Assembly (NCBI RefSeq): GCF_011039175.1
Contig: NZ_JAAKEN010000007.1
Location: 62,001-126,000, forward strand
Source: Slackia sp. ZJ119
GTDB taxonomy: Bacteria > Actinomycetota > Coriobacteriia > Coriobacteriales > Eggerthellaceae
Reading direction: 5' to 3'
DNA: 64,000 bases
The translations under genes were made by a program, and so were the position numbers. This document shows, piece after piece, positions 1-64,000 of the stretch; within the stretch, counting starts at the first letter, position 1, and the number at the start of each line of letters is the position of its first letter. A model generated the notes under the pieces. It searched no databases and was not told the DNA's origin. It worked only from the letters and a program-made list of their open reading frames with translations.

Positions 1-2
1 TT

Positions 3-419
3 GAGGCGGGCGCGGTCGACTACATAGCCAAGCCCTTCCGCCCTCGCGAGCTGACGAGCCGCATTCGGGCGGCGCTGCGCAGGCCGGCGGGCGCAGCGTC
101 TGTGCTGCGGGCGGGGGACGTGGAGCTTGACCCGGCGCGGGCGACCTGCACGAAAGCCGGAGTCGACGTGGTGCTTTCGGCCATGGAGTACCGGCTTTTG
201 CTCGTGCTCATGCAGGCGCACGGACGCCTGGTCACGCGCGAAGGCCTGCGCGACGCCATCTGGGACAGCGCGGGAGAATACGTCGAGGACAACACCTTGA
301 ACGTGTACGTGCGCCGTTTGCGCGAAAAGATCGAAGACGATCCGTCAAGCCCGCGCGTGCTGTTGACGGTGCGGGGTCTTGGCTACAAGATGGCCGATGC
401 GAAGGAGCGCACCTTATGA
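3..419 (+). CDS. Response regulator, OmpR/PhoB type (5' end outside window)
   Basis: The reading frame is open from the window edge. It begins inside the last part of a receiver domain (YIAKPF, containing the conserved lysine and the following proline) and continues into a winged-helix DNA-binding domain ending in VRGLGYKM, typical of the OmpR/PhoB family. It is the transcriptional output of a two-component system. Its stop overlaps the start of the histidine kinase gene (ATGA), so the two are translationally coupled. The phospho-accepting Asp lies outside the window. The ABC exporter just downstream is the likely target, by analogy with other regulator-kinase-ABC clusters; that part is inference. 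Confidence 0.93.
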   Translation, partial: EAGAVDYIAKPFRPRELTSRIRAALRRPAGAASVLRAGDVELDPARATCTKAGVDVVLSAMEYRLLLVLMQAHGRLVTREGLRDAIWDSAGEYVEDNTLNVYVRRLREKIEDDPSSPRVLLTVRGLGYKMADAKERTL

Positions 420-1444
420 GGAACCGCTCGCTGTTTTGCCAGCTTGTCCTGGTCGCCGCATCGACGGCGGCGTTTTCGGCTGCGGCCTGGACGGCGGCGG
501 GGCCGGTTGCGGCGCTTCTCGTGGCCGGATGCGGGTCGTTCGCGCTTGCGGCGGCGGCAGCGTTCGGGTTTGCCCGCTACCGGGAGATCGCCCGCCTGGC
601 CGACGCGATCGACCGCGTGCTGCACGAAGGGCGGTCCGTGTCGTTTTCCCAATGCCGCGAAGGGGACGTGGCGATCCTTTCCAACGAGATGCAAAAGATG
701 GTTGCACGCCTTGTGCGCACCGCAGACGCGCTTGAGCAGGAGAAACGCGCACTTGCCACGTCGATGGAAGACATATCGCACCAAATTCGCACGCCGATGA
801 CCGCCATAGCGCTCATGGTGCCGGCCATCGAGCAGGCCGACGACGCGCATGAGCGAAAGCAGGCGCTTCGAAAGCTCGAGGCGCAGGTCGACCGCACGTC
901 ATGGCTCGTCACGTCGCTGCTGAAGCTGGCGAAGGCCGATGCGGGCGCGCTCGATCTGACGGACGGGCCGGTCGACGTGGCCGCTGCGGCCGAGCGTGCG
1001 GCAGACCCGCTGTTGGTGGCGTTCGACCTGAAAGACGTCGCGCTGCGCATCGACTGTGCGCCGGGCGCGTCGCTTCGCGGGGACGCTCGCTGGACCGCCG
1101 AAGCGCTCGGCAACGTGCTGAAGAACTGCCTGGAGCACACGCCTGCCAAAGGCGCGGTGACGCTGTCCGCCCGTGAAGACGCCCTGTCGACGCGCATCGT
1201 CGTCGAAGACACCGGCCCCGGCTTCGCCCCTGGCGACCTTCCCCGCGTCTTCGACCGCTTCTATCGCGGGGGCGCGGCCGACGCCGGCGAGGGGGCCGAG
1301 GCGGGGTTTGCGGGCGAGGGCTTCGGCATCGGGCTTGCGCTTGCGCGGGCGCTTGCAGAAGCCCAGGGCGGCACGCTCGTTGCGGACAACGGGGAGGCCG
1401 GCGGCGCCCGTTTCACGTTCGCGTTTCCGAAATTCGTCGTATGA
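416..1444 (+). CDS. Sensor histidine kinase
   Basis: A 342-aa membrane kinase, partner of the response regulator just upstream (4-nt ATGA overlap). Two hydrophobic segments lie within about residues 8-52 with almost no extracytoplasmic loop. The HisKA box follows, with the phospho-accepting His122 in EDISHQIRTPM, then the HATPase domain: N-box NVLKNCLEHTP, G1 box DTGPGF and G2 box GFGIGLALA. The lack of a sensory ectodomain resembles intramembrane-sensing kinases that work with ABC exporters (BceS-like). The ligand is unknown. The ABC transporter genes begin about 125 bp downstream on the same strand. Confidence 0.93.
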   Translation: MRNRSLFCQLVLVAASTAAFSAAAWTAAGPVAALLVAGCGSFALAAAAAFGFARYREIARLADAIDRVLHEGRSVSFSQCREGDVAILSNEMQKMVARLVRTADALEQEKRALATSMEDISHQIRTPMTAIALMVPAIEQADDAHERKQALRKLEAQVDRTSWLVTSLLKLAKADAGALDLTDGPVDVAAAAERAADPLLVAFDLKDVALRIDCAPGASLRGDARWTAEALGNVLKNCLEHTPAKGAVTLSAREDALSTRIVVEDTGPGFAPGDLPRVFDRFYRGGAADAGEGAEAGFAGEGFGIGLALARALAEAQGGTLVADNGEAGGARFTFAFPKFVV

Positions 1445-1568
1445 CGTGCGCCGATCATGGCTGCGCCTTTGTGGCTGTTTCGACCTTTCGGTTTTGTAAT
1501 CTGCGGCCAAGGCGCGTGCAATCTTGCCCTTCCATACTGGATGCGTCATCGAAAAGAAAGGGGGAGCC

Positions 1569-2252
1569 ATGGACGTGTTGACCGTGAGCCACCTGACGAA
1601 AGTGTATGGAAAGGGAGCCGCGCAGACCGTCGCGCTTGACGACGTGTCGCTGACGATCGCACAAGGCGAGTTCGTCGCCATCGTGGGGTCGTCGGGATCG
1701 GGCAAGTCGACGCTGTTGCACCTGATGGGCGGCGTGGACCGTCCCACCTCGGGACAGGTGCTGCTCAACGGGCAGGACGTGTACGGGCGCACCGAGGAAG
1801 AGCTGGCCGTGCTGCGCCGGCGCGAAGTGGGGCTGGTGTATCAGTTCTACAACCTGGTGCCGGTGCTCAACGTCGTGGAGAACATGACGCTGCCGGTGGC
1901 GCTCGACGGGCGGGCCGTGAACGAGGAGCGCTTGGCCGACCTGCTTGACCGGTTGGGCCTGGCGGGTCGCGAGACCCATCTGCCCAGCCAGCTGTCCGGC
2001 GGCCAGCAGCAGCGCGTGGCCATCGGCCGGGCGCTCATGAACGCGCCGGCGGTGGTGCTCGCCGACGAGCCGACCGGCAATTTGGACACGAAGAACTCGC
2101 TTGAGATCATGGGCCTGCTGCGCGAATCGAACCGCGATTTCGGGCAGACGCTCGTGGTCATCACCCACGACGAGGACATCGCGCTTGCCGCCAATCGCAT
2201 CATCGCCATCGAAGACGGGCGCATCGTGCGCGACGAGCAGGTGAGGTCATGA
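1569..2252 (+). CDS. ABC transporter ATP-binding protein (MacB/LolD-like)
   Basis: A 227-aa ATPase subunit. Walker A is GSSGSGKST at about residues 40-48, the signature is LSGGQQQRV, Walker B is VVLADEPTGNLD, and the switch His is in VITHDED. These are hallmarks of the LolD/MacB/FtsE group that energises FtsX-type permeases. ATG 1569 was chosen because a strong GGGGAG ribosome site precedes it and the family fold starts at once; an in-frame start at 1524 would add an unrelated stretch. The stop overlaps the permease start by 4 nt (ATGA). It probably exports or strips an amphipathic or antimicrobial compound, inferred from context only. Confidence 0.93.
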   Translation: MDVLTVSHLTKVYGKGAAQTVALDDVSLTIAQGEFVAIVGSSGSGKSTLLHLMGGVDRPTSGQVLLNGQDVYGRTEEELAVLRRREVGLVYQFYNLVPVLNVVENMTLPVALDGRAVNEERLADLLDRLGLAGRETHLPSQLSGGQQQRVAIGRALMNAPAVVLADEPTGNLDTKNSLEIMGLLRESNRDFGQTLVVITHDEDIALAANRIIAIEDGRIVRDEQVRS

Positions 2253-5131
2253 ACGCCACTGCCCGCTTCACCGTGCGCTCGCTTGCACATAACCGGGCGC
2301 GGACGCTGGTGACCGTCGCCGGCGTGGCGCTGGCGACGGCGCTGTTCACCGCCGTGCTCGCGTGCGTGTCGAGTCTGCAGGCGTTTCTGCTTGAAAGCGA
2401 GGTCGCCGACGTCGGCAGCTGGACGGCATCGGCCTGGACCGACACGCTTGAAGGGTCGATCGAGGCGGCGGAGGCCGACGATGCGGTCGTGGACCGTCTG
2501 CATATGACCGACGTGGGGTTTGCAGAACTGCCGCCCGACAAGGCGAGACGGTTCGGGCCGTATATGACCGTGAAGTCGGTCGACGGCGACTGGTCGCTTT
2601 GCTCGATAGGAGCCGTGTCGGGGCGGCGCCCCGAATCTGCCGACGAAATCATGCTGCCGACGCGCCTTCAGGGAGAAGACCTGTTCGGATCGAGCGACGT
2701 GCAAATCGGCAGCGAGCTTTCCCTGGCGCTTGGATCGCGCGAGCTGACGGCGGTCGACGGCGACGCTGAGAGCACCCATTTCGTCATCGCCGAGGGCGCG
2801 GCGACGGTGGTTCGCGAAGCGGCCGTGGGAGATCTTTTGGGATCGAACATGCCCTGGTACAATGACGAAACGGACGGCAGCGGGCTTGACGAGCAGCTCG
2901 TGGACGTGGCGCCGCCGCGCACCTATACGGTCGTCGGCTTCTTTGCTGCGGGCTCTGTGACCGACGGCGTTGGAGGCGCGGACAGCGCACTCACCGTCGA
3001 TGACGCGGCGCAAGGCCTCACGTGCACGTTCGTGAAGACCGAAGGCCTTGCTGCCGCCGAAGACATCCGCCGCAACGTGCAAGACGCCTTCGGCACGACC
3101 GACGTGGCGTTGCACGACGCCTACCTGCGCTATACTGGCATCGCGTCGGGCCGCGCCGTGTGGGACACCGTTCGCGGGTTCGCCGCCGTGCTGGCAGCCG
3201 TCATCGTCATCGCCTGCGTGTCGCTCATTTCCAACGCCTTCGCCATTTCGGTGGCCGAGCGCACGCGCCAGTTCGGGCTGCTGGCTTCGGTGGGAGCGTC
3301 GAAGCGGCAGCTGCGCCGGGCCGTGCTGCAAGAGGCCGGCATCATCACGCTTGCCGGCGTGCCGATAGGGGCGGTCGTGGGGCTCGCTGGCACGGCGGTC
3401 GTGCTTGCGGCCTTGGGGCCGGCCCTCGGCGAGATCATCGGCGGCGCACCGAGCTCCATAGACGGGGTGCCGGTGGCGTTTCACCTGGTCGTAAACGGGA
3501 AAGACCTGTTGGTCGCCGGAGCGTTGACTGCGCTTGCCGTGCTGGCGAGCGCGTGGCTCCCCTCAAGGCGGGCCGCTGCGGTCAATCCCGTCGAGGCTGT
3601 GCGCGGCGCTCGCGACGTGCGTTCGACCAGGCGAAAGGACGCCGGTCCGGCGACGGCGAAGCGCCTGTGGAAGGGTGGCCTGGCCTGGCGCGTGTTCGGC
3701 ATGCCCGGCAAGCTGGCGGCCATGAACGCCAAGCGCGGCCGAGGCAAGGGCGTGGCAGCGTCGGTGTCGCTGGCCATGGCCGTCGTGCTGCTGATGACCG
3801 CCGGGTCGGTCGGATCCTATCTGCGCCTCATGGCCGGCTTGACGACCGCGACGTCCGCGCAGGACGTTTCGATCAGAACCACCGTGGAGGATGCGCGGGC
3901 GAACTGGGACGACCTGGACGACGCCTATCGGCAGATGGCCGACGTCGAGGGCGTTGCAGGCGTCGGCTGGGGCGCGGGCGTCGAATGCGTGCTGGCCGTG
4001 CCGCGCGACATGGCGGGAAGCGGGCTTGTCGAACGTTCGGCGACGGGAGGGTCGCACGCCGTCCCGTTCGCCGACCCGGACGACGTCTCGGCATCTGGGA
4101 CGATGCGGTTCATCCCTGACGAGGCGTTTTTGGAATGGGCTGCAACGCAAGGCATCGACGGCGAAGCGTGCCTGAAAGCCGCTGCCGACGGCCGCTTCGC
4201 CTGCGCGGCGCTGCAAAGCGGATATTGCAACGACGGCCAAAGCTATAACGTGGTCGAGCACTTTTCGCGCACCGGCACGATAGACGCGCTTGTGGCGGGA
4301 GACTACCCCCAGGGCCGCGTCGACGGCTTCTTCGGCGCGACGGACGGCTTTCGCGGCTTTTGCTCGCAGAGCGGCCCTGCCGGCTCTGACGAGGACTTTT
4401 CGATCGGCAAGTTCTCACCGAGCGCAGCGACGGTCGATGTCGTGGGGCTGGCTGGCGAGGAGCCTGCCTGCCTCAGCAATGCTTACGGCGCCGCCGAGGT
4501 CGTGCTGGTGGCGCCCGCCTCGGCAATGGCCGCCCTGCCGGCCGGCGCGATGGCGACCGCCGCTGCGTTCAGCGCCGGGTTCGACGCCGAAGATCACGAG
4601 GCGGCTTGCGAGGCGCTTGCGCAAACGGGAAAAAACGCGCTTGAAGCGGCCTCGGGACCCGAAGCTGCCGAGCTGCTCTACGCGTCCGACAACGCCGCCG
4701 CCGAAGAGGACGAGCGCATGTTCGCAACCGTCGTCAACGTGTTCTGCCTGCTGTTCGCCGGCATCCTGCTGCTCATCGCGCTGGCAAGCGTGTTCAACAC
4801 CGTCACGAACGGCCTCATCCTGCGCCGCCGCGAGTTTGCGGTCATGCGGTCGGCGGGGCTGGGTCCGAAGGGCTTCCGCGCGATGATCGTGGCGGAGTGC
4901 GTGGGCTACGGGCTGCGCGGGCTGGTGCCGGGCGTGGCGGCTTCCGTGGCGGTGTCGTATCTGCTGTACCTGTCCTTGTCGAAGTCGGTCGCCGGCCTTG
5001 CGTTTGCACTGCCGTGGGACTATCTGGCGCTGTCGGTCGCGCTCGTGGCGCTCATCATGGCGGCGTCGGCAGCCTACGGCATGCGCCGCTGTCGGGCCGA
5101 TTCCATCGTCGAAGCCCTGGCGGCAGACTAG
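2249..5131 (+). CDS. ABC transporter permease with two FtsX domains
   Basis: A 960-aa permease, translationally coupled to the ATPase. One membrane segment lies near residues 18-42, followed by a large extracytoplasmic region. A first FtsX-like cluster of membrane helices is at about 300-460 (AISVAERTRQFGLLASVGASKRQL). A second soluble region then leads to a second FtsX cluster at about 825-955 (LRRREFAVMRSAGLGPKGF). This tandem layout is that of large Gram-positive macrolide/peptide-type exporters. With the upstream two-component system it forms a four-gene sensing and export unit. The substrate cannot be told from sequence. Confidence 0.9.
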   Translation: MNATARFTVRSLAHNRARTLVTVAGVALATALFTAVLACVSSLQAFLLESEVADVGSWTASAWTDTLEGSIEAAEADDAVVDRLHMTDVGFAELPPDKARRFGPYMTVKSVDGDWSLCSIGAVSGRRPESADEIMLPTRLQGEDLFGSSDVQIGSELSLALGSRELTAVDGDAESTHFVIAEGAATVVREAAVGDLLGSNMPWYNDETDGSGLDEQLVDVAPPRTYTVVGFFAAGSVTDGVGGADSALTVDDAAQGLTCTFVKTEGLAAAEDIRRNVQDAFGTTDVALHDAYLRYTGIASGRAVWDTVRGFAAVLAAVIVIACVSLISNAFAISVAERTRQFGLLASVGASKRQLRRAVLQEAGIITLAGVPIGAVVGLAGTAVVLAALGPALGEIIGGAPSSIDGVPVAFHLVVNGKDLLVAGALTALAVLASAWLPSRRAAAVNPVEAVRGARDVRSTRRKDAGPATAKRLWKGGLAWRVFGMPGKLAAMNAKRGRGKGVAASVSLAMAVVLLMTAGSVGSYLRLMAGLTTATSAQDVSIRTTVEDARANWDDLDDAYRQMADVEGVAGVGWGAGVECVLAVPRDMAGSGLVERSATGGSHAVPFADPDDVSASGTMRFIPDEAFLEWAATQGIDGEACLKAAADGRFACAALQSGYCNDGQSYNVVEHFSRTGTIDALVAGDYPQGRVDGFFGATDGFRGFCSQSGPAGSDEDFSIGKFSPSAATVDVVGLAGEEPACLSNAYGAAEVVLVAPASAMAALPAGAMATAAAFSAGFDAEDHEAACEALAQTGKNALEAASGPEAAELLYASDNAAAEEDERMFATVVNVFCLLFAGILLLIALASVFNTVTNGLILRRREFAVMRSAGLGPKGFRAMIVAECVGYGLRGLVPGVAASVAVSYLLYLSLSKSVAGLAFALPWDYLALSVALVALIMAASAAYGMRRCRADSIVEALAAD

Positions 5132-5149
5132 GGGCAGTTGATGCAAGAG

Positions 5150-5188
5150 AGCAGAACCCGGCAACCCCCCGGCGGGCCGGGTTCTGCT
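5150..5188 (+). terminator. Terminator-like hairpin after the ABC permease
   Basis: A perfect 13-bp inverted repeat (AGCAGAACCCGGC at 5150-5162 and its complement at 5176-5188) with a 13-nt loop starts 18 nt after the permease stop. The following sequence is only mildly T-rich, so the hairpin is clear but termination efficiency is uncertain. Confidence 0.6.
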
Positions 5189-5212
5189 TCTGCTGTTGCT
5201 TGTCGCTATTGC

Positions 5213-5242
5213 TTGTGAAGCGTGCGGGAACGACGGTATACT
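5213..5242 (+). promoter_or_regulatory. Sigma70-type promoter for the AAA/PD-(D/E)XK gene
   Basis: TTGTGA (5213-5218), an 18-nt spacer and TATACT (5237-5242) lie just before the gene starting at 5278, whose own AAGGAG ribosome site follows. The gene therefore appears to be its own transcription unit, after the hairpin at 5150-5188. Confidence 0.55.
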
Positions 5243-5277
5243 TGCGAGCAACCGAAACGGCTTGCAAGGAGAAGACG

Positions 5278-7062
5278 ATGACCGACCCAGGCAAGGGTGT
5301 ATACGACAGGGGAATATTCCGCAAGGGCGACGTGCGCATTTCGGATTTGTCGGGAAACAAGCGGCTGCCTGTCGGCAACAGCAACTTCACGACCTGCGTC
5401 GAAAACTCCGTCTTCATCGACAAGTCGCTTTTTATCGCCGACATCATCGACGGAGGGGCGACGGCGATGCTGTACTGCCGGCCCCGTCGGTTTGGAAAGT
5501 CCCTGAACCTCGACATGCTGCAACGGTTTTTCGAGGTCCCTTCTCCAAGCGACCCGTCTGGCATCGATACGACGCATCTCTTTGAGGGGCTTGCGATCTG
5601 GGACGCGAAGAGTGGCGCGTACCGCATTCACCATCAGGCATATCCGGTGGTTCGGCTTTCTTTCAGCGCCGTGAAGGAACGCGCTTGGGAAGACGCTTTG
5701 GCGCTCGTTTCCGCCACTGTCGCGGCCGAATACTCTCGGCATGGCTATCTTGCGGAAAGCCCGCGCCTGTCTTTGGCCGAGCGCGAGACCTTCATGCGAA
5801 TCGTTGACGGCCGGGGAGACGGCGCAGACGCCAAGAGGTCTCTTGCCATCTTGACGCGGCTGCTGTACGTCCACCACGGCCGCCGCGCGGTGGTCCTCAT
5901 TGACGAGTACGACGTTCCGGTCATGGCCGGATACACCTATCGGTATTACGACGAAGCGGTAACGTTCATGAAAGCATGGCTGGTCGGAGCTTTGAAAGAC
6001 AACGACGCCCTCGCTTTTTCCGTGCTGACCGGCGTGCAGCGCATATCGAAAGAATCGGTCTTTTCCGACTTGAACAACTTGCTGGTGAACACGTCGCTTG
6101 ACACGGTGTCCGACGAGCGCTACGGCTTCATGCAAGACGAAGTGGACGCGTTGGCTAACTATCTCGGATTTGCTTCATCGACCGAAGAGTTGCGGGCGTG
6201 GTATGACGGATACCGCTTTGGCACGGTGGACGTGTACAATCCTTGGAGCGTGCTCAACTATTTTTTCAACGGATGCGCCGTGGACGTGTACTGGGGAAAC
6301 ACGTCGAGCAACGCCGTTTTGGGTGAGTTGGTCGAAGGTGCCGACGAAAGCACGCTTGAAATGTTCTTTCAGCTGTTGGAGCCGGGCGGCAGCATCGAGG
6401 CGCCGCTGGATTTGCGAGTCGTCCTTCCCGACGTCGGCGTGCGGGAAGGCGCGGTGTGGAGCATGCTGTACCTTGCAGGCTATTTGACGACCGCCGACAC
6501 CGCCATGCCCAACGACGTCGATCGCACGCGAGTGCTCTCTGTCCCCAATTTCGAGATCGCCAAACTGTTTCGCAGCGAGATCATCCAACGCTACGCCTCC
6601 ATTGCCGGGAGCAGAGATCGCTTGGGCAAGCTGCAGCGGGCGTTTGTCTGTGGCGATGCGGAAGCTGTGCAAGAAGAATTGGAGCGCATTCTGGTCGCCT
6701 GCGCGAGCTCTTTCGATTTGACGAGGGAAAACAGTTATCACATGCTGGTGCTGGGACTTTTGTTCGGCATGCCGGGATATCGCGATCCGCTTTCGAACCG
6801 TGAAGCGGGACGCGGCCGCTTCGACGTGCTTGTGCGCCCCGAAAACGCTGATCAGCGGCCGTACGTGGTGGTCGAGCTGAAACATGCCGCTGGCAGTTGC
6901 AGCGAAGAGGCGTTGGCGTCGCTCGCCGACGAAGCCTTGCGTCAAATCGAAGACCGAGAATACGCGCGGGCATACGATGCGGGCGATGCCGGATCGGTCT
7001 GTTTCGGCATCGCTGCATGCGGCAAGCGGATCGCCGTGAAAACGAACAGGAACAACGGCTGA
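5278..7062 (+). CDS. AAA-ATPase-like protein with C-terminal PD-(D/E)XK nuclease-like domain
   Basis: A 594-aa protein of the family often annotated as ATP-binding protein/DUF1703. Near the N-terminus is the P-loop variant RPRRFGKS (about residues 68-75). Walker B, VVLIDEYDVPV, is at about 203-213. The C-terminus has the nuclease-like signature GRGRFDVLV...VVVELKHA (about 511-545). ATG 5278 is preceded by AAGGAG; the frame is open about 380 nt further upstream, but that part is antisense-like junk beyond the permease stop. Such genes occur as multi-copy orphans in gut bacteria and their role is not established. The 166-bp palindromic repeat begins 21 nt after its stop. Confidence 0.85.
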   Translation: MTDPGKGVYDRGIFRKGDVRISDLSGNKRLPVGNSNFTTCVENSVFIDKSLFIADIIDGGATAMLYCRPRRFGKSLNLDMLQRFFEVPSPSDPSGIDTTHLFEGLAIWDAKSGAYRIHHQAYPVVRLSFSAVKERAWEDALALVSATVAAEYSRHGYLAESPRLSLAERETFMRIVDGRGDGADAKRSLAILTRLLYVHHGRRAVVLIDEYDVPVMAGYTYRYYDEAVTFMKAWLVGALKDNDALAFSVLTGVQRISKESVFSDLNNLLVNTSLDTVSDERYGFMQDEVDALANYLGFASSTEELRAWYDGYRFGTVDVYNPWSVLNYFFNGCAVDVYWGNTSSNAVLGELVEGADESTLEMFFQLLEPGGSIEAPLDLRVVLPDVGVREGAVWSMLYLAGYLTTADTAMPNDVDRTRVLSVPNFEIAKLFRSEIIQRYASIAGSRDRLGKLQRAFVCGDAEAVQEELERILVACASSFDLTRENSYHMLVLGLLFGMPGYRDPLSNREAGRGRFDVLVRPENADQRPYVVVELKHAAGSCSEEALASLADEALRQIEDREYARAYDAGDAGSVCFGIAACGKRIAVKTNRNNG

Positions 7063-7083
7063 AGACAGGCCCCGGAAGCGTTT

Positions 7084-7249
7084 TCCTAGGGAAACGCTGA
7101 TTAAAGCCGCCTTGCCCTGGGTTCGCGGGGCGGATGCCCGGGGGCCGAAAGCCGAGAGCGCGCACTGGCGTGCGCAAGCGAGGTTTGAGGCCTCCGGGCG
7201 CCGGCCCGCGGATTCAGGGCTGGCGGAATTGATCAGCGTTTCCCTAGGA
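7084..7249. repeat. Palindromic repeat element, copy A (MITE-like, 166 bp)
   Basis: Perfect 18-bp terminal inverted repeats (TCCTAGGGAAACGCTGAT at 7084-7101, complement at 7232-7249) extend as an imperfect inverted repeat of about 45 bp per arm. Between the arms are roughly 75 bp of very GC-rich filler. No ORF is evident. The left arm matches the complement of the right arm of the copy at 48196-48266 over 44 bp with only three differences. It lies directly after the stop of the AAA-type gene and borders the accessory island. Confidence 0.85.
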
Positions 7250-7291
7250 TTTCGGGAACGACGAGGCGCGGCTCATGGGCTGCGAGTCGGA

Positions 7292-8557
7292 TTATGGCGC
7301 TTCGGGTCCGCCTTTGACTGGCAGCACGTATATCGCCTCTTCGTCGGCTAGGAGCATGGACGGCTCGTTGTAGAGGCGGTTGACGTTTTCGATGCTTTCG
7401 ACGAACGGACGGACGTCGCTTGAGCGGGCGTCGGTTATCTTGCGCATCACGTCGCGTTTCACGTTCCTGCTGAAGCCGCTGATGCCCTTGCTGGCGTCCT
7501 GCAGAGCCTCGTTTATGTGCGTGCGATCACCTACCGGCGTCTTCTCTATCGTCTTGCCGAGGAACCCTATCGCGCCGGCTATGCCGCCGAGCGCCACGGC
7601 ACGCACGGAGCTGTCGGCGTCGGCCTCCAAGGCGTCGTACGCCTTGGTGTAGAGCTTGCGGTAGCGCAGCGAATGGCCGTCTATCTTCTCGGCGGTTGAG
7701 TCGAGATAGTCCGAGTCGAAGTTCTCCAGCAGCATGACCTCTAGAAACGAGGCGAACGAGTAGAGGTAGACCGACAAACGGTATTCCTCCAGCTCGTCGC
7801 GGATGGCGTCGGCCTTGTCGCGCACGTCCTTGTCGATATGGATGGGCCCCTTGCTGCCGAACTTACGCTCTATCTGGGCGCGATGCTGTATGATGGCCTT
7901 CTCGGCGTCGTTTCGGATCTGCTGCACGAGGATGTGCTTGTTGTTCTTGTATTGGGCATTGTCCCAGTTGAACCGATAGTTGCTGAGCACGTCGAAAAGC
8001 GTTTCGAGGTTTCCGCGAAGCTCGGCCTTGTCCTTGTCGCGCAGGTAGTCGAACATCTCCTGCTGGGTTTCCTGGATGGCGTCGAGCTTTTTGTTTATCT
8101 CCATGAGGGCGGCCGCCATGAACAGGCTCGTCGGGTCGTAGGGCACTGTCATGGCGACATTTGCCGCCTGCGGGCCTACGGCGTGGAGGCGGGCTTGGCC
8201 GAAGCCCTTGGATGCGTCGCGAAAAGACCCCATGAGTCCAGAGCCGTCGTTGAACGCCTGCAAAACTCTAAGGTCGAGCGGGTTGCCGAACTTGTCCGTG
8301 GCGCACAGCAAGCCTTCGCCTGGCAGGGTCACGGTCTGCGTGACGGTGCGGAAAGCACCAGGAAGCGACGCGAACGCCGTTCCGAGGGAGGCTATCTCCG
8401 CGAGAGGAAGCCTCGTCGCCTTGTCGAGCGAGATGGGGATGTCGGTGCTTTGCGGTGCAAACTCGATGTCGAGCGCCTGACGGGCGATGCTTGCCTTGCC
8501 TTCCTGTTGCAACAGGTCATGCTTGTTGCAATCGCTCTGACTGTCGTGTCGGGACAT
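7292..8557 (-). CDS. Conserved hypothetical protein, 421 aa
   Basis: I do not recognise a named family with certainty. The protein is soluble, with no signal peptide. About residues 120-160 are rich in charged helices (PTSLFMAAALMEINKKLDAIQ and following), suggesting a coiled coil; a mixed helical domain and a small hydrophobic patch near residue 315 (AVALGGIAGAIGFLG) follow. Its ATG 8557 has only a weak ribosome site, but a clean promoter lies 40-70 nt upstream, so it is probably transcribed separately from the kinase/phosphatase operon. Position and orientation suggest it belongs to the same accessory island. Function unknown. Confidence 0.75.
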   Translation of the reverse strand: MSRHDSQSDCNKHDLLQQEGKASIARQALDIEFAPQSTDIPISLDKATRLPLAEIASLGTAFASLPGAFRTVTQTVTLPGEGLLCATDKFGNPLDLRVLQAFNDGSGLMGSFRDASKGFGQARLHAVGPQAANVAMTVPYDPTSLFMAAALMEINKKLDAIQETQQEMFDYLRDKDKAELRGNLETLFDVLSNYRFNWDNAQYKNNKHILVQQIRNDAEKAIIQHRAQIERKFGSKGPIHIDKDVRDKADAIRDELEEYRLSVYLYSFASFLEVMLLENFDSDYLDSTAEKIDGHSLRYRKLYTKAYDALEADADSSVRAVALGGIAGAIGFLGKTIEKTPVGDRTHINEALQDASKGISGFSRNVKRDVMRKITDARSSDVRPFVESIENVNRLYNEPSMLLADEEAIYVLPVKGGPEAP

Positions 8558-8597
8558 ATGATTACCTGCTTCGCGGCGTCGCTTTCAGTCGGATGCC

Positions 8598-8626
8598 ATT
8601 ATCTGCGACTTCCGAATTTGAAACAA
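8598..8626 (-). promoter_or_regulatory. Sigma70-type promoter for the 421-aa gene
   Basis: Read on the minus strand: TTGTTT (8626-8621), a 17-nt spacer and GATAAT (8603-8598). The expected start of transcription is about 34 nt before ATG 8557. Confidence 0.5.
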
Positions 8627-8774
8627 CAGTTGAATCAGATGTCCCATTGTTTGTTCAATGAGCAGAAGGTGGCTATGCTGTCAAAGTGCGCAAGAAATTT
8701 TACGTTACTCTGATTTGTTGAAGAGCAGAGAACGGGTTGTGTGCATACAGCAAGATCACATCGGCTGAAAATGG

Positions 8775-8812
8775 CATCGGCCCCGCTCGTGACCATGCGA
8801 GAGGGGCCGATG
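8775..8812 (-). terminator. Terminator hairpin ending the kinase/phosphatase operon
   Basis: A 10-bp perfect stem (CATCGGCCCC at 8775-8784, complement at 8803-8812) carries an inner CTCG/CGAG stem, followed on the minus strand by a short T-run. It separates the leftward operon ending at 9041 from the 421-aa gene. The surrounding gene-free stretch 8558-9040 otherwise holds the promoter at 8598 and one possible tiny ORF. Confidence 0.6.
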
Positions 8813-8834
8813 ACGCAAATGGGAGGAGTTGTAT

Positions 8835-8942
8835 CTATATCCCGATTGGCCAGTTCAAGTACTTTTCGTATTTCAATCCGATGAGCACCTCGTCATTCGA
8901 GAGCGACACTTCGGGATGCTTTGCAGCGCTAATTGCAAGCAT
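8835..8942 (-). CDS. Possible 35-aa small ORF (uncertain)
   Basis: A short reading frame begins ATG at 8942 and ends TAG at 8835, in the gap between the PP2C gene and the operon hairpin. Its composition (charged, ending in KYLNWPIGI) looks protein-like and a GGGG purine run lies upstream. It could be a real small protein, the remnant of a longer gene, or chance. Confidence 0.2.
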   Translation of the reverse strand: MLAISAAKHPEVSLSNDEVLIGLKYEKYLNWPIGI

Positions 8943-9040
8943 TTCGCTTTTGAGATCCCCGCCTTACCTCGCGTAGCGCCCCTAATCTGAAGTTTTTTGC
9001 ATCCTCGATCTTGCATAGCTTCATCTCATCTGGCATGGAA

Positions 9041-9982
9041 TTACTTTTCGTGTTCACTTCGCAACGCCATCATAGCCAGTGAGCAATCGTCGCTAGTCTT
9101 CTTTGCGATCACGTTAACAAGCGTCTTCTCTAGCTGCGCATGCATAGTTGACTGTTCAGTGACCCTGCACGCAGACAGAAGCTTCGAGCAGGCCGACACA
9201 AGTTGCGATTCGCGCTTGTTATACAATGCCGCCTCAGGCCCATCTGACATGAGAACGAAGCCTGTAACCAAGGTCCTTGCCGTGCTTATCCTACCCGTGA
9301 TAAGCCTTGCCGTACTTGCAGCCTTACGTGAAGTCACAAAGCACGTTTCGTTGGCGAACTCGCCGTTGTCTGGCTTGCTCAAGACCTTAAGCCGAGCCCT
9401 GCCCTTGCGGGATATTTCAGCGCCTATGACGCCATCGCCAACATGAAAGGCTATGTAACGCCCGCCTCTCACAACAACGCAAAGCACGGTACATGACAAG
9501 TCGGATAGCTCGCAGGGGACAAGAAGGAGATCGGCCCGGCTCGGCTTCGAGTGCTTTTCTCTCTCATCGTCCGGCAGGTCTATTCCGAGTTTCGACAGTT
9601 CATATAGATCTATCTGCAATTGGCTTACCAGACGTTGCTTAAACACCTGCCTTGCTTCGTAGCTTCCGAATGCTTCTTCGAAATGCTCGGATATGAGCCG
9701 AGAAACCCGATTAGCTGTCAGACTCGAACCGTAGTGAGAAAACCTCGAAGAGCCTGCTCCGTCTGCGAGCGCAATCGCAATGTCGCCATTATCGAATTTT
9801 CTTGACATTGCCCAATCTTGGCAAGGCGCACCAGATTGCAGATGGTCGGAGCCAACGCATCTGGCGAATGCCGAAGCCCATTCGTATGCGGTAGCAGCGA
9901 TGGGGTTCCATCGCTGCCAAGCACGGGTGCGCCTAATGGTGGACTGCTTTCGAAGAAGTTTGTATTTTAGAGCTCTGCCCAA
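9041..9982 (-). CDS. PP2C-like serine/threonine protein phosphatase
   Basis: A 313-aa cytoplasmic phosphatase. The core begins near residue 40 (GSDHLQSGAPCQDW). Metal-binding motifs follow in PP2C order: ALADGAGSSRFSHYGS (about 73-88), HVGDGVIG (about 180) and VLMSDGPEAA (about 240). It should remove phosphates placed by the kinase two genes upstream. The start is most likely TTG 9982, overlapping the vWA gene end by 16 nt, with a GAAGGA site 8 nt before it; no later ATG fits. Kinase, vWA and PP2C together match the TerY-P triad described by Anantharaman, Iyer and Aravind. Confidence 0.85.
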   Translation of the reverse strand: MGRALKYKLLRKQSTIRRTRAWQRWNPIAATAYEWASAFARCVGSDHLQSGAPCQDWAMSRKFDNGDIAIALADGAGSSRFSHYGSSLTANRVSRLISEHFEEAFGSYEARQVFKQRLVSQLQIDLYELSKLGIDLPDDEREKHSKPSRADLLLVPCELSDLSCTVLCVVVRGGRYIAFHVGDGVIGAEISRKGRARLKVLSKPDNGEFANETCFVTSRKAASTARLITGRISTARTLVTGFVLMSDGPEAALYNKRESQLVSACSKLLSACRVTEQSTMHAQLEKTLVNVIAKKTSDDCSLAMMALRSEHEK

Positions 9983-10650
9983 CCTTTGAGTCCTTCTACG
10001 TCGAGGGATGGCTTCTTGTCGCCTGGCGTCGATTGGGAAACCTTAGAAACCGATTTGCTCAACCACGCGAAGAACTGGGCGAAATTGAGTCCCTTCAGCT
10101 TCAACGGTGAGCGACGAGGCGAGAAACGCGCCAATATGTCCATGTCGGCATTGGGGCCGATTCCGATGGGGAACACGGTAAGCTTTTCGCTCTCAACCAT
10201 TCGCCGCACGCGTTCAATTTGCTGATCGAGGATGGCAGCGTTGCCATTGGGCGCACCATCCGTCATCAATACGAGCCAAGGTTGATAATAATCAACGCCA
10301 TTGCGCCTATAGTCTTCTTTGCGACGGTCGAGCGAATCCAGAGAGAGCTTAACGGCTTCGCCCATGGGGGTCATGCCACCTGCAGCGAGTACAGGCGGGT
10401 GATTGTTCTGGTCCAGCGTCTGAAAATCGGTTTCCATCTGCGCGGGCCCGAATGTGACAATGCTTACCTCAGCTGAATAGCGTGCAATTTCGTCGCCGTA
10501 GATCGCCGAGTAAAACGTAGCCACACCTTCATTGAGCTCGTTTATCGGCACACCACCCATGGACCCCGAACAGTCAAGGCACAAGCTAACCGGCACCCGC
10601 GGTGTTGGGTTGTCGACCAGGTCGTCAAGTTCTAGCAAATTCCCGCCCAT
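9967..10650 (-). CDS. vWA-domain protein, TerY-like
   Basis: A 227-aa von Willebrand A protein. The MIDAS metal site is visible: D26-x-S28-x-S30 in CLDCSGSMGG, a threonine in GGMTPMGEA, and the aspartate of LMTDGAPNG. This is the TerY/YegL type, usually a scaffold that recruits partners in a metal-dependent way. It has no signal peptide, so it is cytoplasmic. ATG 10650 is preceded by GGAAAGGA. It sits 15 nt after the kinase gene and overlaps the PP2C gene, so it is the middle member of a kinase/vWA/phosphatase triad. Confidence 0.9.
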   Translation of the reverse strand: MGGNLLELDDLVDNPTPRVPVSLCLDCSGSMGGVPINELNEGVATFYSAIYGDEIARYSAEVSIVTFGPAQMETDFQTLDQNNHPPVLAAGGMTPMGEAVKLSLDSLDRRKEDYRRNGVDYYQPWLVLMTDGAPNGNAAILDQQIERVRRMVESEKLTVFPIGIGPNADMDILARFSPRRSPLKLKGLNFAQFFAWLSKSVSKVSQSTPGDKKPSLDVEGLKGWAEL

Positions 10651-10665
10651 TGATACGTCCTTTCC

Positions 10666-12879
10666 CTAGGTATTGTTAACGGGCATTCTAATTACGGGGA
10701 CAACGCCGCTCTTCTTGGTGGTTTGCTGCTCCTCGTAATATTCGCCTTTGTCGTTCGGATACCACATGCCTGCGATTATTGGCGCCCAGGTGTTCGCGTC
10801 GCCGTTTCTGAGCCACCACTCAGCAGTCTCGTCTTTAACGACCTCATTTTGTTTGTTGGCTATCCGCCAAGTTGCCTGCACTCCCTGCTTGATTGCATAA
10901 GGCGTGGCATACAGCGCGAGGTCGTTCTCGCAAGCCTTTGCCTGATCGACGCTCATAAGCGATACCAGGGCATCCGCGTCTCCGTCGTCAACGGGTATCA
11001 GCATTGCCCGTTCTTCTTCGGTGAAGGCGGTATTGATGAAATCGCTGTTCAGCCATGCCCGGATGCTCGAGTCCGTCCAGGAGCATTCACCTTCCTCGCT
11101 ATTGAATACCTGACCATCAAGAACAAACACGCTGTAGAGGGTCATGCTGTCATCGGTTTGGCTGAGAAGGCGCCAATAAATGGGTTCCGCCTCACCATTT
11201 GCGGTTGTTGGGTAATTCCCAAAAACTACAACAGCATCCTCTTGAGCTAGCCTCTCATCCGTTTTCGTTCTCAGCTCGGCTCGATACGACTGATAAGTTT
11301 CGGCGTTGCCGCTTGTCGCCGAACACATAGGAATTGCGAACATGAGCAATAGTGCGAGTACGGCAACCACGACGATGAAGATGCCGACATCGGTGTTGCT
11401 GCTTGATTGCTTCGTCGTGTTCTGCGCGGATTGGCTCTGGGTTTTCTTGGCGTTTGACGAATTGCCGTAGGTCGGTCTGCCAGCGCTCCCGCTGCCCACG
11501 ATCTTTGGCTGCCCAGCCGTCGAGGCCTGGTAAGTGTTCGCTGAAACGGTTCCGCTTCTGTATCCCGCACTGTGGCTTGCGGTAGATGCGCCTGCCTGCC
11601 GCTGATAACTGGTTGTCCATAATTGGTGTCCGACGCCCTTGGATCTGCTGTCTTTGCAGTCCTGGCAAACTTCTACGCGTACGACACTGCCCTCTTGCTG
11701 TGATTTGCGCTGTTCCCAGTCCATGTTGTTCTTGGTGATCCCGAAGCTCTTGCCGCAGCTCTTACAAATCCGATGCTCAACGACGTATTCGCCCTTCTTC
11801 CTAGTTGGAAAGATGTCGTTAGCCATCGGATCGTTTTTGATCATGTACCTGTCGAGGTCGTTCTTGTACTTTTTGAAAACCTCGATCCACTCGCTTGCGC
11901 TAAGCCTTTTGTCAGGCTGGAAATGCCTCTCCCCGCGCTTGAAGGTCTGAAAGAAGGCTTCCTTGACTTTCCAAGACATGTGGCTCCAGATGAAGCCCCA
12001 CTTGCCAGGCGGCGTCTTGTCCGTATCTTCGATCAGGGGATACGGGAACTCTCCGTTTATGATGTTCTTGCTTTGACTCTCCCCGCCAACTGCCGAGTAA
12101 GGCGGCTTGCCGGGCAGCATTATCATGAAAAGGAGCGTCGCAATGGCGAAGTTCTCCATTTTCTGCGTGCGGATGTTCGACTTGTAGTCCTTCCATTGCT
12201 GCGCTTCCGGTGGCGTGAAGTTCACGGTGCCCACCGGGCAGGGGTAGCCTTCAATCTGGTAGCTATCGCAGTCAACGAAGTAAACGTTCGTTGGGGATAC
12301 AACCAGGATGTTAGCCGGATTGATGTCACCGAGTATAACGTTCCTGTCGTTCAGGTACTTGATCTTCTGGAGGATGGTGATGCAGAGCTGGATAGTGTCT
12401 TTTTTTGTCCAGTTTTTGAACTTTTGCAGAAAGAGCTTGGGTTGAAAGACGGATTTTCCCAGCTCGTAACCCTTCGCCTCTCTCATGAGGTAGCCAACGA
12501 ACTCTCCACTGCTGTTCAGCACCAAAGCTTCGGGGAAGCACACGCCCGGACAGTCGATCTTCTTGGAGATCATTCGGGTTATCTTACCCCTGCGATCTGT
12601 CGTCAGCCGGTCCTTGTGGTAGATCTTCGCAACAAACCCGCCGCTTAGGCTTGTAGTGTAAACGGATCCTTCACCGCCCTCGGCGAGCTTTTCTTTGATC
12701 TCGATCTGCCGCGGAGCATGAGAAGGGTCGAAGTCTTTGATGATAACCCTCTCGTTTATCACGTCGCCTTTTGCCGCGCGCTCGCCTGGCAATGTGCCTT
12801 TAAGTGTAAGCGGTTCGCATTTTGCGGTTACACGCTTTGATTCTTGAAACTTCTCTTGATTTGGAACTGGACCGGCCAT
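10666..12879 (-). CDS. Membrane-tethered Ser/Thr kinase with zinc ribbon and external DUF6273-like domain
   Basis: A 737-aa multidomain protein. The kinase fold spans about residues 60-345: glycine loop EGGEGSVY (67-74), Lys85, catalytic D185-x4-N190 in GDINPANIL, and DCD (203-205) in place of DFG. The HRD histidine is replaced. A Cys4 zinc ribbon follows (C372, C375, C405, C408), then a Ser/Gln-rich linker (about 420-495), one membrane helix (about 499-520), and a C-terminal domain (about 545-737) resembling DUF6273 (VFGNYP, IYWRLL, SSIRAWLN). The kinase would be inside and the DUF6273-like part outside. ATG 12879 overlaps the PIN gene stop (TGATG); a GTG at 12891 is less likely. Confidence 0.88.
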   Translation of the reverse strand: MAGPVPNQEKFQESKRVTAKCEPLTLKGTLPGERAAKGDVINERVIIKDFDPSHAPRQIEIKEKLAEGGEGSVYTTSLSGGFVAKIYHKDRLTTDRRGKITRMISKKIDCPGVCFPEALVLNSSGEFVGYLMREAKGYELGKSVFQPKLFLQKFKNWTKKDTIQLCITILQKIKYLNDRNVILGDINPANILVVSPTNVYFVDCDSYQIEGYPCPVGTVNFTPPEAQQWKDYKSNIRTQKMENFAIATLLFMIMLPGKPPYSAVGGESQSKNIINGEFPYPLIEDTDKTPPGKWGFIWSHMSWKVKEAFFQTFKRGERHFQPDKRLSASEWIEVFKKYKNDLDRYMIKNDPMANDIFPTRKKGEYVVEHRICKSCGKSFGITKNNMDWEQRKSQQEGSVVRVEVCQDCKDSRSKGVGHQLWTTSYQRQAGASTASHSAGYRSGTVSANTYQASTAGQPKIVGSGSAGRPTYGNSSNAKKTQSQSAQNTTKQSSSNTDVGIFIVVVAVLALLLMFAIPMCSATSGNAETYQSYRAELRTKTDERLAQEDAVVVFGNYPTTANGEAEPIYWRLLSQTDDSMTLYSVFVLDGQVFNSEEGECSWTDSSIRAWLNSDFINTAFTEEERAMLIPVDDGDADALVSLMSVDQAKACENDLALYATPYAIKQGVQATWRIANKQNEVVKDETAEWWLRNGDANTWAPIIAGMWYPNDKGEYYEEQQTTKKSGVVPVIRMPVNNT

Positions 12880-13562
12880 CAGGCATCCCACCAGTTCTTG
12901 CGAGCTTTCGCGGGTTTAGTCTTTGGCTGTGCATCCTTTTTTCTTGACCGCTTTTTTGACGAGTTCGAATCTTTGTTCGCCATGTTTGCAGCTGCAGCTT
13001 CCGAAACATCTTGATGCCGTTCACGCAATGCTTTCCGAAGGCCCTTGAACGGTTTCAACTCGCCCGTCTTAGCAATCTTTCGAATCTTTATTTCGTAATT
13101 CGGGAAACCATAGTGGTCGGAAAGGGAGCGGAAATGGCATATGGCTTCGAGATCTTCGGCCAACCCATAATCTTGAGTAATGAAAGCCTGGTCCCTCTGC
13201 GTTTTGAATCGTAAAGCCACGGAGAGCAGAACTGCATCTGCGAATGGGTCGTTTGGATCTCCAACGATCTGAATCAAGCCTTCTTGGACGTACTTTTCAA
13301 CAAGCTTCAGAACATGCTTCGACCTGTTTGCTAAATCTTGATTCTCCTGCTTTCTTGCATGTTTCACAAACTCGTCGTAGTTCCTTTTCGGGATGATTAC
13401 GTCGCCCATCTTGGCAAGACTAGCAAACTCGTGACCCCAGAACATGCAATCTTTATCTTTGGAATAAACGTACACGTCTTTGTCGTCTGGATCCGGATTC
13501 CAGCAAGATACGAGCAGGCTGCAAGTGTCTATGAAGATATAGGGCTTCTTTGGCTCAGGCAT
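12879..13562 (-). CDS. PIN-like nuclease-domain protein
   Basis: A 227-aa protein starting with a PIN-type first strand (YIFIDTCSLL, Asp12). Further acidic positions are in the expected places: E64 region (NYDEF), D109 (NDPFADAVLL) and D131 (FITQDYGLAEDL). PIN domains are metal-dependent RNases, often toxins or RNA-processing enzymes. The C-terminal 45 residues are rich in Lys/Arg/Ser, consistent with nucleic-acid binding. It is coupled to both neighbours: its ATG overlaps the stop of the 186-aa gene (TAATG) and its stop overlaps the kinase start (TGATG). It is therefore a likely effector or target of the phosphorylation module. Confidence 0.75.
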   Translation of the reverse strand: MPEPKKPYIFIDTCSLLVSCWNPDPDDKDVYVYSKDKDCMFWGHEFASLAKMGDVIIPKRNYDEFVKHARKQENQDLANRSKHVLKLVEKYVQEGLIQIVGDPNDPFADAVLLSVALRFKTQRDQAFITQDYGLAEDLEAICHFRSLSDHYGFPNYEIKIRKIAKTGELKPFKGLRKALRERHQDVSEAAAANMANKDSNSSKKRSRKKDAQPKTKPAKARKNWWDA

Positions 13563-14122
13563 TATAAATTGCCACCGCCAAAGGAGTCTTCGTATTTCCC
13601 TTCGACAAAGGCCATGAGCTCATCAAGATTCGGCGAAGAGACTGCATCGATGTCGACCTTCTTGTCGAGGATTCTGTGTTTCACTCCGAATACCTCACGA
13701 ACGGCAACGAAGTAGTCAACACCCCCAATTCGTTCGGCATGCTCGAACAGGAATTTGATCTCATGCAGCTCGAATTTGGAGATATCGTACCTGCCCTCGT
13801 TCTCGTTGCCTGCAAGCCGCAGGTTCCGAATTGCTAACAGAAGCTCGTCGTTGGGAGATCTCTGATCTTCCACTGCAAGGCCAGACGCTTCCTCGTCTTC
13901 AATAAATGCCGATACATCAGTTTTGCCATCTTCGCCATCCGCTATAGGCATGCTATCGGTTAGCGTATTGTCAAATAGAGGTGAATCCGATTGTGACGGC
14001 TCATGCCACGTAAGCGGTTCGGAGCCTGCCGCTAAACCAGGCGCAGAAGGCGCCCGCATTTTGATTTCGCCTTTATTCTCTTCGATTGAATTTGGCGCGT
14101 CGGCCCATCCAATCAAGCCCAT
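13562..14122 (-). CDS. Hypothetical acidic protein, 186 aa
   Basis: No family recognised. The first two thirds look disordered and acidic (ENKGE, DGEDGKTD, EDEEASG). The last third is helical and more conserved-looking (SKFELHEIKFLFEHAERIGGVDYFVAVREVFGVK). ATG 14122 has a good AGGGGAGG site. It is immediately upstream of, and coupled to, the PIN-domain gene; this arrangement resembles an antitoxin or adaptor preceding a nuclease, but that is only inference from position, size and charge. Confidence 0.7.
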   Translation of the reverse strand: MGLIGWADAPNSIEENKGEIKMRAPSAPGLAAGSEPLTWHEPSQSDSPLFDNTLTDSMPIADGEDGKTDVSAFIEDEEASGLAVEDQRSPNDELLLAIRNLRLAGNENEGRYDISKFELHEIKFLFEHAERIGGVDYFVAVREVFGVKHRILDKKVDIDAVSSPNLDELMAFVEGKYEDSFGGGNL

Positions 14123-14310
14123 GAAATCGCCTCCCCTATATGCAGAGCAATCAAAAGTGCCCGCAAGCCATGCCGCTTATGTTGATAGATTTGATTATAA
14201 TGCAACATAGCCTCGACACCGTTCTGCTGCAACAGAATCATTTTGATCTGCGGGAGGCCCTTTTCAAGGTCTCGACCCGAAACGAATCCCGTTTCCTCGG
14301 TTCGGGTCAT
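14113..14310 (-). CDS. Possible 65-aa first gene of the kinase operon
   Basis: A small frame whose 3' end overlaps the 186-aa gene start by 10 nt and contains that gene's ribosome site, as expected for an operon member. The product is charged and protein-like (LEKGLPQIKMILLQQNGVEA). No ribosome site is visible before ATG 14310, and a 9-bp dyad abuts the start, so it may be leaderless or not translated. No family recognised. Confidence 0.4.
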   Translation of the reverse strand: MTRTEETGFVSGRDLEKGLPQIKMILLQQNGVEAMLHYNQIYQHKRHGLRALLIALHIGEAISWA

Positions 14311-14359
14311 ATCGTCAAAGTGTATGATAATTAGAGTTGTTGAATATTGATTTGACGAT
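14311..14359. promoter_or_regulatory. Possible operator: 9-bp dyad in the divergent intergenic region
   Basis: ATCGTCAAA (14311-14319) and its exact complement TTTGACGAT (14351-14359), centres about four helical turns apart, lie between the leftward kinase operon and the rightward ADP-ribosylglycohydrolase gene. Spacing and location suit a dimeric regulator or a loop that controls both directions. Confidence 0.35.
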
Positions 14360-14374
14360 TGTTAGGGGCTATAA

Positions 14375-15187
14375 GTGCTTTTAGGAGCATTGAGCGGAGA
14401 TATGATTGGCTCACCTTATGAATTTAATAATATCAAACGAACTGATTTTAAGTTGTTTTGTGAAGAGAGCCATTTTACAGACGATTCAGTTATGACTCTG
14501 GCAATTGCTTGGGCAATCCTGAAGACTGAAGGTCTTGAGCCAGGCTTCAAAAAAGCAATTATTGAAGGGATGCATGCTCTTGGTCACGAATACCCGAAAG
14601 CTGGCTATGGCTATAAGTTTGCAGAATGGCTTAGAACTCCGATAGAATCATGCTCTGCTTATGGCAGCTGGGCTAATGGGTCCGCTATGCGCGTTTCACC
14701 AGTTGGGTGGGCATATAACTCATTAGAAATAACCGAAAAGATGGCAAAGCTATCTGCCGAAGTGACGCATAATCATCCTTCAGGAATTAGAGGAGCGCAA
14801 GCAATCTCAGCTGGAATCTTTTTAGCTCGAACAGGTAACCCAAAACCTGCAATCAAGAAGTACATTACATCAAAATACGGCTATAATCTGGACTTCACGC
14901 TCGACGAAATACGACCTCAGTATAGTTTTGATGTTAGTTGTGACGGGTCTGTCCCAATTGCTTTTGCCGCCTTCTTCGAAGGTGGATCTTTTGAAGAGAC
15001 GGCCAGGAAGGCTGTGTCCGTTGGCGGTGACTCAGACACCATTTGCTCGATGGCTTGTGCGCTCTCGCAGGGGCTGTACGGCATTCCGGAATCCATTGAA
15101 AAGGAGTGTCGGACCCGGTTAGATCAAAGGCTGCTTTCAATCAATGATGCTTTTTGTGCACAGTTTAATGTTTCCGCAGAGGTTTAA
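14375..15187 (+). CDS. ADP-ribosylglycohydrolase family protein (DraG-like)
   Basis: A 270-aa hydrolase expected to remove ADP-ribose from protein or nucleic acid. Family motifs: GALSGDMIGSPYE at residues 4-16, the metal-binding TDDSVMT at about 37-43, and the C-terminal GGDSDTI at about 217-223. Length is normal for compact members. The start is GTG 14375 after a TTAGGGG site. The gene and its upstream region are clearly more AT-rich than the rest of the window and use AT-ending codons, suggesting acquisition by transfer. It is divergent from the kinase/PIN operon and followed by a strong hairpin. No ADP-ribosyltransferase partner is visible. Confidence 0.88.
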   Translation: MLLGALSGDMIGSPYEFNNIKRTDFKLFCEESHFTDDSVMTLAIAWAILKTEGLEPGFKKAIIEGMHALGHEYPKAGYGYKFAEWLRTPIESCSAYGSWANGSAMRVSPVGWAYNSLEITEKMAKLSAEVTHNHPSGIRGAQAISAGIFLARTGNPKPAIKKYITSKYGYNLDFTLDEIRPQYSFDVSCDGSVPIAFAAFFEGGSFEETARKAVSVGGDSDTICSMACALSQGLYGIPESIEKECRTRLDQRLLSINDAFCAQFNVSAEV

Positions 15188-15200
15188 TTAGTTTAGAAAG

Positions 15201-15243
15201 AGTCGTTTGTGCGCAACTCTGAGCGACTTGCGCACAAACGACT
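15201..15243 (+). terminator. Strong hairpin after the ADP-ribosylglycohydrolase gene
   Basis: A perfect 16-bp inverted repeat (15201-15216 and 15228-15243) with an 11-nt loop begins 13 nt after the stop. No T-tract follows, so it could be a processing or protective hairpin or an element end rather than an intrinsic terminator. The remaining stretch to 15496 shows no convincing gene. Confidence 0.45.
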
Positions 15244-15496
15244 ATTCGCGTATTTTGGTTTGGCATGAACAGGTAGAGACAGCAGAGAGTTGACTGCTTT
15301 CCGCTGTTCTGACGCTTACGTTTTCGCTGCATCGTATTCGAGTTGCGGTCTTTTGTCGTGATATACGGCAGTGCACCGATTGTTGGCGTTCGACGATTCC
15401 GTTTGCGCCAACAGCAGAAAAGCTTGCAGACGACATACGATTCCACCCCTCTGACGACACCCCGGTAAAACTTCCGGACACTGCCACGCTCCACTC

Positions 15497-15540
15497 GCAA
15501 TAGAAAAAGCCCCGACGGCAGTCGGGGCTTTTTCTATTGC
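15497..15540. terminator. Bidirectional terminator, perfect 20-bp stem
   Basis: A 20-bp perfect inverted repeat with a GGCA loop: 15497-15516 and 15521-15540, with AAAAAGCCCCGAC / GTCGGGGCTTTTT at the core. A-run and T-run flank it on both sides, so it can terminate both the rightward unit ending at 15187 and the leftward gene ending at 15559. Confidence 0.85.
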
Positions 15541-15558
15541 GGGCTTGTTTCGCGCCTG

Positions 15559-17019
15559 CTACTGCTGTTTCTCTGGGGTGGCGATGGCTCCGTAGAGCTC
15601 GAGCCACTGTCCGTCTGCGAGCTCGACCGTTTGGCTGCTGCCGGCGATGACGTATTTCGTGTCGGTGATGGAGTCATCGTTGAATTCGAGGTCCTTCATG
15701 ACATAGGCGGCGTTTTCCTGCGTGGCGCCTTCGACGGTGCCGGGCGCCACGGTGACGGTGTAGGAGCCGGCAGGAATGTCGGTGCCGACGCGATAGAGGC
15801 CGCTTTCGTACGGGGCGTCTTTGTCCAGTGCGGCCTGGGACGCGTCGAAGAAGCGGCTTTCCCGGTCGGCGGGCATGTACGCGAACGCGTCGCCCTCTTC
15901 AAGGTTGACGAAATAGCTGCCGACGTAGACGCACGACGTCTCCGCCTCGTAAAGCGGCGTGCCGCCCGTTTGCCCCGTTTGCTCGAAGACGATGAACTTG
16001 CCTTCCTTGCCCTGAGTTCCTTCTAGGAAGTACAGGCCGGGCTTCAGCTGCTCGTTCGCGCCGACGACGTAGGCCCCTGGCTCGTACTTGCCGTTCTGCG
16101 CAGCGGCAGGCGTTATGCCGAGCATGTCTTCTATTTCGTCGAAGGTGAGGGCGTTTTGCGACGCGCCTGCGTTCGACCCGCCGGAATTCTGATCGCCGCG
16201 GTCAGAATTGCTTCCCGATCCGGCGCCGTTGTCGCCATAGCCATAGCCGTCGTGGTTGTACGAGCGGTCGTCGTAGTCATAGCCATAGTCGTGGCCGTAA
16301 TAATCGTCGTCGTAGAACCAGTCATAGTCGTAGGCGTCGCCGTACCGGTTGTCATAGTCGTAGCGATCGTCGCCGTAGGGAGCGCGGTCGTTTTGGCCGT
16401 AATACCCGTGTTCCATGGCGCCTTGCTGCGGGCCGTAGCCGGCGTGCAGGGCGAGCATGGTGCAGCCCGAGGCGCAGACGGCGCCGATGAGCAGGCCGGC
16501 AGCGCCGCCGACCAGGGCATACAGCCACGGCTTCTTGTTCGCGCCGCCGGATGTCGGCGTTGCGGCGCCGGGCTGCGGTTGCGGCTGGGCCGGCGGAGGC
16601 GTGAAGGGCGACGACGGCTGCGTCGGCGTCGTCGGCGCGTAGACATGCGGAGCCGCGTAGGCGTGCTGCTGCGGCGGCGTTTGGGGGGCGGCGGAGAAGC
16701 CGGGGGCCGGCGCGGGCTGCGTCACCGGCTGCGTCGGCGCAGCGGCGGCAGGGTCGACTTGCGACGCGGAAGCCTGCTGCGACCCGGCGAACCGAGGCGC
16801 CTGCTGGAACGTCGGCGAAGGCTGGGCGGCCGCAGCGGCGGCCTGCGCCGGCTGCGCGGGAACGCTTGGGGCCGGCTCTGCCGGCGTCGGCGCCGCGCCT
16901 TCGACGGGGCTTGCCGGCAGCGTCGGGCTTTCGCCGTCGCCGCTTGCAGGCGCTTCCGCCGGCGTTTGCGGGAAGGCTTCGGGAGAGGCGTTGCCGGACG
17001 GATTGCTTTCTTCGTTCAT
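15559..17019 (-). CDS. Membrane-anchored surface protein with Pro/Ala-rich head and Tyr/Asp-rich linker
   Basis: A 486-aa protein. Residues about 1-165 are a low-complexity Pro/Ala/Gln cytoplasmic region. One membrane helix follows (about 168-192, LYALVGGAAGLLIGAVCASG). Next is an external stretch of about 90 residues dominated by Tyr, Asp and Gly (DRYDYDNRYGDAYDYDW). The C-terminal part holds two or three beta-type repeats built around G-x-Y-x-V-G and PAGSYTVTV (about 305-480). ATG 17019 follows AAGGAG with a 5-nt spacer. The architecture suggests a surface or sensing protein. Function unknown. The frame ends just before the bidirectional terminator. Confidence 0.8.
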   Translation of the reverse strand: MNEESNPSGNASPEAFPQTPAEAPASGDGESPTLPASPVEGAAPTPAEPAPSVPAQPAQAAAAAAQPSPTFQQAPRFAGSQQASASQVDPAAAAPTQPVTQPAPAPGFSAAPQTPPQQHAYAAPHVYAPTTPTQPSSPFTPPPAQPQPQPGAATPTSGGANKKPWLYALVGGAAGLLIGAVCASGCTMLALHAGYGPQQGAMEHGYYGQNDRAPYGDDRYDYDNRYGDAYDYDWFYDDDYYGHDYGYDYDDRSYNHDGYGYGDNGAGSGSNSDRGDQNSGGSNAGASQNALTFDEIEDMLGITPAAAQNGKYEPGAYVVGANEQLKPGLYFLEGTQGKEGKFIVFEQTGQTGGTPLYEAETSCVYVGSYFVNLEEGDAFAYMPADRESRFFDASQAALDKDAPYESGLYRVGTDIPAGSYTVTVAPGTVEGATQENAAYVMKDLEFNDDSITDTKYVIAGSSQTVELADGQWLELYGAIATPEKQQ

Positions 17020-17211
17020 GGGGACTCCTTGTCTTTCGCGGGACAGGTCGGCTGCGTGTTTTTCGGGCATCGTATCACGTCAGACGCCGAATTGCGCCCG
17101 CTTGGCTCAAAACCGTCTCGCTTTTGAAGAAAGAACGAAATTGTACGCCCGTTGGTGTAGTCGGGCTTTGCCATGCGCAGGCGGAAAGCGCCGAAGCCGT
17201 GGCGAAGACAA

Positions 17212-17233
17212 GGCTCGGGACGACCCCCGAGCC
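17212..17233 (-). terminator. Terminator of the csoR-copA unit
   Basis: GGCTCGGG (17212-17219) pairs with CCCGAGCC (17226-17233). On the minus strand it is followed by TTGTCTTC. It lies about 37 nt after the copA stop. The rest of the 17020-17269 gap shows no gene. Confidence 0.6.
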
Positions 17234-17269
17234 TCGGCGCAGACCTGTTTTGTTGCGAGATGGAGCGGC

Positions 17270-17479
17270 CTAGCGCACCTCGACCACGTCGTAGCCGGCT
17301 TCCGTCACGGCGCTTCGCAGCGTGTCGTCGGACAGGTCGGCGGCGAGCGTGACGACGGCGGTCTTTGCTTCCAGGTCGACGACGGCCGCCTCAACGCCGC
17401 TTACGCCCTCAAGCGCCTCTTTCACGTGCGCGACGCACTTAGGGCACATCATTCCTTCGACGATCAGGGTCTTTTCCAT
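17270..17479 (-). other. Internal ribosome site and start that could yield a free CopZ-like chaperone
   Basis: Inside copA, an AAAGGA run lies 8 nt before an in-frame ATG at 17479. Starting there gives a 69-aa protein that is exactly one HMA domain with a CxxC site (MxCPKC), the size of a normal CopZ copper chaperone. Whether it is used is unproven. Confidence 0.4.
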
Positions 17480-20035
17480 GGCAGGTTCCTTTCTCTCAGG
17501 AGTCTCTTTCTGAAGCGACGCCCCCGCGTGCGCCGCTTGTTCGTGTTCGGGGGCCGCTTCGTCTTCGGCTTGGGCCTTGGGCGACGAAGGCGAAGCGGGC
17601 GTCGGGTCGGGATGCGCTGGCCCCTCGGCGCCCAAGGCCGGCGTAACGCTTGCAGCATCGGTCGTAGGCGCTGTCTCGCTTTCCGCCTCTTCGCCCGATG
17701 TGGCACCGAGCGTCGGCGCGACACCGGCGGACGAGACGAACTTCGGCTTCCAACTGCGCAGGCGCAGCGCGTTGCTGACGACGCACACCGAGCTGAGCGA
17801 CATGGCGGCCGCAGCGATCATCGGGTTGAGCGCGACGCCCGAGAACGCGAACGCGCCGGCCGCCACGGGAATGCACACGGCGTTGTAGACGAGCGCCCAA
17901 AACAGGTTCTGCTTGATGTTGCGCAGCGTGGCGCGGGAAAGCTGGATCGCGGCGGGAACGTCGGTGACCGCAGGCCGCATGAGCACGATGTCGGCGCTCT
18001 CGATGGCGATGTCCGATCCGGCGCCGATGGCGATGCCGATGTCGGCGCGGGCAAGGGCGGGCGCGTCGTTCACGCCGTCGCCGACCATGGCCACCTTGCC
18101 GGACTCCTGCAGCGTGCGGATCTCGCGCTCCTTGCCGTCGGGCAGCACGCCGGCGATGACGGCGTCGACGCCGGTCTGGCGCTGGATGGCCTTGGCGGTA
18201 CGAATGTTGTCGCCGGTCAACATGACGGTGCGCAGCCCCATGGCGCGCAGCTCGGCGACGGCGGCGGCGCTTGAGGGCTTCACGACGTCGGCCACGGCGA
18301 TCATGCCGGCCAGCTTGCCGCCGATGGCGAAGTACAGCGGCGTCTTCCCGTCGGCGGCAAGCGATTCGGCCTGCGTCGACAGCGCGTCGACGTTGACGTT
18401 GCCGATCCCCATCAGGCGCGGGTTGCCGGCGTAGGCGACCGCGCCGTCGACGGTCGCCGAAATCCCGCCTCCCGGCACCGCCTCGAAGCCTTCGACGCGT
18501 TGCGCTTGCGCTCCGTGTTCCCGCGCCCAGGCGACGATGGCGGCGGCCAGGGGGTGCTCGGACTTCTCTTCCAGGGACAGCGCGAGCGACGCCAGGCCTT
18601 CCGTGTCGGCGATGTCGGTCGTGAACACGTCTGTGACCTGTGGTTTTCCTTCGGTTAGCGTGCCGGTCTTGTCGAAGACGACCGTCTGCACGTCATGCGC
18701 CCGCTCAAGCGTTTCGGCGGACTTGATGAGGATGCCCTGCGTGGCGCCCCGTCCCGTGCCGACCATGATGGCCGTCGGCGTGGCCAAGCCGAGCGCACAC
18801 GGGCACGAGATGACGAGCACCGAAATGCCGAAAGACATCGCGGTGGAAAACGGGGCGCCCGCCGCCAGCCAGATGCAAAACGCCGCGAGCGCGATGACGA
18901 TGACGGCCGGCACGAACACGCCGGAAATCTTGTCGGCGATCTTTTCGATGGGCGCTTTGGTGGACGTCGCCTCGTCCACCAGCCTCATGATGCCCGCAAG
19001 CGTCGTGTCGTCGCCGACGCGCTCGGCCCGCATGGCGAACCAGCCCGACGTGTTGATGGTGGCGCCCGTGACCTGCGATCCCGCTTCCTTCTCGACCGGA
19101 ATGGACTCGCCGGTGAGCAGCGATTCGTCCACGACGCCCGCTCCTTCGACGACGACGCCGTCGACCGGCACGCCGTCGCCCGCCTTCACGACGAGCACGT
19201 CGCCTTCGCGCACGGCCTCGACGTCCACCAGCTCTTCGGTGCCGTCGGGCAAGCGGCGCAGCGCCTGTTTCGGCGCGAGGTCCATGAGCTTTGCGAGCGC
19301 GTCGGTGGTGCGGCCCTTCGCGCGGGCCTCGAAGTACTTGCCGAGCGTGATGAGCGTGAGGATCATGGCCGCCGACTCGAAGTACAGGTCCATCGACGCC
19401 ATATGGACGGCGTGCATGTCGCCCGCGCCCAAGCCGATGCCGATCTGGTAGATGGCGTAGATGCCGTAGGCCGTCGACGCCGCCGAGCCGAGCGCGATGA
19501 GCGAGTCCATGTTGGGGGCGCCGTGCGCAAGCGAGCGAAAGCCGTTGTCGAAGAACTTGAAATCGACGAAGATGACGGGCAGCAGCAGCAAAAACTGGGT
19601 GAACGCGAACGTGAGGGCGTTCTGGTCGCCGAGGAAGGCCTCCGGCAGCGGCCAGCCGAACATGTGGCCCATCGACAGGTAGAACAGCGGCACGGTGAAG
19701 GCGATGGAGACGATCAGGCGGGTGCGGACGGTGCGGCGCTCGGCTTCGGCGGCGGCGACGGGAGCCGCCTGTGCGGCGGACGATGCTGCGCCAGACGCCT
19801 TCGCGTTGCCTGTTTTCGCAGGTCGGGGGGTTGCGCCGTAACCGGCTTTCGCAACGGCCTCCACGACGTCGCCGATGACGAAGTCGGCGTCCTCGTCGGC
19901 CATCGTGACGTCCATCGAGTTCTTCAGCAGGTTCACGGCCACCGATTCCACGCCGTCGACGGCGCTTGCGGCCTTCTCGACCCGCGCCGAGCATGCCGCG
20001 CACGACATGCCGGTCACGTCAAACGTTTGCTTCAT
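17270..20035 (-). CDS. copA: Copper-translocating P1B-type ATPase with fused C-terminal CopZ-like domain
   Basis: A 921-aa Cu(+) exporter of the cytoplasmic membrane. An N-terminal heavy-metal-associated domain has GMSCAAC (C12, C15). Eight membrane helices follow, with the CPC ion-binding motif (CPCALG, about residue 411), the phosphorylation site DKTGTLT (about 453), and the hinge GDGVNDAPA. After the last helix come about 110 residues of Pro/Ala/Glu linker and a second HMA domain (853-921) with GMMCPKC. The fused chaperone-like tail is unusual. An AAAGGA site and ATG sit exactly at its beginning (17479). The gene follows csoR by 12 nt and is surely copper-controlled. Confidence 0.95.
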   Translation of the reverse strand: MKQTFDVTGMSCAACSARVEKAASAVDGVESVAVNLLKNSMDVTMADEDADFVIGDVVEAVAKAGYGATPRPAKTGNAKASGAASSAAQAAPVAAAEAERRTVRTRLIVSIAFTVPLFYLSMGHMFGWPLPEAFLGDQNALTFAFTQFLLLLPVIFVDFKFFDNGFRSLAHGAPNMDSLIALGSAASTAYGIYAIYQIGIGLGAGDMHAVHMASMDLYFESAAMILTLITLGKYFEARAKGRTTDALAKLMDLAPKQALRRLPDGTEELVDVEAVREGDVLVVKAGDGVPVDGVVVEGAGVVDESLLTGESIPVEKEAGSQVTGATINTSGWFAMRAERVGDDTTLAGIMRLVDEATSTKAPIEKIADKISGVFVPAVIVIALAAFCIWLAAGAPFSTAMSFGISVLVISCPCALGLATPTAIMVGTGRGATQGILIKSAETLERAHDVQTVVFDKTGTLTEGKPQVTDVFTTDIADTEGLASLALSLEEKSEHPLAAAIVAWAREHGAQAQRVEGFEAVPGGGISATVDGAVAYAGNPRLMGIGNVNVDALSTQAESLAADGKTPLYFAIGGKLAGMIAVADVVKPSSAAAVAELRAMGLRTVMLTGDNIRTAKAIQRQTGVDAVIAGVLPDGKEREIRTLQESGKVAMVGDGVNDAPALARADIGIAIGAGSDIAIESADIVLMRPAVTDVPAAIQLSRATLRNIKQNLFWALVYNAVCIPVAAGAFAFSGVALNPMIAAAAMSLSSVCVVSNALRLRSWKPKFVSSAGVAPTLGATSGEEAESETAPTTDAASVTPALGAEGPAHPDPTPASPSSPKAQAEDEAAPEHEQAAHAGASLQKETPERKEPAMEKTLIVEGMMCPKCVAHVKEALEGVSGVEAAVVDLEAKTAVVTLAADLSDDTLRSAVTEAGYDVVEVR

Positions 20036-20047
20036 GATGCACGCCTC

Positions 20048-20368
20048 CTAGCGTGAGAATTTCTTGACGAGGGCAAGCGCTTCGTCCACGATCTCTTCGT
20101 TGCCGGCTTGGATCTGCTCGACGACGCAGGTGTGGAAATGGTTGGTCAGCACGATGCCCGAAATGGCGTGAACGGCGCTTTCGACCGCGGCAAGCTGGGT
20201 GAGGACGTCGCCGCAGTAGCGGTTGTCCTCGATCATGGCCTTGACGCCGCCGAGCTGGCCGATGGCGCGGTTGATGCGGCGGGTCAGGTCGGCTTGCAGC
20301 TCGTCGCTGCGCGGGGTGTCTTTTTGCTTGCCGCAGCACGCCGGCGCCGCGGAGGTGGGATCTGTCAT
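20048..20368 (-). CDS. csoR: CsoR-family copper-sensing repressor
   Basis: A 106-aa all-helical regulator (DUF156). The Cu(I) triad typical of CsoR is present: Cys in RYCGDVL, then His and Cys in NHFHTCVVE. The N-terminal extension carries an extra ACCGK Cys pair. Copper binding should release it from DNA and switch on copA. It is the first gene of the csoR-copA operon, and a classic 17-bp CsoR operator lies 40 bp upstream of its ATG. Confidence 0.95.
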   Translation of the reverse strand: MTDPTSAAPACCGKQKDTPRSDELQADLTRRINRAIGQLGGVKAMIEDNRYCGDVLTQLAAVESAVHAISGIVLTNHFHTCVVEQIQAGNEEIVDEALALVKKFSR

Positions 20369-20408
20369 GCTCGATGCTCCTTTTCGTCCGGTTCGTGCGG
20401 GCGAGTAT

Positions 20409-20425
20409 ATACCCCTAGGGGGTAT
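20409..20425. promoter_or_regulatory. CsoR operator
   Basis: ATACCCCTAGGGGGTAT is a near-perfect palindrome matching the known copper CsoR box. It lies between csoR (leftward, start 20368) and the end of dinB, so it controls csoR-copA, giving copper-inducible autoregulation. Confidence 0.85.
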
Positions 20426-20463
20426 CAGTCAAGGAGCGGCGTGGGAAAGCCGTCCCGCTACAC

Positions 20464-21951
20464 CTATTTATAGTCGGCGATGTTTTTGGACGACGAGCCG
20501 GTGGTGTTGGCGGACGAGCGCAGCTCGTGCCCGAAGCGGACGGCGTCGTCGCCGAACCTCTCGCGCAGCTTGTCGGTGGCTTCAAGGAGGCTGCGGCGCT
20601 TGGACGCGTCCGCCACGAGAGGGCCGCCCGCGTCTTGGCTGCGGCGGGACGCGCCGGCCTGGTCGGGGGCGTTCTCGTCTTCAGGCAGGCCGAAGGCGTC
20701 GGCATCGAACAGGCTTTCCTGCACGAACGATTGCGCCTCGAACCCGGTGACCGCCACGCCGACGAGCCTCACCGGCATGCCTTCGCGCCACACGTCGGCA
20801 AGCATTGCGAGCAAAAGCGGCGTGAAGAACAGCTCGTCGTCGGTCGGTTCGACCAGCTGGCGCTGCACCGAATGCACCGTGCGGTCGCCCAGGCGCACGC
20901 GCAGCCCCAGCGTCCGTCCGCGCAGGCCCCGGCGTCGCAGCCGCCGTCCCACCTTCGCGGCCATGGACGACACCGCCGCCTCCACGTCGCGCCGACGCGT
21001 CAGATCGACCGCGAAAGACGTCTCGTTGCTCACCGACTTCACCGCGTCGTCACTCGCCACCGGCGTATCGTCGCGCCCGTTCGCGCGGATCCACATGGTG
21101 CGGCCGTTCTTGCCGAGCAGCTTGGTCAGGTACGCCTCGTCGCGCGACGCCAAGTCTCCGATGGTCTCGATGCCGCGGCTCTTTAGCACGGCTTCCGCCG
21201 CCGCCCCGATGCCGCTCATGGCCCGCACGGGAAGCGGGTCCAAAAAGGCGCGTTCGCTGCCGGGGAACACGACGGTCAGCCCGCGCGGCTTGTCCATGTC
21301 AGAAGCGATCTTCGCAACGTTTTTCGAGGTCCCGACGCCGATGGAGCACGTCACGCCGAGCGCCTCGACGCGGGCTTGGATGCGCCGCGCGATGTTTGCG
21401 GGGTGCTCGCGGTTCACGGCGTTCGGCGTCACGTCCAAAAACGCCTCGTCGATGGAGACTTGCTGGACGAACGGCGTCTCGTCGCGCAGGATGTCCATGA
21501 CGGCGTTCGACATGCGCCGGTAACGGTCGAAATGCCCGTGCGTCCAGATGGCCTGCGGGCAGAGGCGTGCGGCTTGGGAAGACGGCATGGCGGAATGCAC
21601 GCCGAACGCGCGGGCCTCGTACGAGGCGGTCGACACGACGCCGCGCTTGTCTGCGTCGCCCCCGACGATGACCGGCTTACCGCGCCAGCCGGGGTGGTCG
21701 AGCTGCTCGACGGACGCAAAGAACGCGTCGAGGTCCACGAGCAGGATGGCCGGCCCGCTCCAGGGCGGCAGGGCTTCGCCTGCGGCGCCGCCTCTCGCGC
21801 CGGCATCGGCGGCGGCATGGGCCTGCGTCGGGGCAGGCGAGGAGCCTGCGGCGGCGGAAGCCTCGGCAGCTGCCTGTGTCGGGGCGGACGCCCCGTTCGC
21901 GCCGGCCTGCCAGGATGCGGGCGAACGGGCCGCGCGGGCGTCGGCGTTCAT
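20464..21951 (-). CDS. dinB: DNA polymerase IV (Y-family)
   Basis: A 495-aa translesion polymerase. Catalytic acidic motifs are LLVDLDAFFASVEQ (about residue 82) and SIDEAFLDVT (about 185), with the steric region CSIGVGTSKNVAKIASD after it, then thumb, little-finger domain and a C-terminal tail. The first 75 residues are Ala/Ser-rich low-complexity sequence not needed by the fold. ATG 21951 was chosen because it overlaps the Elp3 gene stop (ATGA); translation could also start later. It forms an operon with the tRNA-modification gene upstream. No SOS box is visible at this unit. Confidence 0.93.
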   Translation of the reverse strand: MNADARAARSPASWQAGANGASAPTQAAAEASAAAGSSPAPTQAHAAADAGARGGAAGEALPPWSGPAILLVDLDAFFASVEQLDHPGWRGKPVIVGGDADKRGVVSTASYEARAFGVHSAMPSSQAARLCPQAIWTHGHFDRYRRMSNAVMDILRDETPFVQQVSIDEAFLDVTPNAVNREHPANIARRIQARVEALGVTCSIGVGTSKNVAKIASDMDKPRGLTVVFPGSERAFLDPLPVRAMSGIGAAAEAVLKSRGIETIGDLASRDEAYLTKLLGKNGRTMWIRANGRDDTPVASDDAVKSVSNETSFAVDLTRRRDVEAAVSSMAAKVGRRLRRRGLRGRTLGLRVRLGDRTVHSVQRQLVEPTDDELFFTPLLLAMLADVWREGMPVRLVGVAVTGFEAQSFVQESLFDADAFGLPEDENAPDQAGASRRSQDAGGPLVADASKRRSLLEATDKLRERFGDDAVRFGHELRSSANTTGSSSKNIADYK

Positions 21952-23864
21952 CGGCCCGGCTTTCCAAGACGGCGCGTCTGGTACAGCCCGTCGTCGCAAA
22001 ACCCCAGGCTGCGGTAGTAGGCCCGCGTGCCGACCGCGCTGATGACGGCAACCGATCCATACCCCGCGTCAGCCGCCATCGCGCAGGCCCGCTCCACGAG
22101 CGCCCGCCCAAGCCCTTGGTGCTGCGCCGCATCGCCCGTGCGCCCGATCTGCGCCGCCCGGCCGTACACGTGCACTTCGCGGATCATCGCGCATCCGGCA
22201 GGCAGGGGAGAGGCGATCCCAGAGGGCAGCGCGTCGGCGGAAAACGGCAGGCTCAGCCGCAGAAATCCCGCGATGCGCCCGTCGGGAAGCACCCATTGCA
22301 AGAAGCGCTCGTCGCTCACGCTTGTGGCGTAGGACGCCACGTCGAGCTGCAAGTCGGCCCCGGCAGGCGCGTCGGTGGCTATCTCGCGCAGGCGGATCTC
22401 GCGGATCGGCCGGCCTGTCGCGCGGACCCGCTCTTCCACCAGTTGGCGCAGGTTCGTTTTCTTGTTGCCCGCCATGATGTCGGGCGAGGGGATGTCGCGG
22501 ATCATCCGCGAGATGCGCGTGTAGGCCGGCGTGGCCAGCACGTCTTCGGCCAGCACGTCCACGAGCTCTTCTTCGCTGTAAGGCCGCCACGCCCCGCTTT
22601 CGAAAAGCCGCCGAAGCCGCGAGCTTTCAACGAGCGCACACGGGTAGAGCTTCACCTCGTCGGGCAGAAACGCCGCATCGGTCACGAGGCGCCGGTAGTC
22701 GGCCACGTCGGCGTCGGGCGTGGCGCCGACAAGGTTTGCCATCGCGTGGACGTGAATCTTGAAGCCGAACAGGCGCAGCAATGCAAACGCGCGTGCGACC
22801 TGGGAAGACGTGGAGCGGCGGGCATTTTTCGCCAGCACGGCGTCGTCGAGGCTTTGGACGCCCATCTGCACCTTCGTGCATCCGAGCTCCCGCAGCTCGA
22901 CAAGGCCGTCGAACGTGACCAGCTCGGGCCGCGTTTCTACGACCAGCCCCACGCAGCGGCACCGGGCCGTCTCGTTGGCTTGCTGCCACCGGTCCACCTC
23001 TTCTGCGGTCGCCGTCTGCCAGGCGGAAACGGCGCTCCAGGGACCGGCGTCTGTGCACAGGTCGCGAGAGGCCGGCGCGTCGGACCCGCTTTGCCCGTCC
23101 GTTCGCCGGGCTTCGCGCACAACGCCGGGCGGCGGCGCGGCGTCGTAGTGCGCCTGCACAAAATCGTTGTAGCCGAGCGCCCCTGCGTTCACGGCGTCTT
23201 GCGCACGGGAGAATCGGCTCGCAAGCTTGCCCGGATCGCTCGTCAGCCCGGCCGCCTCGTAGCGCTCCCGACGAGCGGCGGCCTCTTCGAAGGCATGCTC
23301 GCCGAACTCGCACAAGGCGCGGAACAGCTCGCGGGCGAACCAGCGGCGGTAGGCGGGCGGATAGTCGGACCACGTGCCGCCCAGCACGATGAGCTCGACC
23401 TTGTCGATGGGGTGCCCCATGTCGGCCAGCACGCGCAACCGTGACGTGACCTGCAGATACGGGTCGAAGAAGCATCGTTCGGCCCGCTGGCAGGCAGGCT
23501 CGTCGGACAGGTAGCTCTTCGGCATGCGCACGTCGCTCGGGCAGAACAGGCAGTCGCCCCCGCAGGGCCAGGGCTTCGTCAGCACCGTGACGGTCGCCAC
23601 GCCCGAAGCCGTGCGGCGCGGCTTGGCCTGCAGAAGGCGCACGAGCCGCTGCTCGATCTCGGGCGTGACGTTCCACGACGCGAACCGGGCCGCGTCGTCG
23701 CTTTTCACGTGCCAGTAATAGGGGAGCAGGCGCCGCTTCGCCACGGTGCGCGACGCGTCGGCCGTTTCGCGGTTGCGTGCGCGAACGAGCCGCTCAAGCC
23801 ATGCGGCGTCCACGCAAGCCCTCTCGCGCAGCGCTTCGATGATGGTTGTGATCGCGGTCTCCAT
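21948..23864 (-). CDS. Bacterial Elp3: tRNA uridine-34 radical SAM/acetyltransferase
   Basis: A 638-aa enzyme. The radical SAM cluster is C101-x3-C105-x2-C108 (PWPCGGDCLFCPSD), followed by the LGGTWSDYP motif characteristic of Elp3. The C-terminal third is a GNAT acetyltransferase domain (about 480-638, ending near GYGSVAVISAVGTRAYYRSLGF). Elp3 adds a carboxymethyl group (from acetyl-CoA) to wobble uridine, giving cm5U34. A TATAAT-like -10 lies only 9 nt before ATG 23864, so the transcript may be almost leaderless. A Trm9-like methyltransferase gene is transcribed divergently right next to it, suggesting the next step of the same pathway. Confidence 0.92.
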   Translation of the reverse strand: METAITTIIEALRERACVDAAWLERLVRARNRETADASRTVAKRRLLPYYWHVKSDDAARFASWNVTPEIEQRLVRLLQAKPRRTASGVATVTVLTKPWPCGGDCLFCPSDVRMPKSYLSDEPACQRAERCFFDPYLQVTSRLRVLADMGHPIDKVELIVLGGTWSDYPPAYRRWFARELFRALCEFGEHAFEEAAARRERYEAAGLTSDPGKLASRFSRAQDAVNAGALGYNDFVQAHYDAAPPPGVVREARRTDGQSGSDAPASRDLCTDAGPWSAVSAWQTATAEEVDRWQQANETARCRCVGLVVETRPELVTFDGLVELRELGCTKVQMGVQSLDDAVLAKNARRSTSSQVARAFALLRLFGFKIHVHAMANLVGATPDADVADYRRLVTDAAFLPDEVKLYPCALVESSRLRRLFESGAWRPYSEEELVDVLAEDVLATPAYTRISRMIRDIPSPDIMAGNKKTNLRQLVEERVRATGRPIREIRLREIATDAPAGADLQLDVASYATSVSDERFLQWVLPDGRIAGFLRLSLPFSADALPSGIASPLPAGCAMIREVHVYGRAAQIGRTGDAAQHQGLGRALVERACAMAADAGYGSVAVISAVGTRAYYRSLGFCDDGLYQTRRLGKPGR

Positions 23865-23922
23865 GGCGCACCATTATACTGGTCGGAACAAACGTCCCAG
23901 CGAGAAAGCGCAACCCGACACG

Positions 23923-24705
23923 ATGGATACCGCAACCGCCCGCCTTCTGGCGAACTTGACCAGCGATTTCTACACGAAAACCGCGTCGTCGTTCTCGGCG
24001 ACGCGGCAAAGCCCTTGGGAGGGCTGGCGCCAGGTGGTCGATGCGGCGGCACGGTCGCTCCGCGGCCGCGAGCCGCTGTCCGTGCTCGACGCGGGATGCG
24101 GAAACCTCCGCTTCGAGCGCTTCCTTTTCGATGAGGGCATCGCGTTTCGGGCGGTCGGCGTCGACGACTGCCCGGCGCTCGTCGATGAGGGCGCATCCGC
24201 CTTCGAGGCGGCGGGGCTCCCGGACGCGCCGATAAAGTTTGTTGAAGCTAACATTGTCGAGGCGCTTCTGTGCGGCGCCGATCCGTTCGCGGCTCTGGAC
24301 AGGCGCACGTTCGACCTGGCCGTCGCGTTCGGCGTCATGCACCACGTCCCGACCGCCGCGGCCCGGCGACGCCTGCTGGACGCGCTTGTTGGGCGCACGC
24401 GGCCCGGAGGGATCGTCGCGGCGTCGTTTTGGCGGTTCGCAGACGACGCCCGCCTGCTGAAAAAGGCACGCGCGGCCACGGCGAAGGCCCAGGAGCGCTT
24501 CGGCCCGCTCGACCTTGACGCGGGCGATCATCTGCTGCAATGGCAGCAGGACGAGTCGGTCTTCCGCTACTGCCACCACGCATCCGACGACGAGATCGCC
24601 GATCTGGCCGCCGCGTGCGCCGCTTCGGCCGAAGTCGTTGCAAACTTTTTCGCCGACGGATCGAGCGGGCGCCTCAACCGCTACCTCGTGCTCAGGAAGC
24701 GCTGA
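23923..24705 (+). CDS. Class I SAM-dependent methyltransferase, Trm9/ALKBH8-like
   Basis: A 260-aa methyltransferase. The N-terminal FYTKTASSFSATRQSPWEGW (about 16-35) resembles the start of eukaryotic Trm9. The SAM loop VLDAGCGN is at about 54-61 and AVAFGVMHHVPT is motif IV. A late motif, GDHLLQWQQDESVFRYCHH (about 199-217), resembles the Trm9 segment around its PW and RYYH. Trm9 methylates cm5U34 to mcm5U34. The divergent neighbour is Elp3, the enzyme that makes cm5U. ATG 23923 is the best start, though its ribosome site is weak. Family assignment beyond methyltransferase is pattern-based. Confidence 0.8.
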   Translation: MDTATARLLANLTSDFYTKTASSFSATRQSPWEGWRQVVDAAARSLRGREPLSVLDAGCGNLRFERFLFDEGIAFRAVGVDDCPALVDEGASAFEAAGLPDAPIKFVEANIVEALLCGADPFAALDRRTFDLAVAFGVMHHVPTAAARRRLLDALVGRTRPGGIVAASFWRFADDARLLKKARAATAKAQERFGPLDLDAGDHLLQWQQDESVFRYCHHASDDEIADLAAACAASAEVVANFFADGSSGRLNRYLVLRKR

Positions 24706-24757
24706 TCGAGGCCGTCTTGCCCTGCGCAGGCGAGGCGGAACGGGCAAAAGCGCTTCC
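24695..24757. repeat. Hairpin at convergent gene ends, possible degenerate relative of the palindromic repeat
   Basis: GGAAGCGCT (24695-24703) pairs with AGCGCTTCC (24749-24757), with an inner TTGCCC/GGGCAA stem. Its first 30 nt (AGGAAGCGCTGATCGAGGCC onward to CTTGCCCTG) resemble the left arm of the repeats at 7084 and 48196, and it overlaps the methyltransferase stop. It may simply act as a bidirectional terminator for the methyltransferase and degV genes. Confidence 0.45.
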
Positions 24758-24786
24758 ACCCGCCGCCACGCCGATGCGGGCCACCT

Positions 24787-25671
24787 TTAGCGCTTGTCGG
24801 CCAGAAAGAACAGCGCCATGGTGCCGGGACCGGAATGGGCGCCGATGACCGGGTCGACGTAGTTGATGATGACGTCTTTGACCCCGAGGCGCTGTTTCAC
24901 CTGGTCGGCCACGTATTCGGCTTCTTTGATGCAGTCGCCGTGCGTGATGAACACCGTCTGCTCGGCCACCGGCGCCGTCGCCGAGGCTTCCATGTGGTCC
25001 ACCAGCGCGTTCAGCGACTTTTTGCGCCCGCGCACCTTTTCGAGCGGAATGAGGTGCCCCTCGTCGTCCACGTGCATGACCGGCTTGATGTTGAGCAGCG
25101 TCCCTGCCCAGGCGCTCGTGCGGGACACGCGCCCGCCGCGGAACAAAAACATCAGGTCGTCCACCGTGAACCAGTGCGCCAGGTGCAGCTTGTTTTCCTC
25201 GACCCACGCCGCCACCTCGGCGATGCCGGCTCCCTCGTCGGCCATCTTCGCCGCGTACCACACGAGCAGCCCCTGCCCGCCCGAGGCCGCCAGCGTGTCC
25301 ACCGACACGAGCGCCCGGTCGGGGCACTCCTGCGAAAGCTGGCGCATCACGAGCGACACAGCCTCGCACGTGCCGGAAAGGCCGCTGGAAAAGCCCAGGT
25401 AAAGCACGTCTTTTCCCGCATCGATCAGCCCGCGGACGAGCTTTTCGGAATCGGCGATGGACGGCAGCGACGTCTTGATGACCTTGCCTTCGCGCATCAT
25501 CGCGTAGAACTGCGCCAGGTCGGTCGTTTCGCCTTTCAGGTAGCTTTGGTAGACCTTGTCCTCGCCGTCGACCATGAAGGTGAGCGGCAGGATGTGCAGC
25601 CCCAGCTCGTCGATGATGCTCTCAGGCAGGTTGCAGCTGGAGTCGGTCACTATTTCAAAGGAACGTGCCAT
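24787..25671 (-). CDS. DegV family fatty-acid-binding protein
   Basis: A 294-aa protein that begins EIVTDSSCNLPESI, the DegV hallmark, with SSGLSGTCEA at about 96-105 and HTGPGT-like SGPGTMALFF near the end. DegV/FakB proteins present fatty acids to the FakA kinase for incorporation into phospholipid. No FakA is in the window. ATG 25671 has an AAAGGA site; an upstream in-frame start would overlap the ileS control region. It is divergent from ileS. Confidence 0.92.
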   Translation of the reverse strand: MARSFEIVTDSSCNLPESIIDELGLHILPLTFMVDGEDKVYQSYLKGETTDLAQFYAMMREGKVIKTSLPSIADSEKLVRGLIDAGKDVLYLGFSSGLSGTCEAVSLVMRQLSQECPDRALVSVDTLAASGGQGLLVWYAAKMADEGAGIAEVAAWVEENKLHLAHWFTVDDLMFLFRGGRVSRTSAWAGTLLNIKPVMHVDDEGHLIPLEKVRGRKKSLNALVDHMEASATAPVAEQTVFITHGDCIKEAEYVADQVKQRLGVKDVIINYVDPVIGAHSGPGTMALFFLADKR

Positions 25672-25955
25672 AGGGTGTCCTTTCTGTCGAAGTGGTTTGA
25701 TGGCCGAGCCGTTTCGCGATACGCCGCGTTCGCGAAGCCGTCGGCGAACCCGTAAGGTTGCAGTATAGCGAAACCCGCCGAAAAATCGCACACAGGGCAT
25801 GCATGCGTTTCGCAGCGGCAACGAAGCGCAGCGCATGCGGGGATTGCGATGTTTTTACCGATATGCGACCAGGCGGCGCAGCGAAAACAGGACCCATAGG
25901 CTATACTTCGACGTTTGTAACATCGAAGCGATACCTGAGAAAAGGAAGGCATCTC

Positions 25956-28808
25956 GTGGGCAAGAGCTACAAAGACACCATGAACCTGCCCAAGACAGAC
26001 TTCGCCATGCGGGCCAACCTGCCTGCCAACGAGCCGAAGCGCCTTGAGAAGTGGGAAAACGAGCGCATCTATCAGCAGGTGCTTGACAAAAACCGTGACA
26101 ACAAGCCCTTCGTCCTCCATGACGGGCCGCCGTACGCCAACGGCCCCATCCACATCGGGCACGCCTTCAACAAGATCCTCAAAGACTTCGTGAACAAGTC
26201 GCATGCCCAGATGGGCTTTTTCACGCCGTACGTGCCGGGGTGGGACTGCCACGGCCAGCCGATCGAGCACATGGTGGAAACGACCATCGGCCCCAAGCGC
26301 ATGGCGACAATCAGCCAGCCCGACCTGCGCCAGCTTTGCCGCGAATGGGCCGAGAAGTACGTCGACATCCAGCGCGAAGGCTTCAAGCGCCTTGGCGTGA
26401 ACGCCGACTGGGACAATCCGTACCTTACGTTTTTGCCGAACTACGAGGCCGGCAACGTCGAAATCTTCAAGCAGATGTATTTGGACGGCTCGATCTACCG
26501 CGGCCGCAAGCCCATCCATTGGTGCAAAAGCTGCCACACCGCCCTTGCCGAAGCGGAGATCGAATACGGCGACGAGACCTCGCCGTCCATCTTCGTGCGG
26601 TTCGCGCTCGACGCGATGCCCGGCGTCTTCGAAGCGGCCGGCGCGACGGGGCAGGCCTACATACTTATCTGGACGACCACGCCTTGGACGCTGCCGGCCA
26701 ACACCGCCGTGTCGCTGGCGCCTGACGCCGACTACGTGATGGTGCAGGCCGACGGCGCGAACATGATCTTCGCGCAAGAGCTGGTCGAGCAGGTGGCCCA
26801 GGCCGCCGGCTGGGAAGACTTCCGCGTCGTGTCCGACGAGACGGGCGAGCCGGTCACGCTCAAAGGCCGCGAAATGTGCGGGCTCGCCTACACCTGCCCC
26901 ATCCGCCACGACCTGAAGGGCACCGTCATCTACGGCGACCACGTCACGCTCGACTCGGGCACGGGCGCGGTGCACACGGCCCCCGGACACGGCCAAGACG
27001 ACTACCTGGTCGGCCTGGAATTCGACATCCCGCTGCTCATGCCGGTCGACGACAACGGCGTGCTCACCGACGAGGCCGGCCCCTTCGCAGGCCTTGACGT
27101 GGAAGCGGCCAACCCCGTCATCATCGAGTGGCTGCGCGACCAAGGCACGCTCGTGGCGGCTCAGGACATCGTGCACAGCTATCCGCACTGCTGGCGCTGC
27201 CATCAGCCGGTCATCTTCCGCGCGACCGACCAGTGGTTCGTGTCCATGGACAAAAACGGCCTTCGCGACAAGGCGCTGCACGCCATCAACGACGAGGTGC
27301 GCTTCGTGCCCGACTGGGCGAAGAACCGCATCGGAGCGATGGTGGCCGACCGCCCGGACTGGTGCATCTCGCGCCAGCGCAGCTGGGGCGTGCCCATTCC
27401 GGTGTTCAAGTGCGCCAAGTGCGGCTCGACCGTCGCCACTGAAGCGACGTTCGATGCGGTGATCGCGCTGTTCTACGAAAAGGGCGCCGACGCCTGGTTC
27501 ACCGAAAAGCCCGCCGACTACCTGCCGAAGCACACGGCGTGCGAGGTGTGCGGCTGCACCGATCTGCTGCCTGAAAAGGACATCTTGGACGTGTGGTGGG
27601 AGTCGGGCGTCAGCCACACGAGCGTGCTCAAGCACCGCGAGGCCGAAGGGCTGCATTTCCCGGCCGAGCTGTATCTGGAAGGCTCTGACCAGCACCGCGG
27701 CTGGTTCCAGTCGTCGCTGCTCACGTCGGTGGGCGCCTACGGCACGCCGCCCTACCAGTCGGTCATGCACTGCGGGTTCACCGTGGACGAGCAGGGGCGC
27801 AAGATGTCCAAGTCGCTCGGCAACGGCATCGATCCGGCAGAGGTGATGGAGAAATTCGGCGCCGACGTGCTGCGCCTGTGGGTGTCGAGCGTCGACTATT
27901 CGCAGGACGTGTCCATCTCCGACGCCATCTTGAAGCAGGTCTCCGACGCCTACCGCCGCTTCCGCAACACGTTCCGCTTCCTGCTGGGCAGCCTGGACGA
28001 CTTCGACGACGCGACCGACGCCGTGAGCGACTGGAACGCGCTCGAGCCCATCGACCAGTACTATCTGGCCGCCACTGCCGCGCTGCTTTCCGAAGTGACC
28101 CAGGCCTACCAGGAATTCCGCTACAACGCGGTGTACCGGGCGTGCTACGAGTTCGTGAACGACCTGTCCGCCATCTACATGGACGTCGCGAAGGATCGCC
28201 TGTACTCCGAAGCCCCGGACTCGCCGCGCCGCCGCGCCGTGCAGACCGTGCTCATGAACATCCTGGAAGTGCTCGTGCGCGTGATGACGCCCATCCTGTC
28301 GTTCACGACCGATGAAGTGTGGGAACACTATCCCCGCGCTATGCGCGAGCGCACCAGCCGCGCAGGTAACGTGCAGCTGGCCGGCTGGCCGGATGCGTCC
28401 GATTTCGTGCCGGCGCTGCCAGCCGACGAAGGACGAGCTGCGCTGGAATCGTTTGCCGTGGCGCTTGAAGCCCGCGACGTTGCGATGAAGGCGCTTGAAG
28501 AGGCCCGCGGGGCGAAGCTCGTGAACAAGAGCCAGGAAGCCGTCGTGGAGCTGACGGCTCCGGCCGACGCGAAGACGGTGCTTGACGCGCTCGGCGCAGG
28601 CGTGCTGGAAGAGCTGTTCATCGTGGCGTCGGTGACGGTCGTCGAAGGCGGCGAGTTCGCTGCGACGGTGAGCGCGTCGACGAGCGAGAAATGCCCGCGC
28701 TGCTGGAACTACCGCGAGCTGGGCGGAAACGCGCACCACCCGGACGTGTGCGGACGCTGCGGCGATGCGCTCGACGCCATCGGGTTTGACGGCGGCAAGG
28801 ACGCTTGA
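25956..28808 (+). CDS. ileS: Isoleucyl-tRNA synthetase
   Basis: A 950-aa class I synthetase that charges tRNA-Ile. HIGH is at residues 66-69 (PYANGPIHIGHAF), KMSKS at about 616-620, the CP1 editing domain lies between them, and a C-terminal zinc site is made of CPRCW and CGRCG pairs. Length is normal. The start is GTG 25956 after AAAGGAAGG; the frame is open further upstream but without family similarity. No T-box leader is evident. The stop overlaps lspA (TGATG), so a multi-gene unit ileS-lspA-rluA-hemH is likely. Confidence 0.97.
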   Translation: MGKSYKDTMNLPKTDFAMRANLPANEPKRLEKWENERIYQQVLDKNRDNKPFVLHDGPPYANGPIHIGHAFNKILKDFVNKSHAQMGFFTPYVPGWDCHGQPIEHMVETTIGPKRMATISQPDLRQLCREWAEKYVDIQREGFKRLGVNADWDNPYLTFLPNYEAGNVEIFKQMYLDGSIYRGRKPIHWCKSCHTALAEAEIEYGDETSPSIFVRFALDAMPGVFEAAGATGQAYILIWTTTPWTLPANTAVSLAPDADYVMVQADGANMIFAQELVEQVAQAAGWEDFRVVSDETGEPVTLKGREMCGLAYTCPIRHDLKGTVIYGDHVTLDSGTGAVHTAPGHGQDDYLVGLEFDIPLLMPVDDNGVLTDEAGPFAGLDVEAANPVIIEWLRDQGTLVAAQDIVHSYPHCWRCHQPVIFRATDQWFVSMDKNGLRDKALHAINDEVRFVPDWAKNRIGAMVADRPDWCISRQRSWGVPIPVFKCAKCGSTVATEATFDAVIALFYEKGADAWFTEKPADYLPKHTACEVCGCTDLLPEKDILDVWWESGVSHTSVLKHREAEGLHFPAELYLEGSDQHRGWFQSSLLTSVGAYGTPPYQSVMHCGFTVDEQGRKMSKSLGNGIDPAEVMEKFGADVLRLWVSSVDYSQDVSISDAILKQVSDAYRRFRNTFRFLLGSLDDFDDATDAVSDWNALEPIDQYYLAATAALLSEVTQAYQEFRYNAVYRACYEFVNDLSAIYMDVAKDRLYSEAPDSPRRRAVQTVLMNILEVLVRVMTPILSFTTDEVWEHYPRAMRERTSRAGNVQLAGWPDASDFVPALPADEGRAALESFAVALEARDVAMKALEEARGAKLVNKSQEAVVELTAPADAKTVLDALGAGVLEELFIVASVTVVEGGEFAATVSASTSEKCPRCWNYRELGGNAHHPDVCGRCGDALDAIGFDGGKDA

Positions 28809-29416
28809 TGGCGCTTCATGCCAAAGAGCTGACGAACGAGCCCGGTCGCGGCGGCGCTTCGGCGTCCGCCCGGCCGGGGCATGCCCGAGGGCGCGTGCTT
28901 GCGGCCATCGCGGTCATTGCAGCCGTTTGGGTCGTGCTTGACCAGGTCACGAAGGCGTATTTCAACTCGTTCGACGTAGGCGCCGTCGTGGGCGGGCCTT
29001 TTGCGGGCTTGATCCAGTTCCGCCTTGTGCACAACACCGGCATGGCCTGGGGGCTGTTCGGCGATTCGACGCTGGCCCTCGGCGTCATGTCGGTGGCGGT
29101 GTGCTGCTTTTTCGCCGCGTACGCCTTCATCTGTGCGCCGCGCTTGAACTGGGCCGAGGCCATAGGGCTTGCGCTTGTCATCGCCGGCGGCATCGGCAAC
29201 GCCTGCGACCGCTTCGCGCTGGGCTACGTGGTGGACTTCATCGAGACGGCCTTTATGGACTTTCCGGTGTTCAACGTGGCCGACATTGGTGTGACCTGCG
29301 GTTTCGTGCTGTTTCTTATAGGGTTGTTCGTGTCGATGAGCCGCGACGGCGATTCCTGCGAACCCGATGCTGGCGATTCGGGCGCTCATGCGCCGCACGC
29401 GCGGAAGGACGGTTGA
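28808..29416 (+). CDS. lspA: Signal peptidase II (lipoprotein signal peptidase)
   Basis: A 202-aa aspartyl protease of the membrane that cleaves prolipoprotein signal peptides. Four membrane helices are visible. Catalytic motifs: GGIGNACDRFALGYVVDFI (first Asp in the N-x-x-DR region) and FNVADIGV (second Asp). An N-terminal basic stretch of about 30 residues and a polar C-terminal tail extend beyond the core. ATG 28808 overlaps the ileS stop. An ileS-lspA-rluD order is common in bacteria. Confidence 0.93.
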   Translation: MALHAKELTNEPGRGGASASARPGHARGRVLAAIAVIAAVWVVLDQVTKAYFNSFDVGAVVGGPFAGLIQFRLVHNTGMAWGLFGDSTLALGVMSVAVCCFFAAYAFICAPRLNWAEAIGLALVIAGGIGNACDRFALGYVVDFIETAFMDFPVFNVADIGVTCGFVLFLIGLFVSMSRDGDSCEPDAGDSGAHAPHARKDG

Positions 29417-29419
29417 GCC

Positions 29420-30484
29420 ATGGGCCGCCTGCTGAGCTTTCGCCCGGATCCGCCGTACTGGGGCGAGCGTTTGGACGCCGTGCTGGCCGCGCACGGGTGC
29501 TATGCGAGCCGCAGCGCCGCCGCCCGGGCGGTCGAAGAGGGCCGCGTGACGGTTTCGGGCAAAACGGTCGCGAAGAAGCACGCCGTGCAGGCGACGGACT
29601 TCATCGTGTACGAGGCCGACGAAGAAGCGGCGCCCCTGCGCGTGTGCGGCGAACCGATTCCGCTCGACATACGCTTTGAAGACGACGAGGTCATCGTGCT
29701 GTCGAAGCAAGCGGGGCTGATCTGCCACCCGGCGGCCGACCATCCGGACGGCACGCTCGTCAACGCGCTCGTCTATCATTGCGGGGCGGACCATCTGTGC
29801 AACGTGCAGGGCGAAGACGACCGCCTGGGCATCGTGCACCGGCTCGACGGCGACACGAGCGGGCTTATGCTGGCGGCGAAGACGAACGAGGCCGGCGAGG
29901 CGCTCATGCAGGCCATCCGCGAAAAAGCGGTGGAGCGGCGCTACCTGGCGCTTGTCCACGGCGTCATCGGACCCGACACCGGCATGGTCGACGCGCCCAT
30001 CGACCGCTCGCTGCGCGACCGCACCCGCCGCTGCGTGCGAGAGGCGCCTTCGGCCCGCGAATCCATCACGACATTTCGCGTGCTCGAGCGCTTCGACGCC
30101 GAGCCGGGCGACGACGGCTACACCCTCATCGACTGCAAGCTGTTCACCGGGCGCACCCATCAGATCCGCGTGCACATGGAATACACGCGCCACCCGCTCG
30201 TGGGGGATCCGATGTACACCTCGGGCGCTCCGAAGGCCCCGCGGGCAAGCTTGGGGCTGGCGCGACAGTTCCTCCATTCGTTCACGCTGGGCTTCGAGCA
30301 CCCCGAAACGGGCGAATACCTGGAGTTTTTCGACGGACTGCCGGAAGACTTGCAGACGGCGCTCGACGGTCTCTCTCCGCGCAGCATGGGCAAGACGCCC
30401 TTTTGGGATGAGGCGTTCGCCCCAAGGCCGGCACAGGAGGCGGCAAGCGGTTCGGACGTGGCGGCGGAAGGAGGTCGGGCGTGA
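29420..30484 (+). CDS. RluA-family rRNA/tRNA pseudouridine synthase
   Basis: A 354-aa enzyme with an N-terminal S4 RNA-binding domain (about 14-75) and a catalytic domain with the key Asp in HRLDGDTSGLML (about 138-149), followed by GRTHQIRVHM. It is of the RluD/YlyB type often found right after lspA, here 3 nt downstream. The exact uridine target cannot be assigned. The stop overlaps the ferrochelatase start by 4 nt (GTGA). Confidence 0.92.
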   Translation: MGRLLSFRPDPPYWGERLDAVLAAHGCYASRSAAARAVEEGRVTVSGKTVAKKHAVQATDFIVYEADEEAAPLRVCGEPIPLDIRFEDDEVIVLSKQAGLICHPAADHPDGTLVNALVYHCGADHLCNVQGEDDRLGIVHRLDGDTSGLMLAAKTNEAGEALMQAIREKAVERRYLALVHGVIGPDTGMVDAPIDRSLRDRTRRCVREAPSARESITTFRVLERFDAEPGDDGYTLIDCKLFTGRTHQIRVHMEYTRHPLVGDPMYTSGAPKAPRASLGLARQFLHSFTLGFEHPETGEYLEFFDGLPEDLQTALDGLSPRSMGKTPFWDEAFAPRPAQEAASGSDVAAEGGRA

Positions 30485-31497
30485 TCGAAGGAAGGCGGCC
30501 CCGCTGCGGCGTCGTGCTCGTGAACACGGGCAGCCCCGCGGCGCCTGAGCCCGAAGCCGTGCGCGACTACCTGTCGCGCTTTCTGTCAGATCCGCGCATC
30601 GCGCCTAAGACGCCGGCGTGGCCGTTCGTCTTGAAGTCGTTCATCCTGCCGCGCCGCTCGAAGGCCTCCGCCGCACGCTATGCGTCCATCTGGACCGAGG
30701 CGGGATCTCCGCTCGCCGTTGCACACGCGGCCATCGAGCGCAAGCTGCAGGAGCGCTTCGATGCGGCAGGGGACGCCGTGGCCGTGAAGACGGCCTACAG
30801 CTACAGCAGCCCGTTTTTCGCGGATGCGCTGCGCGAGCTTGCGGCGCTCGGCGTTGGCAGGATCGTCGTGCTGCCGCTGTTTCCGCAGACGGCGTTTTCC
30901 CAGGCGGCAGGCACGGTGGTCGACGCCGTGGACGCCGCCTGCGCACAAAGCGCCTGGGACGGCGAGCTCGTCTTCATCGACGGCTACGGCGACGATCCCG
31001 GCTACGTCGCGGCGCTTGCCGACGCGATTCGCGCCGCCGGCTTCGACCCCGCCCCCGAGTCGGGCCATCGGCTGTTTTTGTCCTACCACTCAATTCCGCT
31101 TGCCGACGTGGAGGCGGGAGACGACTACCCTGACCAGACAGCCCGCACCAACGCGCTTCTCGCCGATGCGCTCGGCATTGGCTCAGACCGCTGGCGCGTG
31201 GGCTTTCAGTCGCGCTTCGACAAGGAGCGCAGCTGGGTCTCTCCGTTCACTGCCGACGTGCTCGAGCAATTCGCCCGCGAGGACGGCGGCACGCTCTTTT
31301 TCGCGTGCCCGAACTTCGCGGTCGACTGCCTGGAGACGCTCTACGACGTGCCGAACGAGCTGGAGCCGGCCTACCGAAGGGCCCTGCGCGAGGCCGGGCG
31401 CGACGGCGCGGGCGACGTCTTCGTGTACGTGCCGTGCCTGAACGACTCGCCCGCCCACATAGACGTGCTGTTCAACCTGTTGAAACGCCACTTATAG
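30481..31497 (+). CDS. hemH: Ferrochelatase
   Basis: A 338-aa enzyme inserting Fe2+ into a porphyrin to make haem. It starts GVVLVNTGSP, a family hallmark. The metal-site His is in FLSYHSIPL, and VGFQSRFDKERSW plus FFACPNFAVDCLETL carry the second conserved region with its Glu. Start GTG 30481 overlaps the rluA stop. Whether it acts on protoporphyrin or coproporphyrin (CpfC, usual in Gram-positives) cannot be decided here. No other haem genes are nearby. Confidence 0.92.
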   Translation: MIEGRRPRCGVVLVNTGSPAAPEPEAVRDYLSRFLSDPRIAPKTPAWPFVLKSFILPRRSKASAARYASIWTEAGSPLAVAHAAIERKLQERFDAAGDAVAVKTAYSYSSPFFADALRELAALGVGRIVVLPLFPQTAFSQAAGTVVDAVDAACAQSAWDGELVFIDGYGDDPGYVAALADAIRAAGFDPAPESGHRLFLSYHSIPLADVEAGDDYPDQTARTNALLADALGIGSDRWRVGFQSRFDKERSWVSPFTADVLEQFAREDGGTLFFACPNFAVDCLETLYDVPNELEPAYRRALREAGRDGAGDVFVYVPCLNDSPAHIDVLFNLLKRHL

Positions 31498-31555
31498 GAC
31501 CAACTGCGGCCTGCATGGCGCCACAGAGGCCGCGCCGCTCAACGAAAGGATCGCC

Positions 31556-32770
<1,215 letters not shown>

Positions 32771-32884
32771 AGAAGCGCGGCTCAGAAAGCGGGCGTCCCT
32801 CTGCGGACGCCCGCCGCATGGCGCCACCTTGCCAGCAATACGAAAACAGGCCAGGGATGAATCCTCTGGCCTGTGTATTTCTGG

Positions 32885-32958
<74 letters not shown>

Positions 32959-32989
32959 AATCTGCGGTCCCTCGCGAGACAGCTCGTTT

Positions 32990-33018
32990 ATAGTACCCGC
33001 AAGTCGGCTCCATTGCAA
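32990..33018 (-). promoter_or_regulatory. Promoter of tRNA-Pro
   Basis: On the minus strand: TTGCAA (33018-33013), a 17-nt spacer and TACTAT (32995-32990). Transcription would start about 25 nt before the tRNA. The rest of the gap up to 33247 (the ech leader) shows no gene. Confidence 0.6.
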
Positions 33019-33247
33019 GAAGAAATTTGATCGCGGGCCTCATTCTTCATAACTTCACATTTGTTGCCGGCCCGTCATCGCACCGTGGCCCTGCGGAAGC
33101 CTTTCGGCCTTCTACCGAACAAATGCTCACGCGCTGGCAGCACAGGCCGCCCGGCAGCGGCGGATATTGCTAGAGTGTCATCGTGGCATCGCGCAGGCGG
33201 CGATGCGATTCGTTGAAAGCTTCGGATACAGAAAAGGGGGAGAAGAC

Positions 33248-35206
33248 GTGGCAATGATCGGATTTTTAATCCTGTTTCCGCTGGTGGTTGCATTGGTGTT
33301 GCTGCTAGTGAAGCAAAACCAGGCGCGCAACGTCATCGTGTACGTCTCTGCGGCGGCCATCGCAGTCGTCTCGATCGGGTTTTGCCTGGCCAACCTGGGA
33401 TCAGGATGGGTGGGACTGCAGTTCTACACGCCCATCGTCGATTATGCGTGCATGGCCATAAGCGTTGCGCTCGCGGCGGTCATCTTGTACTTCGGCATTC
33501 TCTACCGCAATGTCCCCACGATCGTGCTCGCCGTGGTGCAGGTGGTCGGCTCGGCCGTCTTCGAGCTGGGATTCGCCCATGGCGTCCATGTCGCCGAATC
33601 CCTGTACTTCGACTCGCTGTCGCTGCTCATGGCGTTCATCATCGGCGTCGTCGGCACCGGCATCTGCGTGTATGCGCTCGGTTACATGGAAGACTTCCAG
33701 GCGCATCAGCCTGAAGGCACAAAAGACCGTCGCCCGATGTTCTTCGCCATCATGTTCGCGTTTTTGTCCGCGATGTACTTTATCGTGTTCTCGAACAACA
33801 TGCTGTGGCTGTTCACCGGCTGGGAAGTCACCACGGTATGCTCGTTTTTGCTCATCGGCTTCACACGGACCGACGAAGCCATCAAAAACGCGTTCCGCCA
33901 GATCATCATGAACATCATCGGCGGCATCGCGTTTTTGGTCGCGCTGTACTGCATCGTGCTTCAGGTGGGCACGCTGTCGCTTCGGGAGTTCATCGAGGTG
34001 GGCAGCGCCTATCCCATCATCGTGATGCTGCCGGTGTGCTGCCTGGCGCTTGCCGGCCTCACGAAGGCCGCGCAGATGCCCTTCCACACGTGGCTGCTCG
34101 GCGCCATGGTGGCCCCCACGCCTACCAGCGCCCTGCTGCATTCCTCCACGATGGTGAAAGCGGGCGTGTTTTTGCTGGTCAAGCTTGCGCCGGTGTTCAA
34201 CGTGTGCCCGCTGCCGTCCATCATGGTCGTGCTCGTGGGCGGCATCACCTTCCTTTTGTGCTCGTTCATGGCCATTTCGCAGTCCAACGCCAAGCGCGTT
34301 CTGGCGTACTCGACCATCGCGAACCTGGGCCTGATCGTCGCCTGCGCCGGCGTCGGCACGCCTGAGGCCGTGTGGGCCGCCTGCTTCCTCATCCTGTTCC
34401 ACGCCATCGCGAAGTCGCTGCTGTTCCTGTGCGTCGGCACCGCCGAGCACCACATCGGCAGCCGCAACATCGAGGACATGGACCTTCTGTTCGAGCGCAT
34501 GCCGCGCCTGGCCCGTTTCATGATGCTCGGCATCATGGTCATGTTCATCGCGCCGCTCGGCATGCTCATGGCGAAGTGGGCCACGCTCGTGTCCTTCGCC
34601 GACTCCGGCCAGATCGCGCTCGTCATCATTCTGGGCTTCGGTTCGGCCGCGACGTTCTTCTTCTGGGCCAAGTGGCTCGGCAAGCTTGCCGGCATCGCGG
34701 CGTGCGACAAAAACGTGGAGCTTGACGTGCATAAAAGCGAATGGACGGCGCTCATGCTCATGGTCGTGCTCGCGGTCCTCGCCTGCGTGGGGCTGCCCGT
34801 CATCTCGACCTTCCTCATCGAGCCGTACGTCTGCTCGGTGGCCGCGGTCGTCGCGAACCCAACGCTCATGGCGCTGTACGCGTTCGGCGGCCAAGACATC
34901 TCGGGCACGAACCTGTGGATCTCGGCGCTGCTCGCCGTCATCGTCATCGTGATGCTGTTCGCAGGCGTCGGACGCCGGGGCAAGGAAAAGCCCGCGCAGA
35001 TCTATCTGGCCGGCGCCAGCGTCGACAACGACCGACGCACCTTCCGCAACTCGCTTTCCGGCGAGACTGCGGCCACGTCGCGCAACTGGTACCTCGACTC
35101 GACGTTCGGCGAGGCTCGCATCAAGCCGGTCGGCGAATGGATGTGCGGCATCCTCATCGTCGTCGCGCTGGTGCTCAGCACCACCGGCCTGCCCATCTTG
35201 ATGTAG
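33248..35206 (+). CDS. echA: Ech hydrogenase subunit A (proton-pumping NuoL-like)
   Basis: A 652-aa, about 16-helix antiporter-like subunit (NADH-quinone oxidoreductase L/HyfB family). It has the conserved LFTGWEVTTVCSFLLIGF and KAAQMPFHTWLLGAMVAPTPTSALLHSSTMVKAG segments, which carry the Glu and Lys residues of the ion path. It is the ion-pumping arm of a group 4 hydrogenase. GTG 33248 has a GGGGGAG site at good spacing; ATG 33254 is a close alternative. It is the first of six tightly packed ech genes in the order seen in Methanosarcina Ech. Confidence 0.92.
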   Translation: MAMIGFLILFPLVVALVLLLVKQNQARNVIVYVSAAAIAVVSIGFCLANLGSGWVGLQFYTPIVDYACMAISVALAAVILYFGILYRNVPTIVLAVVQVVGSAVFELGFAHGVHVAESLYFDSLSLLMAFIIGVVGTGICVYALGYMEDFQAHQPEGTKDRRPMFFAIMFAFLSAMYFIVFSNNMLWLFTGWEVTTVCSFLLIGFTRTDEAIKNAFRQIIMNIIGGIAFLVALYCIVLQVGTLSLREFIEVGSAYPIIVMLPVCCLALAGLTKAAQMPFHTWLLGAMVAPTPTSALLHSSTMVKAGVFLLVKLAPVFNVCPLPSIMVVLVGGITFLLCSFMAISQSNAKRVLAYSTIANLGLIVACAGVGTPEAVWAACFLILFHAIAKSLLFLCVGTAEHHIGSRNIEDMDLLFERMPRLARFMMLGIMVMFIAPLGMLMAKWATLVSFADSGQIALVIILGFGSAATFFFWAKWLGKLAGIAACDKNVELDVHKSEWTALMLMVVLAVLACVGLPVISTFLIEPYVCSVAAVVANPTLMALYAFGGQDISGTNLWISALLAVIVIVMLFAGVGRRGKEKPAQIYLAGASVDNDRRTFRNSLSGETAATSRNWYLDSTFGEARIKPVGEWMCGILIVVALVLSTTGLPILM

Positions 35207-35223
35207 GAAGGAGCGTGACGAAC

Positions 35224-36120
35224 ATGTTGAATGAATCGCTCGTTTTCACCATTGTCGGCATCGTGGCGTTCGCCGTGATCGCTCCCGTGCTGGGCTGTCT
35301 GCTCGCCGGCGTCGACCGCAAGGTGTCGGCCCGCATGCAGGGCCGCGTCGGACCGCCGATTCTGCAGCCGTACTACGACGTGCGCAAGCTGCTGGAAAAA
35401 GAGACGGTCGCCGTGAACTCGTCCGAAGTCGTCTATGTCGGCTGTGCGCTGTTGTTCACGTTCATCGCCGGCGGCATCTTCTATTCCGGCGGCAACCTGC
35501 TGATGAGCATCTTCGTCATCACGCTGGCGGCGCTGCTGTTCATCCTGGCGGCGTACTGCACGCGCTCGCCGTACGCCGAAGTGGGCGCTGCTCGCGAAAC
35601 GCTGCAGGTCATGGCGTACGAGCCTATGGTGCTCTTCATGGCGGTGGCGTTCTTCATGGGCACGAAGGCCATCCTTGGCGTCGGCACGTTCAACGTCTCG
35701 GGCGTGTTTTTCCTGGGCGTTCCGCTCATCACGAACATCTGGCTCGTGTTTCTGGGCTTTCTGTTCGTGCTGACCATCAAGCTGCGCAAGTCGCCCTTCG
35801 ACCTGTCCATGTCGCACCACGCGCACCAAGAGATCGTCAAAGGCGTCACCACTGAAATGAGCGGCCGGACGCTGGCGATGGTGGAAGTCATGCATTGGTG
35901 CGAGAACATCCTGTTCCTCGGCTGGATCGGCATGTTCTTCGTGTGGGCGAACCCGGTGTCTTTGCTCGTGGCGCTCGTCGTCGTGCTGGCCGTGTACTTC
36001 CTGGAAATCTGGATCGACAACAATTTCGCCCGCGTCAAATGGCAGCTCATGCTCAAGTCGGCTTGGATCGTGGCTCTCGTGGCCGGCGGCTTGAACCTGA
36101 TCGTGCTCGCATACCTGTAA
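35224..36120 (+). CDS. echB: Ech hydrogenase subunit B (NuoH-like)
   Basis: A 298-aa membrane protein with about eight helices, of the NuoH/HycD/EchB family. The conserved cytoplasmic loop near the N-terminus reads GVDRKVSARMQGRVGPPILQ, and RSPYAEVGAARETLQVMAYEP plus KLRKSPFDLSMSHHAHQEIV match the interface with the peripheral arm. It anchors the hydrogenase module and couples electron flow to ion movement. ATG 35224 is preceded by AAGGAG, 17 nt after echA. Confidence 0.93.
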   Translation: MLNESLVFTIVGIVAFAVIAPVLGCLLAGVDRKVSARMQGRVGPPILQPYYDVRKLLEKETVAVNSSEVVYVGCALLFTFIAGGIFYSGGNLLMSIFVITLAALLFILAAYCTRSPYAEVGAARETLQVMAYEPMVLFMAVAFFMGTKAILGVGTFNVSGVFFLGVPLITNIWLVFLGFLFVLTIKLRKSPFDLSMSHHAHQEIVKGVTTEMSGRTLAMVEVMHWCENILFLGWIGMFFVWANPVSLLVALVVVLAVYFLEIWIDNNFARVKWQLMLKSAWIVALVAGGLNLIVLAYL

Positions 36121-36133
36121 GGAGGGGCAATTC

Positions 36134-36577
36134 ATGGGCTATGCTTCAAAATCCCCGTGGGTCATCCACTACGACGGGTCGAGCTGCAACGGCTGCGACA
36201 TCGAAGTGCTGGCCACGCTGTGTCCGGGCTTTGACGCCGAGCGTTTCGGCGTCATCAACACGGGCAACCCCAAGCACGCCGACATCTTTTTGGTGACCGG
36301 ATCGGTCAACGAACAGAACATCGGCGTCGTGCAGGAAATATACAACCAGATGGTGGAGCCGAAAGTGGTCGTGGCATGCGGCATCTGCGCGTGCACGGCC
36401 GGCATCTTCCACGACTGCTACAACGTGATCGGCGGCGTCGACAAGGCCATTCCGGTCGACGTGTACGCGCCGGGCTGCGCCATCCGCCCCGAAGCGATCA
36501 TCGACGCGGTCGTGCAGGCGGTCGGCATCCTGGATGAGAAGTCCAAGGCGCTCGAAGCCGCCAAGAAAGGAGCGTGA
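36134..36577 (+). CDS. echC: Ech hydrogenase subunit C (small subunit, NuoB-like)
   Basis: A 147-aa [NiFe]-hydrogenase small subunit. It binds the proximal [4Fe-4S] cluster through SSCNGCD (two Cys), CGICACTAG and PGCAIRPEAI. It passes electrons to the large subunit. The AAGGAGG site lies a few nt before the ATG. It ends in a Lys-rich tail whose stop lies 2 nt before the echD ATG. Confidence 0.95.
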   Translation: MGYASKSPWVIHYDGSSCNGCDIEVLATLCPGFDAERFGVINTGNPKHADIFLVTGSVNEQNIGVVQEIYNQMVEPKVVVACGICACTAGIFHDCYNVIGGVDKAIPVDVYAPGCAIRPEAIIDAVVQAVGILDEKSKALEAAKKGA

Positions 36578-36579
36578 GC

Positions 36580-37293
36580 ATGAGCGCGTTCACCCAAACG
36601 TTCGCACCGATCTCCATCGCCGACATCCCCGCGATGGCCGCCGACCGCAAGGCAAGCGGCTGGCGCTTCGTGCAGGTGCTTGCCGTGAACACCGAAAACG
36701 GGATCGACCTCGTCTATTCGTTCATGAAAGACGGCGCCCTGGAAAACTTCAAGGTCGAAGGCGTGACGAAAGACGACGTCGTGCCGTCTATCACCGGCGA
36801 GTTTTTGGCCGCGTTCGTGTTCGAGAACGAGGCGCACGACCTGTTCGGCGTGAACATCAAAGACATCGCCATCGACTTCGGCGGCAACTTCTATGCGCTG
36901 TCCCAAAAAGAACCCATGACCGTCATATCGCCGGCCCAGCTGGCCGCGCGTGAAAAGGCGAAGAAGCTCGCAGCCGCCAAGGCGGCCAAAGAGGCGAAGG
37001 CGGCCGCCGGCGAAAGCGCGGCGGAGGCGTCCGAAGCCTCAAAAGCGGCCGACATGGAAGCGAAGCTGGCAGCGATGGACCCTGAAAAGGCCGCGAAGGT
37101 GCGGGCCGCCATGGAGGCCAAGGCCAAGAAAGAGGCTGCCGCCAAGCAGGCTGAAAAAGACGCCGCGATGGAAGCGAAGCTTGCCGCGATGGATCCCGAG
37201 AAGGCCGCGAAAGTCCGCGCCGCCATGGAAGCGAAGGCGCGAAAGGCCGCAGCCGCCGCCCAAACGGCCGACGACGCGAAAGGAGGCGAGTAG
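36580..37293 (+). CDS. echD: Ech hydrogenase subunit D (NuoC-like) with long repeated charged tail
   Basis: A 237-aa protein. Residues 1-118 are the NuoC/EchD fold (FENEAHDLFGVNIKDIAIDF). Residues about 120-237 are an Ala/Lys/Glu-rich, probably helical tail containing two almost identical 26-residue units (about 159-184 and 197-222, each MEAKLAAMDPEKAAKVRAAM plus EAKA[K/R]K). Archaeal EchD lacks such a tail. ATG 36580 is chosen because AAGGAG sits 7 nt upstream; GTG 36574 would be too close. Confidence 0.9.
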   Translation: MSAFTQTFAPISIADIPAMAADRKASGWRFVQVLAVNTENGIDLVYSFMKDGALENFKVEGVTKDDVVPSITGEFLAAFVFENEAHDLFGVNIKDIAIDFGGNFYALSQKEPMTVISPAQLAAREKAKKLAAAKAAKEAKAAAGESAAEASEASKAADMEAKLAAMDPEKAAKVRAAMEAKAKKEAAAKQAEKDAAMEAKLAAMDPEKAAKVRAAMEAKARKAAAAAQTADDAKGGE

Positions 37294-37295
37294 CC

Positions 37296-38384
37296 ATGGG
37301 GAAAGCAACCGTCATCCCGTTCGGCCCCCAGCATCCCGTGTTGCCCGAACCGCTGCACCTTGACCTGGTTGTGGAAGACGAAGTGGTCGTCGAGGCCATC
37401 CCGCAGATCGGGTTCATTCACCGCGGTCTGGAAAAGCTCGTCGAGACGCGCGACTACAACCAGTTCATCTACGTTGCCGAGCGCATCTGCGGCATCTGCG
37501 CGTTCGGCCACTCCATGGGATACGCCCAGACGGTCGAAGAGCTCATGGGCGTGGAGATTCCGCCCCGCGCCGAATACCTGCGCACCATCTGGCACGAGCT
37601 GTCGCGCGTGCACTCCCACATCCTGTGGCTGGGGCTTGCCGCCGACGCCTTCGGCTTTGAGAGCCTGTTCATGCACTGCTGGCGACTGCGCGAGCGCGTG
37701 CTGAACATCTTCGAAAAGACCACCGGCGGGCGCGTCATCTTCTCGGTCGTGTGCGTCGGCGGCGTCGTGCGCGACATCGACGCGGCCCAGTTCCGCGAGA
37801 TCATCGGCACGCTCGAAGGCATCAAGTCCGATTACGCGAAGATCTGCAACGCGTTTCTGAAGGACACGTCGGTGAGGAACCGCACCGACGGCGTGGGCTA
37901 CATCTCGCTTGAAGACGCTCGGGCGCTTTCGATGGTGGGGCCGTTCGGCCGCGCGTCGGGTTTGCCCTACGACGTGCGCTCGCTCGGCATGGGCGCCTAC
38001 GGGAAGCTTTCCGACTTCCAGCCCATCACGTCGACGGCGGGCGACTGCTACGGCCGCATGGAGGTTCGCGCGAAAGAGGTGCTGCAGTCCATCGACATCA
38101 TCGAAGAGCTTATCGCGGGCATTCCGGCGGGCGACATCGCGGTGCCGGTGAAGGGTTCTCCTGCGGCAGGCGCCGAGGCGTCCATGGTGCTCGAGCAGCC
38201 GCGCGGCGAATGCTACTACTACGCCCGCGGCAACGGATCGAAGTACCTCGAGCGCATGCGCATCCGCACGCCAACGTCCATCAACATCGCCGGCATGACC
38301 ACCGCGCTGGCCGGCTGCGACCTGGCGGACGTCAACATGATCATCCTGACCATCGACCCGTGCATCAGCTGCACAGAAAGGTAG
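37296..38384 (+). CDS. echE: Ech hydrogenase subunit E (large, NiFe-binding)
   Basis: A 362-aa catalytic subunit. Both NiFe ligand motifs are intact: ERICGICAFGHS (residues about 65-76) and the C-terminal DPCISC, followed by only TER and the stop. This separates it from complex I NuoD, which lacks the cysteines. As in other Ech/CooH enzymes, there is no C-terminal extension to be cleaved. It should produce H2 from reduced ferredoxin or the reverse. No hyp maturation genes are in the window. Confidence 0.95.
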   Translation: MGKATVIPFGPQHPVLPEPLHLDLVVEDEVVVEAIPQIGFIHRGLEKLVETRDYNQFIYVAERICGICAFGHSMGYAQTVEELMGVEIPPRAEYLRTIWHELSRVHSHILWLGLAADAFGFESLFMHCWRLRERVLNIFEKTTGGRVIFSVVCVGGVVRDIDAAQFREIIGTLEGIKSDYAKICNAFLKDTSVRNRTDGVGYISLEDARALSMVGPFGRASGLPYDVRSLGMGAYGKLSDFQPITSTAGDCYGRMEVRAKEVLQSIDIIEELIAGIPAGDIAVPVKGSPAAGAEASMVLEQPRGECYYYARGNGSKYLERMRIRTPTSINIAGMTTALAGCDLADVNMIILTIDPCISCTER

Positions 38385-38390
38385 GCTTCC

Positions 38391-38744
38391 ATGGGCGGAT
38401 TCAAACTTGGCGGCATGACCTTTCGGGGGCTGTTCAAAGAACCGGAAACCATCCAGTATCCGGCGCAGCAAAAGCCCGCGCCGGCGGGGCTGAAGGGGCA
38501 TGTCGTCATCGACGTGCAGAAGTGCATTCTGTGCGGCATCTGCCAGAAGCGCTGCCCTTGCGACGCCATTGCGGTGAACAAGCCGGAGCGCACCTGGACG
38601 ATCAACCGTTTCGCCTGCGTGCAGTGCGGCAGCTGCGTGCGCGAGTGTCCCAAGACGTGCCTTGTCATGGAGCCCACCTACGCGCCCCCGTCGACCAGCA
38701 AGCATCTCGATTCCTTCGAAGTGCCCGAGGCGCAGAAGGCCTAA
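38391..38744 (+). CDS. echF: Ech hydrogenase subunit F (2x[4Fe-4S] ferredoxin-like)
   Basis: A 117-aa polyferredoxin subunit with two classical motifs: CILCGICQKRCP (about 44-55) and CVQCGSCVRECP (about 78-89). It accepts electrons from soluble ferredoxin. It is the last gene of the ech operon, with a terminator about 120 nt downstream. Confidence 0.95.
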   Translation: MGGFKLGGMTFRGLFKEPETIQYPAQQKPAPAGLKGHVVIDVQKCILCGICQKRCPCDAIAVNKPERTWTINRFACVQCGSCVRECPKTCLVMEPTYAPPSTSKHLDSFEVPEAQKA

Positions 38745-38861
38745 AGGGCGCCCGATGCGGGCGAAGTTGCGAGCGGCGCTGTGTGATCCCGTGAAAAACT
38801 GGTTAAGAACGGCAACGGACGCGCAGGTTGCAGAAAACCTGTTAGAATTATAAAAAACGAA

Positions 38862-38890
38862 GACGGGCAAGCCCTCGGACTTGCCCGTTT
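38862..38890 (+). terminator. Terminator of the ech operon
   Basis: ACGGGCAAG (38862-38870), an 8-nt loop and CTTGCCCGT (38879-38887) followed by TTT. It lies 117 nt after echF; the sequence in between holds no gene. Confidence 0.8.
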
Positions 38891-38932
38891 TGCATGGGCG
38901 ACCCAGCATGTCAAGGAGGGCATCTGCCAAGC

Positions 38933-39595
38933 GTGAGCGAACCGGACAACACCACCGCTGCCGACTCCGCCTCTGAAGAGGTGACGAGCAGGATTTTGAC
39001 CGCGCCGAACGTCATCAGCTTTGTCAGGCTGTGCATGATCCCGGTCTTTTTTGTGCTGCTCGCCCAAGGAAACGACGTGGCGGCCTGCGTTGTGTTCGCC
39101 GTTGCCGCTGGGACGGACTTCCTCGACGGCCAGCTGGCACGACGCACGAACTGCGTGTCGAAGCTCGGCCAGGTGCTCGACCCGGCCGTCGACCGCCTGC
39201 TCATGATCTCGGGCGTGCTCGGCGTGTTCCTGACCGGGCGCGTGCCGGTCTGGGTCATCGTCTTCGTCGTGGCGCGCGACCTGTTTTTGCTCATCGGCGG
39301 AGGCATCCTCATCAGGAAATACCGCATCCGCGTGCCGGTGGTGTTCGCCGGCAAGGTGGCCACCACGCTCCTGTTCATCGGGTTCGCGGCCCTGCTGCTC
39401 AACATGCCGGTGTTCGAAGGCCTTGGCATCGTAGAGGTTTCGTGGCTGCCGGGCCTGTGCAGCGGGCCGTACGGCTGGGGCATATGGTTCATTTACGCGG
39501 GACTCATCCTGTCGACCGGCGTGACCGTCTACTACATCGTGGTGGCCTGGCGGGCGTTGCAGGCAGCCTTGAACGAACGGCAAGCATTGAGGTAG
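38933..39595 (+). CDS. CDP-alcohol phosphatidyltransferase (PgsA-like)
   Basis: A 220-aa membrane enzyme of phospholipid head-group synthesis. The full signature D-x2-DG-x2-AR-x8-G-x3-D-x3-D is seen in TDFLDGQLARR...GQVLDPAVD (about 60-86), plus about five membrane helices. It most resembles phosphatidylglycerophosphate synthase; cardiolipin synthase of the same fold is possible. The likely start is GTG 38933, with an AGGAGGG site 13 nt upstream, somewhat far. It is followed after 4 nt by the VanW gene. Confidence 0.85.
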   Translation: MSEPDNTTAADSASEEVTSRILTAPNVISFVRLCMIPVFFVLLAQGNDVAACVVFAVAAGTDFLDGQLARRTNCVSKLGQVLDPAVDRLLMISGVLGVFLTGRVPVWVIVFVVARDLFLLIGGGILIRKYRIRVPVVFAGKVATTLLFIGFAALLLNMPVFEGLGIVEVSWLPGLCSGPYGWGIWFIYAGLILSTGVTVYYIVVAWRALQAALNERQALR

Positions 39596-39599
39596 GCCG

Positions 39600-41948
39600 A
39601 TGGCGAACGAGACGACTCCCAAGGGCGCTCCGAAGCACGGCAAGCCGACGAAGCGAAGAGACACTGTGCGCCAGCCGGCCGCTTCAACAGCCAAGACGCC
39701 GCGCAAGGCGGCCGCAGCAAAGCCCAACGCGACGAGGGCGCATGTTCGGACAGCCGCGGCCCCTCGGCCCAAGAAGCCGAAACAAAAGCTCGCCCTGCCC
39801 GGCATCCCCGTCGGCAAGCTGTGGAGCCAAGCTTCCAAGCAGGCGAAACGCTCGGCCCGCACGTCGAAGAAGTCGCCGGTGAAGCTGTTTTTCAAGACGC
39901 TGCTCGTGTTCGTCATCCTGCTTTTGCAGGCGACGGGCAAAAACGTCGGCGCCCTTCTCAAACAAAGCCATGCGGCGCAGGCGGCGCTCGTCGCGCTCGT
40001 GCTCGTCGTCGGGCTGGGCGTCTGCGACGCCGCTGCGAACTCGGGCCGCGCCTACGCCGGCGTGAAGGTCGGCTCGCTTGACGTGGCCGGCAAAAACGCC
40101 GACGAGATCGCCGCGATGGTCGACGAGGAATACGGAACGAAGGTCGACGAGGGCAGCGTGGTCATCTTCGCGAGCGAAGAGGCGCAAAACACGGTCGATG
40201 CCGACGTGGCGACGGCCCAAGACGCCGCGCTGGCAGAACAGTTGGCCGTGGACGAGGCCCGGGCCAACAAGCAGGCGTGGATGGTGGCGGCCGAAGACGT
40301 GGGCGCCAGCGTTCCTGTCGAGCGCATCGCCGAGAACGCCTTGGCGGTCGGCCGCGAAAACGGCGGGCTTTTGGCGCGGATGCAGGCGATGGTCGGCGGC
40401 TGGGACGTGGACGTGGACGTGGACTACAACCAAACGTTCGTCGACGCGCTCGCGCTCGACATCGACGGCGCCATCGGAGAGGTGCGCGAGGACTTCGACG
40501 TGGAAGTGGTCAACGGCACCGCGTCGGTCACGCCGGGCCACACGGGAGAGATGGTGAACATCGACGCGTTCAAAGACCGGCTCACCGAGGCGTTCTTCAG
40601 CGGCGGCGGCCCGGAAAACTCGTTCGTGGCGCAGGTCGAGCACGCGCCCTTGCGCATCGACGAGGCGCAGGCCCAGGCCGTGGCCGACCAGGTGAACGCC
40701 GCCATAGCCAACGGCGCCCGCTTCGAATACGACGGTTCGGGCTGGGACGCGACGCCCGCCGATTTGGGCGCGTGGATCTCCACCGCCGTCGAGCCGAACG
40801 GGGACGACTGGACGCTTGAGGCCTACGTCGACGCCAAAAAGGCCAAGCCGTCGCTGCTTTCGCACATGGAAGGGGAAGACGACGTGCCGGTCAGCGTGTC
40901 GTTCGAGGTGAACGGCGACGACGTGACCGTGCACACCGCCGACGTCGCGGCCATTCCGCTCGTGGCGGACGCGGCAAGCGCCCTGCAGGAGCGCCTGTTC
41001 GGCGATGCGGCGGGCGAGGGCGGCGACGTCGTCATCAACGTCGAGCAAGGCACGGCGCCGACGACCCTCAGCCTTGCGGAAGCGATCGACCTTGGCATCG
41101 TCGGCACCATTTCGTCGTTCACCACCGAGTTCACCACCGGCACCGGCACTGAAAACCGCAACCACAACATCGAGCTGGTCAGCAAGCTGCTGAACAATTC
41201 GGTCACGCCGCCGGGCGAGGTTTGGTCGTTCAACGAAACCGCCGGCGACTGCAACGAAGAAGCCGGGTTCGAAGAGGCCGGCGCCATCGTCGGCGGAGAA
41301 TACGTCGACTCGACCGGCGGCGGCATCTGCCAGGTGGCCACCACCGTGTTCAACGCAGTGTACGAGGCCGGCCTTCCGGTGGTGTCGCGGTCGAACCATT
41401 CGCTCTACATCTCCAGCTACCCCCCGGGGCGCGATGCGGCGGTCAGCTGGCCCGACCTTGACCTGAAGTGGGAAAACGATACCGACAGCGACATTCTGCT
41501 CGCCATGGAGTGCGTCGACGGGGCCGTGACGGCCACGCTGTACGGCGTCGATCCGGAATACACGGTGACGTCGGAGACGGGCGCTTGGGAAGAAGGCGAA
41601 AAATACGAAACGATCGAAGAGGTCGACGAGACGCTCGCCGAAGGAACGAGCTATGTGAAGACGGCCGGCGCCGACGGGTCGGAGATATCGGTCACGCGAA
41701 CGGTGACCGACAAGGACGGCGCCGTCGTGCGGCAGGACCTGTTCGCTTCCGTGTACAGCCCCATCGACGAAGTCGTGGTGAAGGGGCCGAACACCGTGAT
41801 CGACAACGGGGGAGACGCAAGCACGTGGACGGCGGATGCAAGCACGGGCTATGCGAGCGACTATAGCGACGGATTCTACGACACGACCTACCAGCAGGCG
41901 TCGACCGACGGCTTCGCGGCTTCAGGCGCCGTCCAGGCTGCCCTGTAG
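39600..41948 (+). CDS. VanW-family protein with peptidoglycan-binding-like domain
   Basis: A 782-aa protein. The N-terminal 100 residues are Lys/Ala/Pro-rich and cytoplasmic. One membrane helix lies at about 125-142 (AALVALVLVVGLGVC). Then come repeated alpha/beta domains of the kind found in YkuD-associated PG-binding proteins (about 150-480) and the VanW domain (about 510-640: NHNIELVSKLLN, FNETAGDC, DSTGGGICQVATTVFNAVYEAGL). A G5-like beta tail ends it. VanW proteins accompany cell-wall enzymes; their activity is unresolved. Here it precedes a D-Ala-D-Ala carboxypeptidase. Confidence 0.85.
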   Translation: MANETTPKGAPKHGKPTKRRDTVRQPAASTAKTPRKAAAAKPNATRAHVRTAAAPRPKKPKQKLALPGIPVGKLWSQASKQAKRSARTSKKSPVKLFFKTLLVFVILLLQATGKNVGALLKQSHAAQAALVALVLVVGLGVCDAAANSGRAYAGVKVGSLDVAGKNADEIAAMVDEEYGTKVDEGSVVIFASEEAQNTVDADVATAQDAALAEQLAVDEARANKQAWMVAAEDVGASVPVERIAENALAVGRENGGLLARMQAMVGGWDVDVDVDYNQTFVDALALDIDGAIGEVREDFDVEVVNGTASVTPGHTGEMVNIDAFKDRLTEAFFSGGGPENSFVAQVEHAPLRIDEAQAQAVADQVNAAIANGARFEYDGSGWDATPADLGAWISTAVEPNGDDWTLEAYVDAKKAKPSLLSHMEGEDDVPVSVSFEVNGDDVTVHTADVAAIPLVADAASALQERLFGDAAGEGGDVVINVEQGTAPTTLSLAEAIDLGIVGTISSFTTEFTTGTGTENRNHNIELVSKLLNNSVTPPGEVWSFNETAGDCNEEAGFEEAGAIVGGEYVDSTGGGICQVATTVFNAVYEAGLPVVSRSNHSLYISSYPPGRDAAVSWPDLDLKWENDTDSDILLAMECVDGAVTATLYGVDPEYTVTSETGAWEEGEKYETIEEVDETLAEGTSYVKTAGADGSEISVTRTVTDKDGAVVRQDLFASVYSPIDEVVVKGPNTVIDNGGDASTWTADASTGYASDYSDGFYDTTYQQASTDGFAASGAVQAAL

Positions 41949-41976
41949 GCGATCGGCATCCGGGAGAGGGGACCCT

Positions 41977-43401
41977 ATGACCACCGCACCGCATTCACGC
42001 AGAAACCTTGGCCGCCAGGCGGCGGCGTGCGCCCTGGCGGCGCTGCTCGCGCTTTCGTGCGCCATCGCGGCTCCGGCGCCTGCGGCCTTCGCCGACGTGC
42101 GCAAGGCCGACGTCGTCTACGGCGAAACGGTCGAGCAGCGCGACCTGGCCGTCGCCGCCGCGCCGAGCATCGACGCGCAGTTCGCCATGGTCACAGACGC
42201 CGACGGCACGGTGTACTTCGAGCGTGACGCGACGACGCCCGCGCAGATCGCGTCCATCACCAAGGTGATGACGGCCGTCGTGGTGCTCGACGCCGTCGAG
42301 GAAGGCGTCATCTCGCTCGACACGCCGGTCGTGGTGTCCGAAGCCGCCGCATGGGTGGGCGAGTCGTCGGCAGGGCTTGCCGCCTACGACGAAATGGACG
42401 TGGACACGGCCCTGAAGGCCCTGCTCGTGCCGTCGGGCAACGACGCGGCGGTGGCGCTTGCCGAAACGCTGGGGCAGATCTATCTCGACAACGGCACGTA
42501 CCAGGGCGAAACGGCCGAAGACGCCTTCGTGGCGGCCATGAACGCCAAAGCGGCCGTGCTGGGGGCGACCGACAGCGTGTACGAAAACCCCCACGGCCTC
42601 GACTTCGACGAACATGCCGGCAACCTGCACAGCTGCGCGAAAGACGTGGCGAACCTCATCCGCTACGCCATGCAAAACGAGGTGTTCCGCGAAGACGTCG
42701 CCTTGGGCGACACCACCATCACGGTGACGCGCGGCGGCGAGCCGACGGAGGTGTACCTGGAAGCGACCGACCAGTTCCCCGACTACAGCGAATACGCCAT
42801 CGGCGTGAAGACCGGCTTCACCGAGCTTGCCGGCGCATGCTTTTCGGCCGCCACGAACAAAGACGGCCTGGAGCTGTACGCCGCCGTGCTCAACTCCTCG
42901 TCCGAAGAGCAGCGCTTCGTCGACGCCGAAACGCTCACGTCGTGGGTGTACGACCATCTGAAGACTTATCCCTTGGCTCACAGCGTCCAGTCGGTTACGA
43001 TGGACGGACAAGAGGTTCCGCTCATCGCATACGTCGCCTGCAACGCCTGGATCGACAAGACGGTCCCCGCCACGCTGGCCGACCCCGACGCCGCCATCGA
43101 GGTGTTCGACTTGAACGGCAACGTCAGCCAATCGGTCGAGTTTCTGCAACCCGACGGCACGGTTCGCGCAGGCGACAAGGTCGGCGTCATCACGTTCTCC
43201 CAGCGCAACAACGTGGTGGCCGAAATGGACCTTGTGGCGACCGAAGACGTGGCGGCGCCGAACTTCATCGAGGGCGTGACGATCTGGTGGGAGCGCCTCG
43301 TTCGCGGCATCACCGGCGGACCCCAGACGGCGGAAAACGTCGTCGTGAACGAAACGCCCCTGATCGTAGACAAGACCAGCCAAAGCTCTCAGAGCTCGTA
43401 A
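41977..43401 (+). CDS. D-alanyl-D-alanine carboxypeptidase (penicillin-binding protein, DacA type)
   Basis: A 474-aa secreted peptidase trimming peptidoglycan stem peptides. A signal peptide spans residues 1-39 (ending AAFA). The three active-site motifs are present: S93-x-x-K96 (ASITKVM), SGN (about 153-155) and KTG (278-280, GVKTGFTELAGA). The C-terminal beta domain has no obvious membrane helix. ATG 41977 follows GGGAGAGGGG. It belongs with the VanW gene 28 nt upstream. Confidence 0.92.
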   Translation: MTTAPHSRRNLGRQAAACALAALLALSCAIAAPAPAAFADVRKADVVYGETVEQRDLAVAAAPSIDAQFAMVTDADGTVYFERDATTPAQIASITKVMTAVVVLDAVEEGVISLDTPVVVSEAAAWVGESSAGLAAYDEMDVDTALKALLVPSGNDAAVALAETLGQIYLDNGTYQGETAEDAFVAAMNAKAAVLGATDSVYENPHGLDFDEHAGNLHSCAKDVANLIRYAMQNEVFREDVALGDTTITVTRGGEPTEVYLEATDQFPDYSEYAIGVKTGFTELAGACFSAATNKDGLELYAAVLNSSSEEQRFVDAETLTSWVYDHLKTYPLAHSVQSVTMDGQEVPLIAYVACNAWIDKTVPATLADPDAAIEVFDLNGNVSQSVEFLQPDGTVRAGDKVGVITFSQRNNVVAEMDLVATEDVAAPNFIEGVTIWWERLVRGITGGPQTAENVVVNETPLIVDKTSQSSQSS

Positions 43402-43416
43402 GAAAGAGGGAAGAGC

Positions 43417-43857
43417 ATGTCCATTCAATGTCCGGTGTGCAGCACCGAAGTGGCGCAGGGCGTTGCCGTATGCCCCGCCTGCGGGTTCAACCTGGTCGGC
43501 GCCACCCAGCGCTTCGAGCCGATTCGCTTCGAGGACGACCCCGTCGCACCCGTTGCGAGCGAGCGGGCGCAAGGCGTGCTGCACGTGGTGCGCGGCCCGC
43601 AGTCAGGGATCGCGTTTCGCCTGGGAGACGACGTGTGCACCGTCGGCCGCAACCCGCACTGCGGCATCTTCTTGAACGACATGACCGTCTCGCGCGACCA
43701 TGCGGTCATCGAGCCTTTGGAAAACGGCTACATCATCCGCGACCGCAACTCGTTCAACGGCGTGTGGGTGAACAACAAAAACATCGAGAGCCACGTGCTG
43801 CAAGACGGCGACATTCTGCAGATCGGCGCGTTCTGTCTCGTCTACAAAGAAGAATAA
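43417..43857 (+). CDS. Zinc-ribbon plus FHA-domain protein
   Basis: A 146-aa protein. An N-terminal zinc ribbon has C5/C8 and C19/C22 (CPVC, CPAC). The FHA domain at about 55-146 has GRNPHCGIFLNDMTVSRDHAVI and NSFNGVWVNN. FHA domains bind phosphothreonine peptides, so this protein probably reads the output of a Ser/Thr kinase. No kinase is adjacent. It is 15 nt after the carboxypeptidase gene, suggesting a role linked to cell-wall control. Confidence 0.88.
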   Translation: MSIQCPVCSTEVAQGVAVCPACGFNLVGATQRFEPIRFEDDPVAPVASERAQGVLHVVRGPQSGIAFRLGDDVCTVGRNPHCGIFLNDMTVSRDHAVIEPLENGYIIRDRNSFNGVWVNNKNIESHVLQDGDILQIGAFCLVYKEE

Positions 43858-44049
43858 CCGGCTTGCAACCGGCCTGTGCAGGCCAGCCCCGACCCGAAGC
43901 GGGTGCAAGGCGGCACGCGCAGGCGCCAGGCCGCTTCCCCGCAATCTGACGCGCGAGGGTTCGCTTGCCAGAAAAGCAGGCCTTGGGCGGCCCTTGTCGC
44001 AACCGTTGTTCTATAATCGGCCTTCCAAGCATCCAGAGAAAGGGAGCCT

Positions 44050-45798
44050 ATGGAACTGTTGTCTGGCAACGAGGCCATCGCGCAGGGAGCGTGGGAGGCG
44101 GGCGCACGCATCGGCGCGGCGTATCCGGGCACCCCGTCGACCGAGACGATGGAGGCGTTCGGCGCGAAAGAAGGCGTGTACGCCGAATGGGCCGTGAACG
44201 AGAAGGTGGCCGTGGAAGTGGCTGTCGGCGCGTCTGCGGCCGGTGTGCGCGTGTTGTCGACGATGAAGCACGTCGGCGTGAACGTCGCGGCCGACCCGCT
44301 GTTCACGGCGGCTTATTCGGGCGTGGGAGGCGGCATGGTGGTGCTCGCCGCCGACGACCCGGGCATGTATTCGTCCCAAAACGAGCAAGATTCCCACTGG
44401 TACGCGAAAGCGGCGGCCATTCCCATGCTGGACCCGGCCGACTCTGCCGAAGCGCTCGCGTTCACCCGTGAGGCGTACGAGGTGTCCGAGCGCTTCGACG
44501 TGCCGGTGTTCATCCGCTCGACGGTGCGCGTGTCGCATACGCGCACGCCGGTCGAATGCGGGCAGCGCACCGAGCGCGACCTGGCGCCCTTCGAGTCGAA
44601 CCCGGCGAAATGGGTCATGATGCCGGCATATGCCAAGCCGCGCCGCAAGGTGCAGCTTGAGCGCATCGACAAGCTGTCCGAATGGGTGGAGACCTGCCCC
44701 TACAACCGCGTCGAGATGCGCGACGCGTCCGTGGGCATCGTGTGCGCGGGCGCCGTCTACCAGCATGTGCGCGAGGCGCTGCCCGAGGCGTCGGTGTTCA
44801 AGCTCGGCGTCACCTGGCCGCTGCCGAAACAAGCGCTGCGCGACTTCGCCGATGCCGTGGAAAGCCTCTACGTCATCGAAGAGGCTTCCACGTATCTGCA
44901 CGACGGCGTGGCGGCCTGCGGCATTTGCGTGGCCGACACGCCCGTCCCGCTGCCGCGCGACGGCGAGCTGTCGCCCGGGCTGGTGGCGGCTGCGTTCGGG
45001 CTGGAAGCGCCGGCGCACGCCGAGGCTCCCGCCGACGTGCCGGGACGTCCGCCGGCGCTGTGCGCGGGCTGCCCGCACCGACTCGTGTTCAAAGAGCTCG
45101 CCCGCATGAAGGCCATCGTCACCGGCGACATCGGCTGCTACACGCTCGGCGCCCTGCCGCCGCTTCTGGCCATGGACACCACCATCGACATGGGCGCTTC
45201 CGTGTCGATGTCCCACGGCTTCGAGCTGGCGCTGGCCGGCACCGACCACCGTCCCGTCTTCGCCGTCATCGGCGATTCCACCTTTGGCCACTCGGGGCTT
45301 TCCTCGCTCGTCTCCACGGTGTACAACCGCGGCGGCGGCAACGTGTGCATCCTCGACAACCGCACCACCGCCATGACCGGCCGGCAGGGCAACCCCTTCA
45401 ACGGAGAGACGCTGCAGGGCCGCCCGAGCCGCGAGCTGGACTTGGAGGGCATTCTGCACGCGCTTGGCATCGAAGACGTGCGCGCGGTCGACCCCAACGA
45501 CGCGAAGGCGGTCCGCGCCGCGCTCAAGGCGGCTGCGGCGAACGAAGAGCTGTCCGTCATCGTCTTCCGCAGTCCGTGCGTGCTCATCGACCGCATCCGC
45601 AAGGCGCCCTACGAGGTCACGGCCGCATGCACGGCCTGCGGCGTGTGCTCGACGCTGGGGTGTCCGGCCATCTCGAAAGACCCCGAGCTGGGCGTGGCGT
45701 TTATCGACGAAGGATCGTGCATCGGCTGCGGACAGTGCGCCCAGTACTGCGCGTTCGGCTGCATCGTATCGACGGACAAAGGGGGCTTCGATGACTAA
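44050..45798 (+). CDS. iorA: Indolepyruvate ferredoxin oxidoreductase, alpha subunit
   Basis: A 582-aa thiamine-diphosphate enzyme subunit. It oxidatively decarboxylates aryl pyruvates (from Trp, Phe, Tyr) to aryl-acetyl-CoA, reducing ferredoxin. The pyrimidine-binding half begins GNEAIAQGAWEAG; the ThDP site is GDIGCYTLG (about 357) with the DNRTTAMTG loop. The C-terminus has two [4Fe-4S] motifs: CTACGVCSTLGCP and CIGCGQCAQYCAFGC. A TATAAT-like -10 is at 44012-44017. It is the first gene of iorA-iorB-ACT-paaK. Confidence 0.95.
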   Translation: MELLSGNEAIAQGAWEAGARIGAAYPGTPSTETMEAFGAKEGVYAEWAVNEKVAVEVAVGASAAGVRVLSTMKHVGVNVAADPLFTAAYSGVGGGMVVLAADDPGMYSSQNEQDSHWYAKAAAIPMLDPADSAEALAFTREAYEVSERFDVPVFIRSTVRVSHTRTPVECGQRTERDLAPFESNPAKWVMMPAYAKPRRKVQLERIDKLSEWVETCPYNRVEMRDASVGIVCAGAVYQHVREALPEASVFKLGVTWPLPKQALRDFADAVESLYVIEEASTYLHDGVAACGICVADTPVPLPRDGELSPGLVAAAFGLEAPAHAEAPADVPGRPPALCAGCPHRLVFKELARMKAIVTGDIGCYTLGALPPLLAMDTTIDMGASVSMSHGFELALAGTDHRPVFAVIGDSTFGHSGLSSLVSTVYNRGGGNVCILDNRTTAMTGRQGNPFNGETLQGRPSRELDLEGILHALGIEDVRAVDPNDAKAVRAALKAAAANEELSVIVFRSPCVLIDRIRKAPYEVTAACTACGVCSTLGCPAISKDPELGVAFIDEGSCIGCGQCAQYCAFGCIVSTDKGGFDD

Positions 45799-46384
45799 CG
45801 CGACCATCACCGTGCTTTTGTGCGGCGTTGGCGGCCAGGGCACGGTGCTTGCGGCCGACCTGCTGGCGCACGCCGCCTTGGAGGCGGGCTATGACGTGAA
45901 GGTGTCCGAGATCCACGGCATGTCGCAGCGCGGCGGCGCCGTGACCACCATCGTGCGCTTCGGGAAGGACGGCGTGCGGTCCATGGTGGCCGACGTGGGA
46001 GCCGCCGACGCGGTCGTGTCGTTCGAGACGACCGAGGCCCTGCGCAACCTGCCCTACCTGAAGGAAGGCGGGTATTTGCTGGTGGCCGACGAGACCATCA
46101 AGCCGCTGCCGGTGCTCACCGGGCGGGCGTCCATGCCGGACAAGGCGGTTTCGCGTCTGAAAGAGGCGGATGCGCACGTCATGCCGGCCGGCGCCATCGC
46201 GGCCGAGGTCGGAAGCCCGAAATCGGTCAACGTCGCCTTGCTGGGGGCGCTCGCCACGCGGCTCGACTTCCCGCAGCAGGCCTGGGAACAGACCATCGCA
46301 GCCCGCGTGCCGGCCAAGACCATCGAAAAGAACATCGAGGCGTTCAGGGCCGGGCAGGCCTTCGCCAGCCGTTGCGAGGAGTAG
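45791..46384 (+). CDS. iorB: Indolepyruvate ferredoxin oxidoreductase, beta subunit
   Basis: A 197-aa gamma-domain subunit of the 2-oxoacid:ferredoxin oxidoreductase family. It has GVGGQGTVLAADLLA at the N-terminus and SEIHGMSQRGGAVTTIVRFG at about 36-55, the standard CoA/ThDP-site contributions. It overlaps iorA by 8 nt, so the two subunits are made together. Reduced ferredoxin produced here could feed the Ech hydrogenase encoded about 8 kb upstream. Confidence 0.95.
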   Translation: MTNATITVLLCGVGGQGTVLAADLLAHAALEAGYDVKVSEIHGMSQRGGAVTTIVRFGKDGVRSMVADVGAADAVVSFETTEALRNLPYLKEGGYLLVADETIKPLPVLTGRASMPDKAVSRLKEADAHVMPAGAIAAEVGSPKSVNVALLGALATRLDFPQQAWEQTIAARVPAKTIEKNIEAFRAGQAFASRCEE

Positions 46385-46387
46385 CGT

Positions 46388-46813
46388 ATGAGCGTGCAAC
46401 AGATCAGCGTGTTCGTCCAAAGCCAGCCGGGACACCTGCTGCGCATTTTGGAAGCGTTCGAGTCGTCGCACGTCAGCGTGCGCGGCTACTGCGCGTCGGA
46501 CACCGGCGACTACGGCATCGTGCGCTTCATCGTCGACGACCCGGCGCGAGGCCTTGCCGTTCTGCAAGAGCAGGGAGCGGCTGCGGCCATGACCGAGGTG
46601 CTGTGCGTGAAGCTGGAAGACCGCCCGGGCGAGCTTGCCCGCGTGGCCGCCGTGTTCGCGGAAAAGGGCATCAACGTGACGTATGGCTATTCGCTCATTT
46701 CCACCTACATCGCGCTGAAGGTCGACGACGTGGCGCATGCCAAAGAGCTTCTGGCCGACACGTCGGTCGAGACGGTGTCCCAGGCCGACCTTGCGGCGCT
46801 GGAACGCGAATAG
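46388..46813 (+). CDS. Tandem ACT-domain protein
   Basis: A 141-aa protein made of two ACT domains (residues about 4-66 and 72-138: ISVFVQSQPGHLLRILEAFE and LCVKLEDRPGELARVAAVFAEKGINVTY). ACT domains bind amino acids. Such stand-alone proteins are regularly found with indolepyruvate oxidoreductase and phenylacetate-CoA ligase genes and probably adjust the pathway to aromatic amino acid level. It starts 3 nt after iorB. Confidence 0.9.
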   Translation: MSVQQISVFVQSQPGHLLRILEAFESSHVSVRGYCASDTGDYGIVRFIVDDPARGLAVLQEQGAAAAMTEVLCVKLEDRPGELARVAAVFAEKGINVTYGYSLISTYIALKVDDVAHAKELLADTSVETVSQADLAALERE

Positions 46814-46823
46814 GAGGCGTGCG

Positions 46824-48182
46824 GTGATCGACAAGCAAGAAGCGCTGAAGGCTCTGCAGACGCAGGACTACTCGTTTTTCCCCATTCACAACCCGGCCAT
46901 CGAATGCGCCAGTCGGGAGCGCATCCGCGCCATCCAGCTGGCAAAGCTCATCGAACAGGTGGCGTGGACCTACGAACGCGTGCCGTGGTACCGCGAGAAA
47001 ATGGACGCGACGGGCGTGTCGCCCGCCGACATCAAGACGCTTGAGGACGTGCGCAAGCTGCCCTTCACGGACAAGTCGGCGCTGCGTGACACGTTCCCGT
47101 ACGGCCTGTTCGCCGTGCCGCTTGACGAAGTGGTGGAGCTGCATGCCTCGTCGGGCACCACGGGCAAGCCCATCGTGGTCGGCTACAACGCCCACGACAT
47201 GGACATGTGGGCCGACTGCATCGCGCGTCTGGTGCAGATGGCGGGCGTCGTGCCGTCCGACCGGGCGCAGATGGCGTTCGGCTACGGCATGTTCACCGGC
47301 GGCTTTGGGCTGCATTACGGCCTGCAAAGCCTCGGGTGCATGATGATCCCCGCCGGCTCGGGCAACACCGAGCGCCACATCGCGATGATCGAGGACTACG
47401 GCACCACCGTGCTCATCGCCACGCCGTCGTATGCGTTGCACGTGTGCGAGGTGGGAGAGCAGATCGGGTACGACTGGTCGAAGTCGCCGCTGCGCGTGGG
47501 GCTGTTCGGCGGCGAGCCGTGCCCGCCGAAGCTCAAAGAAGAAATAGAGTCGCGGATGCACGTCATCTGCACCGACAACTACGGGCTGACCGAGGTCATG
47601 GGGCCGGGCGTGTCGGGCGAGTGCTTGGCCAGCCGCGACATGCAGCACATCGCCGAAGACCATTTCCTGTGGGAAGTGGTCGATCCGGAGACGGGCGAGC
47701 CGGTGCCGGACGGCGAGATGGGCGAGCTGGTGCTCACGCCGCTTGGCAAGCAGGCCATCCCGGTTTTGCGCTATCGCACGCACGACCTGACGCGCGTCGT
47801 CACCGAACCGTGCGCCTGCGGACGCACCACGGCACGCATGCAGAAGGTGCGCAGCCGCTGCGACGACATGCTCATCATCCGCGGCACGAACGTGTTCCCG
47901 AGCCAGATCGAAGACGTGCTGGCGGGCATCGAGGGCCTCACGCCGCACTATCGCATCGTCGTGGACAACGAGACGGGCCTTGATCGCCTGACGCTGCACG
48001 TCGAGCTGAAGCCCGAGGCGTTCTCGGATTCGTTCGAGCAGATGGACGCGTTCCGCACGTCCATCGCCGAGAAGCTGAAGAGCGTGCTGCTCGTCGGCGT
48101 GACGGTGCGCCTGGTCGAGCCGGGCGGCATCGAACGCAGCTTCGGCAAGACGAAGCACGTCGAGGACAAGCGCCGCTCGTAG
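46824..48182 (+). CDS. paaK: Phenylacetate-CoA ligase
   Basis: A 452-aa AMP-forming ligase. The P-loop is HASSGTTGKPIVVGYN (about 111-126), the adenylate motif is TDNYGLTEVMGPGVSGEC, and the C-terminal hinge is RSRCDDMLIIRGTNVFPSQIE. It activates phenylacetate or indoleacetate to the CoA ester or, run in reverse after IOR, yields ATP from the CoA ester; the latter fits a fermentative operon. Start GTG 46824 with TAGGAGG. The palindromic repeat copy B follows its stop by 13 nt. Confidence 0.93.
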   Translation: MIDKQEALKALQTQDYSFFPIHNPAIECASRERIRAIQLAKLIEQVAWTYERVPWYREKMDATGVSPADIKTLEDVRKLPFTDKSALRDTFPYGLFAVPLDEVVELHASSGTTGKPIVVGYNAHDMDMWADCIARLVQMAGVVPSDRAQMAFGYGMFTGGFGLHYGLQSLGCMMIPAGSGNTERHIAMIEDYGTTVLIATPSYALHVCEVGEQIGYDWSKSPLRVGLFGGEPCPPKLKEEIESRMHVICTDNYGLTEVMGPGVSGECLASRDMQHIAEDHFLWEVVDPETGEPVPDGEMGELVLTPLGKQAIPVLRYRTHDLTRVVTEPCACGRTTARMQKVRSRCDDMLIIRGTNVFPSQIEDVLAGIEGLTPHYRIVVDNETGLDRLTLHVELKPEAFSDSFEQMDAFRTSIAEKLKSVLLVGVTVRLVEPGGIERSFGKTKHVEDKRRS

Positions 48183-48195
48183 AGGCAGGCTTGTT

Positions 48196-48266
48196 TAGGG
48201 AAACGCCGATCAATTCCGCCAGCCCCGCGGACCCAGGGCAAGACGGCTCTAATCAGCGTTTCCCTA
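48196..48266. repeat. Palindromic repeat element, copy B (71 bp)
   Basis: Terminal inverted repeats TAGGGAAACGC[C/T]GAT (48196-48210, complement at 48252-48266); the whole element is almost one long hairpin. Its right arm (read in reverse) matches the left arm of the element at 7084-7249 in 41 of 44 positions, and its left arm matches that element's right arm. It lacks the central filler present in copy A. It lies 13 nt after the paaK stop. Confidence 0.85.
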
Positions 48267-48299
48267 GCTGCATACGAAGGGTCGCCGCGGCGGTCCGGC

Positions 48300-48332
48300 A
48301 AAACGCCCTGGAGCGCGTCTCCGGGGCGTTTT
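48300..48332 (+). terminator. Terminator between paaK and gluQ
   Basis: AAAACGCCC (48300-48308) pairs with GGGCGTTTT (48324-48332), with an inner GGAG/CTCC pairing and a terminal T-run. Confidence 0.65.
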
Positions 48333-48387
48333 GGGAATGAGGGAAGACGCAGTGCAGGCGGAAAGGCAGAAGGGGGAGGGGAGCGCC

Positions 48388-49323
48388 ATGGGAAGCGGCC
48401 GACCGGTGAAGGGGCGGTTCGCGCCGTCGCCGACGGGGAGGATGCACGCAGGCAACGTGTATGCGGCGCTCGTCGCGTGGCTTATGGCCAAATCGGCCGG
48501 CGGCACGATGGTGCTGCGCATCGAGGATTTGGACCGAGAGCGGTCGAAGCCCCGCTACATCGACCAGGTACAGCGCGATTTCGAAGCACTGGGCCTCACC
48601 TGGGACGAGGGGCCGTATTTCCAGCACGGACGCGACGAGGCGTATCGCGACGCCTTCAACCTGCTGCAGGAGCGCGGGCTGGTGTACCCCTGCTATTGCA
48701 CGCGGGCCGACTTGAAAGCGGCCTCGGCGCCGCATTTCGGCGAAAAGGCGGTCTACCCCGGCACGTGCCGCAACCTCTCGTCTGACGCGCGGCGTGCACG
48801 CGAAGAGGACGGCCGCATGCCGGCATGGCGGCTGGCGGTGCCGGACGCCGCCGTGGCGTTCGACGACGCGTTCCAGGGGGCCTACGCCCAAAACCTTTCA
48901 AGCGAATGCGGCGACTTCGTGGTGCGACGGTCCGACGGCCTGTTCGCCTACCAGCTGGCCGTCGTCGTCGACGACGCCGAACAAGGCGTCACGTCGGTGG
49001 TGCGCGGCGTCGATCTTTTGTGCTCCACGCCCCAGCAGATACATCTGGGACGCCTGCTGGGCGCGGCCGAGCCGCCGCGCTATGGCCATGTGCCGCTGTT
49101 CGTCGGGCCCGACGGCAGGCGCCTGTCAAAGCGCCACAAGGACGCCGACCTGGAAGCCCTGCTGGCCGCATACGGCTCGCCAGAAGCCGTGATCGGTCGC
49201 ATTGCGCACAAAAGCGGCTTGGCGCCGACCGACGAGCCGACCACGCCCGAAGCTTTGCTGCATATTTTCGACGAAAAAGAGTATCGGAAACGCATCTGTG
49301 GCTTAATAAGTATAAGCTGGTAG
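48388..49323 (+). CDS. gluQ: Glutamyl-Q tRNA(Asp) synthetase
   Basis: A 311-aa enzyme, a glutamyl-tRNA synthetase catalytic core without the anticodon-binding domain. It attaches glutamate to queuosine-34 of tRNA-Asp. It has the FAPSPTGRMHAGNVYAAL (HIGH-like) motif at residues about 11-28, the zinc site CYC...YPGTC, and the SKRHKD (KMSKS-like) loop near residue 249. Start ATG 48388 after GGGGAGGGG; the earlier ATG 48337 has no such site. The last residues run into a noticeably AT-rich stretch, but length is normal for the family. Confidence 0.9.
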   Translation: MGSGRPVKGRFAPSPTGRMHAGNVYAALVAWLMAKSAGGTMVLRIEDLDRERSKPRYIDQVQRDFEALGLTWDEGPYFQHGRDEAYRDAFNLLQERGLVYPCYCTRADLKAASAPHFGEKAVYPGTCRNLSSDARRAREEDGRMPAWRLAVPDAAVAFDDAFQGAYAQNLSSECGDFVVRRSDGLFAYQLAVVVDDAEQGVTSVVRGVDLLCSTPQQIHLGRLLGAAEPPRYGHVPLFVGPDGRRLSKRHKDADLEALLAAYGSPEAVIGRIAHKSGLAPTDEPTTPEALLHIFDEKEYRKRICGLISISW

Positions 49324-49427
49324 CTCATCAATTAAAACACCTGGTCAAAATGTTAACTACCGCACTCTGCGTGAAGACATTTATGCCCTAATCACCAAAA
49401 TTCATCCATCATGCGGTTAGTCGTGAA

Positions 49428-49550
49428 CCATACGTTTCAGGTATGGTCGCCCATACGTTCTTCGTGATCCACAGAAAATCTATGAAGTGCCCAGTCATTG
49501 AGAAGGGAGGGATGACGAAGCTGCTTCGTGGCTTCGTCCACTATGTATGG
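49428..49550. promoter_or_regulatory. Cluster of CCATAC motifs upstream of the molybdoenzyme operon
   Basis: CCATACGTT occurs twice as a direct repeat 23 bp apart (49428-49436 and 49451-49459), with an inverted GTATGG between them (49441-49446) and another at the next start codon (49545-49550). ACCATAC/GTATGGT at 49427-49447 also forms a 7-bp dyad. This is in the AT-rich gap 49324-49546, the expected place for binding by the LuxR regulator at 55623. Confidence 0.35.
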
Positions 49551-50302
49551 ATACCGCAGAACCTGCCTTTGAAGAACCGATTCCCGCCGTCCAAGGCGAC
49601 GGCGCAGAAGAATCGGCCGTCACTGACAAGTCAGAGGAAGCAAGCGTTCCGACCATCGAAGAGCTGACGTTCGACCAAGCCTACGACATCCTCGGCAGGT
49701 GCGTCACGCGCCATCCGCTCAACCGCGACGTGCTCTACGACGCGCTTGTCTATTGCGCAGAAGAGCGCATCTTGCGCGACGCCGAGAACCATCTCGCTGC
49801 GCTTCCGGCTTTCGCCACCGCCACCCAAAACCAATATTTCTTGCTCATGTCGCTCGTGAAGGCCTACGGGCTGGACTACATCGAGCGCGACGAAGCGGGC
49901 GAGCTTGTCACCGCCGATCGAAAAGAAGGCCTCACCGAAGACGAGATAGACGACTTGGTGGCGACCGTTTCGTTCAAAACGACCGAAGTCGGCCTTTCAT
50001 TCGTCGAGCAAAACAAACCCCAGGCACGTCTCGTGTCGCTTCTGCAGCTCAACCCCGAGCGCGTCGACACGTACCGAGAGGTGCTTGAGTTCGTCGACGG
50101 GCAGCCTCGCAGCTACAACGACATCAAAGAGCTGCTGGCCGGCCGCCCCGTGCTGCAAACCTTCATCGACGGCAAGCTGGAAACGATGCAGCCAAGCGTC
50201 TTTGTGGACAAGCTGGAGCGCGCAGGCGCTCTTGTTTGGAATAACGGATGGACTCTGACCAGGGAGGGAAAGGAATTTTTGATCGATCTTCAGAACAAGT
50301 AG
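49547..50302 (+). CDS. Hypothetical protein preceding the molybdoenzyme
   Basis: A 251-aa soluble protein, family not recognised. Residues 1-35 are acidic and disordered. The middle is helical (FDQAYDILGRCVTRHPLNRD). The last 80 residues look like a winged-helix (NDIKELLAGRPVLQTFIDGK, then WNNGWTLTREGKEFL). It may be an accessory or regulatory protein of the enzyme made by the next gene, 34 nt downstream. It is distinct from the TorD-type chaperone encoded further on. No clear ribosome site precedes ATG 49547; the GGGAGG run at 49505 is in the wrong place for it. Confidence 0.75.
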   Translation: MDTAEPAFEEPIPAVQGDGAEESAVTDKSEEASVPTIEELTFDQAYDILGRCVTRHPLNRDVLYDALVYCAEERILRDAENHLAALPAFATATQNQYFLLMSLVKAYGLDYIERDEAGELVTADRKEGLTEDEIDDLVATVSFKTTEVGLSFVEQNKPQARLVSLLQLNPERVDTYREVLEFVDGQPRSYNDIKELLAGRPVLQTFIDGKLETMQPSVFVDKLERAGALVWNNGWTLTREGKEFLIDLQNK

Positions 50303-50336
50303 GCAACCAAAGTCAAACTGGAGGAGAGGAAAGACT

Positions 50337-53252
50337 ATGACGAAATCCAACTTGACGCGCAGAAGCTTCGTCAAGGTGTCCGCTCTGGCGGGCGCGGCGA
50401 CCGCCATCGGCGCGTCCATGGCCGGGTGCATGTCGGAAAGTGCGCCCGCGCCGGAAGAGCCTGCCAAGGAAACGACCGCAACCGCCGAATCCGCGCCGGC
50501 CGAAGACAGCAAGGCCGGCCTCACGAAGATGCGCACGAGCTGCCACGGCTGCATCCAGATGTGCCCGGCCATCGCGTATCTGAAAGACGGCGTCGTCGTG
50601 AAGCTCGAAGGCGACCCGGAGGCTCCGGTGTCCCGCGGCTCTCTGTGCATCAAGGGCCTGAACCAGCTGCACACCATGTACAGCCCGCGCCGCGTGCTGC
50701 ATCCTTTGCGCCGTGCCGGCGAGCGTGGCGAGAACAAGTGGGAAGTCATCAGCTGGGACGAGGCCATCACCGAGGCGGCCACCCACATCAAAGACGCCAT
50801 CGACAAGTACGGCAACTACGCCTTCTTCGCCAGCGTCGGCGGCGGCGGCTCCTACTCGTTCATGGAAGCCATGACCCTGCCGATGGCCTTCGGCTCCCCG
50901 ACGGTGTTCGAGCCTGGCTGCGCCCAGTGCTACCTGCCCCGCTGGGCCCTGTCAAAGCTCTTCTATGGCGGCGACGACCAGTCCATCGCCGACAACGCCG
51001 TGCAGGAGATCTTCAAGCCTGAAGACAACCAGACCGAAGTCGTCGTCATCTGGGGCGCCCAGCCTTCCGTGTCCGAGACCGCCGAGTCCGGCCGCGGCAT
51101 GGCCGAGCTGCGTGCCGCCGGCGTGAAGACGGTCGTCGTCGACCCCAACTTCTCGCCCGACGCCGTGAAAGCCGACGTGTGGCTGCCGGTTCGCCCGGGC
51201 TCCGACACGAAGCTTCTGCTTTCCTGGTTCCGCTACATCTTCGAGAACAAGCTCTACGACGAAGAGTTCACGAAGTACTGGACCAACCTGCCCTTCCTCA
51301 TCGACATGGACGAGAAGTCCGAGCGCTACAAGCTGCCCGTGCTCGCGCAGGACATCTTCCCGGACTTCAAGCAGACCACGCCGGAAAACACGCCGGCCTA
51401 CGTGTGCTTCGACCTGAAGACGAACCAGGTCGCGCCGTTCGAATACTCCGCGCCCGCCGACGCCGTCGTCGACCCGGAGATCTTCTGGGCAGGCGAGTAC
51501 GAAGGCAAGTCCTACAAGACCGCCGGCCAGATCTACAAAGAAGAGGCCGATCCTTGGACGCTTGAGAAGACCGCCGAGGAATGCTGGCTGCAGGCCGACA
51601 AGATTGAAGAGGCCATCAAGCTCTACGTCGAGAACAACGGCGGCATCGCCAACGGCGTGGCCTCCGACATGACCGAGTCGGCTTCGCAAGTGCCGCTCGG
51701 CTGCATGGGCCTCGACTCCATCATGGGCCGCATCAACAAGCCCGGCGTGACCATGACGCAGAAGGGCGGCGGCTACTTTGCCGCAGAGTCCGAAACCGGC
51801 GAGACCAAGTCCATCCGCCCCGTCACCTACAACAACGGCTTCGGCGGCATGTTCTCCGACATGTACGGCATCGGCGCCGTCATCGGCCTGTCCGACGCCC
51901 AGAACGAAGAGCGCATCAAGGCCATGGCCGAGACGAACGGCGAGATGCAGAAGCGCCACAACCAGCTGCTCGTCGACCGCTTGGGCATGAAGGACCACAA
52001 GGGCCTCTACGCCTGGTGCCATTCCCACATCCCCACGGTGCGCAACGCCATCGCCACCGGCGAGCCGTTCAAGCCGCGTGTGTGGTTCGACATGTCCGGC
52101 AACAAGCTGGCCATGCTTGGCAATGCGAAGTCGTGGTACGACGTGTTCCCCGAGGTCGACTACATCATCGGCCAGTACCCGATGCTCACGTCGTTCCACA
52201 TCGAGGCGTGCGACCTGGTCTTCCCGCTGCGCGAGTGGCTGGAAGAGCCCATGGTGAACATGACGCAGCTCGACACCCAGTGGCTGCAAAACGAGTGCAC
52301 CCACATCGGCGAGACGGTGTCGCACTCCATTCCGGCGGCCCAGGTCGTCAACAAGTGCCGCGAGATGTGGGGCGGCGAGATCCCCGGCGGCCTCATGCCC
52401 GGCCTGCTCGCCAGCGCCACCGAAGCCGAAGTGAAGCAGGGCGTGGCCGACACGCTTGGCGCTCCGGACTGGGAGACGCTGCAGGCCAACACCGACGAAT
52501 ACGTGCCGTTCGTGACGCCGAACTACTGGAACTATGGCCAGCACGAGCAGATCTGCGACGAGGACGGCCTGCCGTCCGGCTTCGCCACCGAATCGCGCAA
52601 GATCGAGACCTACTGCCAGATGCTCATCAAGATGGCCCGCACGGGGTATCCGTACTGCTATCCCGAGCCGCAGGAAGCCTGCGCGGACTACAGCCCCATC
52701 TGCTGCGCCATCGAGCCGGCTGAAAGCCCGATGGAATCGGCCGAGGGCTACGACGCCGAGTATCCCTTCGTGCTCACGTCCGGCCGCGTGCCGTACTTCC
52801 ATCATGGCACGATGCGCCACGCGCCGTTCAGCCGCGAGCTGTTCCCCACGGCCGAGATCCGCATCAACCCGGCCAGCGCCAAGGAGCTCGGCATCGAGCA
52901 CATGGACTGGGTCAAGGTCACGAGCCGCCGCGGCGAAGTGCATGCCCGCGCGTATCTGACCGAAGGCGTGAACCCCAAGACCGTGTGGATGGAGCGCTTC
53001 TGGAATCCCGAGTGCTACGACGCCTCGCAGGCCAATCCCACCGGCGGCTGGCTCGAGTGCAACGTCAACGTGCTCACGAAGAACGACGCCCCGTTCAACG
53101 AGGTGTACGGGTCCTACACCAACCGCGGCTTCACGGTGAAGATCGAGAAGTCGACGCGTCCCGAGAACATTTGGGTCGAGCCTGAAGAATTCGCCCCGTT
53201 CCTGCCGACGAGTGAGATGCTTGCCGAACCTCAGACGAAGGATGTGTTCTAA
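50337..53252 (+). CDS. Molybdopterin-dependent oxidoreductase, DMSO reductase family, catalytic subunit
   Basis: A 971-aa exported enzyme. A Tat signal (TRRSFVKVSALAG, residues 7-19) runs into a lipobox-like MAGC with Cys31. The [4Fe-4S] site is C69-x2-C72-x3-C76-x27-C104. The candidate Mo-ligand region FEPGCAQCYLPRW (192-203) has two cysteines; the true ligand cannot be assigned by eye. The C-terminal domain contains LTSGRVPYFHHGTM. Substrates of this family include S- and N-oxides, thiosulfate and, in gut Eggerthellaceae, catechols. Linked genes are an Fe-S subunit, TorD chaperone, membrane subunit and a membrane LuxR regulator. The stop overlaps the next start (TAATG). Confidence 0.9.
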   Translation: MTKSNLTRRSFVKVSALAGAATAIGASMAGCMSESAPAPEEPAKETTATAESAPAEDSKAGLTKMRTSCHGCIQMCPAIAYLKDGVVVKLEGDPEAPVSRGSLCIKGLNQLHTMYSPRRVLHPLRRAGERGENKWEVISWDEAITEAATHIKDAIDKYGNYAFFASVGGGGSYSFMEAMTLPMAFGSPTVFEPGCAQCYLPRWALSKLFYGGDDQSIADNAVQEIFKPEDNQTEVVVIWGAQPSVSETAESGRGMAELRAAGVKTVVVDPNFSPDAVKADVWLPVRPGSDTKLLLSWFRYIFENKLYDEEFTKYWTNLPFLIDMDEKSERYKLPVLAQDIFPDFKQTTPENTPAYVCFDLKTNQVAPFEYSAPADAVVDPEIFWAGEYEGKSYKTAGQIYKEEADPWTLEKTAEECWLQADKIEEAIKLYVENNGGIANGVASDMTESASQVPLGCMGLDSIMGRINKPGVTMTQKGGGYFAAESETGETKSIRPVTYNNGFGGMFSDMYGIGAVIGLSDAQNEERIKAMAETNGEMQKRHNQLLVDRLGMKDHKGLYAWCHSHIPTVRNAIATGEPFKPRVWFDMSGNKLAMLGNAKSWYDVFPEVDYIIGQYPMLTSFHIEACDLVFPLREWLEEPMVNMTQLDTQWLQNECTHIGETVSHSIPAAQVVNKCREMWGGEIPGGLMPGLLASATEAEVKQGVADTLGAPDWETLQANTDEYVPFVTPNYWNYGQHEQICDEDGLPSGFATESRKIETYCQMLIKMARTGYPYCYPEPQEACADYSPICCAIEPAESPMESAEGYDAEYPFVLTSGRVPYFHHGTMRHAPFSRELFPTAEIRINPASAKELGIEHMDWVKVTSRRGEVHARAYLTEGVNPKTVWMERFWNPECYDASQANPTGGWLECNVNVLTKNDAPFNEVYGSYTNRGFTVKIEKSTRPENIWVEPEEFAPFLPTSEMLAEPQTKDVF

Positions 53253-53869
53253 TGAAAAACTGCCTGGTAATCGATTTGGACCGCTGCTCGGGCTGCGACA
53301 GCTGCGTGGCGGCGTGCAAACTGGAAAACGAAATCGACCTCGGCGTGAAGTTCACCCGCGTGAACGCCGTCGGTCCTACCGGCACCTTCCCGGACATTGA
53401 AATGTACTGGCTGCCCATGCAGTGCCAGCAGTGCGAAAACCCCGGCTGCATCGAAGTGTGCCCGACCGGCGCGTCGTACCGCGACGAGGCTACCGGCGTG
53501 GTGCTGGTGAACGCCGACGACTGCATCGGCTGCGAGACCTGCCTGACCGGCTGCCCCTATAACGTGCGCACGCTGAACCCGAACACCAATGTGGTGGAGA
53601 AGTGCACGCTGTGCTTCCATCGCCGCGGCGACGAGGCCGGCTGGGAGCCTGCCTGCGTGCACAACTGCTGCTGCGGCGCCCGCTTGTTCGGCGATCTGGA
53701 CGATCCCGAGTCCGACGTGTCGAAAGCCATCGCAGCCGCCGGCGAAGAGAACGTCCATCACATCTACGATCCCGCGTCTCTCGCGCCTTCCACGGCCTAC
53801 ATTCTGCATGAGAAGGTGGCCGCTTGGGTCGAGGAGCCCGAAGAGGTCGAACGCTACGAGAAGAAGTAG
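53252..53869 (+). CDS. Four-cluster ferredoxin-type electron-transfer subunit (DmsB-like)
   Basis: A 205-aa Fe-S protein with four cysteine groups in DmsB/PhsB order: CSGCDSCVAACK (12-23), CQQCENPGCIEVCP, CIGCETCLTGCP, and CTLCFHR...CVHNC. It should carry electrons between the membrane quinol pool and the catalytic subunit and be exported with it, having no signal of its own. Coupled to the upstream gene by TAATG. Confidence 0.93.
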   Translation: MKNCLVIDLDRCSGCDSCVAACKLENEIDLGVKFTRVNAVGPTGTFPDIEMYWLPMQCQQCENPGCIEVCPTGASYRDEATGVVLVNADDCIGCETCLTGCPYNVRTLNPNTNVVEKCTLCFHRRGDEAGWEPACVHNCCCGARLFGDLDDPESDVSKAIAAAGEENVHHIYDPASLAPSTAYILHEKVAAWVEEPEEVERYEKK

Positions 53870-53918
53870 CCTGACCCCGCCTACCAACGGGGCCGTCTCG
53901 GCCCCGTGGTACTGATAA

Positions 53919-53968
53919 GCTCCCTGGCAGGATCCCTCCCACCTCTTCTGCCAGGGAGCGCTTTTTTC
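53919..53968 (+). terminator. Terminator after the Fe-S subunit gene
   Basis: A 12-bp perfect stem, GCTCCCTGGCAG (53919-53930) and its complement (53948-53959), followed by GCTTTTTT. A second GC-rich hairpin (53887-53907) lies just upstream. The TorD gene follows, so its expression is probably reduced relative to the enzyme subunits or it has its own promoter. Confidence 0.8.
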
Positions 53969-54011
53969 GCGTGCTATCATAGGGAGACAGAGAGAAGAGA
54001 GGGGTGGTTTG

Positions 54012-54764
54012 ATGGCCGATGAAGAGATTCTTGCTTCCGGGGAGGCCAGCGAGCCTCAGACGGATGCCGAGCTGATCGAGCAGATCATAGGAGCCCTTCG
54101 CGGCCGAGCCGCCTTCTATGACCTGCTCGCAGCCGTCTATTTCAGGCCGCTGACGGCCGAACAGATCGAGAACATCGCCGATTTGGACGTGTCGGCTTAT
54201 GCCGACATGAACGAGCTGTTCGCCGACGGGTGGAACGACGTGACGCGTTATCTGCGCAAACGCCACAGCGGCACGCGGCAGGAGCTGGCCGTCGACTTCA
54301 CGTCCGCCTTCGCCGGCACCTCTTCGTGGAAGGGCCGCTATGCCGTGCCCTACGAGTCGGTGCACACGAGCGCCGAAGGGCTCATGTTCCAAGACTCCTA
54401 TCACGAGGTGTTCACCCTGTATCGGCAAAACCGTGTGGAACGGGCGGCCGGCTACGACTATCCGGACGACCACCTTTCGTTCATGTGCGAGTTCATGGCC
54501 ATCCTGTCGGAGCGCATCATCGAAGCGCTCGAGCAAAACGACGTGGAAGCGGCCGCCGAGCAGGTCAAGATTTCGCGCGACTTTCTGGCCGACCACATCC
54601 TGTCGTGGTTCGATTCGCTGCAGGACCTGGCGCTTTTGCTGCTGGAAACGCGCTTTTACCGGGGCATTCTGAAAATCAGCAAGGGCTTCTTCCAGGAAGA
54701 CGCCGAGCTGCTCGACAGCATTCTCGCCGAACTGGCCGACCAGGCCGCCGAGGAAGGGGAGTAA
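54012..54764 (+). CDS. TorD/DmsD-family molybdoenzyme chaperone
   Basis: A 250-aa all-helical cytoplasmic chaperone (RAAFYDLLAAVYFRPL at about 33-48; the family motif around YPDDHLSFMCEFM at about 156-168). It holds the catalytic subunit until cofactor insertion and Tat export. ATG 54012 follows AGAGGGG. The next gene begins 5 nt after its stop. Confidence 0.9.
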   Translation: MADEEILASGEASEPQTDAELIEQIIGALRGRAAFYDLLAAVYFRPLTAEQIENIADLDVSAYADMNELFADGWNDVTRYLRKRHSGTRQELAVDFTSAFAGTSSWKGRYAVPYESVHTSAEGLMFQDSYHEVFTLYRQNRVERAAGYDYPDDHLSFMCEFMAILSERIIEALEQNDVEAAAEQVKISRDFLADHILSWFDSLQDLALLLLETRFYRGILKISKGFFQEDAELLDSILAELADQAAEEGE

Positions 54765-54769
54765 GCGCC

Positions 54770-55498
54770 ATGGAATTCGCTTTGATCATGATCGGCACCG
54801 TTGTCGCGTGCGCCCTTCTGCGCAACCCCATTCACAAGGCCCCGATGGTCTTTTATGTTCTGGCGGTGGGCATCGACGTCTTGTTCGTGGCCTGCTCGTA
54901 CTTTGCGGTGCCGCGGTGGCTGTGGCTCGCCATGTTCGAGCTCATTCAAACCTGCATGCTGCCGCTGGCCATGTTCGTCTTGGTCATGTACATCGGCTGC
55001 TTCAAAAAGGGAAGCAAGCCCTACACGTGGTTCAAGCCCATCCGCGCCGAGCTGTCCATCATCGCGTGGATCTTGTCGCTCGGGCATTGCGTGGTGTACC
55101 TCATGTCGTACATGCCGCGCGTCACTTCGGGCGGTGCCGTGACGTCGAACGTCATGGCGGCCTTCGTGCTGGCCATCGTCATTTTGGTGCTGCTCATCGT
55201 GCTGGGCGTCACGAGCTTCGGCTTCGTGAAGAAGGCCATGAAGACCGAAACGTGGAAGAAGGTGCAAAAGCTCGCCTACCCATTCTTTGGGCTGGTGTAC
55301 GTGCACCTGCTGCTCATGCTCGGGCCTTCGGCCATGCGAGGCGGCCAGGCGGCCATCGTGTCGGTGGCCGTGTATTCGGTCGTGTTCGGCGCGTACCTCG
55401 TGTGGCGCGTCGCTCGTGCGCTGTCCGACAAGCGGGCCAACGAGCCGACGGGCGCATCAGCTGCATCCGCCTCGTTCGACGAGCCGCTCGAGGCGTAA
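54770..55498 (+). CDS. Membrane subunit, probable b-type haem anchor
   Basis: A 242-aa protein with about six membrane helices. Histidines lie within or next to helices (SLGHCVVYLMSYM at about 102; VYVHLLLMLGPSAM at about 178), a pattern like the ferric-reductase/MsrQ group that binds haem b. It is not an NrfD-type subunit. It would connect the quinol pool to the Fe-S subunit. The polar Ser/Ala tail is cytoplasmic. Placement immediately after the TorD gene supports membership in the complex. Confidence 0.75.
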   Translation: MEFALIMIGTVVACALLRNPIHKAPMVFYVLAVGIDVLFVACSYFAVPRWLWLAMFELIQTCMLPLAMFVLVMYIGCFKKGSKPYTWFKPIRAELSIIAWILSLGHCVVYLMSYMPRVTSGGAVTSNVMAAFVLAIVILVLLIVLGVTSFGFVKKAMKTETWKKVQKLAYPFFGLVYVHLLLMLGPSAMRGGQAAIVSVAVYSVVFGAYLVWRVARALSDKRANEPTGASAASASFDEPLEA

Positions 55499-55519
55499 GG
55501 CGCCTGCCGAGCCTTTGAA

Positions 55520-55602
55520 AGAAAGCCCTGATGACCAGCTGGCCGACATATGCAAGCTTCTCTGCGTTGCGCCCGTTCGACCGGCGGCCGTCAGGGCTTT
55601 CT
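55520..55602 (+). terminator. Long-loop inverted repeat before the LuxR gene
   Basis: AGAAAGCCCTGA (55520-55531) and its complement TCAGGGCTTTCT (55591-55602) are separated by 59 nt, which themselves contain GC-rich pairing. It lies between the membrane-subunit gene and the regulator. It could be a terminator or an attenuator. Confidence 0.45.
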
Positions 55603-55622
55603 CGTTTGAAGGGCGGCCTCTT

Positions 55623-57209
55623 GTGAGAGAAGGGCCGCTTCAGAGGCTGGCGTCCGCCTGTCCCATCCTTCCTTTTTTGTCGCTGGGCCTGTGGCTTGCG
55701 GACACGCATCTGATGAGCAGCGGCACCGTGTGGCTGTCCGACACGGAAATGAACGGCGAAAACATTTCCACCTTGTTCGTGACGCTCACGCTGTCGTTTG
55801 CGTTCATGCTGCTGCTTTCCGTTTTCAGTCCTCCGCGCGTCGCCAAAGCGCTCGCAACGCCACGAGCCGTCGTGGCTGGCGGCGTCGTGGCGTCTTTGGG
55901 CTGTTTCATCGTCATCGCCATCGGTCCGTACTACCTCATGCCGGTGCTGCCGTACAAAGTGATACGGGCGCTGTTCTATATGAGCGGCGTTTTGGGCGGC
56001 TTAGGGCTTGGCGTGCTGTGCCTGCACTGCGGATCGCTCTACAGCAGCCTGCCGCCCATTCGCATGACCACCTACACGGCGCTGTCGTTTTCGCTGGTGG
56101 CCGTCAGTTTCTTCGTGGTCGTCGGAGGTCCGGAGTGGGCGCCGGTCAAAGGCGGGCCGTCGCTTATCGGCATCATCGTGTTCGTGGGAAGCCCGCTTGT
56201 CGCGGCGCTGCTTTCCGTGCTGCCCGCCAATCTCGACAACGCGGTGCGGCCCAAGGCCAAAGACCCGCTCCGAAGCAGCGGACGAACCGACCTGCCGGTG
56301 TCGTTTTCCAAGCTCATGGCGGTCGTGTTCGTGTTTTCGCTCATCATGTACACGGTGCGCTCCGCCACCGTGCAGTTTGCGCCGGTCGAAAACACCGCCG
56401 GCGACACGAGCGTCGTCATGGAACTGCTGCTGTTTTTGACCATCGGCATGGCTGGATTCGTCGCGGCCACAGGTGGCGCTCGCCTCAATTTCGGTCGCAT
56501 CTATTCGGTCGTCATGGTGGTGAGCGTCGCGCTCGTGTCGTGCTTGCCCATGGTGTCCGCGCTGCCGCTCGACCTCATCAGGGTCAACACGTTTCTCTGC
56601 TACCTGTTCGAGCTGTTCTTGTGGTGCGTGCTTTCCATCATCGCCTACCAGCGCAACGTGGCCGCTCTGCGGGTGTTCGGCTTGGGGTTCGGCTGTTATC
56701 TGGCCGGCAGCGGCATCGGGTGGCTCTTTGGGTCGCGGGTGTTCGGCGAGCTGCTGAGCGCGTTCGGCAACACCATCCCTTACATGGCCATGGCGTTCGC
56801 CGTGCTGGCCTGCGCGTTTCTCATTTTCTCTGAACGAGAGCTCGACATGCTGTTCGGGTCGGGCGGCGACGTGCCCTCCCTTGAAGACCTGATCAGCCGC
56901 GAAGTCGAGCAAGCCGAAGCAAGCGAGGCTCCTGAAGCGGTAGAGACGCAGATCGTGCACAAGGGGCTGTTCCAGGAGGCCACTCAGGCCATTGCCGCGT
57001 CGCATGGGCTCTCTCCGCGCGAAACCGACGTGCTGCGCTGTCTCGCGCGGGGCTATGACGCGAACGCGACGGCCGAGAAGCTGCACATCTCATGGAACAC
57101 CGTGCGCACCCATACGCGCAACCTGTACACGAAGCTCGACGTGCACTCCCAGCAAGAGCTCATCGGGCTGGTGGACGAGGCGCGACGCTCCGTGGAAGAC
57201 GAGGCGTAA
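55623..57209 (+). CDS. LuxR-type transcriptional regulator with large membrane domain
   Basis: A 528-aa protein. About twelve membrane helices fill residues 10-410, followed by a cytoplasmic linker. The C-terminal LuxR helix-turn-helix is at about 456-520 (LSPRETDVLRCLARGYDANATAEKLHISWNTVRTHTRNLYTKLDVHS). This architecture is characteristic of Eggerthellaceae regulators placed next to DMSO-reductase-type operons and thought to sense the substrate at the membrane. GTG 55623 was chosen for its GAAGGG site and position just before the first helix; the frame continues upstream without another good start. Confidence 0.85.
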   Translation: MREGPLQRLASACPILPFLSLGLWLADTHLMSSGTVWLSDTEMNGENISTLFVTLTLSFAFMLLLSVFSPPRVAKALATPRAVVAGGVVASLGCFIVIAIGPYYLMPVLPYKVIRALFYMSGVLGGLGLGVLCLHCGSLYSSLPPIRMTTYTALSFSLVAVSFFVVVGGPEWAPVKGGPSLIGIIVFVGSPLVAALLSVLPANLDNAVRPKAKDPLRSSGRTDLPVSFSKLMAVVFVFSLIMYTVRSATVQFAPVENTAGDTSVVMELLLFLTIGMAGFVAATGGARLNFGRIYSVVMVVSVALVSCLPMVSALPLDLIRVNTFLCYLFELFLWCVLSIIAYQRNVAALRVFGLGFGCYLAGSGIGWLFGSRVFGELLSAFGNTIPYMAMAFAVLACAFLIFSERELDMLFGSGGDVPSLEDLISREVEQAEASEAPEAVETQIVHKGLFQEATQAIAASHGLSPRETDVLRCLARGYDANATAEKLHISWNTVRTHTRNLYTKLDVHSQQELIGLVDEARRSVEDEA

Positions 57210-57357
57210 GGGCGGCCCGATGCCTGGACGCTGTGGCGGGCAGGGGAGCGCTCGCGGTTCGAAGACGAGCGCCGCATGGCGCCGGGTGTCGGCAGCGTTT
57301 GCGCCGCGCGTCTGCCGTGCCTTGGCGGGGAAGCAGGCGTTGACGCCGCACTGCGTC

Positions 57358-58281
57358 TTAGGCGCAGGCGAGAACGGCGGCCCCGTAAAACGCCCCAAGC
57401 ACGACGTTCAAGCTGGCGATCTGGCCCATCGCGCCGATGCGGCTTGCCGCGACGAGCGGATTGTTCCACAGCGCCTTGGCGACAGGCCAGCCGGCAAGCA
57501 CCATAAACACGCACACGATCAGGCCTTTTGAAAACCAGACAGCCGTCAGCGCGATGATGGCCGCAAACCACGCGACGATGAGCGCATGATAGGTGCGCAC
57601 GGCCCGCGCCCGTCCCAGCACGACCGGCAGCGTGCGCCGTTTCGCTTCGACGTCTTTCTCGATGTCGCAGGTGTTGTTCGTCATCATGATGAGCCCCACG
57701 CCGATGACGGTCGGGACGGCCCACAGCAGCGCGAGCCAAGAAAACGTGCCGGTCAGCGCCTGGTAGCACGCCAGCGGAATGAGCCCGCCCATGACCACGC
57801 CGCTTGCGACCTCGCCGAGCGGCAGATATGAGATAGGCGTCTTGCCCGCCGAGTAGCACACGACGAACAGGGCACCGATGCATCCGATGGCAAGCGGAAC
57901 CCACCCGGCAACCCAGATGACGTAAGCGCCGAGCGCGAATGCGGCGGCCAGCAGCCCGATGGCAAGCACCAGGGCGTGTTTCGGGTTCACGTTGTTGTAC
58001 ACGAGCACGGCGTCGGTAGGGTCCACGTTGTCGTCGGCCGAATCGGCTTCCTTCACGAAGTCGTAGTAGTCGTTGAACGTGTTGACGGCCGACTGCATGA
58101 GAATGCAAATGGCCAAGAGCACGCACGCCATGACCAGGGACGGGCTTGTTGCAACCGACGCCGCGGCATACGCCACGAAGCAGGGAAGGATGGCGGCCGG
58201 CCAGGTGTGGGGCGCCGCCAATTGCAGCATCATCGTCGGCGTGAGCGGGTCGTAGGCGTTTTCAAGCGATTGCGCGGTCAC
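57358..58281 (-). CDS. menA: 1,4-dihydroxy-2-naphthoate polyprenyltransferase (UbiA family)
   Basis: A 307-aa membrane prenyltransferase of menaquinone synthesis with about nine helices. The two Asp-rich motifs are NDYYDFVKEADSADD (about 67-81) and DIEKDVEAKRRTLPVVLG (about 195-212). The start is most likely GTG 58281, with an AAAGGA site 7 nt before it. An ATG at 58317 would overlap a TATAAT that looks like the promoter -10. Menaquinone is the likely electron donor for the molybdoenzyme encoded next door. Confidence 0.88.
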   Translation of the reverse strand: MTAQSLENAYDPLTPTMMLQLAAPHTWPAAILPCFVAYAAASVATSPSLVMACVLLAICILMQSAVNTFNDYYDFVKEADSADDNVDPTDAVLVYNNVNPKHALVLAIGLLAAAFALGAYVIWVAGWVPLAIGCIGALFVVCYSAGKTPISYLPLGEVASGVVMGGLIPLACYQALTGTFSWLALLWAVPTVIGVGLIMMTNNTCDIEKDVEAKRRTLPVVLGRARAVRTYHALIVAWFAAIIALTAVWFSKGLIVCVFMVLAGWPVAKALWNNPLVAASRIGAMGQIASLNVVLGAFYGAAVLACA

Positions 58282-58317
58282 AACAGATCCTTTGCTTTCG
58301 GTGGGAAACCGCTTCAT

Positions 58318-58699
58318 TATAGCCGGCTCAGGGCGTAAATGACGCCGTCATCTGCGCCAATGTGCCGATTGCGGTCCGCTGTGGCGAAATCGGTACGGTC
58401 GAAGTCGTCTTGCGGCCTGGCGTTCCTTGGAACGGGCCGCGCCTCCACGACCCGATTCCCGCCCGATGCGGATTGAAGGAGTGCAGGCAAAGGATCGGCG
58501 GGCGCGGCCAGGGAATTGAAAGGGTCGAGGCAAGCGACGCCGCGGCCTGCACGAACTGAAACTTGCGAGATTGCAATCGACCCTGCGGCGGCCCGGGTTC
58601 GCGGCTGCCGTTGGTTTACATAACATGTATTATCGATAATTATATGCGACAACGGGTGGACGAGATCCCATCGCGTTCGCCAATGCTGGCGTGCCGGTT
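58318..58699. other. Gene-free stretch, 382 bp
   Basis: No convincing ORF. It holds the menA promoter region at its left end and, near 58612-58650, an AT-rich patch with the 12-bp palindrome ATTATCGATAAT (58629-58640) that may be a regulator site or promoter. Nothing else recognised. Confidence 0.5.
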
Positions 58700-59107
58700 T
58701 TACCCCCACGTCGTCGTGGCGCCGCTCGTCGCGCCGCCAAGGCCGAGGCCCGCAAAGTTGCCGCTTTGCACGGCTGCCATGACCTGCGGAAACAGCATGA
58801 TCGCCGTCACCGCATTGACAATGATCGCGACAAGGCAGATCACCATGGCGATGGTCGCCGACCGCCGCATCGCTTGCGCCGTCGGCTGGTATGCGCCTTC
58901 GCGTTGTGCGACCGACGCAACGTTGCGCCGTGCGACGGCAGCGCACGCAAGCCCCACGGTGCCGAGAAGAACGCCGCCGATGAACAGCGACACGGGACCG
59001 GCGATGTTGCCGATGAAGATCATGGTTCGCGCCCGCTTCAACGTCGATTCGTCAGGCGGCAGCACGCGGCTGCTTTCGTGAGGCGCAGGAGGCATTTGAT
59101 CGTTCAT
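58700..59107 (-). CDS. Small two-helix membrane protein
   Basis: A 135-aa protein with a polar N-terminus and two membrane segments (about 27-58, IFIGNIAGPVSLFIGGVLLGTVGLACAAVA; about 84-110, TIAMVICLVAIIVNAVTAIMLF), similar in layout to DUF4190-type proteins. Gly/Thr-rich tail. It lies 33 nt after dut and may be co-transcribed with nrdR-dut. Function unknown. Confidence 0.65.
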   Translation of the reverse strand: MNDQMPPAPHESSRVLPPDESTLKRARTMIFIGNIAGPVSLFIGGVLLGTVGLACAAVARRNVASVAQREGAYQPTAQAMRRSATIAMVICLVAIIVNAVTAIMLFPQVMAAVQSGNFAGLGLGGATSGATTTWG

Positions 59108-59140
59108 GGCAAACCTGACTACTCGACTTGGACAATTCTT

Positions 59141-59593
59141 TCACGAAGGATCTTGGAGGCCTGAGCTGCCGAAACCGGCGGCGTTTCGTTGCGTTTCGTC
59201 CAAGCGGTCGACTTCGACAAGCTCGACCGTCGGCACGGCAAGCACGACAAGCTGTGCGATGCGGTCTCCGACTGCAATAGTAAACGACTTATTTGTGTCG
59301 GAATTATGAAGAATCACGCACACCTCGCCCCGATAATTGCTGTCGATCAAACCGGGGGCATTGACAACGCCGATGCCGTGGTTTTTCGCAAGCCCGCTTC
59401 TGGGCAGGACGAACCCTGCATGACCGGCGGGAATGGCGACGGCGATGCCGGTCGGCACGCACAGGCGCGCACCGGGCTCGATGGTCGCCGCGACAGCAGA
59501 GCGCAGGTCAAGGCCTGCATCCCCCGGATAAGCATAGCACGGCAGCGGCAGCGCGTCGTTCAGGCGCTGCACGTTCAGGCGTACTTCATTCAT
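59141..59593 (-). CDS. dut: dUTP diphosphatase
   Basis: A 150-aa trimeric dUTPase (dUTP to dUMP). Motifs in order: AGLDLRSA (I), PRSGLAKNHGI (II), GLIDSNYRGEV (III), GDRIAQLVV (IV) and GFGSSG (V). Complete. ATG 59593 overlaps the nrdR 3' end by 8 nt, so nucleotide-pool genes are coupled. Confidence 0.96.
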   Translation of the reverse strand: MNEVRLNVQRLNDALPLPCYAYPGDAGLDLRSAVAATIEPGARLCVPTGIAVAIPAGHAGFVLPRSGLAKNHGIGVVNAPGLIDSNYRGEVCVILHNSDTNKSFTIAVGDRIAQLVVLAVPTVELVEVDRLDETQRNAAGFGSSGLQDPS

Positions 59594-60041
59594 GGCGACG
59601 AAACGCTTCCAACGCGCTTGCAAATTCTTCGAGGCTTTGGAAGTCCTTGTACACGCTCGCAAATCGCACGTAAGCCACCTCGTCGAATCCCGAAAGCTTC
59701 TGCAGCACCAGATCGCCCAGGTCTGCCGAACGGATCTCCCCGACAGAAGCGTTGCGCAGGTCGTTTTCGATGCCGTCGATGAGCGTGCCGATCTGCTCGG
59801 GCGATACCGGGCGCTTCGCACAGGCGATGAGCAGGCCGCGCATGAGTTTTTCGCGGTCGTAAGCCTCCGACGAACCGTCGGACTTCACAACGATGAGCGG
59901 GTTGTCGCCCAGCCGCTCATAGGTGGTGAAACGGCGCCCGCACCCAAGGCATTGGCGACGGCGCCTGATGGAAAGATCGTCTTCAGAAGGCCGCGAGTCG
60001 ACGACTTTCGACTCCGACGCTCCGCACGTGGGACACCGCAT
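59586..60041 (-). CDS. nrdR: Transcriptional repressor NrdR
   Basis: A 151-aa regulator of ribonucleotide reductase genes. An N-terminal zinc ribbon (CPTC, CLGCGRRFTTYER) is followed by the ATP-cone domain. ATG 60041 follows GGAGAGGAG. It is divergent from lexA, with dut downstream, grouping DNA-precursor and DNA-damage control. Confidence 0.95.
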   Translation of the reverse strand: MRCPTCGASESKVVDSRPSEDDLSIRRRRQCLGCGRRFTTYERLGDNPLIVVKSDGSSEAYDREKLMRGLLIACAKRPVSPEQIGTLIDGIENDLRNASVGEIRSADLGDLVLQKLSGFDEVAYVRFASVYKDFQSLEEFASALEAFRRHE

Positions 60042-60195
60042 CGTTGCTCCTCTCCGATAGGAAATCAGCGTATCACAAGCCTTGCCAAGCATCCTGTTCG
60101 ATACCGTTTCTTACGAAAAAAGAATCGTTCGCATCATATTTATGACGAGAAGCCGCTCTTTCCGGCCGTGTTGAAACATCCATAATATTTTTTGC

Positions 60196-60223
60196 TTGCA
60201 TAGTACCAATGTTCGATTATAAT
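60196..60223 (+). promoter_or_regulatory. lexA promoter with embedded LexA box
   Basis: TTGCAT (60196-60201), a 16-nt spacer and TATAAT (60218-60223). Within the spacer, AGTACCAATGTTCG (60202-60215) resembles the Gram-positive SOS box CGAAC-N4-GTTCG: right half perfect, left half degenerate. LexA bound here would block its own promoter. Confidence 0.6.
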
Positions 60224-60279
60224 AAGCGTACATAAATTCGTTTTAGAAATATGTGTCCGACGAAGAGAAAGGATGCCCG

Positions 60280-60912
60280 ATGCCAGACAAGATAACCAAG
60301 CGGCAGCGTGCCGTTCTCGAATGCATCGAGGCCTGCATCGAAGAGAAGGGGTATGGGCCGACCGTTCGAGAAGTGTGTCAAAGCCTCGGGCTTTCGTCTC
60401 CTTCGACGGTCCATGTCCATTTGCGAGCGCTTGAAGAAAAAGGCTACATCAAGCGCGATCCGCTCAAGTCCCGCTCCATCGCGCTTGCCTACCAGCATGG
60501 CGAAGGAGGCGAAGTGACGCATGGCGCGGTGTACAACAACGTGGTCAGCGTGCCGCTCGTGGGCGACGTGGCCGCCGGCATGCCCATTTTGGCAGACGAG
60601 AACATCACCGACTTTCTGCCGTTGCCGGTTGACATCGTCGGCGACTCCCCTTCCTTCATGCTGTCCGTGCGCGGCGAATCCATGATCGAGGCCGGCATCA
60701 ACGACGGCGATTATGTGGTGGTCAAAGAGCAACAGGTCGCAAAGAACGGGGACATCGTCGTGGCCATCATCGATGACGGCGCCACCGTGAAGCGGTTCTT
60801 CAAGGAGGATGACCGCATTCGCTTGCAGCCGGAAAACTCCACGATGGAACCCATCTTCACGACCGACTGCGCCATTGCCGGCAAGGTCGTTGCGGTGTTT
60901 CGCCGCCTGTAA
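60280..60912 (+). CDS. lexA: SOS repressor LexA
   Basis: A 210-aa repressor. Winged-helix domain at residues 1-65 (GPTVREVCQSLGLSSPSTVHVHL). The Ala-Gly self-cleavage site is in DVAAGMPI (about 98), the catalytic Ser is in GESMIEAG (about 131), and the catalytic Lys is in GATVKRFF (about 170). ATG 60280 follows AGAAAGGA; the earlier in-frame start at 60253 lacks a site. Confidence 0.96.
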   Translation: MPDKITKRQRAVLECIEACIEEKGYGPTVREVCQSLGLSSPSTVHVHLRALEEKGYIKRDPLKSRSIALAYQHGEGGEVTHGAVYNNVVSVPLVGDVAAGMPILADENITDFLPLPVDIVGDSPSFMLSVRGESMIEAGINDGDYVVVKEQQVAKNGDIVVAIIDDGATVKRFFKEDDRIRLQPENSTMEPIFTTDCAIAGKVVAVFRRL

Positions 60913-60938
60913 GCCAAGCCGTGCGCATGGCCATGTCT

Positions 60939-60972
60939 GCAAGAGGCTGTGGAAGGCTCCAGGGCCTCTTGC
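60939..60972 (+). terminator. Hairpin after lexA
   Basis: GCAAGAGGC (60939-60947) pairs with GCCTCTTGC (60964-60972), starting 27 nt after the lexA stop, in the gap between the convergent lexA and hflX genes. No T-run, so possibly a weak or Rho-assisted terminator. Confidence 0.45.
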
Positions 60973-61083
60973 GGACGCGAAGCTTGGGCTTGACTCCAAT
61001 TGGTGTCGCTTCGGCGGGCGCTTCGTGCTGCTGCGGGCTTTGCCGCCGTCGCACGCCTGCGCAGGTTCAGTCGGCCGCGAGGG

Positions 61084-62400
61084 TCATTTCTTCCGCACGC
61101 TGTACGGCTTGAGCGCGGCTTGGTAGGCGGGGGGTGCCAGCAGCGTAAGGTGCGTGCCGTCTTCCTCGAAGGTCTCCGACAGGATGCGGCATCGCTCGTG
61201 TGCAAGCGAGACCAGGTCGCCATGAGCGAAGGGGATGACCACCTCAAGGTGCTCGTCCTGAGCCGAAGCCACTTGCGCAATGCGGTTCACCAGGTCTTTC
61301 GTGCCTTCGCCGGTTTTTGCGGACACGTAGAGGCTTGTTTCGTGGCGGTGCTTCAAAGCGGCCAGCTCTTCGGGCTGAAGCAGGTCTGTCTTGTTGAACA
61401 CCACCAGGCGCGGCAAGCATTCAGCCCCGATTTGCTCAAGCACCAGGTCGACCGCCTCTATCTGGTCTTCGTATTCGGGCGACGAAGCGTCCACGACGTG
61501 CAGCACCAGGTCGGACCCGGATATTTCGTCCAAGGTCGATTTGAAGGCCTCGACCAGCGTCGTCGGCAGTTTCTGGATGAAGCCGACCGTGTCGGTCAGC
61601 GTGATTTCGCGGCCTTCGGGCAGCTCGTATTTGCGGGTGGTCGAATCGAGCGTGGCGAACAGCTTGTCGTAGGCCAGCACGTCGGCGCCGGTCAACGCGT
61701 TGAGCAAGCTTGACTTGCCGGCGTTGGTGTAGCCGGCAAGCGACACCTTGAACATGCCGCTGCTCGCCCGCCCAATGCGCTGCACGTGTCGCACGTCGGC
61801 CACGTGGGCCAGCTCGCGCTTGATGGACGTGATGCGCTTGCGCACCATGCGGCGGTCAACCTCCAGCTGGCTTTCGCCTTCGCCGAAGCGCGACCCCACG
61901 CCGCCGCCCATGCGATTGGATGCCAAATGCTGCCACATGCCTCGCAAACGAGGCAGCAAGTACTGGTTTTGGGCCAGTCGTACCTGCAGCCGGCCTTCCT
62001 TGGTGGTGGCGTGCAGCGCGAAGATGTCCAAGATGAGCGCCGTGCGGTCGATGACCTTCACCGGCTTGCCTACGATCTTTTCGAGGTTGGCCTGCTGCGA
62101 GGGCGTCAGTTCATCGTCGAACACCACCAGATCGGCTTCGAGCGTGCGGCACAGCTCGGATATTTCTTCGGCCTTGCCGCTGCCCACGAACGTGCGCGGA
62201 TTCGGCGCATCGAGACGCTGGGTCGTCGATCCGACCACGTCGGCGCCGGCCGTGTCGACCAGGCGTTCAAGCTCGGCCATGGAAGACTCCAGGCCCCACG
62301 GCAAGCCGGGCCGATCTACACCAACGAGGATGGCCCGTTCGCGCACCTCGTCAAACTCGCCAAGCGTCGAAGGCTTGCCGGCAACATGAAATTCAGACAT
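61084..62400 (-). CDS. hflX: GTPase HflX
   Basis: A 438-aa ribosome-associated GTPase that splits stalled or idle 70S ribosomes. The N-terminal HflX domain (DELTPSQQANLEK, GRLQVRLAQNQYLLPRL, SRFGEGESQLEVDRR) is followed by the G domain: G1 GYTNAGKSSLLN (about 217), G3 DTVGFIQKLP, G4 VFNKTDLL. A C-terminal domain ends at the stop. Complete. Confidence 0.96.
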   Translation of the reverse strand: MSEFHVAGKPSTLGEFDEVRERAILVGVDRPGLPWGLESSMAELERLVDTAGADVVGSTTQRLDAPNPRTFVGSGKAEEISELCRTLEADLVVFDDELTPSQQANLEKIVGKPVKVIDRTALILDIFALHATTKEGRLQVRLAQNQYLLPRLRGMWQHLASNRMGGGVGSRFGEGESQLEVDRRMVRKRITSIKRELAHVADVRHVQRIGRASSGMFKVSLAGYTNAGKSSLLNALTGADVLAYDKLFATLDSTTRKYELPEGREITLTDTVGFIQKLPTTLVEAFKSTLDEISGSDLVLHVVDASSPEYEDQIEAVDLVLEQIGAECLPRLVVFNKTDLLQPEELAALKHRHETSLYVSAKTGEGTKDLVNRIAQVASAQDEHLEVVIPFAHGDLVSLAHERCRILSETFEEDGTHLTLLAPPAYQAALKPYSVRKK

Positions 62401-62522
62401 GCGAGATCCTTTCTCGGGAATAGCTGTTGTGAGAGAGGTCTAACGAATGCGCATGTCCCCTGCCCTCCTAACAATCGACGCAAGGCGCTTCACCATACCA
62501 GATGCGCGAAAGTCCGTCAAAC

Positions 62523-62571
62523 ACGAACGCCGCACCCCGCGCATCGCCGCCGGCATGGGTGCGGCGTTCGT
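62523..62571 (-). terminator. Terminator after dapF
   Basis: A perfect 15-bp inverted repeat (62523-62537 and 62557-62571) with a 19-nt loop, 11 nt beyond the dapF stop on the minus strand, followed by a short GTGTTTG tract. It ends the miaA-dapF unit. Confidence 0.7.
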
Positions 62572-62581
62572 CAGCGCATCC

Positions 62582-63517
62582 CTAACGGCGCGGCTGGTCA
62601 GGCACGACGACGGTGCCGCGGAACGCCTCTGCCGCCGGTCCGGTCATGTACACCTTGCCGTCATCGGCCCACCGGATGTGCAGCACCCCTCCACGCAGCG
62701 CCACGTCGTTTTCGCACCCGGCCCGTCCGGTCAGGCAAGCCGCCACGCTCGTCGCGCACGCGCCCGTGCCGCAGGCGAGCGTCTCTCCGCAGCCGCGCTC
62801 GAACACGCGCATGGCAATGGCGTCGGAACCGACGACAGCGAACTCGACGTTCGTCTTCTCCGGGAAGGCCTCATGCGATTCGAAAAACGCACCGACCTTG
62901 TCAAGGACGAGCGTTTCGAGGCGCTTGTCGGTCGGGTTGGTGAAAAGCTCGTCGGGCAGCGACGAGAAGTCCTCGATGAACGTGACGGCATGGGGGTTGC
63001 CCATCGACACGCACGTGAACGCGAACGGGCCCCATGGCGACTCGACGACGCAGTCTTTCACGAAATCGACGCCGAAGCGGGCTGTGGCCGTCGCTGGCAA
63101 GTTCGTAGGCACAGACGCCGGCGCCAGAATCGGCTCGCCCATCATGACCGTCGCCTCGGCGAGCTTTCCGTTCTCATCGACGGCGTAGTCGATGCTGCGC
63201 GGGCCGGCAAGCGTTTCGGCGACCAGATGCCCCGTCGCCTCGACAATACCCTCGTCGACCAAGTATTTCGCGAAGCATCGCACGCCGTTTCCGCACATTT
63301 GCGCAAGCGTGCCGTCGCTGTTGATGTAGTGCATGTAGGCGTCGCAGCCTTCAGCCTTCGCAGGGCGCACCAAGATGACGCCGTCGCCGCCGATGCCGAA
63401 ATGCCGGTCGCACAACCACGCGACCTGGTCTTTCGTCAGGTCGATCGATTCGTCGAGGTCGTTTGCGAACACGAAGTCGTTTCCCAGTCCGTGCAGCTTG
63501 ACGAATTCCAGTTCCAT
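62582..63517 (-). CDS. dapF: Diaminopimelate epimerase
   Basis: A 311-aa epimerase converting LL- to meso-diaminopimelate for lysine and peptidoglycan. It begins FVKLHGLGNDFVF. The two catalytic cysteines are in MCGNGVRCFAKYL (about 75) and ACGTGACATSVA (about 248). ATG 63517 follows AAGGAAGG. It is 13 nt downstream of miaA. Confidence 0.95.
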   Translation of the reverse strand: MELEFVKLHGLGNDFVFANDLDESIDLTKDQVAWLCDRHFGIGGDGVILVRPAKAEGCDAYMHYINSDGTLAQMCGNGVRCFAKYLVDEGIVEATGHLVAETLAGPRSIDYAVDENGKLAEATVMMGEPILAPASVPTNLPATATARFGVDFVKDCVVESPWGPFAFTCVSMGNPHAVTFIEDFSSLPDELFTNPTDKRLETLVLDKVGAFFESHEAFPEKTNVEFAVVGSDAIAMRVFERGCGETLACGTGACATSVAACLTGRAGCENDVALRGGVLHIRWADDGKVYMTGPAAEAFRGTVVVPDQPRR

Positions 63518-63530
63518 GGGCGTCCTTCCT

Positions 63531-64000
63531 TTACCGCGTCTCGCCAATGATGTCCATCGCCTCAAAAACAAGGCGTTCCAAGTCGCCGTCGTCGGCATTG
63601 AGCCAGTGGATGCGGGCGTCCTTGCGAAACCAGGTGCGCTGTCGCTTGGCATAGCGCCGCGTCGCGCACTTGATGCGCTCGATCGCCTCGTCAAGCGCAC
63701 ACCGCCCGTCTATCGCATCGACGACTTCTTTGTATCCTATCGCTTGGGGGGCCGTGACGCCTTCCCTGAACCCTGATCGTAACAGGCCGTTAACCTCGTC
63801 GACCAGGCCGCTGGAAAACATCTCGTCCACCCGCGCGTCGATGCGCTGGCGCAGCACGTCCGGCGTCACGGCGAGCCCGATCATGACCGCCGGCACCGCC
63901 TGCGGGATGCGCGACAGGCGCTCCTTTTGCACCGCGTAGCTCTCCCCTTGCTCCAGAAGCTCGAAAGCCCTGATGACGCGCTTGGAATCGTTCGGCGCTA
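63531..64000 (-). CDS. miaA: tRNA dimethylallyltransferase MiaA (5' end outside window)
   Basis: The C-terminal about 156 residues of MiaA, which prenylates A37 of tRNAs reading U-starting codons. The frame is open to the window edge and begins APNDSKRVIRAFELLE, a family hallmark. IGYKEVVDAIDG and RRYAKRQRTWFRKD follow. The N-terminal P-loop half lies beyond the window. Confidence 0.93.
   Translation of the reverse strand, partial: APNDSKRVIRAFELLEQGESYAVQKERLSRIPQAVPAVMIGLAVTPDVLRQRIDARVDEMFSSGLVDEVNGLLRSGFREGVTAPQAIGYKEVVDAIDGRCALDEAIERIKCATRRYAKRQRTWFRKDARIHWLNADDGDLERLVFEAMDIIGETR

Follow-up and report, generated by a model that had tools for sequence, protein, structure and literature searches.

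A putative inducible molybdoenzyme locus of Slackia sp. ZJ119 in which a ferric-reductase-like membrane protein accompanies a catalytic subunit with a predicted lipid anchor

Among the molybdoenzymes of gut Eggerthellaceae, dozens are orphans that alter drugs and components of the diet, and a locus of Slackia sp. ZJ119 raises the question of how such an enzyme is wired to the membrane and what class of acceptor it may serve. The locus lies in a 64,000-nucleotide stretch of DNA (the window), which belongs to a 2.84-Mb genome of Eggerthellaceae type in which a profile search gave 21 Molybdopterin matches. Six consecutive genes on the + strand, A0, MoA, FeS, TorD, Mem, and LuxR, occupy positions 49547-57209 (Table 1). 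An earlier note on this DNA had grouped a Mo enzyme, an Fe-S protein, a TorD chaperone, a membrane subunit, and a LuxR regulator into one locus over the same range; all of these genes were confirmed on the + strand, while the first gene of the range, A0, had been left unnamed.

Table 1. Positions of genes, sites, and candidate regulatory elements of the locus in the window
Feature	Position	Strand	Description
IR1	49357..49375	+	Imperfect palindrome CTACCGCACTCTGCGTGAA, consensus CTCACGCA-NNN-TGCGTGAG; putative LuxR operator
IR2	49401..49419	+	TTCATCCATCATGCGGTTA, consensus TTCATCCA-NNN-TGCGGATG; 44 bp from IR1, start to start
Likely -10 box	49442..49447	+	TATGGT, about 22 bp after IR2; read from aligned upstream regions
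A0	49547..50302	+	251 aa, without Pfam family; two winged-helix-like domains; DadhE homologue by sequence
MoA	50337..53252	+	971-aa Mo-bisMGD oxidoreductase, catalytic subunit; Tat signal; one N-terminal [4Fe-4S] site
MoA signal sequence	50337..50429	+	TRRSF ... MAGC: twin-arginine motif and lipobox ending at Cys31
MoA Cys198 codon	50928..50930	+	Second Cys of GCAQC; inferred Mo ligand
FeS	53252..53869	+	205-aa four-cluster electron-transfer subunit of DmsB/PsrB/NrfC type (Fer4 type)
Terminator-like hairpin between FeS and TorD	53919..53967	+	14-bp stem followed by T6; z -5.15
TorD	54012..54764	+	TorD/NarJ-type chaperone; Nitrate_red_del, 96 bits
Mem	54770..55498	+	242-aa ferric-reductase-like, putative haem b subunit; seven helices in model
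Mem His106 codon	55085-55087	+	Invariant
Mem His179 codon	55304-55306	+	Invariant
LuxR	55623..57209	+	About 11-12 TM segments; C-terminal GerE HTH; GTG start at 55623 tentative

Independent genomes with this gene order number at least 15, so the arrangement is not a matter of chance. Among the neighborhoods fetched, the six-gene order was syntenic in Adlercreutzia, Eggerthella, Candidatus Rubneribacter avistercoris, and other Eggerthellaceae, with the exception of a Slackia genome (L047) in which LuxR is located upstream in divergent orientation. Relatives of MoA were present in most of the 138 genomes of the family that were searched, a tight orthologous group (76-100% identity) was present in approximately 22 of them, and the cluster was found in each of the four Eggerthella genomes sampled and in the majority of Adlercreutzia genomes. 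In the relative genome that carries the dadh, cadh, and hcdh loci, which we take to be that of E. lenta DSM 2243, the cluster is located at about 1.886 Mb, between a GluQ-like gene and menA, the same chromosomal place as in the window. The MoA proteins of the two genomes are 80% identical, compared with 68-69% for the GluQ-like and menA neighbors; between genera, MoA is thus better conserved than the housekeeping genes that flank it. Since the cluster is widespread in Eggerthella and Adlercreutzia, keeps its chromosomal place in E. lenta, and is more conserved than its neighbors, a substrate that is frequent in the gut seems probable. More distant relatives (about 50% identity) were found in many Coriobacteriales MAGs, several of which presumably derive from termite-gut samples, judging by their names. 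The wider neighborhood gave no hint of the substrate, and the flanks in Adlercreutzia differ.

MoA scored above the Pfam cut-off for each of the three domains Molybdopterin, Molydop_binding, and Fe4S4, and is therefore a member of the Mo-bisMGD (DMSO reductase) family. The ligands of its [4Fe-4S] site are C69, C72, C76, and C104. The score of the TAT_signal model, 19.3 bits, was slightly below the Pfam cut-off of 22.7, and the twin-arginine motif is plain. The earlier note had considered that the two cysteines of GCAQC leave both the Mo ligand and the substrate class open. This view was not sustained by the alignment, in which Cys198 was invariant and fell on the Cys of PsrA, NapA, and the dehydroxylases and on the Ser of DmsA and TorA, whereas Cys195, the first cysteine of the motif, was Ala or Gly in many relatives. 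Judged from this alignment, the Mo ligand of MoA is almost certainly Cys198.

The phylogenetic place of MoA was examined with a quick tree of 120 enzymes (LG+G4) and a careful tree of 50 enzymes under a mixture model. The taxa were the Mo enzymes of the window genome, E. lenta, Gordonibacter, and Slackia, E. coli references, and acetylene hydratase and PsrA, the last two being partial sequences taken from PDB alignments; for PhsA, its relative PsrA served as the only proxy. In the mixture tree, MoA and its relatives constituted a clade of their own (support 100/100), whose base the tree left unresolved, and both types of catechol dehydroxylase together with acetylene hydratase constituted another clade (96/95) that excluded MoA. 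The partial acetylene hydratase of Pelobacter (Ahy) did not group with MoA in either tree, its neighbor being L096, another enzyme of the window genome. DmsA, NapA, and PsrA were located elsewhere, DmsA far from MoA. The close grouping with a characterized enzyme that, in the opinion of the earlier note, would make the locus an ordinary one was accordingly not seen.

These trees bear on the possibility that the acceptor is inorganic or an S/N-oxide, of the polysulfide, thiosulfate, arsenate, or DMSO type. Such an acceptor would be in line with the best single PDB match of MoA, the polysulfide/thiosulfate reductase PsrA (126 bits), with its best NCBIfam match, PhsA, and with the closest relatives of FeS, NrfC and ArrB. 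However, the PhsA model scored 165 bits against an equivalog cut-off of 694 and all scores were far below such cut-offs, the partial Thermus PsrA did not group with MoA and was found with other Eggerthellaceae enzymes in both trees, and the Cys ligand excludes the Ser-type enzymes DmsA and TorA, with which MoA shared neither the ligand nor a clade. We therefore regard this class of acceptor as quite improbable.

Another alternative is that MoA is a true catechol dehydroxylase which acts on a different catechol and is merely a deep branch of that group. MoA shares 32-35% aligned identity with the Eggerthella-type catechol dehydroxylases, the quick tree grouped it with them with a support of 91, and an AU test did not reject sisterhood (p 0.278). 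The mixture tree did not reproduce the grouping, sisterhood is not claimed here, and its 96/95 clade leaves MoA outside; moreover, MoA is conserved more strongly than its housekeeping flanks, whereas the dehydroxylases are variably distributed. The gene content of the locus, in which a DadhE-like A0, TorD, and a TM-LuxR are held in common with the dehydroxylase loci while Mem takes the place of the DmsC anchor and NapG/NapH, likewise speaks on both sides. Taken together, we consider it unlikely that MoA is a catechol dehydroxylase in the strict sense.

A Pfam search of A0 returned no family, its predicted model (pLDDT 87) resembles two winged-helix domains, and the gene is kept across MoA-family clusters. 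In E. lenta, an A0 profile detected six genes; the dadh, cadh-accessory, and hcdh loci account for three of them, and the rest lie at MoA-family genes. The dadh locus was recognized by the succession of a TM-LuxR gene, a LysR gene, a 620-aa gene, an A0-like gene, and genes for TorD, NapG, and NapH, which matches the published order DadR, DadS, DadhD-H (PMC11887054), so that the A0-like gene there corresponds to DadhE. On sequence grounds, A0 is thus a homologue of DadhE, an indispensable and unexplained accessory protein of dopamine dehydroxylase. In a Gordonibacter urolithinfaciens expression host, loss of dadhE abolished the activity of Dadh while leaving its expression intact, and in an AlphaFold3 model DadhE sits on the catalytic subunit (PMC11887054). 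In view of this homology, A0 is most likely a maturation factor of MoA. A role as a transcription regulator, suggested by the winged helices and by PadR/MarR-like matches, was set aside and is kept only as an alternative, because none of the matches reached E 0.001 and Dadh is expressed without DadhE.

Mem is a member of the Ferric_reduct family (PF01794), with 33.5 bits against a cut-off of 28 and scores above the cut-off in all 19 orthologues. The statement of the earlier note that this subunit is not NrfD-like is supported; its count of six helices is not, as the AlphaFold2 model (pLDDT 86) has seven. The best Foldseek matches were STEAP4, STEAP2, STEAP1, and Dcytb, with probabilities of 0.97-1.00 and E values of 0.04-0.24, all above 0.001. 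The MsrQ equivalog model gave weak E values in eight of the 19 Mem members and no match for Mem of the window, and the partner here is a bis-MGD enzyme, not MsrP. Exactly two His columns, situated in core helices, are conserved among the 47 Mem proteins, both invariant in all of them. By the positive-inside reading, both His residues would be nearer the outer face of the membrane, and the simplest reading is that Mem carries a single haem b that menaquinol would supply with electrons from the outer side. A lone haem weighs against this reading, as the cytochromes b usual in such complexes have two; the common membrane subunits of these complexes are di-haem cytochrome b-like or NrfD-like proteins (reviewed in PMC8076601).

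In sister loci (L048-L069 and most of L150-L199), a DmsC-type anchor follows FeS, and NapG/NapH-like ferredoxins usually follow TorD; in window-type loci FeS is retained, DmsC is absent, and Mem stands in place of the DmsC anchor and NapG/NapH. None of the 60 scored loci contained Mem together with the DmsC/NapGH module, the NapH gene near two Mem loci being that of an adjoining Mo cluster, and the MoA tree requires at least four exchanges between Mem and DmsC with NapGH. All 12 Mem-family genes in four genomes were located near a Mo enzyme, within about 2.6 kb, where by simple arithmetic Mo genes and the 3 kb flanking each of them on either side would make up about 6-15% of such genomes. Likewise, of 20 fetched regions, some of which coincide with those 12 cases, 19 had a Mem relative beside a Mo enzyme, and the Mo enzymes alongside Mem relatives are of many different kinds. 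Across 296 genomes sampled from the phylum, strong Mem matches were obtained only in the family to which the window belongs. In open-licence papers, read without their supplements, we found no mention of a Mem-type membrane subunit with bis-MGD enzymes, and guessed E. lenta locus tags gave no text match.

STEAP proteins use NADPH-FAD and Dcytb uses ascorbate as the electron donor. Kinship with such proteins and the presence of only one haem might indicate that Mem acts as a sensor, or that it hands electrons to another cytochrome or a flavodoxin-like partner, and is not a quinol dehydrogenase. This seems rather doubtful, as Mem replaces the DmsC/NapGH quinol modules, never occurs with them in a cluster, and has relatives that adjoin many different Mo enzymes.

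The exchange of membrane partner is accompanied by a change in the catalytic subunit. A lipobox was present in 24 of 25 MoA proteins of Mem-type loci compared with four of 39 from DmsC-type loci (Fisher p 1.8e-12). The sole Mem-type exception (L046) is a mis-started ORF that reads SLAGC from the homologous start, and the four DmsC-type proteins with a lipobox constitute one subclade in which DmsC is weak or lost. Counted by independent exchanges, of which there are four, the correlation between lipobox and membrane partner rests on three concordant and no opposite changes (p 0.25); the association thus appears as a strong pattern with limited phylogenetic weight. The lipobox suggests that MoA is lipid-anchored at Cys31. 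We lean slightly toward the view that the iron-sulfur molybdoenzymes of Eggerthellaceae have a third kind of membrane partner besides NrfD/DmsC-like and di-haem cytochrome b subunits, namely a cytochrome b of the ferric-reductase fold with one haem, exchanged at least four times for DmsC with NapGH within one enzyme family along with lipid anchoring, and serving a conserved class of reductases distinct from the catechol dehydroxylases. The new part is the wiring of a catalytic subunit with predicted lipidation to a ferric-reductase-fold haem b protein.

LuxR contains GerE (PF00196) at its C-terminus and about 11-12 hydrophobic segments, as estimated by hydropathy only, and therefore belongs with the 10-12-TM LuxR regulators. 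The regulator family includes the TM-LuxR activators DadR, HcdR, and CadR, established in E. lenta as activators of their enzymes, and over 98% of its clusters are without an assigned function (PMC9734109). Upstream of A0, the palindromes IR1 and IR2 occur as a pair in 14 loci, with a start-to-start spacing of 42-44 bp in 13 of them and of 34 bp, one helical turn less, in the remaining one. IR1 matches its consensus at 13 of 16 positions in the window and at 13-16 of 16 across the 14 loci; IR2 of the window matches at 14 of 16. The copies in the window are degenerate, and by themselves would not exceed what chance allows; the significance of the pair derives from its conserved position and spacing and from its near uniqueness in other genomes. 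IR1 was found at this promoter only, one place per genome, in seven of the ten genomes scanned; in the remaining three the copies are degenerate and fall short of the pattern threshold. The loci L037, L045, L046, and L047 of the window clade gave no recognizable palindrome pair. In place of the TATGGT of the window, other loci have TATAGT, TATATT, TAGAGT, TAAAGT, or TACAGT at a similar distance. We infer that LuxR may bind the palindrome pair as a candidate operator next to the -35 region, although the palindromes could bind another regulator. The strong terminator-like hairpin between FeS and TorD, which escaped a simple terminator scan on account of a loop of more than 8, suggests that transcription may proceed in two units, A0-MoA-FeS and TorD-Mem-LuxR. 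A sigma-70-type match at 54831, inside mem, was dismissed as a promoter because such matches were no more frequent than expected by chance.

We propose, with a probability of roughly 0.6, that the product of the locus is a respiratory reductase that works outside the cytoplasm, is induced through LuxR, is fed by menaquinol, and is directed at an organic, dehydroxylase-like acceptor, with MoA anchored by lipid. The view of the earlier note that this is an inducible respiratory or dehydroxylase-like locus is supported. In the proposed scheme, A0, as a member of the DadhE family, and TorD would bring MoA to maturity in the cytoplasm, from which MoA would leave jointly with FeS through Tat, to be lipid-anchored afterward at Cys31. 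Mem, with its putative single haem b in a ferric reductase fold, would take electrons from menaquinol at the outer side of the membrane; FeS, with its four clusters, and the [4Fe-4S] cluster of MoA would relay them to the Mo-bisMGD held by Cys198. The acceptor would most likely be a small organic compound in which a C-O bond is reduced, by analogy with the related catechol dehydroxylases, and is probably none of the catechols that have been assigned to date. The membrane LuxR would sense this acceptor and activate the promoter of A0-MoA-FeS through the two palindromes 44 bp apart.

The locus provides a second setting in which the maturation protein DadhE can be studied. In addition, the rule of lipobox with Mem versus DmsC with NapGH sorts orphan molybdoenzymes by their wiring, and the palindrome pair is a concrete candidate operator for the 10-12-TM LuxR family.

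The locus can be compared with several known systems. In MsrP-MsrQ, an exported Mo enzyme is served by a haem b membrane protein of the ferric-reductase fold, which is a functional parallel to Mem; unlike MoA, MsrP belongs to the sulfite oxidase family and has neither bis-MGD nor an FeS subunit, and the likeness of Mem to the MsrQ model is limited to the weak matches described above. DmsABC and PsrABC resemble the locus in the architecture of their A and B subunits and in the chaperone, whereas the membrane subunit of the window locus is not of DmsC/NrfD type and the Ser ligand of DmsA contrasts with the Cys of MoA. DadR, HcdR, and CadR (PMC9734109) have a many-helix N-terminus and a C-terminal LuxR HTH and are encoded beside a Mo enzyme, as is LuxR here; LuxR differs in forming its own orthologous group, kept with the cluster, for which a candidate double operator is proposed. 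The Dadh, Hcdh, and Cadh systems of E. lenta (PMC7028382, PMC11887054) share a Tat-exported Mo-bisMGD enzyme with a Cys ligand, a four-cluster FeS protein, DadhE-type and TorD-type accessories, and a 12-TM LuxR with the locus, which differs from them in its separate clade and in that DmsC, NapG/NapH, and DadhD are replaced or absent, Mem and the lipobox being found instead. The locus would work like the catechol dehydroxylase systems and departs from them in its clade and in its membrane anchor.

Part of the gene order around the cluster was preserved in E. lenta. When the region of its orthologous cluster (L039) was compared with the window, a MenA-like gene was found at the matching position, and the order of the ACT gene, the GluQ gene and menA was the same, with gene names in the upstream flank assigned by eye rather than by family search.

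Features of the window and of other loci in its genome (G000)
Feature	Position	Strand	Remark
ACT-domain protein, phenylacetate-CoA-ligase-like protein, GluQ-type tRNA-modifying synthetase	46388-49323		upstream of cluster; named by eye
MenA-like prenyltransferase (menaquinone synthesis)	57358-58317	-	convergent with cluster
Mem relative locus (L100)	C11:427-1089		
Acetylene hydratase relative (L096)	C6:11841-13187		
Locus with second A0-like gene (L103)	C36, ~34-39 kb		

Relatives of Mem, the predicted haem b subunit, adjoin several other Mo-enzyme families (L100 and L213-L232); at L220 and L231, the neighboring Mo enzyme lies on the opposite strand. Among MoA-family loci of Coriobacteriales MAGs, L158, L159, L163, L165, L174, L188, and L195 carry a lipobox and most also carry NapG/NapH, while neither DmsC nor Mem was detected at any of these seven. 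Another type of wiring, besides those with DmsC or Mem, may therefore exist.

A second A0-like gene in the window's genome adjoins an Eggerthella-type catechol dehydroxylase; this dehydroxylase shares 75% identity with the enzyme encoded at 657 kb, in the cadh cluster of E. lenta. In the same genome, the L096 enzyme was the closest relative of Pelobacter acetylene hydratase (a partial sequence) in both trees; this gut bacterium may thus possess an enzyme resembling acetylene hydratase.
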